Made by a program: the position numbers and the translations under genes | The notes under the pieces: model-generated | Seen by the model: only the letters and a program-made list of their open reading frames with translations | Told to the model about the DNA's origin: nothing | Database searches by the model: none | Virus record (IMG/VR): IMGVR_UViG_3300032284_000936 | Location: 1-38,341 of that record | Source: a virus | Length of the DNA: 38,341 nt | Direction: 5' to 3' (one strand) | Shown here: one piece after another, positions 1 to 38,341 of the stretch | Position numbering within the stretch: position 1 is the stretch's first letter | How the letters are laid out: the number at the start of each line of letters is the position of its first letter

Positions 1-123
1 ACCCAAGCAATGACACTAGATAATAGTGGTAACTTGGGTATTGGAACAACAAGTCCTAGTTACAAATTAGATGTATATGGTTCAAGTTATGGAACAATTC
101 GTGCAAATGGTGGCACAGGTGGA
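1..123. repeat. Terminal overlap, identical to the right end (circular assembly)
   Basis: Bases 1-123 repeat bases 38219-38341 exactly. The tail-fibre frame open at the right end (codon phase of 36221) matches the frame open at base 1. This is what a circular contig cut at an arbitrary point inside a gene looks like; the unique length is then 38218 bases. A true short terminal repeat is possible but less likely, because it would sit in the middle of a structural gene. Confidence 0.95.
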
Positions 124-672
124 GAACTAATTCTTGCGTCTGGAGGAACAACTGTTGGTGATATTTTTGCCAATTCATCTCAACTATACATTCAGACAGT
201 AACAAATGTGCCAATGGTTTTTTATACCAATAACACAGAACGTGCTCGTATAGACTCTAGTGGTAACTTGTTAGTGGGGACTACAACAAGCCCTAGTGGT
301 AGTAGTAATATTGCAGTTACAGGTTCAATTTTGCCTGCATTGTCAGCAGGTACTGCAGTATTTGCATTAGATGGAAACCAAACAGGACTCACCATAGCAA
401 ATGGAGCAACTGGTACGCCTTTTGGTGGAACAAATAACTTTTCAGGAATGTTCTGGGTAAACGATGTAAATTCAGGACAAGGCGCATTATTTATTACTGG
501 AAATGGTTCAATTGTGTTGGTATCACAAACAGGAGCTGTATACACAACAACATCTGGCACTGCGAGCAGAATTAACGTTTATTTGAGCAGTAATGTAGTA
601 ACAATTCAAAACAATAATGGTGCATCTTCTAATTTTAGAGTTCTTGGATTTAGAACTCGTGGTTCACAATAA
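1..672 (+). CDS. Tail fibre protein, 3' part (continues from 36221)
   Basis: This is the C-terminal 223 codons of the tail fibre whose start is at 36221 on the other side of the circular junction; joined, the protein is about 889 residues. The frame is open from base 1, so the ATG at 10 is internal. It carries the phage-fibre motif GIGTTSPSYKLDV and a second similar unit (NLLVGTTTSP), both seen in beta-structured fibre repeats, and ends in a small Ser/Asn-rich domain. I see no peptidase S74-type self-cleaving chaperone at the C-terminus. It is followed after 19 bases by a small gene with a good ribosome site (aggag), so it is probably co-transcribed with the downstream tail genes. Confidence 0.85.
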   Translation, partial: TQAMTLDNSGNLGIGTTSPSYKLDVYGSSYGTIRANGGTGGELILASGGTTVGDIFANSSQLYIQTVTNVPMVFYTNNTERARIDSSGNLLVGTTTSPSGSSNIAVTGSILPALSAGTAVFALDGNQTGLTIANGATGTPFGGTNNFSGMFWVNDVNSGQGALFITGNGSIVLVSQTGAVYTTTSGTASRINVYLSSNVVTIQNNNGASSNFRVLGFRTRGSQ

Positions 673-691
673 TTTTTTAAAGGAGTAAATC

Positions 692-1051
692 ATGTCAGCA
701 CAAATCACTTGGACAATCGACTGGCTAAATGCCAGTACACAAACCATCAACGGACATTCTGAAGTCGTGTTAACGGCAGGATGGCGTTGTACAGGAACAG
801 AGGCAAATACAGCCACACCTCCTGTTGAATTCACCAACAGCATTTATGGGACTTGTACATTTCCTGAACCTGCTGAAGGTGGGTCTTTTACCCCCTACCA
901 AAATTTAACTCAATCTCAAGTGATTGGTTGGTGTTGGGCTAATGGCATTGACCAACAAGCAACTGAGACTGCTATCAACAACAATCTCAATCTGCAAATC
1001 AATCCGCTAATTACGCAGCCGCCACTTCCCTGGCAAACACAAGGAGCATAA
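692..1051 (+). CDS. DUF7936-like small phage protein
   Basis: 119 residues, no signal peptide or membrane segment. It begins with a TWTIDWLNAS-type beta strand and contains the stretch SFTPYQNLTQSQVIGW followed by a Pro-rich end (PPLPWQ). I recognise this arrangement as a family common beside tail-fibre genes in proteobacterial phages (DUF7936 in my recollection). Function is unknown; its place directly after the fibre suggests a fibre-associated or assembly role. Good aggag ribosome site; the stop abuts the next ATG. Confidence 0.75.
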   Translation: MSAQITWTIDWLNASTQTINGHSEVVLTAGWRCTGTEANTATPPVEFTNSIYGTCTFPEPAEGGSFTPYQNLTQSQVIGWCWANGIDQQATETAINNNLNLQINPLITQPPLPWQTQGA

Positions 1052-1198
1052 ATGGAAAAAATTACTCTCTCAACAACTTTTGTCAACCAAATCATGGCTT
1101 ATCTTGGAACACGCCCATTCCAAGAAGTATTTCAAATGATCAATGAGATTCAAAAAGAAGCACAAGCACAACAACAGGAAGCACCCAAAGACATTTAA
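1052..1198 (+). CDS. Small conserved phage protein (48 residues)
   Basis: The ATG follows directly on the stop of the previous gene, with aaggag just upstream. The peptide has a hydrophobic helix followed by LGTRPFQEVFQMI and a Gln/Ala-rich charged helix. I know similar 45-60 residue proteins near phage tail genes, with the same LGTRPY-EV pattern. Function unknown; the sequence suggests a short helical hairpin. Confidence 0.7.
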   Translation: MEKITLSTTFVNQIMAYLGTRPFQEVFQMINEIQKEAQAQQQEAPKDI

Positions 1199-1209
1199 AT
1201 AGGACTAAC

Positions 1210-1896
1210 ATGGAATTGCATTGGTTAAGTGAAAGAAGTGCAGAAGCACGGGAACTGTTTAACGAAGTCATTGTCACCAACTGTTACGGGTTAACAAAAG
1301 AAATCTGTAAAGACCGTGAGTTCATAGATATAGGCGCAAATATGGGGATGTTCTCTATATTTGCATCTAGTCTAGGAGCAAGCAAAGTTATAGCAGTAGA
1401 ACCCGTATCTTCTACAGTTGAAATGCTCAAAGACAACATTGAGCAATCTAAATTAGACATTATTGTCTTACAGAACATTGTTTCTGATGTTGGCGGTGAA
1501 ATGGTCAAGATTGGGCTACAACTCAAGTCTGGCCACAATAGCGTCTATAGTCCAAGCGATAGTTTTGAAGAAGTCAAAACCGTCACCCTCAAAGACCTGT
1601 TAGACATGACCACTAGCGACAATGTCTTTTTAAAGATCGATTGCGAAGGTGGCGAATACGACATCCTACTCAATGCCGACAATCTAGACAGAGTCACCAC
1701 GGTGGCCATCGAAATCCATGCCGATCTCCACCCCAACTTTCACGGTGCTTGGCATATCCATGAGGCTTTGACTAAGTTTGGGTTCAAGCCTATTGTTCAG
1801 AATCAGATGAAGTCATGGCGGTATGATGCCTTTGGCCAACCATTTGACATCAAAAACTTGCCTGTTTCAGAAGAGATATGGGTAAGACATGGATAG
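1210..1896 (+). CDS. FkbM-family SAM-dependent methyltransferase
   Basis: 228 residues. The SAM-binding motif is FIDIGANMGMF (residues about 38-48), with the acidic VEP at 63-65 and the FkbM-type FLKIDCEGGEYD at about 140-151. FkbM enzymes typically O-methylate sugars or polyketides. Here the gene overlaps the following glycosyltransferase by 8 bases, so a role in methylating a glycan on the virion or the host surface is likely. The length is normal for a single-domain member. ATG chosen with agga six bases upstream. Confidence 0.88.
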   Translation: MELHWLSERSAEARELFNEVIVTNCYGLTKEICKDREFIDIGANMGMFSIFASSLGASKVIAVEPVSSTVEMLKDNIEQSKLDIIVLQNIVSDVGGEMVKIGLQLKSGHNSVYSPSDSFEEVKTVTLKDLLDMTTSDNVFLKIDCEGGEYDILLNADNLDRVTTVAIEIHADLHPNFHGAWHIHEALTKFGFKPIVQNQMKSWRYDAFGQPFDIKNLPVSEEIWVRHG

Positions 1897-2860
1897 TATC
1901 CTCTGCTCCATCGGAACCAGAGGACGATACGACACCACCCTTCCTCTGGCATTGGCGGCCATTATCAACCAAACCAGAATCCCAGATAAAGTCATTATCT
2001 TTGATGACAATGACAATCCAAGGGATGTTCGTGAGGAATTGATCTACAAGAATCTATTCCAAATGATGGATTTGAAAAACATTGAATGGGAATGGGTTTT
2101 TGCTCAGAAAAAAGGTACGCATTGGAATCACCAGGCTGCTAACATCATGGGTTACAAATGGGTTTGGAGAATGGACGATGATTGCATTCCAGAACCCAAT
2201 GTCCTCAGAACCCTGTTGAGTTATGCCATCAGAAAGGATGCAGGAGCCGTTGGAGGTTCTATCCTTACTCCACCACTCACATTTGAAAATACACGTTCTA
2301 CAGGGCGCATAGAGGACATCAACAACGAACCTAATGCCCAATGGAAAGTTATCCAGAAAGAGCAAGAGGTCGAGCACCTTCATTGTTCTTTTGTTTACCG
2401 TGCTGGGGTTTACGATTACAACATTGGTTTATCTAGGGTTGCCCACCGAGAGGAAACCTTATTTAGTTATGGCCTCCATCAAAGGGGTTATAAGCTTTAT
2501 GTGATTCCTGATGCGATCACTTGGCACTTGAAGAACCCAAAAGGTGGCATTCGGTCAGAAACAGATGAATCACTTTACTTACATGATGAGCAAATCTTTG
2601 CTAATTTCATGCAATATCGTGACCACACCATTGTGGTATTGAACTGCGGTTTAGGAGATCACATTGTTTTCTCTAAGATATTGCCTGAAATCAAGAAACC
2701 TTTGGTGTTCAGTTGCTATCCTGACATTGTGCCTGGTCATGCAATAGCCCATGCTGAACGTGGGTTTGGCAATATTGACCAATGGAATATCTATTTGAAA
2801 ATGTCCCAATGGGAATGGAAGGGTTCGCTAGAGGACGCTTTTAGAAAGTTGTACTTATGA
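1889..2860 (+). CDS. GT2-type glycosyltransferase with a GT9-like N-half fused at its C-terminus
   Basis: 323 residues. Residues 1-230 look like a GT-A (family 2) glycosyltransferase: an N-terminal strand, an acidic stretch FDDNDN at 38-43, and the metal-binding triad MDDDC at 95-99, followed by a receiver region with HLHCSFVYR. From about 245 the sequence changes character: IVVLNCGLGDHIVFSKILPEI contains the GLGD-H loop that opens ADP-heptose:LPS heptosyltransferase-like (GT9) enzymes. The C-half of such an enzyme follows in the next gene, which overlaps by 4 bases. It probably acts with the FkbM enzyme on surface or virion glycans. Confidence 0.85.
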   Translation: MDSILCSIGTRGRYDTTLPLALAAIINQTRIPDKVIIFDDNDNPRDVREELIYKNLFQMMDLKNIEWEWVFAQKKGTHWNHQAANIMGYKWVWRMDDDCIPEPNVLRTLLSYAIRKDAGAVGGSILTPPLTFENTRSTGRIEDINNEPNAQWKVIQKEQEVEHLHCSFVYRAGVYDYNIGLSRVAHREETLFSYGLHQRGYKLYVIPDAITWHLKNPKGGIRSETDESLYLHDEQIFANFMQYRDHTIVVLNCGLGDHIVFSKILPEIKKPLVFSCYPDIVPGHAIAHAERGFGNIDQWNIYLKMSQWEWKGSLEDAFRKLYL

Positions 2861-3294
2861 TCATCATCAGCCCTTATTCCAAATCCCTTAGAAACGGCAA
2901 AGAAAACCCAAAGAATTACCCTTATTGGCCAGAAGTCTTGAAAGACATTAGAGAACCTTGCGTTCAAATTGGGATTGCTGGTGAAAAACAATTGTGCAAG
3001 GATTTCAGAACAGACTTGAGTTTTGATGAACTTAGGTTACTTCTCAAAGAATGTCGGACATGGATCAGTTGTGATTCGTTCTTTCAGCACTTTGCTTGGG
3101 CAGAAGGCAAGCCTGGGATTGTGATTTTCTCCCGTTCTGACCCTTTGATCTATGGTCATCCAGAAAATGTGAATCTTCTTAAAAGCAGAGATTTACTGAC
3201 TCCATATCAATTTATCACTTGGGAAGAACAAGAATATGTTAAAGAAGCCTTTATTGGGCCTAGCGATGTCATAAAAGCATTGGAATTATTCTAG
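2857..3294 (+). CDS. GT9-like C-terminal domain (separate half of a GT-B glycosyltransferase)
   Basis: 145 residues starting MIIISPYSKS, which matches the first strand of the C-terminal nucleotide-sugar domain of GT9/heptosyltransferase-like enzymes. Residues 69-101 (WISCDSFFQHFAW followed by GKPGIVIFSRSDP and GHPEN) match the family's S-x-D-S-x-x-x-H-x-A loop. The protein lacks the N-terminal Rossmann domain, and that region seems to be fused to the preceding gene. Overlapping ATGA coupling suggests that both halves are made together. Whether they assemble into one active enzyme is inference. Confidence 0.8.
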   Translation: MIIISPYSKSLRNGKENPKNYPYWPEVLKDIREPCVQIGIAGEKQLCKDFRTDLSFDELRLLLKECRTWISCDSFFQHFAWAEGKPGIVIFSRSDPLIYGHPENVNLLKSRDLLTPYQFITWEEQEYVKEAFIGPSDVIKALELF

Positions 3295-3307
3295 AACTTG
3301 GTAAAAT
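3280..3307 (+). promoter_or_regulatory. Possible sigma70-type promoter before the tail-protein operon
   Basis: TTGGAA at 3280-3285, a 16-base spacer ending in TGG, and TAAAAT at 3302-3307 (an extended -10). It lies between the glycosyltransferase cassette and the tail gene at 3341, which has no clear ribosome site. Plausible but not proven; the genes upstream run in the same direction. Confidence 0.35.
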
Positions 3308-3340
3308 TAAAGTGATGCTCAACTTCTACACTTAAACACC

Positions 3341-5008
3341 ATGAGCGACTATACCCCGTTAAGAACACCATTTTCAAATATGTCATTTTGTCCCGATGTG
3401 CCAAGCAACGCATTGGGTCCTAATGAATACAATTCAGGATTAAATGTAGAAGCTGACGTTAGAGGGATCAAGAAGGTATTTGGTGAGGTAGACATTGCCA
3501 CTGCCATTCCTAATCTTCCTGTCTACATGGATGGTGGATTTCGATCTGAAAGCAATTGGGTTTACATTATTGCCACCAGAGATTCATCGAATCATGGTAG
3601 ATGGTACATGGTTACCGCCACGGGTATCACCAACATCACCCCAGGCGTAGGAGCCAATCCTTCTGTTTACCTAACAGGTTATACAGAAAACATCAACATC
3701 ACAACTTCATGGGTAGGAAACGTCTTTTTTATCAATGACGGCATCTATGCACCCATGTATTTTGGTCCTACTCAGACTGAGATTTATCTGTATGACGCTG
3801 CGCCAGATAATTATGTGTGGAATTATGAGGTTTCAGCATCTCCTTCTGTAACCAAAGTTACCGCTACTTTTGTAAGAAACTATTGCTCACCCAACGTGGG
3901 TAACATTTTGATTGCAGGAAATCTTACAAAAACTTACGCATCTGGTCAAATCATTAACTACCCAACAACGGTTAGATGGTCTCAGCAGTTTGCCAATACG
4001 GGTGTTCCTGCCAACTGGACTCCTACTTTATCCAATGTATCCAATGAAGTTGAAATTCCTGTTCGTGGACCAATCATTGATGGGTTTTTCCTTGGAGGCA
4101 ACTTTTATGTATGCTCTTATTGGGATACTATTGTTTTCTCTCCTATTGCTTATCAATCTTCTACTGCCCCTATTTTTGGTATACGTTTGTTTAACCAAGG
4201 CAGAGGGTTGTTCAACAATAATTGTTGGTCCAATACGGATGCCAACGTATATGGCGTTGATGCTAGGGATATTTGGGTATTCGATGGTTCTAATTTTAAC
4301 CCACTGGGCAATCAGCGAGTTAGGGACTACTTCTTTGCCAACATCAATACTGCCCTAGATGCCAATGGCCAACCCTATGCTGACCGTATGTTCATGGTCA
4401 ACAATACCCAAAAAAATCAGATCGAGATTTACTATCCCGATAAGAACAGTACCTCTTGGTGCAACAAGATGCTTTCTTGGAGATATGACATCCAAGTCTG
4501 GAATGCGCCTAAAGACGTTCAATACGCCTGTATGGGGTGCGAGGGACCAAGATGGGTGGATGCTACTACCGATTACTTTAATCTTCCCTCAAGGGCTGTG
4601 GTTTATGTTAAAGGCGGTGTAGCCAATCAGAAGTTAGTGGAGACATCTATTGGAAATAATTTCAGTGGCAATACTATTCCTGTTCTTTTTGAGCGTACTA
4701 ACGTGGTTTTGGTTAGCACTGACGGTCCTGTTCCTTTCTCTAGTAAAGTCTATATTCATCGATTGATGCCTGAAATTTCAGGGTCTGGAACTGTCAATAT
4801 CACCGTAGGAGGCGCAAATTCAACCGCTCAAAGTGCGGTTTATGGTGCTTCTGGTACAGTTTCTATCGTTACAGACAATCCTTGGGTGACTACTCAGCAA
4901 AATACATTCAGAACGATTGCGATCAAAGTGGAGTCAAATGACGCTACAAACGCCTTTAATTTGACTGCTATGAACTGGCAAGCCACCATCACTGAGGATG
5001 CGTTCTAA
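3341..5008 (+). CDS. Tail structural protein (propeller-like, nozzle or stabilisation type)
   Basis: 555 residues, beta-rich, with many aromatic and Asn/Thr strands and no signal peptide. It starts SDYTPLRTPFSNMSFCPDV, a pattern I associate with tail proteins of short-tailed phages that sit between adaptor and fibres. Repeating blocks such as WVGNVFFINDG, GGNFYVCSYWD and NVYGVDARDIWVF look like blades of a propeller. A nozzle or P22 gp10-like stabilisation role is inference from fold appearance and position. The stop shares one base with the next ATG. Confidence 0.7.
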   Translation: MSDYTPLRTPFSNMSFCPDVPSNALGPNEYNSGLNVEADVRGIKKVFGEVDIATAIPNLPVYMDGGFRSESNWVYIIATRDSSNHGRWYMVTATGITNITPGVGANPSVYLTGYTENINITTSWVGNVFFINDGIYAPMYFGPTQTEIYLYDAAPDNYVWNYEVSASPSVTKVTATFVRNYCSPNVGNILIAGNLTKTYASGQIINYPTTVRWSQQFANTGVPANWTPTLSNVSNEVEIPVRGPIIDGFFLGGNFYVCSYWDTIVFSPIAYQSSTAPIFGIRLFNQGRGLFNNNCWSNTDANVYGVDARDIWVFDGSNFNPLGNQRVRDYFFANINTALDANGQPYADRMFMVNNTQKNQIEIYYPDKNSTSWCNKMLSWRYDIQVWNAPKDVQYACMGCEGPRWVDATTDYFNLPSRAVVYVKGGVANQKLVETSIGNNFSGNTIPVLFERTNVVLVSTDGPVPFSSKVYIHRLMPEISGSGTVNITVGGANSTAQSAVYGASGTVSIVTDNPWVTTQQNTFRTIAIKVESNDATNAFNLTAMNWQATITEDAF

Positions 5009-6696
5009 TGCCATTTGCACTAACCGCCAGCCCAAATCTGAATGAAATATCAGATGCCATTAATTATTTGTTGAATAACTTTGGCTCTAATGTTTCTATT
5101 GATTTGACCACTGGGATTATTGCGGGACCATCAGGTAGGATTTCTAATCTTTATAAGTACATTTCGATCAAATATGCCACTTCGTATGATGGTACGGTAG
5201 GATTTAGCAATGTTCCAACAGGTGCGACTTATTACGGGGTTAGAAATTCCAACGACTCCACAGAGTCCACCAATCCTGCCGACTATATTTGGTACAAAAC
5301 CACTGGATTTGGCTCTACTAATTATCTTTGGTACATCGTAGCTGGTGGTAGACAGATTGATTTTTATGTCAGTCCTACTCAACCTAGCGACTATTACGTT
5401 AAAGACCCTGGCACTGCCATCGACATTGACATTGTCACTACGACCAAAACTCAGAATGTAGCTATTCCTGCCATCTACCAATGGACATCAGGAAGCGCCC
5501 CTGCAAGGCCGACAACGACATCGACTTACACTTGGGCTACTGCGTCCTATTCTGCGCCTTCTGGATGGTCTACAACGCCTACAAGCAACAGTACCCCAGG
5601 ATATGTCCAATGGGCTATTTTTGTACCAATTACCGCAAATTCTAATGTTGCAACCTCTGTTGTAGATTGGACAAACACTGGTTATCCAATCGTGCAATTC
5701 AGTGCAAATGGTGCAACTGGTAGTGCAGGAGGCACAGGATTAAGTGCATTAACTGCTTATTTGGTACAAAGCCAAGCATCCAGTGCGCCTAGCTTTACTA
5801 CGCCAACCTCTGGTGCAACTGCGCCTTCTGGTTGGTCTTTAACTGCTCCATCTAGTGTTTCTGTTGGTCAAGTGGTTTGGTATATTTTTGGACAATATAA
5901 CTCTACTGGATCAACTTTAGGTGGCGTGCCTGCTAACTCTACTGCTTGGACGGGACCGACTGCAGCATCTATTTTCCAAGATATTCGATCAGACAATTGG
6001 AATGGATCGACTCCTCCTACACCAGGATCATCAGGAACTTATGGAACTTCTGGATACTATATTTCTAGAACAAATGGAAGTATGTGGCTAAATAGCGTTT
6101 ATGGTCGAGGTATTGCAACCTTTGATGGCACAAATACTGCTACGGGTGGATACAGTGCTGCCATTCTTGCAAATAGCAGTTTAGGTCAAAATGTAGGCGT
6201 AGAGGCTTATTCAAACAATACATTTTTAACTTCTGGCGCAATAAGAGCGTATAACTCAAGTGGTAGTTCTGGTAATGCTATTTATGCTTACCAAAACGGT
6301 TCAGGCGTTGGTGTTGTAGGTCAGACTGCATCTGGCACTGGAGTAAAGGGAACGGGCACTACAGGCGTTACAGGAACTGGAACCCGTGGTGTTAATGGTG
6401 GTGGTGGGTCAGGAGACTATGGAGTTTATGGAATTAATACTTCTGGCGGTACGGCCATCTTTGCTGATGGATATTATGGAACCAATAACAATACCTTGGT
6501 AACCAATTTGTATGCTGACTTAGCTAAAAGTTTAGTTGGAACTGGTGGTGCTAATCAACTTAGGTTTGTCAGCGGCACATCTACAGGAACATCGATTGCC
6601 ACATTTTCAGCAACAAAGCCTGGTGCCGCATCCACTAATGTATGGATAACCATGCAAATTGACGCAACAACCATTTACATTCCAGTTTGGACATAA
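5008..6696 (+). CDS. Large tail fibre or receptor-binding tail protein
   Basis: 562 residues. The N-terminal ~140 residues include a WYIVAGGRQIDFYV stretch typical of tail-attached adaptor domains. Two copies of a roughly 70-residue module follow (about 155-223 and 250-316), each with a PSGWS motif, a Pro/Thr linker and a VQWAIF or VVWYIF strand. The same module occurs once in the N-terminus of the fibre starting at 36221. The C-terminal third is Gly/Ser/Asn-rich with short beta repeats (GTGVKGTGTTGVTGTG), as in trimeric fibre shafts. The probable role is host recognition. Confidence 0.75.
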   Translation: MPFALTASPNLNEISDAINYLLNNFGSNVSIDLTTGIIAGPSGRISNLYKYISIKYATSYDGTVGFSNVPTGATYYGVRNSNDSTESTNPADYIWYKTTGFGSTNYLWYIVAGGRQIDFYVSPTQPSDYYVKDPGTAIDIDIVTTTKTQNVAIPAIYQWTSGSAPARPTTTSTYTWATASYSAPSGWSTTPTSNSTPGYVQWAIFVPITANSNVATSVVDWTNTGYPIVQFSANGATGSAGGTGLSALTAYLVQSQASSAPSFTTPTSGATAPSGWSLTAPSSVSVGQVVWYIFGQYNSTGSTLGGVPANSTAWTGPTAASIFQDIRSDNWNGSTPPTPGSSGTYGTSGYYISRTNGSMWLNSVYGRGIATFDGTNTATGGYSAAILANSSLGQNVGVEAYSNNTFLTSGAIRAYNSSGSSGNAIYAYQNGSGVGVVGQTASGTGVKGTGTTGVTGTGTRGVNGGGGSGDYGVYGINTSGGTAIFADGYYGTNNNTLVTNLYADLAKSLVGTGGANQLRFVSGTSTGTSIATFSATKPGAASTNVWITMQIDATTIYIPVWT

Positions 6697-6697
6697 C

Positions 6698-6976
6698 ATG
6701 AGAACTACCATTATTCCTCAAGCAACCGTTACAGAAGACATTAGTTTAATAGATGAAGCTCCTGGTCTTCAGGTTAGATTTTTAGTTGGTAAACGTGAAT
6801 CCAATGGTAACTGGGTTGTTCCTCAGCAGTTTGAAACTTTTATTGTTGCAGGTGAGCAATACACAGAATTGAATGGACCGCCTCAATCTTGGTGTCCAGA
6901 TAAGCCAACGGGAACTTACAGAAACGAAGATTTGTGGCATTACGTTGATTTACAAAGAAATAGCGTTAATTCATAA
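6698..6976 (+). CDS. Hypothetical tail-operon protein
   Basis: 92 residues from the ATG at 6698, which follows the previous stop by one base; a longer TTG-started version would overlap that gene and is unlikely. Mostly beta, with no signal or membrane segment and two notable aromatic patches (PPQSWCPDK and NEDLWHYVD). I do not recognise a family with certainty. Its position suggests a small virion or assembly protein. Confidence 0.65.
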   Translation: MRTTIIPQATVTEDISLIDEAPGLQVRFLVGKRESNGNWVVPQQFETFIVAGEQYTELNGPPQSWCPDKPTGTYRNEDLWHYVDLQRNSVNS

Positions 6977-7006
6977 ACATCGGTAAAATTGGCCAAAAGG
7001 ATTAAT

Positions 7007-7249
7007 ATGGGCGCACCAGTACAAAATCAAACGCAATCATCGATGGGTACGCAACCTACATTGCCAATGCAACCTACGTTATCTACTGGTAATCAAAGTA
7101 ATCCACCCAATCAATATCCTATTCAGCAAGGTCAGTCTATGCCTGATCTACCAATGGGAAAAGGTAATGTAACTAATTCGGCAACTTCTGGTCAACCCAT
7201 GATGGGACAGCCTAATAGCAATATGCAAAGTGGATTAAATGGAAGCTAA
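7007..7249 (+). CDS. Gln/Pro/Met/Asn-rich low-complexity protein
   Basis: 80 residues with almost no charged residues, rich in Gln, Pro, Met, Asn and Gly (for example QPTLPMQPTLSTG). The ATG at 7007 has aaaagg six bases upstream and is preferred over an upstream TTG at 6989. It overlaps the next gene by 11 bases. It looks intrinsically disordered; function unknown. Confidence 0.6.
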   Translation: MGAPVQNQTQSSMGTQPTLPMQPTLSTGNQSNPPNQYPIQQGQSMPDLPMGKGNVTNSATSGQPMMGQPNSNMQSGLNGS

Positions 7250-7718
7250 TGAAAAGGTAATTTCTGAAAGATTAGAGTGGTTTGGAGGCGATAAAAATGC
7301 CTTAGAGATGTTTAATATGTTTGTCTATATTTCCCACATATGGGATGATTTGGTAGACAAAGATAAAGATGTTTCTGAGGATAATATTAATAAAGTATTT
7401 GCAATGTGTTTGATTTATTTGCCTATGAATGCTTTTTATAGACAAATTCAATATCAAATTATGCCAATGTGGATAACGGTCATATCTTCATATGAAACCG
7501 CCAACCAATTGGAAAGAGAAAAAGATGAACATGGAATTGAAATTTCTCATAGTTTGAGATATGCAGCAGGTAACATCATTGCATATTCAATCTATCTTTG
7601 TGTAGGCCCAGAAAAGGCAAAAGAGTATTTGCCTAAAATGTGGAAAACAATCTTTTTTGAAAGATTTGATGATTATCGTAAGGAACACTTAAATGTTGAA
7701 ACTCAAGCATCTACTTAA
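7239..7718 (+). CDS. Helical phage protein with a DDxxD motif
   Basis: 159 residues, predominantly helical and acidic. Near residues 32-43 it reads HIWDDLVDKDKD, which has the spacing of the Asp-rich motif of class I isoprenoid synthases, and near the end it has RFDDYRKEH. I remember uncharacterised phage proteins with the same SHIWDDLVDKD signature. The short length and lack of other synthase motifs make catalytic activity doubtful. It sits between tail and ejection-protein genes. Confidence 0.65.
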   Translation: MEANEKVISERLEWFGGDKNALEMFNMFVYISHIWDDLVDKDKDVSEDNINKVFAMCLIYLPMNAFYRQIQYQIMPMWITVISSYETANQLEREKDEHGIEISHSLRYAAGNIIAYSIYLCVGPEKAKEYLPKMWKTIFFERFDDYRKEHLNVETQAST

Positions 7719-8457
7719 ATTTATTGGTGTTATTCCACAATTTTCTATTGTTCAACTGGGTGGTGGCTCTAGCAGTTCAAGTCCTACATTAACCCCAGAA
7801 CAAACTGATTTATTAAAAGCACAAACCGATGCTTTTACCAATACTTTCCTTCCTGCATATAAAACTGCGGTATCTGGAGCCACTGGAACTTATAATGCCT
7901 CTTCTCCTTATTTAAACAATGCAGCTTTACAAGGTTACAACACTTCAGAAGGTGTACAAAGTTCATTTTTAACTCCTGGCGCAACTGCCATGAGCGATGC
8001 GGCAAAAAATCTTACAAACTTAACAAGTCCTGGTTACTTCAATCAATTGTTGTCAGGTGCAATGGGAAGTGTTGCAGATATTAATAGAGAAGCCTTAAAT
8101 ACAAATAATGCTCAATATGGTGGAAGTGGCGAATTAGGTTCTGCTAGATCATATTTGGCAAACGCCAACACTTCATCGATTAATAATGCCAGAACTTCTG
8201 CAGCCGTATCTAACGCTTTGTCTAACTTTACAGGTCAAGCAATAGCAGGTGCAGGCGCTTTAGGAAATTTAGGTCAAGGAGCAGTAAACACGGCATTGAC
8301 TGCAGGTCAAAACGCAGTAGGTTTTGCTAATGCGCCTACAGATTTAATGTCTAAATATGCAGCAATTCTTTATGGAACACCTTCAGGCGCTACTCCAAAC
8401 TTCTCTGGAACTCAAGGAACTACTTCTTCTGGTTCTGGATTTAAATTGAGTATTTAA
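7693..8457 (+). CDS. Probable DNA-ejection / internal virion protein
   Basis: 254 residues. After a short hydrophobic N-terminus comes a Gly/Ser linker (GGGSSSSS) and then LTPEQTDLLKAQTDAF, an opening I associate with internal virion proteins of short-tailed phages. The rest is Ala/Asn/Gly-rich and helical, with the segment SGELGSARSYLANAN. The low charge and Ala-rich helices suit a P22 gp7-type ejected protein. It overlaps the previous gene by 26 bases and is followed by two larger candidate internal proteins. The role is inferred from composition and position. Confidence 0.65.
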   Translation: MLKLKHLLKFIGVIPQFSIVQLGGGSSSSSPTLTPEQTDLLKAQTDAFTNTFLPAYKTAVSGATGTYNASSPYLNNAALQGYNTSEGVQSSFLTPGATAMSDAAKNLTNLTSPGYFNQLLSGAMGSVADINREALNTNNAQYGGSGELGSARSYLANANTSSINNARTSAAVSNALSNFTGQAIAGAGALGNLGQGAVNTALTAGQNAVGFANAPTDLMSKYAAILYGTPSGATPNFSGTQGTTSSGSGFKLSI

Positions 8458-8459
8458 TT

Positions 8460-8804
8460 ATGAATAATGCTTTTCAATTTGCACCACAAAATTACGGTGA
8501 TTGGGCCAGTTATGCGGGATTTGACCGTACAACTGGAACTACAGATTTTGGAATTGCTCCTCCAGAAACAAAAACTGCATCAAGTGAAGATGGCATAGAA
8601 CCACCAAAAACTATTGGTGAATATTTTGACAAACAAATTAAACCATTAAAAGATACATACAACCAAATCACTGCAGCAGGTAAGCAATTAGCAGAAGGCA
8701 ACATGATGAATGCTTACAATACGATGCAAAAGCCTGCTTCACAATTTGGACTATCTCAACCACAACAAAATAACGCAATTTCGTTTGACCATCTTTGGAA
8801 TTAA
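8460..8804 (+). CDS. Hypothetical protein between ejection-protein genes
   Basis: 114 residues, hydrophilic, starting MNNAFQFAPQNYGDW. It has a Pro/Thr-rich middle and a central helix around FDKQIKPLKDTYNQI. No motif recognised. It starts two bases after the previous stop, so it is probably part of the same internal-virion set. Confidence 0.6.
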   Translation: MNNAFQFAPQNYGDWASYAGFDRTTGTTDFGIAPPETKTASSEDGIEPPKTIGEYFDKQIKPLKDTYNQITAAGKQLAEGNMMNAYNTMQKPASQFGLSQPQQNNAISFDHLWN

Positions 8805-8813
8805 GGGGGCCTT

Positions 8814-10436
8814 ATGCCTGTAGCAGAATTATTGCCAGAAGAAAAAACAAATAATGAAATAGAAGGTGCAAAGCCTCCTATTCCAGCACAACTGTCTCCT
8901 GTTACACCAAATAAAGTTCCTTCATTGGTTGCACCAGAACCAACTAAACAATTTTCAGATCAATCTGTTGTTAATTCATTAATCAAACCTGCTGATGTAG
9001 ACCCTTTTGATAAGCAAAATCAAGAAGCAATTAAAGGTTTAGTTAATTGGAGTAAGAATCCAAATAATGAAAACAACATAAAAGTTGCTGACATTATTCA
9101 AAAGAAAAACGAACAAGATCAAACTGGTCACATCAATACACAAACCCAGTGGGGTGGCGTATTAATGAGTTTGCTCAATCACGATTACAAAGGCGTATTT
9201 AAATACTTTAATGGCGGTCCTACCAGGATGGAAGAAGCTTTTTCTCCTGTTCACGGATATGCAGTTAAAGAATTTAACATGAATGGTTTTACTGGTCGTT
9301 ATTTTAAGAAAGATGAACAAGGTAAATTAGCACCACTTGATCCCAAGTTAATTAATGACATTGAGAAAAAAGGTGGTTACTTTATTAGTCAAAGTGATTT
9401 GACGGCAGCAGCAGATTCTAGATACAAAAGCGCATCAGAATTGGCGCAAAAGGCTATGACAGGTGCTCCTGCTATAGTGATGAAGCAATATGAAACTGCT
9501 GCACAAACTGCACAACAAGCTTCTGCATACGCTAATGCCATTCAGAATCGTCAAAACATTGTTTTTCGTAAAGATGCAAAAGACAACAAAGTTAATGCTG
9601 GTTGGTTAGATGCTATTGGTCACTTAAAGCCAGAGCAATTGGCTGATCTTTATAGATCAAGCATTGAATACAAAACTGTTAGCGCAAATGCTTCTAGTGG
9701 TGCTAAGGCGAATAACAATGCCAATGTCCAATTAACAGATACTGAAAGCAATAAGATTGGTGGTAATCTTGGTGGTGGATTTGGTGCAAATCAGTTTGCC
9801 CCAGAAGGTGGAATTGCTCCATCACTGAATGCTGGAATCAATGGTGCAATCAACAATTCTGCAACCAATGGAGTATCTGTTGGTGGTTCATCATCAGCAG
9901 AAGCAGCAAGATCAGCAGGAACAACCAATCAGATTCAACAACAGTTTATTAACAAGGTTCAATCTATTGTTGGTGGACAAATTAAGACTCCTCAGCAATT
10001 TGAAGACTTGCAAAATTATTTGGCTTTGACCAATGAAATTAATACGCAAGCTGCAGGTTTGAATTTGGAGAGTAAAGCACCAGGTACAGTTGCAGTATCT
10101 AAAGTTTATGATCCTTTGTTGGCAGGCTCAAAGAATATTTCTATTCAAGACGAGCAAGGCAAAAAGAATGCATCTTTACTTTCCGCTTGGGAATCTTTTC
10201 TCGCTAAAAAGATTAATGAAACAAATGGTCAACCTGGTTCAAGAGATCAATTGGAAGAAGAGTTTAGAAATACAAATACCTTTAAAGGCATCAATTACCT
10301 TTACGACAATAGAATCAAAACAGTTGTTACTGGCGTAAAGCATCAGCCACAAGAAGGTGACATCATGGTCAATCCAAATACAAATCGTCCAGAAATATAC
10401 CGCAACGGTAGATTGGAGCCTTTAAATGTCAGATGA
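8814..10436 (+). CDS. Large internal virion protein candidate
   Basis: 540 residues, hydrophilic, Gln/Asn/Ala-rich, with no membrane segment. After a Pro-rich N-terminal ~60 residues come a compact region around TQWGGVLMSLLNHDYKGVFK (about residues 102-121) and long Ala/Gln helices near 195-240. A Gly/Asn linker separates these from a C-terminal domain of about 150 residues. The C-terminus (VNPNTNRPEIYRNGRLE) resembles small beta motifs seen at the ends of virion proteins. I do not see lysozyme or transglycosylase residues. It overlaps the next gene by 11 bases. Confidence 0.6.
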   Translation: MPVAELLPEEKTNNEIEGAKPPIPAQLSPVTPNKVPSLVAPEPTKQFSDQSVVNSLIKPADVDPFDKQNQEAIKGLVNWSKNPNNENNIKVADIIQKKNEQDQTGHINTQTQWGGVLMSLLNHDYKGVFKYFNGGPTRMEEAFSPVHGYAVKEFNMNGFTGRYFKKDEQGKLAPLDPKLINDIEKKGGYFISQSDLTAAADSRYKSASELAQKAMTGAPAIVMKQYETAAQTAQQASAYANAIQNRQNIVFRKDAKDNKVNAGWLDAIGHLKPEQLADLYRSSIEYKTVSANASSGAKANNNANVQLTDTESNKIGGNLGGGFGANQFAPEGGIAPSLNAGINGAINNSATNGVSVGGSSSAEAARSAGTTNQIQQQFINKVQSIVGGQIKTPQQFEDLQNYLALTNEINTQAAGLNLESKAPGTVAVSKVYDPLLAGSKNISIQDEQGKKNASLLSAWESFLAKKINETNGQPGSRDQLEEEFRNTNTFKGINYLYDNRIKTVVTGVKHQPQEGDIMVNPNTNRPEIYRNGRLEPLNVR

Positions 10437-11802
10437 TTATTTTAGTGACTATGTTTTTACAAAGCCTATTCAAGCAGAAAAAGAAGTAGTAGCTTCTCAG
10501 TTAACTACACCTGCTCAAAAGGCTTACCAAGCTCCTCCTGTTCCTCCACCTGCAGTTGGTGCACCCCAAGGCGGTCCATTGCCACCAGGCTTTCAAATGC
10601 CTGCAATACCAACACCAAATGTTCAAGCGCCACCTTTGCCTTCAACTGATCAACCTTTGCAAGTTCAAGCTCCACAACTTGATGTGCAACAGATTGCAAA
10701 ACAAGCTAAAGAACTTAAAAAAGAAATTGGTCCCGCTAAAGCTAAAAGTGTTATGGATAGCGAATACTTTTTACCTGGTTTAGGCGGTTTAGGATTATTG
10801 GCTGGAGCTGCCGCAGTTGGTTATGGATTGTCTAAGACTGAAAGAAAATCTATTCCAGATAGAGACATTCGTAAGATTGAGCCATTGATGGATGTGAACA
10901 CACAACCCACTCCTGGTGTAACTGAGCCAACATTTAAAAATAATGATTTTTCATTTCCTTCAAACGAAACCGTAGGTTCAACAATTCCAACACCTGAAGA
11001 TATTACGCAAACATCTGGTTATCAAAAACTTCAAAATCTTGAAAATGTAGCTAATGGACCTTTGCCTAATGAAGATGAAGCTACATTAATTAGAAACAGT
11101 GAAAGAAACAAAGCTTCAAATTTAGTTGCCGAACAAGCTGGTGTAACTCCAGAAACTACACCTGCAGAAGCAGATACTATAGTTGCATCAAGAGAAGCTG
11201 CACTTGATCCCAAAGAGAAGGCTGCACAAAAGCAAGAAATAAAAGGTGCAGTTGAACCAAAAACAAAAGGCAAAGTATTTAAAGAAATTCCAGAAGGAAT
11301 GATGTTTTTAGAAGGCGCTAATGGTTATACAAATTGGTTGTACAACACTCACAAAGGTCGGATGAATGCAATCATTAATGAATTTAATGGTGGCAAATAT
11401 CCTCAAACCCAAGAAGAAGCGTCTTTACTCAATAAAAAATACAACGAAAAATATGGTGGGACAAATCGTGGCCCAGTTATTCCTAAAGAAATTGCTATTG
11501 AAAGAGGAATCGAACCATATCCACCAGGTCGTACGTTGGGTAAAACTGGAACTTATTTGGGCAAAGCAGGTATGTTGGCTGCTATTGCTGATGTTGCAAA
11601 CGCCACCCAAGAATCGTACAAAACAGGCGAAATTAATCCCATACTTTCTAAGTTATTTGATTTTGCACAAGCAGCAGGAGCAAGAGCAGGATTTGCTACA
11701 CATCATGGTGGTTTAAACACCAATGAAGAAAAAGAACTTGCCATGAGAAGAAAAATGGGCGGTGGACGGGGTGTTGCGCCTCCAGGAATGGGGCAACGAT
11801 GA
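10426..11802 (+). CDS. Internal virion protein candidate with one membrane segment
   Basis: 458 residues. The N-terminal ~90 residues are Pro/Gln-rich (PAPP-type linker). A hydrophobic Gly/Ala segment follows (PGLGGLGLLAGAAAVGYGL, about 117-135), then a charged region rich in Glu and Ala, and a C-terminal domain that includes EGANGYTNWLYNTHKGR. The single Gly-rich membrane-like segment fits a protein that helps form a channel during DNA ejection. That role is inference. No enzyme motif recognised. Confidence 0.55.
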   Translation: MSDDYFSDYVFTKPIQAEKEVVASQLTTPAQKAYQAPPVPPPAVGAPQGGPLPPGFQMPAIPTPNVQAPPLPSTDQPLQVQAPQLDVQQIAKQAKELKKEIGPAKAKSVMDSEYFLPGLGGLGLLAGAAAVGYGLSKTERKSIPDRDIRKIEPLMDVNTQPTPGVTEPTFKNNDFSFPSNETVGSTIPTPEDITQTSGYQKLQNLENVANGPLPNEDEATLIRNSERNKASNLVAEQAGVTPETTPAEADTIVASREAALDPKEKAAQKQEIKGAVEPKTKGKVFKEIPEGMMFLEGANGYTNWLYNTHKGRMNAIINEFNGGKYPQTQEEASLLNKKYNEKYGGTNRGPVIPKEIAIERGIEPYPPGRTLGKTGTYLGKAGMLAAIADVANATQESYKTGEINPILSKLFDFAQAAGARAGFATHHGGLNTNEEKELAMRRKMGGGRGVAPPGMGQR

Positions 11803-11984
11803 GTACATTAGTCGAAGTTGAGGGCAAGATCAATGCACACGTTGATGTTTGCGAAGTTCGGTACAAAGGTATCGAAAGGGAAATGCAAGGGGTTAATGCC
11901 CGTTTAAAGCGCATAGAACAACTGATGATAGGCACTTGTAGTTCTTTCATTGTCCTCTTAGTTCATTTGTTAACAAAGGCTTAA
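11799..11984 (+). CDS. Small coiled-coil plus C-terminal membrane protein (XhlA-like)
   Basis: 61 residues: a charged helical N-terminal part (residues 1-42, with RYKGIEREMQGVNARLKRIE as heptads) and one C-terminal hydrophobic segment (about 46-59, SSFIVLLVHLLT). This is the architecture of hemolysin XhlA-like proteins that accompany phage holins. The start overlaps the previous stop (ATGA). As the first gene before the lysis block it may assist membrane lesion formation, but no activity can be read from the sequence. Confidence 0.6.
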   Translation: MSTLVEVEGKINAHVDVCEVRYKGIEREMQGVNARLKRIEQLMIGTCSSFIVLLVHLLTKA

Positions 11985-12010
11985 AGATTGATCCGTTTAC
12001 GCTTGTCGCA

Positions 12011-12712
12011 ATGGCTTCTGGGGCTTTCAAGCTTATTAAGCAGTCTTGCGAGATGCTTAATGAAGGCAGAGCGTTGGTTAAAGAGGTTGTCGGTGAGGTT
12101 GGTGGTGCAATCGACAACATCCAAGGGGCAAAGAAAGACGTACTCGGTTTATGGGGCAAAATCCTTGGCCTCTTTGGAGTCAAACCTGCCCCAGCCCCAA
12201 TCTCAACACCTAAGCCAGTTGCTAAACCAGTTAAGAAGGTCAAACAAAAAGCACCAGAATTCGATGAAAATGCAATATTTACGGAGGTCGGGAAGAACCT
12301 GACTGAGTTTTTTAAAGCATATAACGCATTGGACTTGTACATTAAGGAAGAGGAAGAGAAATCCCGTCATGTATTTGATCCAAACAATGACAATTCAGCA
12401 AACGCTATTAACCGAGTATTGGCTCAGTTACAGATGGAAAAGCTGAATGAAGAGTTAAGGGAGTTTATGGTCTACCATGTTCCTCCAGAAATGAAGGACT
12501 TGTATGGTCGGGTAAACAAAATGCTTGGGCAAATTGCAAATGAACAGGAGTTAGCAAGGATGGACCAACTTCAGAAAGCACGAAAAGCAGCATGGCAACG
12601 AAGACAGGTGGCAGACAAAATACAAAACCGTCTAATGGCTACGGGTCTTACAGCGTTCCTGATCCTGTGGATGTGGGTCGTGATACTCACAATGACAGGG
12701 AGACTTGGTTAG
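12011..12712 (+). CDS. Hypothetical protein with C-terminal membrane segment; start possibly ATT at 11987
   Basis: 233 residues from ATG 12011. The N-terminus is amphipathic helical, a Pro/Lys linker lies near 55-80, a charged helical domain extends to about 205, and a C-terminal membrane segment follows (TGLTAFLILWMWVVILTM). The ATG has no ribosome site. Eight codons upstream in frame, an ATT at 11987 has aaagg eight bases before it, and the extra residues IDPFTLVA resemble the DPFT start of similar phage proteins I remember. A non-canonical start is therefore plausible. The position suggests a role in lysis or membrane association. Confidence 0.6.
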   Translation: MASGAFKLIKQSCEMLNEGRALVKEVVGEVGGAIDNIQGAKKDVLGLWGKILGLFGVKPAPAPISTPKPVAKPVKKVKQKAPEFDENAIFTEVGKNLTEFFKAYNALDLYIKEEEEKSRHVFDPNNDNSANAINRVLAQLQMEKLNEELREFMVYHVPPEMKDLYGRVNKMLGQIANEQELARMDQLQKARKAAWQRRQVADKIQNRLMATGLTAFLILWMWVVILTMTGRLG

Positions 12713-12840
12713 TCGTTATTCTGATGATTGTTTTGATTTTCATTTTATTGATTATTCCATTCATCTTGGACATTTATGTGGAATCTAAGATCACATTGAG
12801 CAAAGCAGAAAAAGCCCTACAAAAATTGGAATCAAAATGA
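12592..12840 (+). CDS. Small membrane protein, possible holin-like
   Basis: 82 residues with one strong membrane segment (about residues 40-62, VVILMIVLIFILLIIPFIL) between a polar Gly/Asn/Ser-rich N-terminus and a charged Lys/Glu C-terminal helix. It overlaps the previous gene by 121 bases, so a shorter version starting near 12724 cannot be excluded. It lies in the lysis block before a lipoprotein and a two-segment holin candidate. Confidence 0.5.
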   Translation: MATKTGGRQNTKPSNGYGSYSVPDPVDVGRDTHNDRETWLVVILMIVLIFILLIIPFILDIYVESKITLSKAEKALQKLESK

Positions 12841-13040
12841 AATATTTATTGGTTATATTGCTTTTAGTGGGGTGTGATGATCGTTACCGATATGAATGCC
12901 AAGACCCTAAAAACTTTCCATTAAAGAAATGCCAACGCCCTGACTGTCTTTTTAGCCAAGATTGTCCAGATTATTTAGTAGCCCCAGTACTGGAGAAACA
13001 AGTTGTCCAAGTTCCAACTCCAACGCCTGCTGACAAGTGA
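12837..13040 (+). CDS. Small Cys-rich lipoprotein
   Basis: 67 residues. MKYLLVILLLVGC is a lipoprotein signal with the lipid-modified Cys at 13, followed by DDRYRYECQDPKNF and several further Cys residues. The same DDRYRY-C-DP pattern occurs in small lipoproteins of other proteobacterial phages I know, near their lysis genes. The start overlaps the previous stop (ATGA). Likely in the inner leaflet of the outer membrane; function unknown, possibly in lysis or superinfection exclusion. Confidence 0.75.
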   Translation: MKYLLVILLLVGCDDRYRYECQDPKNFPLKKCQRPDCLFSQDCPDYLVAPVLEKQVVQVPTPTPADK

Positions 13041-13488
13041 AGAGATTGAAGTAAGGGTTTGGGCTACGGTCGTTATCGTAGTCACAATCATTCTTGCTGG
13101 TATCGTCATGTTCATGCTCTATAGCTTGGCATTCGTGGTTCAACCCATCAAGTCTATGGCTCCAATAGACCAAGCGTTTACCAAGATGCTGAACGACATT
13201 GTTTTACTGATTGTGGGGGGTATTGGTGGCGTAATGAGTCGTAAAGGTGTCCAGGCTATTGCTGACAAGCTTTCTCCACCTCCAACTACAACAACCACTG
13301 TAACTTCTACACCTGCTCCAGTGGCCTCTAGTGGAATGCCAGACTTTAACTTTATGGGGTTTGTTAATCCTAAGTTAGATGAAGAATGGCGAGCACCACC
13401 ACCCCCAACGACTCCTCCTGATTACATAGACCCTGCTAAAGAAGAAATAGCCCATGAGCGTGCTATTGCCAAAGCGGAGGCCATATGA
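13003..13488 (+). CDS. Probable holin (two membrane segments), TTG start
   Basis: 161 residues. The first membrane segment is at about 20-46 (WATVVIVVTIILAGIVMFML), the second at about 66-78 (IVLLIVGGIGGVM). A Thr/Pro-rich cytoplasmic tail follows. It sits directly before the spanin and endolysin genes, as holins do. The TTG start at 13003 is supported by ggaga six bases upstream and overlaps the lipoprotein gene by 38 bases; no better ATG precedes the first membrane segment. Confidence 0.65.
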   Translation: MSKFQLQRLLTSEEIEVRVWATVVIVVTIILAGIVMFMLYSLAFVVQPIKSMAPIDQAFTKMLNDIVLLIVGGIGGVMSRKGVQAIADKLSPPPTTTTTVTSTPAPVASSGMPDFNFMGFVNPKLDEEWRAPPPPTTPPDYIDPAKEEIAHERAIAKAEAI

Positions 13489-13979
13489 TTCCTAATCCTT
13501 GGATGATCTTAGGGGCGGTGTTTTTAGCGATCAGTCTGTACTTTTATGGCCACCATAAGGGTTGGGCAGAGCGAGATGCTGAGATGCAAGCTGAGATAGC
13601 CATTAAGAATGAAGAATCTAGGGCTAAAGAACAGGAAATGAACCAGAAACTTAATGAACAATCTAGTAAATTACAGGAGGCCAACAATGCTATCGGTGAA
13701 AAACAAACTGCTCTTGATCGTGCCATTCGCTCTGGTAAGTTGCGCCTCCCCTCCTCAAGTTGCGTACAAGCCACCACAAATCCCACCCCTGCCAGTGGAA
13801 ATAGCAACCAAGCGCCAAGCCAACCTGACCGACAGACTGACACAACTACTGACTCCGACAGAGAAACCCTCGCAGCAATCGCCCAAATCGTTGCAGACGG
13901 AGACAAAGCCATCAACCAATTGAATGCTTGTATAGACGCATACAACCAAGTAAGGGAAACAGTAAATGGTCAACGCTGA
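13485..13979 (+). CDS. Rz: Rz-like inner-membrane spanin
   Basis: 164 residues. An N-terminal signal-anchor (WMILGAVFLAISLYFYG, about 6-22) is followed by a periplasmic coiled coil rich in Glu, Gln and Lys (about 30-85), then a polar Thr/Ser/Asp linker and a C-terminal helix with a Cys. This is the i-spanin layout. An o-spanin is nested in the +1 frame, and the endolysin gene overlaps the 3' end by 14 bases. The two spanins fuse the membranes after the cell wall is cut. Confidence 0.85.
   Translation: MIPNPWMILGAVFLAISLYFYGHHKGWAERDAEMQAEIAIKNEESRAKEQEMNQKLNEQSSKLQEANNAIGEKQTALDRAIRSGKLRLPSSSCVQATTNPTPASGNSNQAPSQPDRQTDTTTDSDRETLAAIAQIVADGDKAINQLNACIDAYNQVRETVNGQR
13687..13923 (+). CDS. Rz1: Rz1-like outer-membrane lipoprotein spanin, nested in Rz
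   Basis: 78 residues fully inside the Rz-like gene in another frame, as for lambda Rz1. MLSVKNKLLLIVPFALVSC is a lipoprotein signal with lipobox ALVSC (lipid-modified Cys at 19). The mature part is Pro-rich (PPQVAYKPPQIPPLP). The ATG at 13687 has a near-perfect aggagg six bases upstream, which decides the start over an ATG at 13654. Classic o-spanin length and composition. Confidence 0.88.
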   Translation: MLSVKNKLLLIVPFALVSCASPPQVAYKPPQIPPLPVEIATKRQANLTDRLTQLLTPTEKPSQQSPKSLQTETKPSTN

Positions 13980-14562
13980 ACAACTCCAACGCCTAGGAAT
14001 CGGCATCGAATGGGTTCCTGCGCTGAACGATACTTTTACCAAGTTTGGTATTGCTACTGTTAAACAACAGGCCGCTTTTATCGGGCAGTGCTCGCATGAA
14101 TGCGGTAACTTTCGTATACTAGAAGAAAATCTTAATTATCGTGCTGCCACTCTGATGAAATTGTGGTCTAAACGCTTTCCAACACAAGAAATAGCCAATT
14201 CGTATGAAAAGAATCCTAAGAAAATTGCCAATATGGTTTACTCGAACCGCATGGGCAATAGGGACGAAACCTCTGGAGATGGGTATCGTTTTAGGGGGCG
14301 TGGTTGTATTCAGCTTACTGGTCACGCCAATTACTTCCATGCTAGTAAAGCTTGTGGGGTGGACTTTGTGATGGACCCTGACCTAGTAGCGACTCCCCAA
14401 TATGCTGCCATGACTGCAGGATGGTTTTGGATTACGCATGGGTGTAATCCCTTAGCTGAAAATGAGGATTGGATCGCTCTGACCAAAAAAATTAATGGGG
14501 GGACTATTGGTCTTGATGATAGAATTAAACAGACGCAAAGAGCAGTTGCCGTCCTAAGTTAG
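13966..14562 (+). CDS. Endolysin, GH19 chitinase-like
   Basis: 198 residues with no signal peptide, so export needs the holin. GH19-type motifs are QCSHECGNF (residues 41-49, catalytic Glu45), EENLNYRA (53-60, second acid Glu54 or nearby), NPKKIANMVYSNRMGN (about 83-98) and FRGRGCIQLTGHANYF (about 109-124). The family cuts the glycan strands of peptidoglycan. The length is typical of a single-domain phage GH19 lysin. It is the last gene of the late operon, before a strong terminator. Confidence 0.93.
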   Translation: MVNAEQLQRLGIGIEWVPALNDTFTKFGIATVKQQAAFIGQCSHECGNFRILEENLNYRAATLMKLWSKRFPTQEIANSYEKNPKKIANMVYSNRMGNRDETSGDGYRFRGRGCIQLTGHANYFHASKACGVDFVMDPDLVATPQYAAMTAGWFWITHGCNPLAENEDWIALTKKINGGTIGLDDRIKQTQRAVAVLS

Positions 14563-14586
14563 ATATCCTTTGCAAAGAAGGTTGTG

Positions 14587-14614
14587 GGAGAGGGTGATTC
14601 CTCTCCTTTTTTTT
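14587..14614 (+). terminator. Rho-independent terminator after the endolysin
   Basis: A perfect 7-bp stem (GGAGAGG 14587-14593 with CCTCTCC 14600-14606), a six-base loop and eight T residues (14607-14614). It closes the rightward late operon and lies at the convergence with the leftward operon. Confidence 0.92.
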
Positions 14615-14915
14615 ATATCGCTTTCATAATCCCCTGAGCTTTGCCAGATCGACCTATTCTGGTTCCGACTACCTCAATTAACTTCTTGGTCTTTAGTGCC
14701 TTGTAACGGGCAGTAATGGAGCCGTATGGAAGCCCTGGTAGCTCTGCCAAGACATCATCAGATATACACCCATCAGGATGCGTCCTAATGACCTCATAGA
14801 CAAGTTTTTCAAGGGTTTTGGTATCTACGGCATGGGCTGCTTGAACAGACGTTTCTGGAGCGTCTTTTCGATGCAGAAATTTAGGTAGAGTTCCGAATAA
14901 GTCTAGGTTAAGCAT
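14613..14915 (-). CDS. Winged-helix DNA-binding protein
   Basis: 100 residues. The N-terminus has LNLDLFGTLPKF; residues about 27-95 form three helices and a wing (EVIRTHPDGCISDDVLAELPGLPYGSITARYKALK then GTRIGRSGKAQGI). I know this pattern from small phage proteins next to recombination genes. Probably binds DNA, either as a regulator of the leftward operon or as a replication accessory. Last gene of its operon. Confidence 0.7.
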   Translation of the reverse strand: MLNLDLFGTLPKFLHRKDAPETSVQAAHAVDTKTLEKLVYEVIRTHPDGCISDDVLAELPGLPYGSITARYKALKTKKLIEVVGTRIGRSGKAQGIMKAI

Positions 14916-14923
14916 GGTTCACC

Positions 14924-15235
14924 TCAAAATGGGATCGTATCGTCTGCCATATCTACTACTGATCCACGCCTTGTGGGTTCATCAATAGAGCGTTCTGGTT
15001 TTGCTAACTTGGCCTTTTCCATCACCACTGCATTGAATTTCTCAGATGCATAGATGTAATTAAAGTATTTGCCCTCATTGGTTTTTTTGGATGGATAACT
15101 TACAAAATCCCCTTTAGGACCTGTTTTGATATTGCATCCTTTGATCGTAATAAATGGATCAGCAGCCTCTTTGGACGCAATCATCACATTGAATGAAGGG
15201 TATTGACCATCTAACCATTGAACTTTGACTTCCAT
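14924..15235 (-). CDS. SSB-like / SpoVG-like DNA-binding protein with acidic SSB tip
   Basis: 103 residues. Residues 37-60 (GPKGDFVSYPSKKTNEGKYFNYI) resemble the small beta fold of SpoVG-like proteins. The last residues, DDTIPF, match the acidic-hydrophobic C-terminal tip of bacterial SSB (DDDIPF) that recruits replication and repair partners. Directly downstream of the annealing protein gene (2 bases apart), so it is probably the phage's single-strand-binding protein. It is shorter than cellular SSB. Confidence 0.75.
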   Translation of the reverse strand: MEVKVQWLDGQYPSFNVMIASKEAADPFITIKGCNIKTGPKGDFVSYPSKKTNEGKYFNYIYASEKFNAVVMEKAKLAKPERSIDEPTRRGSVVDMADDTIPF

Positions 15236-15237
15236 TT

Positions 15238-15849
15238 TTAGTTTCCTTTAAGTGAATCTGCGTGTTTTTTAAGTGCTGACCTAATTTTTGAGTCCAATAG
15301 ACTCCAGAGGTAAGTCTTTTCCTCTGAATCAGTTACCTGGATTGCTTCTTCATAAGCACCTATAACATCATCCTTGTTGAAGTGGTCAATGATCTCCATT
15401 GCCACATCTCTTAACATTAACTTTTGTTCCTCAGTAACCATCACGCCATCGGTAGGTTTATGTTTAGGTAGGTTAGCTTCTTCGGGTAAGTCTTCACCAC
15501 TATAAATATATAACCCAAGTCCATGAAGTGACAGTGCTTTGGTCATGCAACGCATTATCGCAGTGTTTACTGCAAAGGCATCAGGTTTAGGGATTGCCTT
15601 GTTTTTGTAGTCCATCACAGGAAGCTGGCAAGTCATAGGTTTGCCAAACAATGTAACGGTTACAAACACCATGCAAGTGCCATTGATGTCCATGTAGCAC
15701 TTGTCTCCAAACATCTCTACTTTGTAAGTAGCTTGATCGTCTGCCTTGAGTGCTAAGTCCCATGCCCATGCCCAAGAAAGATAAGTGAGATTACCTTTCT
15801 TTTCTGTGTGTTCATTGACGTTTAGTTTAAGTAAATCTTTTACTGTCAT
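15238..15849 (-). CDS. DUF1071/ERF-type single-strand annealing protein
   Basis: 203 residues. Core motifs are NLTYLSWAWAWDL (about 20-32), CQLPVMDYKNKAI (about 74-86) and NTAIMRCMTKALSLHGLGLYIYSGEDLP (about 95-122), which I recognise from DUF1071 recombinases related to RAD52/ERF. These proteins anneal complementary single strands during phage recombination and recombination-dependent replication. The C-terminal ~70 residues are helical and charged. The operon partner with an SSB-like tip fits this role. Confidence 0.88.
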   Translation of the reverse strand: MTVKDLLKLNVNEHTEKKGNLTYLSWAWAWDLALKADDQATYKVEMFGDKCYMDINGTCMVFVTVTLFGKPMTCQLPVMDYKNKAIPKPDAFAVNTAIMRCMTKALSLHGLGLYIYSGEDLPEEANLPKHKPTDGVMVTEEQKLMLRDVAMEIIDHFNKDDVIGAYEEAIQVTDSEEKTYLWSLLDSKIRSALKKHADSLKGN

Positions 15850-16058
15850 GCTGCTACTCCAAATGCTATTCTATATTCCTCTTCAATGATGTTAGCTTGT
15901 GTAGCATCATCGAACTGTCTGAATGCCACAAAGTGTTCATCACCACAACATCTGACATTCATGGTTTTGAGTCTGATGCAATATCCACAATAAAGATCAT
16001 TTGCTGATTCTTTTTTGTATTCTGTTGCAAAGTCTGTGAATGCGTTTTTAACTTTCAT
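15846..16058 (-). CDS. Small Cys-rich protein, possible zinc binder
   Basis: 70 residues from an internal ATG at 16058 (MKVKNAFTDF), preferred because a longer version would cover most of the next gene's end. Cys residues are arranged as CGYC and, 11 residues on, CC, close to a CxxC-type metal site. Start and stop overlap neighbours by 4 bases. I remember similar short proteins beside phage annealing proteins; function unknown. Confidence 0.65.
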   Translation of the reverse strand: MKVKNAFTDFATEYKKESANDLYCGYCIRLKTMNVRCCGDEHFVAFRQFDDATQANIIEEEYRIAFGVAA

Positions 16059-16264
16059 CTGAACCCCCATACTAAAACTGAAAATGTAAAAATAAGAACA
16101 ATATAACAAGCCACCAACTCAAATGTATCACTAACTTTCACTTTTACTTTATTTTCTAAAAGCAAGTCTTGAATAAATTCTTCATCCTTGGTGAACTGAA
16201 CTGGCTTGAATGGCTCTTGATAACTTTTACCAATCGTCACTTTATCTGTCTTATATGGTGTCAT
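16055..16264 (-). CDS. Small single-span membrane protein
   Basis: 69 residues. A charged N-terminal part (about 1-46) precedes one C-terminal membrane segment (ELVACYIVLIFTFSVLVWGF). No family recognised. Overlaps both neighbours slightly, so it belongs to the leftward early operon. Confidence 0.6.
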   Translation of the reverse strand: MTPYKTDKVTIGKSYQEPFKPVQFTKDEEFIQDLLLENKVKVKVSDTFELVACYIVLIFTFSVLVWGFR

Positions 16265-16442
16265 TTGTAATCTCCAGTTTTACTTGCTCAGAATGTTTTC
16301 TAATTTCATAAGTTATCAAACCCAAGGCTTTTGCACCATTGTTTTGTTTGCTAAAGAACTCTACAGAGTTGGTGGGTCCTGGTTGAAAGTAAACCAATTC
16401 ACGCAAAGATTTTTCAATTTCAATTAATTCAGATAATTTCAT
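16251..16442 (-). CDS. Small hypothetical early protein
   Basis: 63 residues, mixed helix and strand, starting MKLSELIEIEKSLREL. No signal, membrane segment or motif seen. Overlaps the following gene by 14 bases and follows the previous by 9; a ggag-type site (caaggagcaacc on the minus strand) supports the start. Confidence 0.6.
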   Translation of the reverse strand: MKLSELIEIEKSLRELVYFQPGPTNSVEFFSKQNNGAKALGLITYEIRKHSEQVKLEITNDTI

Positions 16443-16451
16443 GGTTGCTCC

Positions 16452-16643
16452 TTAATAAATACGCTCTAATACTTTTTGATAAATCAAATCACTATCCTCA
16501 TTTAGCCATTCAATAGTTTTATCATCTAATGGTGTGCCATCAGTAAAGAAACCTCCAGAAATGTGAGCATCACAAAAATCAGGATAGTCTCTGTAATCAA
16601 TGTCATCCACTATTAAGCTATTAAAATCAATTTCTTTTTCCAT
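16452..16643 (-). CDS. Small acidic phage protein, first gene of leftward operon
   Basis: 63 residues, strongly acidic. It contains DIDYRDYPDFCDAHI, a pattern I know from uncharacterised small proteobacterial phage proteins, and ends in an acidic helix (EWLNEDSDLIYQKVLE). The ATG at 16643 has aaggag five bases upstream. First early gene after the divergent promoter. The acidic surface could suit a DNA mimic or a host-protein binder, but that is speculation. Confidence 0.7.
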   Translation of the reverse strand: MEKEIDFNSLIVDDIDYRDYPDFCDAHISGGFFTDGTPLDDKTIEWLNEDSDLIYQKVLERIY

Positions 16644-16668
16644 AACGACTCCTTGTTAAGATGTATGG

Positions 16669-16698
16669 ACTATACCATAGTTTAATAAACCAACACAA
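16669..16698 (-). promoter_or_regulatory. Leftward early promoter
   Basis: On the minus strand: -35 TTGTGT (16698-16693), an 18-base spacer, and -10 TATAGT (16674-16669), giving a leader of about 20 bases before the gene at 16643. The -10 lies inside a candidate operator palindrome. Confidence 0.6.
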
Positions 16699-16724
16699 GT
16701 GATAACCCTACAATCCAGTATAGT
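16669..16724. promoter_or_regulatory. Candidate operator pair between divergent promoters
   Basis: ACTATACCATAGT at 16669-16681 is a palindrome (ACTAT/ATAGT around three bases). The half-site recurs in inverted orientation as GTATAGT at 16718-16724, just before the rightward -35. These overlap or flank both promoters, where a Cro-like regulator would bind. Confidence 0.45.
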
Positions 16725-16725
16725 A

Positions 16726-16754
16726 TTTACATTTAATAGAGTTTTGTGTATTAT
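16726..16754 (+). promoter_or_regulatory. Rightward early promoter, apparently leaderless
   Basis: TTTACA at 16726-16731, a 17-base spacer, TATTAT at 16749-16754. A start about seven bases past the -10 falls at 16761-16762, the A of the regulator's ATG, so the mRNA would have little or no leader. Confidence 0.6.
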
Positions 16755-16761
16755 ACGCAAC

Positions 16762-16941
16762 ATGACTATTACTGAACTCAAACAGTTTGCCACGCTGTAT
16801 CAAGTGGCCAAAATCCTCAAGATTTCTCCTCCTGCCGTATATAAGTGGGAGAAGAAAGAGCAGATTCCTGCGTTGCGTCTTTATCAATTGAAAGAGCTGA
16901 GACCAGAATGGTGGGCGCAATTGAAGAAAAAAGACCAATGA
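16762..16941 (+). CDS. Cro/YdaS-like helix-turn-helix regulator
   Basis: 59 residues. YQVAKILKISPPAVYKWEKK (residues 13-32) is a Cro-type helix-turn-helix, followed by IPALRLYQLKEL, the dimerisation-helix pattern of P22 Cro and YdaS. A longer GTG-started form (16699) would run back through the promoter and is rejected. No ribosome site precedes the ATG, in line with a leaderless mRNA as for lambda cI. Probably controls the two divergent early promoters. No larger CI-type repressor or integrase is seen, so lysogeny is not shown. Confidence 0.8.
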   Translation: MTITELKQFATLYQVAKILKISPPAVYKWEKKEQIPALRLYQLKELRPEWWAQLKKKDQ

Positions 16942-17126
16942 TTGATGACCGTGAAAATAAGGAAATGATCAAGCGGTTTAGGCGTATTTGGCTCAAGGAG
17001 TGGGAGGCTCAACATGATCCTTTTACTGCTTGGGAGTGGTGGTCTTCTGAAGAACAGAAGGCTAGACGTAAAGCAATTTACGATCAATATGAAAAGGGAA
17101 CTGAAGATGGAAAAGAGTTGCTTTGA
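16938..17126 (+). CDS. Small charged Trp-rich protein
   Basis: 62 residues from the ATG overlapping the regulator's stop (ATGA). Helical and highly charged, with five Trp residues in the stretch from KEWEAQHD to WEWWSSEEQ. No family recognised. Translational coupling puts it in the early rightward operon. Confidence 0.6.
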   Translation: MIDDRENKEMIKRFRRIWLKEWEAQHDPFTAWEWWSSEEQKARRKAIYDQYEKGTEDGKELL

Positions 17127-17487
17127 ATTGTTTTGGGAAGCATGGCCTAAAAGCCCCCGTAAAGCTTCTAAATCGATCTGTGAGAAGAAATGGAAGGCCA
17201 AGGGACTAGATAAGGATTGGAGACAGATACATAAGCACGTTACCTGGCTCAAAACCACGGATATGTGGCGAAAATCAGACGGTAACTTTATTCCTGCTCC
17301 ACTGGTTTATTTGAACCAGGAAAGATGGGATGGGGCTGAGATTCCAGAGCTAGAAATCACCGTGACTGTAGGGTACAAAGACCCTGCCCTCAAAAAGATT
17401 GAGGAGGATGCCAAAATAGCCACCCAAATGCCAGATGAAATAAAAAAACAACTGGCAGAAATAAAAAAGAAATTTTTGTCGGTATAA
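17107..17487 (+). CDS. Replication-protein-like C-terminal domain
   Basis: 126 residues from ATG 17107. FELFWEAWPKSPRKASK at the start, a central Trp-rich helix pair and FIPAPLVYLNQERWDG (about 62-77) match the FxxFWxxYPxK ... P-WLNxxRW domain found at the C-terminus of many phage replication initiators and helicase-loader-like proteins. Here it stands alone, without the winged-helix or DnaA-like N-domain, so it may work with a host initiator. The C-terminal 30 residues are a Lys/Glu helix. An upstream ATG at 17089 is possible. Confidence 0.7.
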   Translation: MEKSCFELFWEAWPKSPRKASKSICEKKWKAKGLDKDWRQIHKHVTWLKTTDMWRKSDGNFIPAPLVYLNQERWDGAEIPELEITVTVGYKDPALKKIEEDAKIATQMPDEIKKQLAEIKKKFLSV

Positions 17488-17488
17488 T
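17483..17488 (+). promoter_or_regulatory. Consensus -10 box before the structured RNA
   Basis: A perfect TATAAT at 17483-17488 overlaps the stop codon of the previous gene. I see no good -35 at 16-18 bases, so it would need an activator or be weak. Initiation would be near 17495, just before the predicted RNA fold. Confidence 0.45.
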
Positions 17489-17494
17489 CCAAAT

Positions 17495-17594
17495 CATTGT
17501 GGTCGTGCGCAATAGATTGAAGCCATTTAAGAAACCTTCTCTCCTGTACGCAGTACGGGGCACGACAGAGGAGGCTCCTTAAGTGGCTTTTTTT
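17495..17594 (+). ncRNA. Predicted pseudoknotted structured RNA of about 100 nt
   Basis: The fold is drawn from the sequence. The outer stem pairs 17520-17531 with 17578-17589 (12 bp, one G-U) and runs into seven U residues. The middle stem pairs CCTTCTCT 17535-17542 with AGAGGAGG 17567-17574 (8 bp, one G-U). The apical hairpin pairs CCTGTAC 17543-17549 with GTACGGG 17553-17559 around a GCA loop. The only large unpaired internal segment, GCACGAC at 17560-17566, is perfectly complementary to GTCGTGC at 17502-17508, giving a 7-bp pseudoknot. A -10 box lies just upstream. It could be a regulatory sRNA, a structured terminator or a cis element for the next gene. I do not recognise an RNA family. 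Confidence 0.65.
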
Positions 17595-17639
17595 ATTTCA
17601 CGATTACTTTCGTACCCTACACGAAAGAAGAGAGTCTGC

Positions 17640-17870
17640 ATGGACTGCCTAGGAGAAAACACCGCACTCTGTACACCCCAGAGCAAAATGCGAGTAGCGT
17701 TGATTAAGCGACTACTAAAGCACATAGGAACTCAGGTGAAACTAGCCTATGTGTATAAGCGAATTAATCCGTCCAGCGCACTTGGGGCCGTTTGTGTTGT
17801 AGAAACAATAAATGACCTGGAGAAGGCCGATAAGATTCTGTCTTATCACCCTAGGAGTAACTATGTCTAA
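17640..17870 (+). CDS. Small hypothetical protein after the structured RNA
   Basis: 76 residues from ATG 17640, supported by aagagag six bases upstream; a GTG at 17583 lies inside the terminator stem and is rejected, and an ATG at 17688 is possible. Mostly helical and basic (MRVALIKRLLKHIGTQVKLAYVYK) with a short strand GAVCVVETI. Two Cys near the start. Family not recognised. Confidence 0.5.
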   Translation: MDCLGENTALCTPQSKMRVALIKRLLKHIGTQVKLAYVYKRINPSSALGAVCVVETINDLEKADKILSYHPRSNYV

Positions 17871-17887
17871 ATTAAATTGGGAGAAAT

Positions 17888-18646
17888 ATGAATGAGTTGG
17901 CTCTTTTCGCAGGCATTGGTGGAGGAATACTTGGTGGACAGTTACTCGGATTTAGAACAGTCTGTGCAGTTGAATGGGAGCATTTTCCCTCAAGCATATT
18001 GCTCGTTCGACAAAACGCAGGACTACTCCCACCTTTCCCAATATGGGATGACGTTTCGACCTTTGATGGAAAGCCTTGGAGAGGAATTGTTGACGTTGTT
18101 TCGGGAGGATTTCCTTGCCAAGACTTGTCCGCAGCAAACCAAGGAGGAGACGGACTTGATGGAGAACGATCAGGACTCTGGACCGAAATGGGGAGGATTA
18201 TTGGCGAGGTTAGACCCAGATACGTCTTTGTGGAGAACTCTCCAATGCTCGTTAATAACGGACTCGGAAGAGTGCTTAGAGACCTTTCCCAAATGGGGTT
18301 TGATGCAAGATGGGGGATTATGGGAGCAGACACCGTTGGCGCACCCCACAGAAGGGAACGACTTTGGTTGGTTGCCCACTCCCGTAGCGACAGATTACAT
18401 GACAGGAAAACTCAATGGAATCGAATACAGGAACAAGAGATTCATCAGAACCAGCCTGACAAGTGGGACAGAGTTTGGAGCAAAACTAGCGGATGCGTTT
18501 CGCTTGATGACTACAAAAGCATTGCCACCGAATTTCTCGGAATGGATGATGGGTCTACCAATCGGGTGGACAGAATTAAAGCCTGTGGCAACGCCCAGGT
18601 GCCGACCTGTGCAGCAAAAGCTTGGAGAATTTTAAATGGACTATGA
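17888..18646 (+). CDS. dcm: DNA (cytosine-5) methyltransferase
   Basis: 252 residues with the C5-methyltransferase motifs in order: I FAGIGGG (7-13, SAM loop), IV GGFPCQD (73-79, catalytic Cys77), VI ENSP (116-119), VIII RRERLW (155-160) and X GNAQVP (234-239). The region between VIII and X that holds the target-recognition domain is very short (about 75 residues). No restriction partner is seen, so it is probably an orphan phage enzyme that protects DNA or alters expression. gggag precedes the ATG. A 744-base frame in +1 overlaps almost the whole gene. The local sequence is richer in G and C than the flanks, hinting at transfer. Confidence 0.93.
   Translation: MNELALFAGIGGGILGGQLLGFRTVCAVEWEHFPSSILLVRQNAGLLPPFPIWDDVSTFDGKPWRGIVDVVSGGFPCQDLSAANQGGDGLDGERSGLWTEMGRIIGEVRPRYVFVENSPMLVNNGLGRVLRDLSQMGFDARWGIMGADTVGAPHRRERLWLVAHSRSDRLHDRKTQWNRIQEQEIHQNQPDKWDRVWSKTSGCVSLDDYKSIATEFLGMDDGSTNRVDRIKACGNAQVPTCAAKAWRILNGL
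17892..18635 (+). CDS. Overlapping +1-frame gene inside the methyltransferase gene (candidate)
   Basis: 247 codons without a stop, from an ATG 4 bases after that of the methyltransferase to a TAA 11 bases before its end. The product starts MSWLFSQALVEEY, has MTFRPLMESLGEELLTLF (about 53-70), ETFPKWGLMQDG (about 129-140), a WLPTPVATD stretch and PNFSEWMMGLPIGW near the end. I have a clear memory of annotated phage proteins with the same signatures (MSWLYSRALVE, ETWPRWG-M-DG, WPTP, WMMG-P-GWT) near cytosine methyltransferases. They may be real overlapping genes or a conserved shadow of the enzyme's own sequence. Its stop abuts the next ATG. Not verifiable here. Confidence 0.45.
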   Translation: MSWLFSQALVEEYLVDSYSDLEQSVQLNGSIFPQAYCSFDKTQDYSHLSQYGMTFRPLMESLGEELLTLFREDFLAKTCPQQTKEETDLMENDQDSGPKWGGLLARLDPDTSLWRTLQCSLITDSEECLETFPKWGLMQDGGLWEQTPLAHPTEGNDFGWLPTPVATDYMTGKLNGIEYRNKRFIRTSLTSGTEFGAKLADAFRLMTTKALPPNFSEWMMGLPIGWTELKPVATPRCRPVQQKLGEF

Positions 18647-18848
18647 AGAAGCAAATCAAGTATTGAACAATGTTAAGTATGGATTATTTGAACCTAGCCA
18701 TAAAGTCACTCAAGCTTTGATCATTACTGGAGACTTAGATACTGCAACCAATTTAGAACACAAATTAATCTCTACTGGATTCTTGGATGACACAGAACGA
18801 AACCTTATCAACCCACCTTGGACGGTCGGACCCTCAAGCTATAGTTGA
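18636..18848 (+). CDS. Small hypothetical protein
   Basis: 70 residues, helical, MDYEEANQVLNNVKYGLFEP followed by a TGDLDTATNLEHKL helix. The ATG has ggag eight bases upstream and overlaps the methyltransferase's last codons. The 3' end overlaps the next gene by 62 bases. No motif recognised. Confidence 0.55.
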   Translation: MDYEEANQVLNNVKYGLFEPSHKVTQALIITGDLDTATNLEHKLISTGFLDDTERNLINPPWTVGPSSYS

Positions 18849-18987
18849 TCACTATGCCAGATTGGCCTTGTTGGATGGTTGGATAGATCATGCTAGACAC
18901 CAGGTGATGATGTTTGAAAAAGACCCATCTGGTCTCTACATAGGCTTAGGTAAAGCAGTAGCACAAAGGATAAAGGAATTGAAATGA
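18787..18987 (+). CDS. Small helical hypothetical protein
   Basis: 66 residues, starting MTQNETLSTHLGR, with a central helix (IVDHYARLALLDGWIDHARHQ) and a charged end. Its stop overlaps the next ATG (ATGA), which supports the frame; the exact start is uncertain because of the long overlap with the previous gene. Confidence 0.5.
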   Translation: MTQNETLSTHLGRSDPQAIVDHYARLALLDGWIDHARHQVMMFEKDPSGLYIGLGKAVAQRIKELK

Positions 18988-19391
18988 CTAAAGACGAAGC
19001 ATTACGCCTTGCGTTGGATTCAATGAAACAAATAATAGATTGGTATGGATATCGAGATAGAAATCTTATTTTATTAAATTATGTTGATCAAAATTCGCAA
19101 ATACAAAAAACAATGAAATCCATTACCGCCATTAAAGAAGCACTAGAAACAGAGGATAAGCCTGTGGCGTGGGGCATGGGAAAAGATGGTCTTATCTTTG
19201 ATGTAATTTGCCCTGCCGAACATGATCGTGAAGAAGGTAGCTATACAGTACCTCTCTACATCAAATCACAACGCACATGGGTAGGACTGACTGATGAGGA
19301 AATATTTGAAATCCACAAGCAAGTTGATTCAATGCAGTATTTGACATTTGGAAAAGCCATAGAAGCCAAGCTAAAGGAACGCAACACATGA
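18984..19391 (+). CDS. Phage hypothetical protein (PVAW ... RTWVGLTDEEI type)
   Basis: 135 residues. The N-terminal helix MTKDEALRLALDSMKQI, a middle PVAWGMGKDG beta section and the C-terminal QRTWVGLTDEEIFEI form a pattern I know from many uncharacterised proteins of betaproteobacterial phages. No catalytic residues evident. It overlaps both neighbours by 4 bases, between the methyltransferase block and RusA. Confidence 0.7.
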   Translation: MTKDEALRLALDSMKQIIDWYGYRDRNLILLNYVDQNSQIQKTMKSITAIKEALETEDKPVAWGMGKDGLIFDVICPAEHDREEGSYTVPLYIKSQRTWVGLTDEEIFEIHKQVDSMQYLTFGKAIEAKLKERNT

Positions 19392-19810
19392 CTTTTGTTG
19401 TTACTTTTAAGATTCCTGGCAACCCTCAAGGCAAAGGCAGACCACGCTTTGCTAGACGGGGGAAATTCATATCTACTTACACCGATGCCAAAACCCGAAC
19501 TTATGAAGACCATATTAGGGTTTGTGCTAGGAATGCTATGGGGGCATCAGAACCGCTTAAAACGCCTTTAAAAGCGTTTATTTACATTTCTGTACCGATT
19601 CCTCAGTCTTACTCAAAAAAACGCACTCAAGCCTGTTTAGACGGGTCTGAAAAGCCCACAAAAAAGCCTGACATTGACAACATCATCAAAGCCTTTTTGG
19701 ATAGCATGAACGAAATAATTTATCTTGACGATACGCAAGTCATTGAGTTACATTCAACCAAGGTATACGGTGAGCCTTATGTTGAGGTGTTGATTCAGGA
19801 GGCAGAATGA
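19388..19810 (+). CDS. rusA: RusA-family Holliday-junction resolvase
   Basis: 140 residues. The N-terminal IPGNPQGKGRPRFARR and the catalytic centre KPDIDNIIKAFLDSMN (93-108, Asp95 and Asp97) with YLDDTQV (112-118, Asp114/115) are the RusA signature. The enzyme cuts four-way junctions symmetrically as a homodimer, resolving recombination and replication intermediates before packaging. It fits with the DUF1071 annealing protein on the other early operon. Full family length. Confidence 0.95.
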   Translation: MTFVVTFKIPGNPQGKGRPRFARRGKFISTYTDAKTRTYEDHIRVCARNAMGASEPLKTPLKAFIYISVPIPQSYSKKRTQACLDGSEKPTKKPDIDNIIKAFLDSMNEIIYLDDTQVIELHSTKVYGEPYVEVLIQEAE

Positions 19811-19914
19811 GTATTTTCTGGACTATTGTTTTGTTGTTCTTTTGGGCAGCAGTATTTCTTTTTACCGTCCTACTTGTTTTTCTTGCGATAGAGTGTTTGT
19901 ATGATCGATTTTGA
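19807..19914 (+). CDS. 35-residue membrane peptide
   Basis: Starts in the RusA stop (ATGA overlap) and ends 14 bases inside the next gene. Nearly the whole peptide is one hydrophobic segment (IFWTIVLLFFWAAVFLFTVL) with a short C-terminal ECLYDRF. The coupling and conserved gene spacing make it credible. Function unknown. Confidence 0.55.
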   Translation: MSIFWTIVLLFFWAAVFLFTVLLVFLAIECLYDRF

Positions 19915-20134
19915 AATTGTTGACAAGATTCCTCAGAACCGTAAGCCCTGGTGGTATACGGGGGTGCGTGATGAAAACTGGGGGGGTAAAAGAAAAGGGG
20001 CAGGTAGACCCAAGACCAAGTTTGGCATGAATGTGCTGATTGACCCAAATCCTATTCAGGTCAAGTTATTGATGGAATATGGGGATGGGGATTTGAGCAA
20101 AGGATTGATGAAATTAATTAATGAGAACTTTTAA
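19901..20134 (+). CDS. Small basic protein with GGKRKGAGRPK motif
   Basis: 77 residues. WGGKRKGAGRPKTKFG (about 27-42) has the AT-hook-like GxGRPK core often found in short phage DNA-binding proteins. An acidic-helical C-terminus follows (VKLLMEYGDGDLSKGLMKLI). Its last base is the first of the next ATG. It could bind DNA and regulate the operon; this is inference. Confidence 0.65.
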   Translation: MIDFEIVDKIPQNRKPWWYTGVRDENWGGKRKGAGRPKTKFGMNVLIDPNPIQVKLLMEYGDGDLSKGLMKLINENF

Positions 20135-20607
20135 TGAAAAAAAGATCGAAATATAGACCCAAGGGTGTCATTCTGGATACCTTGACTTATGTGAAGTCAG
20201 GGCTTGTTCCTATGTCTAACCTAAAAGACCAATTAATGGCTTTGCAGCTCAAGAATCATTTGGCATTGGAAGCCCTCAGAACGGGTCAAGCGGTTAAAGA
20301 AGATATCGACACCATCATCAGTGCCTTTAACATTACTGAAGCCCTTGCTAAATACAAGATTGGCGAGGATTACAAGGCAGAGATCAAGCAAGCTCAAGAC
20401 GCTTTATATGATTGCGCCAGACGGGGTGTAGAGAAAAATTACACTTTTGTAATGAAGTTATCGGAAATTAAAGCAATCAACTTTGTAATGGAATTGCATG
20501 ATGAGCAACTTCATCTTGCAACTGTAAAGGATATTGAACTGGCGGTGAACTACGTCAATAAATGTATTGTTAATAAACTAGCGAGACCCATTGTGGAAAA
20601 GATATGA
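20134..20607 (+). CDS. Conserved helical phage protein
   Basis: 157 residues. Starts MKKRSKYRPKGVILDTLTYV, followed by LKNHLALEALRTGQAVKEDID, a pattern I recognise from uncharacterised proteins in replication regions of Burkholderiales phages. All-helical, no membrane segment. Function unknown. Confidence 0.7.
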   Translation: MKKRSKYRPKGVILDTLTYVKSGLVPMSNLKDQLMALQLKNHLALEALRTGQAVKEDIDTIISAFNITEALAKYKIGEDYKAEIKQAQDALYDCARRGVEKNYTFVMKLSEIKAINFVMELHDEQLHLATVKDIELAVNYVNKCIVNKLARPIVEKI

Positions 20608-20637
20608 CCAAAGGATGGAGAAAAAGAGGGGGTGGCC

Positions 20638-20964
20638 GTGGAAGAAATTGACCCTAACAAAGCAATTGAATACATTCAGCGTGAGTCTAAGAATTATGCT
20701 GATGCACTAGCCCAGGCTAATTACTTAGAAAGATACCTTAAAACCAAGAAAGCAGAGCTGATGGGGGAGGAATCTGGCTCATTGGGGGCTAAAGAAGCCT
20801 ATGCCTATGCCCATCGGGACTATGTAGCCCTCTTAGAAGCCCTCAAAACCGCAGAAAACACCAAGGAACATCTTAGATATATGTTGGATGCTGCCAAGCT
20901 TAGAATCGAGGTTTGGAAAGTTCTAGAGTACAACAGGCGAGTCGAAATAAAGAATGGAATGTAG
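20638..20964 (+). CDS. Helical hypothetical protein, GTG start
   Basis: 108 residues from GTG 20638, which has gaggggg six bases upstream; a GTG two codons earlier (20632) is too close to that site. EEIDPNKAIEYIQRESKNYA is followed by long charged helices. I remember related small phage proteins with DPNKAV-YI starts near replication genes. The stop abuts the next ATG. Function unknown. Confidence 0.65.
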   Translation: MEEIDPNKAIEYIQRESKNYADALAQANYLERYLKTKKAELMGEESGSLGAKEAYAYAHRDYVALLEALKTAENTKEHLRYMLDAAKLRIEVWKVLEYNRRVEIKNGM

Positions 20965-21252
20965 ATGTATAGAAACCCTAAGTTACTTAAACTCGCAAGC
21001 GGAGCACCATGTCAATTGTGTGGATTGCAAGATGAAACTGTTGTCTCAGCGCACTCCAATAGCCTGGCAGATGGAAAAGGTAGAGGGATCAAAGCCCACG
21101 ATTACCGTATCGCATTCCTTTGCCATCAATGCCACCATGAAATTGACCAAGGTAATAAACTGACAAAAGAACAACGCAGGGAGATGTGGGAATATAGCCA
21201 CAGGCGTACAATAGGCTATCTTTTTGAAAACGAACTCATAGAGGTGAAATAA
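20965..21252 (+). CDS. HNH-like protein, DUF1364 type
   Basis: 95 residues. CQLCG (16-20) followed by a TVVSAHSN strand-helix, then GIKAHDYRIAFLCHQCHHEID (about 41-61): the paired CxxC and CHxCHxxID of HNH-type zinc fold proteins in the DUF1364 family of phage recombination-region genes. Probably a structure-specific or nicking nuclease, or a non-catalytic zinc protein. ATG directly after the previous stop. Confidence 0.8.
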   Translation: MYRNPKLLKLASGAPCQLCGLQDETVVSAHSNSLADGKGRGIKAHDYRIAFLCHQCHHEIDQGNKLTKEQRREMWEYSHRRTIGYLFENELIEVK

Positions 21253-21611
21253 TGGACGTTGTAGGCGATTTTCTATTAACTTTGCTCCACGGGGTGACCA
21301 ACACCCATTTACTGCATTGGACTACTAAATCCTATGCCGAACACAAAGCTTTGGGTAAATTTTACGAAAAGCTTCAAGATTTAACTGATGACCTAGCAGA
21401 GGCCATGATTGGTAAATTTGACCTTACACCCAAGTTTCCTAAGACTTACTATCATGCTGCCGACAATGGTTTGGATGAGTTACTTTCACTCAAAGACTAT
21501 GTAGGTCAAACCAGAACCCTATTGCCGCAAGATTCAGAAATCCAAAACCTTGTGGATGCCATTGCCGATCAAATTGATTCAACTTTATTCCAACTCAGAT
21601 TAAAGGATTAA
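21252..21611 (+). CDS. Dps/ferritin-like protein (DUF5856 type)
   Basis: 119 residues, four-helix pattern. LLHWTTKSYAEHKALGKFY and LTDDLAEAM give H22-W23, H31, D46 and E50. The spacing H31-x14-D46-x3-E50 equals that of the Dps ferroxidase ligands H63, D78 and E82, and HW matches H51-W52 apart from a three-residue gap. The Dps D67 equivalent is Gly. It is shorter than Dps (about 167 residues). I associate it with DUF5856. It could bind iron or DNA, or be a structural relative only. Confidence 0.7.
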   Translation: MDVVGDFLLTLLHGVTNTHLLHWTTKSYAEHKALGKFYEKLQDLTDDLAEAMIGKFDLTPKFPKTYYHAADNGLDELLSLKDYVGQTRTLLPQDSEIQNLVDAIADQIDSTLFQLRLKD

Positions 21612-21612
21612 T

Positions 21613-21771
21613 ATGAAAGCTGGACTTTACGAAAATATTCATAAAAAGCAAGAACGTATAAAGCGTGAGAAAGCGGAGGGAAAGCCTGTGGAGAAGATGA
21701 GAAAGCCAGGTTCCAAGGGCGCACCTACTGCCAAAGCATTCAAACAATCTGCTAGGACTGCTAAGAAATGA
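21613..21771 (+). CDS. Small basic conserved phage protein (MRKPGSKGAPTAKAFKQ type)
   Basis: 52 residues, highly basic. MKAGLYENIHKKQERIK and MRKPGSKGAPTAKAFKQSA match a very common short phage protein of unknown function that I have seen beside DUF6321-like genes, as here. It overlaps the next gene by 4 bases (ATGA). Likely nucleic-acid binding by charge; not shown. Confidence 0.75.
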   Translation: MKAGLYENIHKKQERIKREKAEGKPVEKMRKPGSKGAPTAKAFKQSARTAKK

Positions 21772-22037
21772 AAAAGCACGACAAACCTATTCCTCATAAG
21801 ACTACAGGCAAAGGCAAGACATACAAGCCCACAGACCAAGGCGCAGGTATGACTGCCAAGGGCAGAGCAGAGTACAACAAAAAGAATGGAAGTCATTTAA
21901 AAGCACCAGCACCAAATCCTAAGACTGATAAAGATAAGGGTAGAAAAGCATCATTTTGCGCCAGAATGGCTCCTATTGCAGAAAAAACCGAAAGGGGAAG
22001 CCGTGCTAGAGCCTCAATGCGAAGTTGGAACTGTTGA
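21768..22037 (+). CDS. DUF6321-like phage protein with a replaced C-terminus
   Basis: 89 residues. KPTDQGAGMTAKGRAEYNKKNG and KASFCARM belong to the DUF6321 family, which ends in an RARAS-RRWNC-like tail. Here the last 22 residues (after Met67, base 21968) end ASMRSWNC. They lie within the 5' part of a homing-type HNH gene, while another family-type tail, in good reading order, lies just after that gene (22459-22527). So the C-terminus was swapped by the insertion. The protein is probably still complete. Confidence 0.75.
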   Translation: MKKHDKPIPHKTTGKGKTYKPTDQGAGMTAKGRAEYNKKNGSHLKAPAPNPKTDKDKGRKASFCARMAPIAEKTERGSRARASMRSWNC

Positions 22038-22458
22038 AATTTGGGCTGATATTGCTGGATATGAAGGTAAATATCAAGTTAGCAATATAGGTCGGGTTAA
22101 ATCTTTAGCTAGATTTAGAAAAGGCAAAAACAATTCTAAAGTTCCTGTTCCCGAAAAAATAATGAAAATACAAATTAAGCAGCACTTTGAAAGACAAAGA
22201 CCTTATGCTGAAATTTGTTTAAGAAATGGAAATGAAAGATCAATTTCTGGCAAACAAAAGCTTGTACATCGTTTAGTTGCACACGCCTTTATTAAACCAC
22301 TAGAACCAGGTGAACAAGTTGACCATATCAATGGCATCCATAACGACAATAGAGTTGAAAATTTAAGGGTTATGAAAGCTATTGAACACGCAAGAATTCA
22401 CCCAATAGTTTTGAATCCTTTGCCTAGAAATGAAAATGGGCAATATATGTCGAGATAA
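22003..22458 (+). CDS. NUMOD4-HNH homing endonuclease
   Basis: 151 residues from GTG 22003 (aggggaa seven bases upstream); TTG 21976 is an alternative giving nine extra residues. EIWADIAGYEGKYQVSNIGRV is a NUMOD4 DNA-binding motif. LVHRLVAHAFIKPLEPGEQ, then VDHINGIHNDNRVENLR, is the HNH core with catalytic His in DHINGI. The gene overlaps the 3' end of the DUF6321-like gene and displaces that gene's original end, the typical behaviour of a free-standing homing gene. Confidence 0.92.
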   Translation: MLEPQCEVGTVEIWADIAGYEGKYQVSNIGRVKSLARFRKGKNNSKVPVPEKIMKIQIKQHFERQRPYAEICLRNGNERSISGKQKLVHRLVAHAFIKPLEPGEQVDHINGIHNDNRVENLRVMKAIEHARIHPIVLNPLPRNENGQYMSR

Positions 22459-22527
22459 GGAGTAGTAAGAAATGCAAAAGGTCCAGCCGAGAGAGCCAAG
22501 GCTTCGCTAAGAAACTGGAAATGTTAA
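22459..22527 (+). pseudogene. Displaced original 3' end of the DUF6321-like gene
   Basis: Immediately after the HNH stop, 22 codons read GVVRNAKGPAERAKASLRNWKC and a stop. This matches the usual C-terminal end of DUF6321-type proteins and parallels the tail now used by the gene upstream (RARASMRSWNC against RAKASLRNWKC). No start codon or ribosome site, so it is a remnant. Confidence 0.75.
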
Positions 22528-22528
22528 A

Positions 22529-22561
22529 AACCCCTCAAAATTTTTAACGGGGGGGTTATTT
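22529..22561 (+). terminator. Possible terminator after the rightward early operon
   Basis: AACCCC (22529-22534) can pair with GGGGTT (22552-22557), with a 17-base A/T-rich loop and a short ATTT. The loop is long and the U-tract poor, so termination is only suggested by position at the operon's end. A G7 run lies in the 3' arm. Confidence 0.35.
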
Positions 22562-22792
22562 AAACCAGGGGGCTTTGCAGCAGACCAAAAAATAGGTCAT
22601 CAAATCACCTCAACTGCTTAAAAATTAAGCACATATGGGGCAAAAGTACACAAATGCACTAGAATCGCCTAGGAAAGCATAAACATAAAACCAATACCTA
22701 CACATCAAATAACGAAAAAAACGCCTCAAAAGCCCTAAAAAAGCCCTAGAAAACGGTTTTAAATATATAAAAGAGAATAGAAAACAATAGGC
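22558..22792. other. A-rich non-coding spacer with a perfect palindrome
   Basis: No gene seen between the rightward and leftward operons. TGCTTAAAAATTAAGCA (22615-22631) is a perfect 7+3+7 inverted repeat without a U-tract. Two copies of AAAGCCCTA lie near 22728-22750. The repeat could be a protein-binding site; nothing else is clear. Confidence 0.4.
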
Positions 22793-22818
22793 AAAAAAAA
22801 GCCCTCAATCAAGAGGGC
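22793..22818 (-). terminator. Rho-independent terminator of the leftward operon
   Basis: On the minus strand GCCCTC (22818-22813), a six-base loop, GAGGGC (22806-22801), then eight U residues (22800-22793). Perfect stem; lies 13 bases after the last leftward gene. Confidence 0.9.
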
Positions 22819-22830
22819 AAAAGGGAAAGA

Positions 22831-23001
22831 TTAAAACTCAAAGGGTATAAAGTCGCTTTTGTTTACCCTTATCACTTTGTTGTCATGTCTGAATCGATGA
22901 CAGATTAAAAATTCATTTTCTACTCTTAGGACAATTATCAGTTTTTTATCGTTTATTAAATGTCCAATTGTTCCTCTTTCAATCTTCGTATGGTGCGACA
23001 T
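22831..23001 (-). CDS. Small beta-rich hypothetical protein
   Basis: 56 residues from ATG 23001 (a longer start at 23031 would overlap more of the preceding gene). Contains GTIGHLINDKKLIIVLRVENEF and ends DFIPFEF, a compact SH3-like beta pattern. Last gene of the leftward operon. Function unknown. Confidence 0.6.
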   Translation of the reverse strand: MSHHTKIERGTIGHLINDKKLIIVLRVENEFLICHRFRHDNKVIRVNKSDFIPFEF

Positions 23002-23188
23002 AGTCAATCCAATGACATTTAATTGTCTCATCGGAAATATCTAAAAGAAGATCATAAAAAAAATCTATTCTTTTTTGTTCGTCCCATGCCATTACATCGT
23101 GCGCCATTGCTTGAGCCACTTCTCTAGTGATTCTTTCAATGGACATATGAGATAGGGTCTCTGTTCTGTAATCAGTTAAACCATGCAT
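22979..23188 (-). CDS. Small acidic hypothetical protein
   Basis: 69 residues from ATG 23188, one base after the previous stop, with gagagga on the minus strand upstream; a longer start at 23227 would overlap that gene. Helical N-terminus (SIERITREVAQAMAHDVMAW) and acidic end. Not recognised. Confidence 0.6.
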   Translation of the reverse strand: MHGLTDYRTETLSHMSIERITREVAQAMAHDVMAWDEQKRIDFFYDLLLDISDETIKCHWIDYVAPYED

Positions 23189-23189
23189 T

Positions 23190-23399
23190 TTAAATATCCT
23201 CTCTTTTGTTGATTCTTTCTTGTTCAATGTATCCTAATAATCTTTTCTCTACCAAACCATCGGAAAAGAATTCACTTGCAAAATCACCCCATCTGATACC
23301 GATGCGCCTATGGATAAACGACAGGGCTTCATCTAGTGCTTCCATTGCAAGCTCTTCGTTTTCTTTTTGCTCTTGTATAAATTCTGATCTTTCATTCAT
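23190..23399 (-). CDS. Small acidic helical hypothetical protein
   Basis: 69 residues, rich in Glu, starting MNERSEFIQEQKENEELAME. No motif. In the middle of the leftward operon, with 12 bases between it and the preceding gene. Confidence 0.6.
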   Translation of the reverse strand: MNERSEFIQEQKENEELAMEALDEALSFIHRRIGIRWGDFASEFFSDGLVEKRLLGYIEQERINKREDI

Positions 23400-23412
23400 T
23401 TTTCTATTCCTT

Positions 23413-23607
23413 TCATACTTTATTGAAGTCTAATTGCTTTTGAATTTCTTCATTCGACATACCCGAATTTAAAAGAAATTGGATAATTTCATCTTTAGAA
23501 TGAGACCAATAAAAATCCCTTACTATTTCTTGTACTAATTCATCTTGATTGTCTAATGAAAATCTGGTTATAACTTCAACCAATTCGGATTTAGGTATAT
23601 TTTCCAT
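23413..23607 (-). CDS. Small helical hypothetical protein
   Basis: 64 residues from ATG 23607 (aaggg upstream), two bases after the preceding stop. ENIPKSELVEVITRF, then SGMSNEEIQKQLDF near the end, a UBA-like helical hairpin pattern. A longer start at 23643 is less likely because it overlaps the previous gene. Confidence 0.6.
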   Translation of the reverse strand: MENIPKSELVEVITRFSLDNQDELVQEIVRDFYWSHSKDEIIQFLLNSGMSNEEIQKQLDFNKV

Positions 23608-23609
23608 TT

Positions 23610-23924
23610 TTAAGCCCTTAAAAAATGTAATTCTTGAAAACATTCATCCATATTCTCATCAAATAAACCGCCAGTGACTTCAACAGTATCATCACCAATA
23701 TGATTTAGGTTTGTATCTGTCAATAGCATTAAAACGGTTTTATTGTTTAATTTGAACAATTGAACATGACCAGTGCAACCCCCTCCCGTTGACCAAATTT
23801 CAAACCCGTAGTATTCGGGGTTTTGGTTAAATCGATAATCTTCTGATACTGTTGGATTCTCAATTGATACACCATCAAAATCAAAACAATAATTCCCTTG
23901 TTCGTTTAAATATAGTTCTTTCAT
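23610..23924 (-). CDS. Hypothetical protein
   Basis: 104 residues, beta-rich and acidic. GFEIWSTGGGCTGHVQLF (about 41-58) stands out as a Gly-rich loop with a single Cys. I do not recognise the family. It follows the GP88-like gene directly, without spacer. Confidence 0.6.
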   Translation of the reverse strand: MKELYLNEQGNYCFDFDGVSIENPTVSEDYRFNQNPEYYGFEIWSTGGGCTGHVQLFKLNNKTVLMLLTDTNLNHIGDDTVEVTGGLFDENMDECFQELHFLRA

Positions 23925-24584
23925 TTATGCCACCTTTAAAATGTTAATTACTTTTTGCATTTTCTTACCGTGAGCAGGATAGACAATTAAATCAACATTT
24001 TTTGAATAGCACGCCCTGCAGCCAGAACACTTTCCATCATTTTTGTATGCTTCACAATAGGAAACATTTAACCCATTAGGAAAAACCTTGTCTTCGCTTG
24101 ATGGGACAATGACCGAACCATGTAAGCCCTTAATAAATTCACCTCTTACACTATCACTAGAAAAGCGAACCATCACATTATCTAAAGCCCTCATTTTCAA
24201 GAATAATCCCTTGTATTTGGGGAACTTGTGCATTCTTGTAGGCAACCAATGAGAGACCCAAGGGGTGCGAGTCATTACTTCGAGAATCTTTTCACCTAAA
24301 GCAATGGTATATATATCGCCACTATCGAACCATCTAAAATAACGGTCATTCGACAATGCTTTAACCATATCGTCAACCCAATCCAATCTTTGCCAATCTA
24401 ATTTATTGTGATCTCTAGGTGCTCTTGTAGTTTTCATCAAATAGAAATTTGTAGTGGCGTAACACCCTTTACACGCATCTACAAGCTCGCCAGAAGCATC
24501 CACCGAACCCGAACAAGTCTCAAGTGCATTGAGAGACCATGAGCGGATTCCATCAAGCTTAGATGTTTTAGATAATTTCACCAT
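23925..24584 (-). CDS. GP88-like cysteine-rich phage protein
   Basis: 219 residues. SWSLNALETCSGS and CKGCYATTNFYLMK (C24, C38, C41) near the start, RYFRWFDSGDIYT and PWVSHWLPTRMHKFPKY in the middle, and a four-Cys cluster C177-C186-C189-C192 near the end. These match the Gene product 88 family of phages. The two Cys groups suggest a metal or iron-sulphur site, and the CxxCY start recalls radical-SAM-like proteins, but no enzyme activity is known to me. It is the largest gene of this operon. Confidence 0.8.
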   Translation of the reverse strand: MVKLSKTSKLDGIRSWSLNALETCSGSVDASGELVDACKGCYATTNFYLMKTTRAPRDHNKLDWQRLDWVDDMVKALSNDRYFRWFDSGDIYTIALGEKILEVMTRTPWVSHWLPTRMHKFPKYKGLFLKMRALDNVMVRFSSDSVRGEFIKGLHGSVIVPSSEDKVFPNGLNVSYCEAYKNDGKCSGCRACYSKNVDLIVYPAHGKKMQKVINILKVA

Positions 24585-24585
24585 G

Positions 24586-24777
24586 TTATTCCCCTATAAA
24601 AAAATCTGTTTCTTTGTATTCTGAGAATTGAGAGTCAACCAATTCACTAACACGCCCATTAAATAAACACTTGATAAAGTATTGACCCAATGAGTCAACG
24701 ATTACCTGATAACCTGAATCACCCCAATAAACCTTGGAACCTTGGTTTACCGATTGTTTAATTTGATCTAAATTCAT
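24586..24777 (-). CDS. Small phage protein (KVYWGDSGYQV type)
   Basis: 63 residues, starting MNLDQIKQSVNQGSKVYW, then GYQVIVDSLGQYFIKC: a short helix plus beta sheet that I know from many small phage proteins of unknown function. Stop one base before the GP88-like ATG. Confidence 0.7.
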   Translation of the reverse strand: MNLDQIKQSVNQGSKVYWGDSGYQVIVDSLGQYFIKCLFNGRVSELVDSQFSEYKETDFFIGE

Positions 24778-24787
24778 ATTGATCCCT

Positions 24788-24916
24788 TTAAATAAATGAT
24801 ATTTGAACCAAACAAGTCACATCATTTATCATGGTCAACAAAAAAGGTTTTCCTTGTATGGTGCGACGATAATCTTTATGTCTTTTGTAATATTCTTTTT
24901 TTGTCATATAAATCAT
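24788..24916 (-). CDS. 42-residue small phage protein
   Basis: MIYMTKKEYYKRHKDYRR followed by a short beta hairpin (GKPFLLTMI). It resembles small phage proteins with KxEY-xxHxDYK-xxxxG. Start supported by aagggg seven bases upstream on the minus strand. Function unknown. Confidence 0.6.
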   Translation of the reverse strand: MIYMTKKEYYKRHKDYRRTIQGKPFLLTMINDVTCLVQISFI

Positions 24917-24926
24917 AATTAACCCC

Positions 24927-25004
24927 TTAAATAGTTAAACTGAAACAATAAGCAAAAAAGATCATTAAGCCTATTGTGATGAGACCATATATAAATTCTT
25001 TCAT
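24927..25004 (-). CDS. 25-residue membrane peptide
   Basis: MKEFIYGLITIGLMIFFAY then CFSLTI: a single hydrophobic segment. Start overlaps the previous stop (ATGA) and has agagg eight bases upstream. Short, but placement and translation signals are good. Confidence 0.5.
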   Translation of the reverse strand: MKEFIYGLITIGLMIFFAYCFSLTI

Positions 25005-25132
25005 TCTTGCACCTCTTCTGATTCTTCATCAAACCATACACGCACCCACATAGACCCCTCGAATTCATGCATTACTTCATAAGGAATCTCTGTCTTTTCT
25101 AATTCATTTAACAATTCATCTTTAGTCATCAT
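25001..25132 (-). CDS. 43-residue acidic protein, first gene of leftward operon
   Basis: Starts ATGATG with aagggg just upstream. DELLNELEKTEIPYEVMHEF and a W-V-R-V-W strand, then a very acidic end (FDEEESEE-like). First gene after the promoter at 25154-25183. Function unknown. Confidence 0.6.
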   Translation of the reverse strand: MMTKDELLNELEKTEIPYEVMHEFEGSMWVRVWFDEESEEVQE

Positions 25133-25153
25133 TTCCCCTTGTTGTGTGTTTTA

Positions 25154-25183
25154 AGTATAACAGTTTATTTAACCTAGCGACAA
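25154..25183 (-). promoter_or_regulatory. Promoter of the second leftward operon
   Basis: On the minus strand -35 TTGTCG (25183-25178), an 18-base spacer and -10 TATACT (25159-25154). Lies 22 bases upstream of the first gene (25132). No other gene lies upstream, so this operon needs its own promoter here. Confidence 0.6.
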
Positions 25184-25199
25184 TAAAGAGAACAAAAAA

Positions 25200-25600
25200 A
25201 AGACACTTTAACTGTGTATAAATTTTGACCCTTTCATATATATAGCATGGAAGAATCATGCCAGTTTATGTAAGTCATTGATTTATAAGACCACTCCAAA
25301 ACCCTAATGTATATATCCACAGTATATTAAGCCTATATTTATACTTGAATTGTCTCTAAATCAAGACACTTTTATCATTGCATAAACTGTGTGCAATATG
25401 TGGATAACTATTGATGGGTTCAAACTCTCGGAGTATTAAACCCCGAACAAATAAATAAGCCCTCAATTAGTGCTTGATAGTCTAAAGAATAGGTAAGAGA
25501 CATAAGACAAGCTCTAAGCCATGCGAACAGTCTAAACCCTAATAACTGAATACTAATGGTCTCGAAAAACATTAAAACCCTAGACTTGTATTCAAAAGCA
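25200..25600. other. Non-coding region with DnaA boxes and repeats; candidate replication origin
   Basis: No gene seen. Matches to the DnaA box TTATNCACA occur on the minus strand at 25213-25221 (TTATACACA) and 25399-25407 (TTATCCACA), with a one-mismatch copy on plus at 25313-25321. AAGACACTTT occurs twice (25200-25209 and 25363-25372), each followed by AACTGTGT (25210-25217 and 25385-25392). AAACCCTA occurs at 25299, 25534 and 25575. The region is A+T-rich. Together these suggest an origin using host DnaA; this is inference. Confidence 0.5.
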
Positions 25601-25741
25601 TAGAGAGAGAGTATAGATAAGACAATAACTCTCTAAAGGTTCACCCCAGATTGAAACCATCATTAAACCTTACTCAATTCAAAAAGCTCGAGCCCCCCTA
25701 GAGCATTTTTCACAAGCCCAATTCCGCAGCAACCAGGACAA

Positions 25742-25795
25742 GTGGGGGGGGGAGGGGGGGTACCACTGGAGACCATCCAGGGAGGGGGGGCCCAC
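25742..25795. other. G-tract hairpin element upstream of the terminase operon
   Basis: G9-A-G7 (25744-25760) and GGG-A-G7 (25780-25790) contain the direct repeat GGGAGGGGGGG at 25750-25760 and 25780-25790. Between them is a perfect hairpin CTGGA/TCCAG (25766-25770 and 25776-25780). GTGGG and CCCAC bound the element. It could form a G-quadruplex on one strand, or be a packaging signal (cos/pac) because the terminase genes follow. Homopolymers may also carry assembly error. Confidence 0.5.
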
Positions 25796-25856
25796 TCACC
25801 CATTCCCAAATTTTTTTTAAAAACTTTTGGTACACTAACCCTACTGGAGATGTAAT

Positions 25857-26354
25857 ATGAAATGGCAACTTGTAAATCCTATACATGATGTAGACCGACT
25901 GATTACTAAGTTTAAGGAACAGTACGGTAAAGAGGCAGGGGTTCTTACTTTTGATGAGAACTTCATTAGAAAGAATCTAACGGTTGCTTCTACTGTCCAA
26001 CTATTTGATAAGAGCAAGGAGTTCATTGCCTATGCTGAGGAAGACAACAAGATACTGGGGGTCTGTTGGTTTGACCGTGGTGGGTACTCGACCTACTCAA
26101 CTAGAGAAATATCCAATAGCAAGTTTCACCATATCGACTTGACCTTGCCTGTTAGACTCAGGATTAAGATACTGAACGACATGATTGACCAACACCTTTT
26201 ATGGGCAGATAATTGGGGCATTCCAGTGGTCTGTAGTTCCAGTATCAGGAAAGATCACTCAGCTTTTATGCGGATACATGAAAAACGTGGGTTTACTGTT
26301 TGTGGGTCATTTGCTTGGATAGACACCAAGGAAGGGTTGAAATGGATACGGTAA
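25857..26354 (+). CDS. GNAT-like acetyltransferase fold protein
   Basis: 165 residues. The C-terminal segment SAFMRIHEKRGFTVCGSFAWI (about 136-156) is the last strand-helix of GNAT proteins (R-x-H-x-x-x-GF-x-x-x-G). Earlier parts show strands and a helix in the right order, but the acetyl-CoA loop is not clear. Similar genes precede small terminases in other podovirus-like phages I know, with unknown function. ggaga precedes the ATG. Confidence 0.7.
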   Translation: MKWQLVNPIHDVDRLITKFKEQYGKEAGVLTFDENFIRKNLTVASTVQLFDKSKEFIAYAEEDNKILGVCWFDRGGYSTYSTREISNSKFHHIDLTLPVRLRIKILNDMIDQHLLWADNWGIPVVCSSSIRKDHSAFMRIHEKRGFTVCGSFAWIDTKEGLKWIR

Positions 26355-26704
26355 AAGAAACAAAGAAGGCTATTGAACTGGCTACGGGAAAAAGAAGTCC
26401 TAAACAGAAATCCGTGGTCAACAATGTCACCGAGTACGGGGCGTTATTCAATCGTCTGAATGCTGAAAGACAAGAAAAAGGATTGCCGCCTTTGAAGACT
26501 GCGATGGAGGTTTTGATCGATGCTATGCAATCTGATGAACTGGACATGAAAGACAAGGCCAGGATTGCTGATAAATTAGCCCCCTTTGAATCCTCAAGAG
26601 CACCTATAATCTCCATAGAGCACGTTCAGAACGTCCAAAAGGATGAAGAGGAAGATGCTGAACAAGCTCTAGAAAACTTTCTTGAATCTCTTAAAAAGGT
26701 GTAA
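26342..26704 (+). CDS. terS: Probable small terminase subunit
   Basis: 120 residues from ATG 26342, overlapping the previous gene by 13 bases. Helical: a basic N-terminal helix with [13 protein letters not shown], a central [25 protein letters not shown], then [15 protein letters not shown] and a strongly acidic C-terminus ([15 protein letters not shown]). This layout fits small terminases of short-tailed phages, and the large subunit follows five genes later. I did not identify a clear helix-turn-helix, so the call rests on position and composition. Confidence 0.65.
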
Positions 26705-26705
26705 T

Positions 26706-26861
26706 ATGCCATTGACTTACGGAACATCCAAAAAGACCATGTCCAAAAATATCGCTAAAGAGCGAGAGGCTGGTAAACCTGAGAAACAAGCAGTGGCGAT
26801 TGCCTATGCTGTTAAACGTGACGCTGAACACAAACGCAAAACCCGAAAGGAAAAGAAATGA
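26706..26861 (+). CDS. Small basic phage protein ([16 protein letters not shown] type)
   Basis: 51 residues, basic. [20 protein letters not shown] recalls short phage proteins with the QA-AIAL helix (DUF6496-like). ATG one base after the previous stop, last bases overlapping the next ATG. Function unknown. Confidence 0.65.
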
Positions 26862-27166
26862 GTTATACCTCTGGTAACAACGCCCCCACACTAATGGCTC
26901 AAGCCCCTAACCGTAAAGGCAATCATTCTAAAGTAGACGCTTCTCACTATAAAGGTGTAACTGGTGTTACTCGCCCCCAAGGTAGCCTGCAACAACCCTC
27001 TGGTAACCAAGGTGCGCCTGCTTATCAGAGAGCTTCAGACAATACATCTGCTGGTGCTACTGCTGGTAGAAAACAAAAAGTCATGGTTAACCAACCCAAA
27101 GAATACTGCACATATACTCACAATGATAAGTACATGAACAGTGATCGTACCAATTACTTGAAGTGA
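26858..27166 (+). CDS. Low-complexity hypothetical protein
   Basis: 102 residues, Asn/Gln/Ser/Gly-rich and slightly basic, probably disordered; ends [15 protein letters not shown]. No motif recognised. In the block of small genes between the two terminase subunits. Confidence 0.6.
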
Positions 27167-27173
27167 GGCTTAT

Positions 27174-27401
27174 ATGTCTGGATATGGAAAAGTCATCAAT
27201 GGTGGCAAACAAATGTCTAAGGGTGTTACGAAGAACATCAATGATAAACTAGACACGTTTGCTGATGGTCATGGTAGAGCCAAGACAATTGCGGATGCAG
27301 TCAACAGTGCATACACAGTCAAAACTCTATCTACTCAACACACCGATGGTGTAAAACAATTTGGTAAATTCACCAAACCCAGTGTACCTAAAAACGTCTA
27401 A
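27174..27401 (+). CDS. Small basic hypothetical protein
   Basis: 75 residues: MSGYGKVINGGKQMSKGVT, a Gly/Lys-rich start, a short helix around TIADAVNSAYTV, and a basic end. No family recognised. Confidence 0.55.
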   Translation: MSGYGKVINGGKQMSKGVTKNINDKLDTFADGHGRAKTIADAVNSAYTVKTLSTQHTDGVKQFGKFTKPSVPKNV

Positions 27402-27413
27402 AAGGAATTGTAA

Positions 27414-28055
27414 ATGGCTACTTTTGATATTGAGGCTCTAAAGGCCGACTTACCCACGGCCAAGGAATTGGCTCAGTTTGTTTACGACAAAACGCAGATT
27501 GCTCTTGATCTGGTGGGTAAGCCTAAAGAAGAACAGTATTTGGTTGCTAAGAATGCGCTTGAAGGAAAGAAGATTCCTCAAGACTTTCTAACCGATGAGA
27601 ATCCTTATGTTGACCGTAAGGAACTCATTCCTGTTGACGAACTCAAAGACATTCCCCCAAGAGGCAATGACCTTCCACCAGAATCTTCTAGGATTCATTT
27701 CTTTGGTGCGACCAATATGCCTCACCCACTCGACCCCCAATCTGATCGTAAAGTTCAAATTAACTTCTGGAAATACGACAATGGCATGATCACTTACCAA
27801 GTGGCAGGTCCTGTTGAGCAATTGGCAGTCGGCTCCCGTATCAATAAGTTTGGTCAAACCCAACCTGAGAAATACACTTGGATCGACCCCAGAACTGAAG
27901 AGATTGTTCTTAGAAGACAAGACGGTTCTTTTACTGAAAAAGGCCGTGGAATTTATTCATTCTGTATTGGAGAAAAAGGTGCAGGAATTTGGTCTTTGAT
28001 TGACAAAGATGTGATTTCCTTTACTGAGAAAAACATTGCTAATCCTTGGGCTTAA
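27414..28055 (+). CDS. Hypothetical protein between terminase genes
   Basis: 213 residues. A helical N-terminal third (AELAQFVYDKTQIALDLV-like) and a beta-rich C-terminal part with VQINFWKYDNGMITYQVAG (about 124-142) and RGIYSFCIGEKGAGIW. No enzyme motif seen. Co-transcribed with the packaging genes, perhaps a virion or packaging accessory. Its stop abuts the next ATG. Confidence 0.65.
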   Translation: MATFDIEALKADLPTAKELAQFVYDKTQIALDLVGKPKEEQYLVAKNALEGKKIPQDFLTDENPYVDRKELIPVDELKDIPPRGNDLPPESSRIHFFGATNMPHPLDPQSDRKVQINFWKYDNGMITYQVAGPVEQLAVGSRINKFGQTQPEKYTWIDPRTEEIVLRRQDGSFTEKGRGIYSFCIGEKGAGIWSLIDKDVISFTEKNIANPWA

Positions 28056-28244
28056 ATGGACGATTACTCCAAAGTCTTCAGGCACAAGCTTCCTGGTCAA
28101 ACAGAAATTTGTGCCCGTAAAAGCCTAGAACTTCTAGAAAAGAATCTCAGAGGTGAGCAGACGTTCACCCCTGAAGAAATCTATTATCTAGCAAGCGCAG
28201 CAGAAATTCTTTTGGATATGTCCGAAAAATATGGCGAAAAGTGA
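28056..28244 (+). CDS. Small helical hypothetical protein
   Basis: 62 residues, starting MDDYSKVFRHKLPGQTEICA, then two helices (SLELLEKNLRG and PEEIYYLASAAEILLDM). Overlaps the large-terminase start by 14 bases. Function unknown. Confidence 0.6.
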   Translation: MDDYSKVFRHKLPGQTEICARKSLELLEKNLRGEQTFTPEEIYYLASAAEILLDMSEKYGEK

Positions 28245-29823
28245 AGCAAGTGACTATGTCCAACCTCTATACAAAAATAGGGCGTTAAAATATCTTGTTC
28301 AGTTGTCAGGCGGTAAAAAAGCAATCAAGCTGATGACCGATGAACAGAAACTGGCCATGAAAATCGCTAGGGACAAGATTGCATTCGATATGCAATTCAA
28401 TCAGCTCAAGTGGTTCAAACCTTTCGAGTACCAAAAGAAGTTTTTTGCTACTGGCAAAACCCATACCCGTAGAGGCATGATTGCTGCCAACCGTTCAGGA
28501 AAAACGATTGCTTCTACCTTTGAGACCGCCTACCACCTGACGGGCAAATACCCGAAATGGTGGAAAGGCAAAGTCTATGACCAACCCATCATTGCCATGT
28601 GTTCTGGTGAATCTTGGGAACAAGTTGCTAAAACGCTACAATCCAAATTGTTGGGTTGTGACGATATCAAACAAGGGTATAAGCTAGGCTCTGGGTCTAT
28701 CCCTAAAGAAACCATTGACTTTAAATCTTACCGAGCAGACGGGGCAAATGTCCTGTCCATTGAGATTTGGCACGTTACTGGTGGAAAATCTAAACTCTAC
28801 TTTTCTAACTACACACAAGAAACCAGACATCTCCAAGGCTATGAACTCGATTTGGTCGTACTTGACGAACAACCTCCTGATGAAACCTTTTCCGAATTGG
28901 TGGTGCGTACTGCTTCCCGAAATGGACAGGTCATTTGTTCATTCACTCCACTCAAGGGTCTCACAGGATTGGTCAGAAAGTTCTGGGATCAAACCGAAGG
29001 CTATTGCCACGTTAGAGTAACTTGGGATGATGTACCTTACGTCAATGAGTGGGACGAACCATTTTTTCCCAAGGAAGAACGGGAACAGTTGTCTAGAGAC
29101 TTCATGCCTTGGGAGAGGGAATGTCGGATCAACGGTATTCCATTGGTCGGTCAAGGGGTGGTGTTTCCCATATTGGATTGGCCTACTTACAAGGCCACGG
29201 ATATTAACCTTAGAGACAATGAAAGTCTGGAAAGGCTCATTAGCTTTGACTTAGGAATTAAAAATGACCCGACCGTTATTTCATTCTTTTTTCGTGATCC
29301 AGTTGAAGAAACAATTTACCTTCATCGGCAAATCAAAATCCCTACAGGGGAAACGCCAGATGAGTACGTTCATTACTTGCTTGACAAGGAAACAAGGGGT
29401 GTCCCCATTGCGCTACCGCATGATGCAGCGACCGCTGGTCGGTACACGCTCACAGAACAAAGCGTTAGGGAAGTATTTGAAGATAACTACGGGCTTAACT
29501 GCATTGCAGGGGCGATCCTGAATCCTGTCAATGACCAAGGTAAAGTAACCAACCACAAAGCCTACGGAATCAATATAATGCGTATGGGGTTTGAAAGAAA
29601 AACCCTGATGATCAACGAAAGTTGTCGGGATTTTCTGGATGAATGCCGTAATTATGCGATTGATTCCCAAGGACGATTCAGTGATCCTGATGACTGTATA
29701 GATTCTGCAAGAATAGGTATACTTGCATTAATTCAAGGTCATGGTGAATCCGTTGTCAGTCGAGCCAACAACTTTGAAAAACGTAGGTTTACCCCCATCG
29801 AGGGCAAGGTACAAAGGATATAA
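28231..29823 (+). CDS. terL: Large terminase subunit (ATPase and nuclease)
   Basis: 530 residues. Walker A AANRSGKT (85-92), Walker B DLVVLDE (207-213), coupling motif CSFTPLKG (236-243), then the RNase-H-like nuclease with ISFDLG (337-342, Asp340), LPHDAAT (395-401, Asp398) and DPDDCIDSAR (485-494). It drives DNA into the prohead and makes the termini cuts. Full length for a podovirus-type enzyme. Portal gene follows after two bases. Confidence 0.95.
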   Translation: MAKSEASDYVQPLYKNRALKYLVQLSGGKKAIKLMTDEQKLAMKIARDKIAFDMQFNQLKWFKPFEYQKKFFATGKTHTRRGMIAANRSGKTIASTFETAYHLTGKYPKWWKGKVYDQPIIAMCSGESWEQVAKTLQSKLLGCDDIKQGYKLGSGSIPKETIDFKSYRADGANVLSIEIWHVTGGKSKLYFSNYTQETRHLQGYELDLVVLDEQPPDETFSELVVRTASRNGQVICSFTPLKGLTGLVRKFWDQTEGYCHVRVTWDDVPYVNEWDEPFFPKEEREQLSRDFMPWERECRINGIPLVGQGVVFPILDWPTYKATDINLRDNESLERLISFDLGIKNDPTVISFFFRDPVEETIYLHRQIKIPTGETPDEYVHYLLDKETRGVPIALPHDAATAGRYTLTEQSVREVFEDNYGLNCIAGAILNPVNDQGKVTNHKAYGINIMRMGFERKTLMINESCRDFLDECRNYAIDSQGRFSDPDDCIDSARIGILALIQGHGESVVSRANNFEKRRFTPIEGKVQRI

Positions 29824-29825
29824 AG

Positions 29826-32009
29826 ATGTTAGACAAACAAAACGTGGTGGTAGATAACCTTACAAGCCCTACTGGACACCGTGGGATTGTCGAACAAGTA
29901 GCCCATGAAGCCTACGTCAAAATGGTGGATTACCTAAGACTGACGCAATCCAAAAATACCTACAACCGTTTTAACGATTACCACTACCTACAAATCCCCG
30001 TAGCCAACTCTACCGAACCCGTCCGTGGGATTGACTACATTGCGCCTATTGTCACGCCTGGCATTGATTACGCTACTGCCGTGATCACCAAGTGCTTGAT
30101 GCCTGATGGCCAAGTTAACTTTGAGTTCAATCGTTTTACTGAAGACGATGCCATCAGCGCCAAACAATCCACCGACATGGTGAAGTATTTCATCAACGAC
30201 AAAAACGATGCTTACGCCATTATTAGGGATTGGGCACAAGATGCTTTATTGCATAAAAACGGCATTGTGATGGTCATGCCTATTCGTGAGGCGATCACGA
30301 TGTACAAAGAAGTTGAAGGCACAAAAGACCAACTGAGAGCTTTTGAGATTCAAGCTGCCGACTCAGGACTCACCACCAAACGCCAAAACATGAGGCGCAT
30401 AGATGTTAATCTACAAGGTGCTATGGCCGAAATGATGAACCCTCCACAAGAGGAAGAACAAGGCGAAGAGCCAGAATCACAGGGTGATGAACTTAACGAA
30501 GCCATTAAGAACAACACGGTATATCGTGCCAAATACAAGCTTACTGGCTACTCAACGAATATTAAAATTAAGCACGTTGCCCAACATTACTTTGTCTGTA
30601 ATCCTACGGTTCCTAAGATTGCCGACCAAGACTTTATTGGCTTCTATGACCCCATGACCATCCATGAGGCCAAGGTTCTTTATCCATATATTGACCTTGA
30701 GAAGTTTGCCGACCACGCTGCTTACGGTCCTGCAGGAGCTTACCAAGCAGGTGCTCTAGAAAATGACTTGGCCTTACACGCTAGAGACTCTACCCCTGTT
30801 CCTGGTCAGGGTGTTATTGCATCCCAAGGTGCTGATCGCTATTCCAGAGTGGTCATGTTGACTACTGTATGGTTGAGAAAAGACATTGATGGTGATGGCG
30901 AAGAAGAAATTGTTGAACTTTGCTATTCTGGGTCGTACGTTCTGTACGCCAAGGAAGTTGATTTTATTCCTTTGGCCAACATGAATCCCAAGCCTTTGGT
31001 GGGCAACTTCTTTGGTTATTCATTGGGTGAGCGTCTTGTGCCTATGCAGGAATACGCTACTTCTATCCGCAGAGCTGAATTGGCATTTGCCCTTCAAGCC
31101 TCTACCCCCAGAATAGGTGTTAACCCTGAGTTTTTGGATGCTGAAGAAATCCAACGTGGTGTATCTGCGATGTTTATTTTGGATAGAAAGTTTGATCCTA
31201 ATAAGCACGTTTGGGAACCACAAGCACTTCAAGGCAATTTAGGCTATGTCCAATCTTCTATGGAGAGATTCGACAGCGAAAAGATGGCCATGATTGGCAT
31301 GACTTCACCTGGGGACACTTTGAACCCAGAAGTGATGAAAGATGGCAATTCAGGATTCAAGCTTCAGACTGCAATGGGTCCTAATCAGTTGATCCAAGAT
31401 GAGATGGTCAAGAATTGTGCGATTGGTCTCAAGGATGTGATTTATCTGGTTTGGAAAACCATGATTCAATATTCTGATGACTACAACATCCAACAATTGG
31501 CTCACGCTTGCTCAGAAAACGCAGGTGGGTTCTTGGATGCGATGGCCGTTGAGAATTACCAATTTATTGACCGCAAGATGATCAGTCTGGATTTGGCTTT
31601 GGGCTTTATGTCTGAAGAAAACCGCCTTACTCGCCAACAATTGATTACTGCTGCCCAACAACAATTTGGTCAAGCCATGATGATGGTTCCTGCTCAATTG
31701 CCTGAAATGTTTACTAAACTCAGGTTACCTTATGAGGATACTTTGAGGTCATTGGGTGTTAAGCATATCGATGCTTACTTGCCTACTTTGGATGAATGGA
31801 CAAAGATTGGCCAATTCAAGTCTCAACAACCCCCATCTGCACAGGATGAAGAAATGAAAGCCAAGACCCAAGCACAATTGGCAAAAGCGCAAGAGACAAT
31901 GGCCAATACTGCATTCATTAAGAAGAAGACTGATGACATTGACACAGACAATATGTTTGAGGCTTTGGCAGCGTCTAGAGACAAATTAAGGGCGGTTCAA
32001 GTTGACTAA
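29826..32009 (+). CDS. Portal protein (head-tail connector)
   Basis: 727 residues, large as in SU10/P22-type portals. The N-terminus contains a helical-hairpin region, then a wing/stem part with HYFVCNP, VWLRKDIDGDGEEEIVELCY (about 346-365), and a crown-side SLGERLVPMQEYATSIRRAE (about 399-418) typical of the helix at the channel. A Glu/Gln-rich insertion lies near 200-225 and a Gln/Lys-rich C-terminal helix near the end. Position directly after TerL supports the call. Confidence 0.9.
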   Translation: MLDKQNVVVDNLTSPTGHRGIVEQVAHEAYVKMVDYLRLTQSKNTYNRFNDYHYLQIPVANSTEPVRGIDYIAPIVTPGIDYATAVITKCLMPDGQVNFEFNRFTEDDAISAKQSTDMVKYFINDKNDAYAIIRDWAQDALLHKNGIVMVMPIREAITMYKEVEGTKDQLRAFEIQAADSGLTTKRQNMRRIDVNLQGAMAEMMNPPQEEEQGEEPESQGDELNEAIKNNTVYRAKYKLTGYSTNIKIKHVAQHYFVCNPTVPKIADQDFIGFYDPMTIHEAKVLYPYIDLEKFADHAAYGPAGAYQAGALENDLALHARDSTPVPGQGVIASQGADRYSRVVMLTTVWLRKDIDGDGEEEIVELCYSGSYVLYAKEVDFIPLANMNPKPLVGNFFGYSLGERLVPMQEYATSIRRAELAFALQASTPRIGVNPEFLDAEEIQRGVSAMFILDRKFDPNKHVWEPQALQGNLGYVQSSMERFDSEKMAMIGMTSPGDTLNPEVMKDGNSGFKLQTAMGPNQLIQDEMVKNCAIGLKDVIYLVWKTMIQYSDDYNIQQLAHACSENAGGFLDAMAVENYQFIDRKMISLDLALGFMSEENRLTRQQLITAAQQQFGQAMMMVPAQLPEMFTKLRLPYEDTLRSLGVKHIDAYLPTLDEWTKIGQFKSQQPPSAQDEEMKAKTQAQLAKAQETMANTAFIKKKTDDIDTDNMFEALAASRDKLRAVQVD

Positions 32010-32018
32010 AGGGGCAAA

Positions 32019-32342
32019 ATGAAAAGTTTATTAGGGAATATCACAGAGTATTTTAATAGACGAACCAAGCACAAGGATTTGAAAAGTGACCAAGTTGAAA
32101 AACAGGTCAAGTTTTTAGAAAACGGGGAAATTGCTTCTCGTCTTTTAAAAAACACTGATTTTGCTTTGATGTTCAATCTTTACAGATTTAGTTTAATGGA
32201 AAGAATGGAGGATGCAAAAACAGACTTGGATAGAATTCGAGACGCTCACTACATCAGTGGCGCAAGAGATTTCATTGATTTCATTGAATTGACCGTTTAC
32301 TTATCGGCTAGTGCCCAAGCACAAATCGATAAAAAGAATTAA
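32019..32342 (+). CDS. Hypothetical helical protein after the portal
   Basis: 107 residues, charged helices (KHKDLKSDQVEKQVKFLENGE; MLKN-like middle) and a helix near the end around DFIDFIELTVYLSA. Small proteins often sit between portal and scaffold genes; no family recognised. Confidence 0.6.
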   Translation: MKSLLGNITEYFNRRTKHKDLKSDQVEKQVKFLENGEIASRLLKNTDFALMFNLYRFSLMERMEDAKTDLDRIRDAHYISGARDFIDFIELTVYLSASAQAQIDKKN

Positions 32343-32368
32343 CATTTTTTATAGAATAGGATAAACTA

Positions 32369-33478
32369 ATGGAAAACGTGACCTCACCTGAGACCGTTAC
32401 CCAACAAACTGGTGATCCAGTGGCTACCATAGCTGACATGATTGCCGCCAACAGGCGAAACAATCCCCAGCCCAATGGAAGTACACCGCCTCCAGGTGGA
32501 CAAGTAGAGGAGTCATCCCCTACCCCACAGGCGCAACCTGAAGATGGAAGCGAACCTGAAGAAAGCGTAAGTGAGACTGAAGAGCCAGTAGAAGTCGAAG
32601 AGCAAGAAGAGTCCTCCGAAGGAGATAACTCGATTGTTAATTTCTTTGAATTCGCTGATGAGAATCCTGATTTAAAGTTCAAAATACCCAACAAGAATGC
32701 CGATGGTGGTTTTGTTGAGTTAACTGCAAAGAAGGCTGCCACGCTTTTAGGTCAAACAAGTGCTTTGGATGAAAATTCTCGCAAACTTAAAGCTGAAAAA
32801 GCAGAGTTTGAAGAGTTTGAAGCGAAACGTAGGGCTGAACTAGACGGTTTGCAGATTGGTCTAGAGTTAACCATCGTTCCTCAGTTACAACAAGTAGCAG
32901 ATGAACTGGTCACTCTTCAACAATACAACCAGCAATGGAAGCAAATCCTCGATAGTGCTACCGATCCTGTATCTCAGTCAGAGGCTCAAGCAGCGATTGC
33001 TCAGAACCAAAAGCTGATACAAGAAAAGTCACAGTTTATCCAAACGAATCGTCCCAAGGTTGATCAGTTTTATCAGCAAAGAAGTCAATTTGTTCAACAA
33101 CAACTTGAGCAAGCCAGACAAAGTTTTACTGATAAGGAATTGGCCAACAAGGCTCTCTATTCCGAATTAAGGGAAAAGATAGCTAAGGATTGGAAAGGTG
33201 CGAATTTGTCGATTGTTCCTGGAATACCAAATATTGATTTGATTTCTAGTGACGAACACTTATTGGCTTTGGTGAGAGACGGACTCAAATTCCGTGAAGG
33301 ACCCAAAGTTAAGAATGCAGGAGGCTCATTGGCTGCGGCTGGTAAGCAAACTGCTAAGGGTAAGACAAGTATGCCTGATCCAACTGAAGAACTCCAAAAA
33401 CGTGCTCAAAAAGGCGATAAAGATGCGGCTAGGGATCTTTTAGCAACCATGCTTGCGTCAAACAAAAGACGTAGGTAA
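32369..33478 (+). CDS. Scaffold-type protein
   Basis: 369 residues: a Pro/Glu-rich acidic N-terminal region (about 30-85), a long Gln/Glu/Lys coiled coil (about 125-260, for example KAEKAEFEEFEAKRRAEL), and a basic C-terminus ending NKRRR. This layout, and the position just before the capsid gene, fit a scaffolding protein whose C-terminal basic helix binds capsid. No protease motif seen. Confidence 0.75.
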   Translation: MENVTSPETVTQQTGDPVATIADMIAANRRNNPQPNGSTPPPGGQVEESSPTPQAQPEDGSEPEESVSETEEPVEVEEQEESSEGDNSIVNFFEFADENPDLKFKIPNKNADGGFVELTAKKAATLLGQTSALDENSRKLKAEKAEFEEFEAKRRAELDGLQIGLELTIVPQLQQVADELVTLQQYNQQWKQILDSATDPVSQSEAQAAIAQNQKLIQEKSQFIQTNRPKVDQFYQQRSQFVQQQLEQARQSFTDKELANKALYSELREKIAKDWKGANLSIVPGIPNIDLISSDEHLLALVRDGLKFREGPKVKNAGGSLAAAGKQTAKGKTSMPDPTEELQKRAQKGDKDAARDLLATMLASNKRRR

Positions 33479-33496
33479 CTTTAGGAGTATTTAAAC

Positions 33497-34663
33497 ATGG
33501 CAACGATTACATCAACATCCCTTGGTAACGGTAACGGTTCGTACACAACCGACATCGTTGTTAAGGACTTAGACTTAACAGTTTCTAACTACGTTAAAGA
33601 CAGAACCCCTGTAACCAACATGGCAATGTCTAAAAAGCGTAAAGTCAACTCTACATTGCACATTTGGCCAAATGACTATTTCCGTCAACCTGCCTTGAAT
33701 GCTGCTTTGGAAGGTGCATCTGTAACGGCTTCTGCTGCTGCATCCAACACACGTTCTAACTTGGGTAACTACACACAGATTTTCACAACTGTGATTGGTG
33801 CTACAGGTACTGCCCGTGCAGTCGAGCAAGCTGGTGGCGATCCTCAAGCATATCAAGAAGTTAAGCAATTGACTGAGATCATGTTTGACGTTGAACTTCA
33901 GATGGTTCGTGCAGACGGTGCTTCAATCAAGTATGCAGGTCAAGCAGGTACACAACCTAGCGGTTCTTCTGGTGTTAACTCTGGCCGTAGATTCGGTTCA
34001 TTGTTTGCATTTGCAGGAACACGTTCTGGTAATGCTACAAGCGGTACAGACGTATTGAACCTAGCTACATCTGATAGCAATGACGTTACAAGCGGTATCA
34101 GCACCAACCAACCTTTCAACGGTACATTGGCCAACGCTGGTTTGGGTTATTTCACCTTCTCTTCTGGTGTAACAACTCAGCAATTCAGCCCATTCTTGTA
34201 CAAGCAATTGGTAACAACTGCTGAACAACGCTTTAACGCAAAAATCACCAATATGATTGTTCCCACTTCAATGAGAACACATATTTCTGATACATTGCCC
34301 ACAAGCCGTTCGATCAACAGGTTCAATCCTGCTGACAAGGGTGACACGATTGGTACATATGAAGGTGACTTCAACTATACCTATCAAATCGATGACAACT
34401 GGATCATGGATCAAACAGGTTCTGACAATACTTCCGTGTTGTTCTTGAATCCTGACGTTGTTCAGTGGGGTTCACTCCGTGAGCTTGGCCCAAATAACGA
34501 AGTGTTCTCAAATGCTGACGCTTCTTTGGATCAATACATCATGGAAGGTACATTGATTGTTCGTAATCCTGCTGGTGTTGCGGTTCTTGCTGCGATCTCC
34601 CCAACAGGTGCGACAGTTACTGCACCCCGTGCTTCCACAAAAGTACAACGCTACTTGGCATAA
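33497..34663 (+). CDS. Major capsid protein, SU10/DUF5309-like
   Basis: 388 residues. DLDLTVSNYVKDRTPVTNM at the N-terminus, LGNYTQIFTTVIGATGTARAVE (about 93-114) and EIMFDVELQMVRADGASI (about 128-145) match the DUF5309 family of HK97-fold capsid proteins in SU10-like podoviruses. No N-terminal delta domain; scaffold gene is separate. Strong ribosome site (taggagt) and codon use typical of a highly made protein. Confidence 0.9.
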   Translation: MATITSTSLGNGNGSYTTDIVVKDLDLTVSNYVKDRTPVTNMAMSKKRKVNSTLHIWPNDYFRQPALNAALEGASVTASAAASNTRSNLGNYTQIFTTVIGATGTARAVEQAGGDPQAYQEVKQLTEIMFDVELQMVRADGASIKYAGQAGTQPSGSSGVNSGRRFGSLFAFAGTRSGNATSGTDVLNLATSDSNDVTSGISTNQPFNGTLANAGLGYFTFSSGVTTQQFSPFLYKQLVTTAEQRFNAKITNMIVPTSMRTHISDTLPTSRSINRFNPADKGDTIGTYEGDFNYTYQIDDNWIMDQTGSDNTSVLFLNPDVVQWGSLRELGPNNEVFSNADASLDQYIMEGTLIVRNPAGVAVLAAISPTGATVTAPRASTKVQRYLA

Positions 34664-34674
34664 GCCATTTTCTG

Positions 34675-34699
34675 AAGAGGGTCCTCACGGGCCTTCTTT
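34675..34699 (+). terminator. Hairpin after the capsid gene, probable attenuator
   Basis: A 10-bp stem with wobble pairs (34675-34684 with 34689-34698) around TCAC, then a short T-rich stretch. Downstream genes continue in the same direction, so partial termination (extra capsid mRNA) is likely. Confidence 0.55.
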
Positions 34700-34715
34700 G
34701 GAAAGGAGTTAATGC

Positions 34716-35213
34716 ATGGAAAAGTATGAAACAGATCAAGTAACCGAGGATTACTATTTAAAAGGTAATTTAGAGGCAGGAATTGACGGTGTATTTCGTC
34801 AAAACGACAAACTGTTCAATGAAGTCAAATCGGGTACATGGTCTCAGACATTCAAAACTCCCAATCTGGATTACAAAGTTGGCGCAGTAGACGGTGAAAG
34901 ATACGTTCAATATACCCAACACAATGTCGAAGAAATCAAAGCAGACTGTAAGCAAAAACGTGAGTTTTACGCTATTCACGGTACAGACAATCCATTCTTT
35001 GCAGGAACCTTTCATGCGATGGAATTGCCCAAATGCTTTGCTCACGAAATCAGCTCAAGGTGGTTTAATAATCGTCCTTGGGAGTTGATCAAAAAAGACA
35101 AAAAAGACAAGATTCTTTTTTACGCTATTGTGAACGAATATTACTCAGATTTTGTTTGTCACCCTAGCGGAAAGATACCATTACCGTATAATCCAAGTAT
35201 CCCGACACGTTAA
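34716..35213 (+). CDS. Hypothetical protein after the capsid gene
   Basis: 165 residues. Aromatic and charged, with KNDFYAIHG-like strands, PWELIKKDKKDKILFY and a Pro-rich end. aaaggag upstream of the ATG. No family recognised; by position it may be a virion accessory or head-completion protein. Confidence 0.6.
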   Translation: MEKYETDQVTEDYYLKGNLEAGIDGVFRQNDKLFNEVKSGTWSQTFKTPNLDYKVGAVDGERYVQYTQHNVEEIKADCKQKREFYAIHGTDNPFFAGTFHAMELPKCFAHEISSRWFNNRPWELIKKDKKDKILFYAIVNEYYSDFVCHPSGKIPLPYNPSIPTR

Positions 35214-35221
35214 GGAAATTT

Positions 35222-36211
35222 ATGGCTCAATTTATCCAATCTGCCAATACTCTTGTTAGCCGTGTTGCATCTTGGGTAGGAGCCATAGCCTACTCCACTG
35301 GCGTAAACGCCTCTTCTTACACATCATCTTCTGGTGTGATTGCTACTGCATCTTCTTTGGTAGGCGCAGTGAGCGTTGGAGACTTTATTGGATACAACCC
35401 CACTTATCCATTCACGGTCGTTACCGCAGTCACCTCTTCTACGATCACTGTTAACGATCCAGACTTGATTTGGAGTGGCGCTTCATTTCCAGTGGCCATC
35501 CTTAAACTGCCTACACAATCTGTTTTAGAAATTCAAAACTCTGTTCAATTGGCTGAACTCAAAATGAGAACGGTAGAGTTGCCTGCTTTACGTTCTAATC
35601 CTTATGACCCAAGTTCACCTTCTTGTGTAACAACAGATTCACAAGGAATGGCTCCTATTCCTGCCGACATGAATTGGCCAATATTGTTTTTCCAACAAAC
35701 ACCCAATTCTGATACGCCTCCTGGTTCTGCTTCTGCCGCAATGGGTCCTTGGATCATCTACGACCGTGTAGGCGATAGAGAAATCATTCGCAGACGCATG
35801 ATTGACCAGTTGTACGTCAAACCTTTTGGCGTACCAAGGGTGATTCGTGCTTCATTTTCTGAAGTTGGTCCCAATTATGTATTTACACCCAATCCTGGTG
35901 CGAACGTACAGATTTTGGCTTATTATCAAAAAACATTTCCATTTTTATTCAGTGCTACATCGGATTCCACAAATCCTATTGTGCAAAACAATTCTGTTTT
36001 ATCAAGCTTTCCTGAAGGTTACCTTTATGGTACTTTGGAAGCTTATTACGATAAAAACAAGAATACTTCTGAAGCTGAAAAATGGAGAGCAAGATTTGAT
36101 GAGGCTTATGGCTTGATTGAGGATCAGAACTTCAAAGATAAATGGAGAGGTGGAGATCAACATCTCACATCAGAGTTTCAACCTAGAGACTATCGCTATA
36201 GTTTTAGATAA
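35222..36211 (+). CDS. Head-to-tail adaptor protein
   Basis: 329 residues. Beta-rich, with FPEGYLYGTLEAYYDKNKN and SEAEKWRARFDEAYGLIEDQN near the C-terminus, the helical bundle end typical of adaptors that plug the portal (gp6-like/neck type). It sits between the capsid and the tail fibre. I am fairly sure of the adaptor role, less of the exact family. Confidence 0.7.
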   Translation: MAQFIQSANTLVSRVASWVGAIAYSTGVNASSYTSSSGVIATASSLVGAVSVGDFIGYNPTYPFTVVTAVTSSTITVNDPDLIWSGASFPVAILKLPTQSVLEIQNSVQLAELKMRTVELPALRSNPYDPSSPSCVTTDSQGMAPIPADMNWPILFFQQTPNSDTPPGSASAAMGPWIIYDRVGDREIIRRRMIDQLYVKPFGVPRVIRASFSEVGPNYVFTPNPGANVQILAYYQKTFPFLFSATSDSTNPIVQNNSVLSSFPEGYLYGTLEAYYDKNKNTSEAEKWRARFDEAYGLIEDQNFKDKWRGGDQHLTSEFQPRDYRYSFR

Positions 36212-36220
36212 GGATCAATC

Positions 36221-38341
36221 ATGGCAACAGTTGGTTTATACGGTCAATCAGTTGAAACGGTTGGCTTATATGGAAATAATGTATCCTTTGGTGGAACTTA
36301 TTTTGAATGGTTTATTTTTCAGCAATCGGCTACGCAACCTGCAACGCCTACTGGTGGTTCGTTTGACTTTATTACAAATGTAGCAACGCCTCCGTCTGGA
36401 TGGAGCAATACGCCTCCTACAAGTCCCACAACAACCGTATGGGCTTCTATTGCTTTTGTTAATAGTAAGATTGGTTCAACTTTTACTTGGTCAACACCTG
36501 CTACATGGGTGCAACAAGGTATTTCGGGTTATTCAGGTATTTCAGGATATTCAGGTTATAGCGGTATTTCTGGCTTTTCTGGTTACAGTGGCTATTCAGG
36601 CAAGAGTGGTTATTCGGGAAGTGGTGTTTCTGGCTATTCGGGATATTCGGGTGCATCAGGCATATCTGGTTTTAGTGGTTATTCTGGATCAGGCATATCA
36701 GGATACAGTGGCTTTAGCGGTGCTTCTGGAATAAGTGGTTTTTCAGGAACATCAGGATTTAGCGGAACATCTGGTTATTCTGGTTCGGGGATAAGTGGAT
36801 ATTCTGGATATTCTGGGATATCTGGTTACAGTGGAACAAATGGCACTGGATCGGGTTCTGTAACATCAGTTGCAATGACTGTTCCTTCGTTCATGTCTGT
36901 AACAGGTTCGCCTATTACGACAAGCGGAACTTTAGCTTTATCTGCAACAACATCAGGCGCAAATTCTATCGTTTTAAGAGATGCAAGCCAAAACATCAGC
37001 GCAAATTCTATTACTGAAGGTTTTAGCAATGTTGCAGCCGCAGGAACAACAACAGTCCTTACCGTAAGCTCAGTACCCAATTTTGTTGTAACAGGTTCTG
37101 GTGGACAGACTTATCAATTGCCTGATGCAACCACTTTGGCTAATGGCACAAATTACACATTTAACAATAATCAAAGTTCTGGCACTATTGTTGTAAAAAA
37201 TAATTCTGGAACAACAATAACTACTGTTCAATCTGGTGCTTTCATAGAAGTTATTTTGTTGTCTAACGCAACCGCAGCAGGTTCTTGGGACACACATACT
37301 TTTGCTCCTTCTAATGTATCTTGGTCAACCAATACATTAGATTACCCAGGATCAATCACATCAGCAACATGGAATGGTAGCGTTGTTGCAACCAATCGTG
37401 GCGGAACAGGATTGTCTTCATTTACAGCAAATGGAGTAGTGTATGCGTCTAGTACAAGTGCTTTGGCTACTGGGTCTAGTTTACAGTTCAATGGAAGTTC
37501 TTTTGCTGTTGGTGGTGGAGTTTTAACTGATACAGGTAACTTCTTAAATTCATTAGGTGTTCAAACATCATCAACATACGCAAATTTAAACTTTAGAAAC
37601 AGTTCAGGTAATCTCTTACAACAAATCCAATATAGTGATTCAGATGGTAGTTTGACTATTGGTGGTGGTGCATCTAGTGCTTATCCAATTAGATTCAGAG
37701 GTGGGGCTTCTACTGAATGGGCTAGATTTAACACATCAGGCTATCTAGGTATAGGTACAAGTAGTCCTGGTTTCCCATTGGTTGTTTACGGCAATGGTTC
37801 TGCTATGGCATTTCAAAATAGTGCTACGGGAAGTACAAGTTCTGATGGTTTTTATGTTGGCAATGCAAATTCAACAACTGCGTATGTTTACAATTATGAA
37901 AACGATGGAATTATTTTTGGAACTAATAACGCAGAAAAGATGCGTCTTGATGCTTCTGGTAACTTAGGATTAGGAGTTACTCCTAGTGCTTGGGGAGGAA
38001 CTTTTAAGGCTTTTGAAATTGGTACATCTGGAAGTTCAATTTGGGATTATGCTAGTAATGGAAACATGGGGGTTTCAGCTAATTTATACCAAAATGGAGC
38101 AAATTGGTATTATAAAAGCAATGGTTATGGTGTTTATACTGAAAATAGAGCATCTGATGGAAAATTTACTTGGTGGGTAGCTCCATCAGGAACAGGTGGC
38201 ACGATTGCATCAGGTTTAACCCAAGCAATGACACTAGATAATAGTGGTAACTTGGGTATTGGAACAACAAGTCCTAGTTACAAATTAGATGTATATGGTT
38301 CAAGTTATGGAACAATTCGTGCAAATGGTGGCACAGGTGGA
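36221..38341 (+). CDS. Tail fibre protein with collagen-like G-x-S repeats (5' part; continues at base 1)
   Basis: The frame stays open to the window end and continues at base 1 to a stop at 670-672, about 889 residues in all. Residues 1-99 attach to the tail and hold one copy of the module also found twice in the tail protein at 5008-6696 (PSGWSNTPP ... TVWASIAF). Residues 100-210 are 33 G-x-S triplets. After that come beta-structured shaft domains and GIGTSSPGFPLVVYG-type units near residue 512. A trimeric shaft and receptor-binding role is likely. Preceded by the adaptor gene (9 bases). Confidence 0.85.
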   Translation, partial: MATVGLYGQSVETVGLYGNNVSFGGTYFEWFIFQQSATQPATPTGGSFDFITNVATPPSGWSNTPPTSPTTTVWASIAFVNSKIGSTFTWSTPATWVQQGISGYSGISGYSGYSGISGFSGYSGYSGKSGYSGSGVSGYSGYSGASGISGFSGYSGSGISGYSGFSGASGISGFSGTSGFSGTSGYSGSGISGYSGYSGISGYSGTNGTGSGSVTSVAMTVPSFMSVTGSPITTSGTLALSATTSGANSIVLRDASQNISANSITEGFSNVAAAGTTTVLTVSSVPNFVVTGSGGQTYQLPDATTLANGTNYTFNNNQSSGTIVVKNNSGTTITTVQSGAFIEVILLSNATAAGSWDTHTFAPSNVSWSTNTLDYPGSITSATWNGSVVATNRGGTGLSSFTANGVVYASSTSALATGSSLQFNGSSFAVGGGVLTDTGNFLNSLGVQTSSTYANLNFRNSSGNLLQQIQYSDSDGSLTIGGGASSAYPIRFRGGASTEWARFNTSGYLGIGTSSPGFPLVVYGNGSAMAFQNSATGSTSSDGFYVGNANSTTAYVYNYENDGIIFGTNNAEKMRLDASGNLGLGVTPSAWGGTFKAFEIGTSGSSIWDYASNGNMGVSANLYQNGANWYYKSNGYGVYTENRASDGKFTWWVAPSGTGGTIASGLTQAMTLDNSGNLGIGTTSPSYKLDVYGSSYGTIRANGGTGG
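36518..36850 (+). repeat. In-frame G-x-S triplet repeat in the tail fibre
   Basis: 333 bases coding residues 100-210: 33 G-x-S triplets (x mostly Tyr, Ile or Phe) with three GS interruptions, ending in GTN and GTG. The 9-base period and alternating codons (ggt/gga; tat/tac) are visible throughout. Glycine at every third position recalls collagen-like fibre segments, but without proline. Confidence 0.95.
38219..38341. repeat. Right copy of the 123-base terminal overlap
   Basis: Identical to bases 1-123. It lies within the tail-fibre gene and marks the place where the circular sequence was cut. Confidence 0.95.

Follow-up and report, generated by a model that had tools for sequence, protein, structure and literature searches.

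A phage RNA family with a co-varying pseudoknot and a second, mutually exclusive partner for one of its strands

Introduction

A densely paired segment of an IMG/VR virus record, flanked by a replication-initiation-like gene on one side and a DNA methyltransferase gene on the other, raises two questions: is it an RNA in its own right, and what might such an RNA do for the phage? The window, i.e., the whole stretch of 38,341 bases that was analyzed, comprises this record and contains terminase, portal and head genes. A sequence-only reading had described the segment as a pseudoknotted RNA with its own -10 box and terminator, and had offered two possibilities: a phage sRNA not described so far, or a structured element acting as terminator or leader of the following gene. 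Here we compare homologous phage loci, from which we establish the pseudoknot and its helices, a further pairing (X:Y), the strand, the single copy per genome, the linkage to a second RNA module and the allelic diversity.

Results

The RNA, termed module 1 (17493–17594, about 102 nt), is located on the plus strand, as are all features described below, immediately 3′ of the replication-initiation-like gene (17014–17487; PHROG 9474, E 2.2e-11). The elements proposed from the letters alone were all found in place: a 12-bp outer stem, P2 (17520–17531/17578–17589), an 8-bp middle stem, P3 (17535–17542/17567–17574), and a 7-bp hairpin, P4 (17543–17549/17553–17559), the length of which is highly variable in relatives. 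The segment GCACGAC (PKb, 17560–17566) is indeed the exact complement of GTCGTGC (PKa, 17502–17508). P2 runs into seven T residues (17588–17594), which would give the U-run of an intrinsic-terminator-like end; a long T-run is also present in the copies listed. The first reading had overlooked three components, namely the P1 hairpin, the second pairing partner Y and the leader termed module 2. P1 (17496–17513) consists of 5 bp (17496–17500/17509–17513) and carries the 5′ pseudoknot strand as its loop; 97.7% of its cells are paired, and its closing pair exchanges between UA and CG among homologues. Computed without the pseudoknot, the fold has an energy of –43.2 kcal/mol (z = –4.69), and none of 200 shuffled sequences was equally stable. 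Well-conserved sequence is limited to P1, the linker UUGAAGCC and P2, and the strands of the pseudoknot core are hypervariable. A conserved unpaired ligand pocket of the riboswitch type was absent from module 1, the most conserved bases being paired or situated in the short linker.

Relatives were collected in several ways. With the upstream protein as query, 80 phage loci were retrieved, many of which show the RNA directly 3′ of that gene, and pattern searches yielded 43 and 110 phage stretches that overlap in part. More than 100 distinct relatives occur in IMG/VR phages, with a single copy per genome. The covariance model R1 matched with at least 58 bits in 41 of 78 sources, some of these being its own building sequences. 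Among whole phage records, 25 of 35 matched, each with one full-scoring copy on the plus strand relative to the genes; additional matches on the opposite strand were weak mirror images of the P2 stem. A strict pattern search of bacterial and archaeal genomes (257 Gb) gave a single match (L129), which lacks both stem and U-run and was discarded as a chance hit. By blast against phages, plasmids and E. coli genomes, only one phage was found, the GenBank phage Manatee Spring (MW202484.1), in which the RNA-bearing region is annotated as hypothetical proteins. The hypothetical protein annotated over the RNA itself (L130 4032–4391, MW202484.1 33533–33892) is probably not a gene. A covariance-model search against Rfam had been suggested as a check. 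Except for tRNA, the window and 37 relatives gave no Rfam 15 match at gathering score, and permissive thresholds added only chance matches and tRNAs. A literature search, the coverage of which leaves out many journals, found no published description of the family.

The proposed structure was then scored on 37 copies, covering the 5 bp of P1, the 7 bp of the pseudoknot, 18 pairs of P2/P3, and P4. We found 95.0% of cells paired, compared with 37–50% for partners slid along the sequence and 79.6% after shuffling. Changes on both sides occurred in 27 of 34 pairs, and the covariation score amounted to 0.489 (0.190 when shuffled). The claim that so many coordinated pairings would be unlikely by chance was thus borne out. 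Within the pseudoknot, 6.97 of 7 positions were paired over 36 copies with 17 alleles, and none of 20,000 swaps performed as well. To guard against selection bias, we collected 88 distinct copies by the P2 stem alone, ignoring the pseudoknot. All 88 contained an exact 7–8-nt complement between PKa and PKb (22 alleles), one of them at an odd position that may represent a different pairing; among foreign combinations, only 8 of 462 reached 7 nt. One relative with a different P1 (L024) follows the same plan with a 9-bp pseudoknot. Independent variation of the complementary segments, or a lack of compensatory changes, had been named as grounds for abandoning the proposal; instead, the segments co-vary almost perfectly. 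Judged by this covariation, module 1 is a real RNA family and has moved beyond a prediction.

The pattern of substitutions also reveals the strand. In module 1, G·U outnumbers A·C by 100 to 15, and in the X:Y pairing described below by 68 to 13. Since G·U is in large excess in both, the pairing acts in the plus-strand RNA. An RNA from the opposite strand was ruled out by this bias and by the promoter, the minus-strand matches being mirror images of the P2 stem.

A perfect TATAAT is present just upstream (17483–17488), and the -10 box as well as the terminator-like end recur in relatives, but the -35 position of the window reads ATAAAA, with three mismatches, and is poor in several relatives, too. 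In many homologues the corresponding sites carry TTGACA and an almost perfect -10 box. The positions of both elements in relatives place the predicted transcript start within a few bases of the 5′ end of P1. At the other end, a GC-containing stem followed by a U-run agrees at the sequence level with an intrinsic terminator. We infer that the RNA is transcribed, terminated and read through.

Directly 3′ of the U-run we noticed a segment, Y, complementary to the 5′ strand and loop of P1. In the window, Y (CACGATTAC, 17599–17607) can pair with X (17499–17507), a portion of the 5′ strand, over 9 bp including two G·U pairs; elsewhere the duplex extends up to 13 bp (e.g., L119, L123), falls short of perfect pairing in many copies and is weak in a small number (L056, L069). 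Duplex energies of own versus swapped combinations were compared for 25 alleles, each represented by a single copy. X was specifically complementary to PKb (z –9.4) and to Y (z –7.5) in these permutation tests, which ignore phylogeny, a weakness that single copies per allele and the comparison of close phage pairs are meant to offset. The complementarity of X in the 25 alleles was near null beyond Y as far as +240, and likewise between –150 and –200; smaller signals at offsets –110 and –52 are due to overlap with P1 and PKb. The Y signal was replicated on nine later-found alleles (z about –3, at most 22 of 5000 permutations), a set in which it is modest by itself and in which one unrelated offset reaches z –1.8. 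Furthermore, two near-identical phages (L006/L007) differ at one position that has changed jointly in X (G/C), PKb (C/G) and Y (C/G). Y is no mere copy of PKb, as it often departs from it by changes that preserve pairing via G·U. X:Y and X:PKb are mutually exclusive. The energies of X:Y (–10 to –18 kcal/mol) and of P1 plus pseudoknot (roughly –9 to –17 kcal/mol) are similar, which is consistent with two states. X, a single strand with two exclusive partners, thus makes the RNA a candidate for a two-state phage RNA switch.

Although it is bound by two partners, this strand belongs to the most variable parts of the RNA: 118 distinct copies contain 35 pseudoknot alleles. In close phages, diversity peaks in the RNA unit and the adjoining flanks are almost identical. 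For instance, L005 and L006 share an identity of 1.00 upstream and 0.98 downstream, but only 0.67 within the RNA, and L048/L019 present a similar picture. Identity drops again several hundred bases downstream, so the RNA represents a sharp local exchange, one among others. Allele exchange looks like the simplest reading of these comparisons, and diversifying selection on the RNA unit is suggested as well.

Behind module 1, the copies inspected contain a further stretch of about 250–300 nt in which reading frames are broken. In the window this is module 2 of type A (17609–17862, about 250 nt), the commonest type, and an ORF that spans it (17583–17870) is probably not a gene, as its frames are broken in relatives. 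Type A showed 91.9% pairing and 34 pairs with double changes against 16–22 for slid partners, figures that are favoured because the alignment scored also supplied the structure. It ends in a conserved GGAG and the ATG of the next gene (17854–17865). Neither the window segment nor the homologous stretches matched Rfam. Types B, C, D and more have little in common with type A, and module 1 stays constant. Apparently unrelated large, structured-looking RNAs of types B, C, D, E and more follow the U-run directly in L002, L005, L112, L117, L131, L133, L158, L170 and others. The types were assigned by eye and with simple patterns, and some may be distant relatives, since loose blast clustering merged several of them. 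The slot after the U-run thus appears to be an exchange site for several apparently unrelated large structured RNAs. A short open frame (MNTEMLGEGRIET..., MNTMKSGAGRIEI...) that carries a GGAG of its own overlaps the 3′ end region of module 2 in some phages (L035 and L026).

The gene behind the leader varies from phage to phage. In the window it is the DNA methyltransferase gene (17888–18646; PHROG 363, E 3.4e-62), a RusA gene is present downstream as well, and an HNH endonuclease gene (21976–22458) lies further downstream in the same gene block. With no partner genes seen, we rejected the idea of a type III antitoxin or a CRISPR-like RNA. Scanning of the window proteins brought to light neither an integrase nor an immunity repressor, and lysogeny is no more than a possibility.

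Discussion

Of the two options offered by the first reading, the sRNA and the leader are probably both true: the RNA is phage-borne, stands outside Rfam 15, has a promoter at a recurrent position and a terminator-like end, and continues as a leader to the next start codon. We tentatively favour a self-terminating phage sRNA with a read-through leader, i.e., a regulatory RNA of two isoforms that would work like IsrK of the Salmonella prophage Gifsy-1. IsrK has its own promoter and terminator and occurs as a short and a read-through isoform, and its sRNA part pairs alternatively with a downstream complement inside orf45 of the same transcript (PMC4825925). In our model, the transcript would begin with the P1 hairpin, and most transcripts would end at the U-run of P2, giving an sRNA of about 100 nt. 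There, the P1 loop would be held by the 7 nt that bulge out between P4 and P3, and the resulting pseudoknot would be compact and sealed at both ends. Read-through transcripts would become a long leader, including module 2, for the next gene, and X would leave P1 and the pseudoknot to pair with Y behind the U-run, so that the two isoforms would differ in fold. The short RNA might then compete in trans for Y of the long RNA, in a manner similar to the action of short IsrK on its own read-through transcript. Because Y is transcribed after the U-run, X:Y should not be able to decide termination of the same transcript; it would only refold the read-through transcript or act between molecules. In the short RNA, X is tied up within the pseudoknot, so that pairing in trans would require unfolding. 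Nor does the sequence reveal any effect of X:Y on the ribosome-binding site, which is 250 nt distant. The model further assumes action in trans and an effect on the downstream gene. As that gene differs between phages, the conservation cannot be put down to one regulated target.

The diversity of the three co-varying strands bears on a second explanation, which we consider possible but somewhat unlikely: X, PKb and Y could form an allelic self-recognition code, by which the RNA of a resident phage acts only on the transcript of the same phage. Self-recognition by RNA has precedents in the plasmid incompatibility RNAs and in the immunity RNAs C4 of P1 and CI of P4. The 35 alleles, the joint changes of X and Y, and the pair L005/L006, which differs by a third in the RNA between nearly identical flanks, would fit such a code; recombination alone could spread old alleles, however, and the scanned window proteins gave no integrase or immunity repressor.

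That module 2 is structured and is joined to module 1 by X:Y might instead indicate one structural RNA of about 400 nt, with transcription continuing past the U-run and X:Y serving as the native closing helix of an ornate fold like that of GOLLD or ROOL. Six tRNA genes adjoin the RNA in a 62-kb phage contig (L170 7027–8044, same strand), which would suit this idea. We regard it as improbable, given that the conserved strong stem and U-run predict termination, that several apparently unrelated types of module 2 accompany a constant module 1, and that neither GOLLD nor ROOL was matched.

The few unpaired bases of module 1, the 5′ and 3′ ends of which both lie within helices, could be expected of a decoy sRNA that binds a host or phage protein, with Y merely preventing the read-through RNA from adopting the knot fold. 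A protein site should be conserved in sequence, however, and beyond P1, the linker and P2 little is; no partner protein gene is linked either, and we find this explanation very doubtful. An ordinary intrinsic terminator between two operons with complementarity by chance would account for the strong stem and U-run between two genes, but is excluded by the covariation of pseudoknot and Y.

Our favoured reading of an sRNA with read-through leader places the RNA within a known kind, the phage leader-borne sRNA with self-complement. C4 of phages P1 and P7 and the CI RNA of P4 are small RNAs carried on leaders and complementary to a different part of their own transcript; processing, not a terminator of its own, releases C4. 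The RNA described here shares with C4 a complement, Y, in the downstream leader, but neither the window nor the relatives matched RF01695, and methyltransferase and RusA genes take the place of an antirepressor operon in the window. In the pistol ribozyme, the loop of a 5′ hairpin likewise finds its partner in a segment flanked by two further helices. There, the partner precedes the last hairpin, whereas here it follows P4 on the 3′ side, and no Rfam match was obtained. With IsrK, the RNA has in common, at the sequence level, the promoter, the terminator and the downstream complement of the sRNA in the read-through transcript, and it leads into phage genes. It differs by its pseudoknot, none being mentioned for IsrK (PMC4825925), by a complement that follows the terminator directly instead of lying within orf45, and by forming a family of many alleles with no Rfam match. 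RydC is a small pseudoknotted host sRNA as well, whose seed pairs with target mRNAs through Hfq (PMC4337610); here, in contrast, the two strands that form the pseudoknot are hypervariable, and a second partner in cis exists for the 5′ one. GOLLD and ROOL are structured RNAs likewise associated with phages, lake metagenomes and tRNA neighbourhoods (PMC12286853), but they are far larger, and their Rfam models found nothing in the window or the relatives.

Conclusions

These results add an RNA family that has no Rfam entry, is present in single copy in many uncultivated phages and displays unusually clean covariation. To our knowledge, no switch has been described before that combines a pseudoknot with three co-varying strands and with cassettes of alleles. 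It is conceivable, though we think it unlikely, that specificity resides in RNA only: the code of X, PKb and Y would be swapped as a cassette between phages that are nearly identical elsewhere and would decide by self-recognition on the use of a read-through RNA with a large, structured and interchangeable module, resulting in phage incompatibility or immunity groups. If the alleles indeed constitute a recognition code, they would represent a rare case of RNA-encoded specificity between phages.
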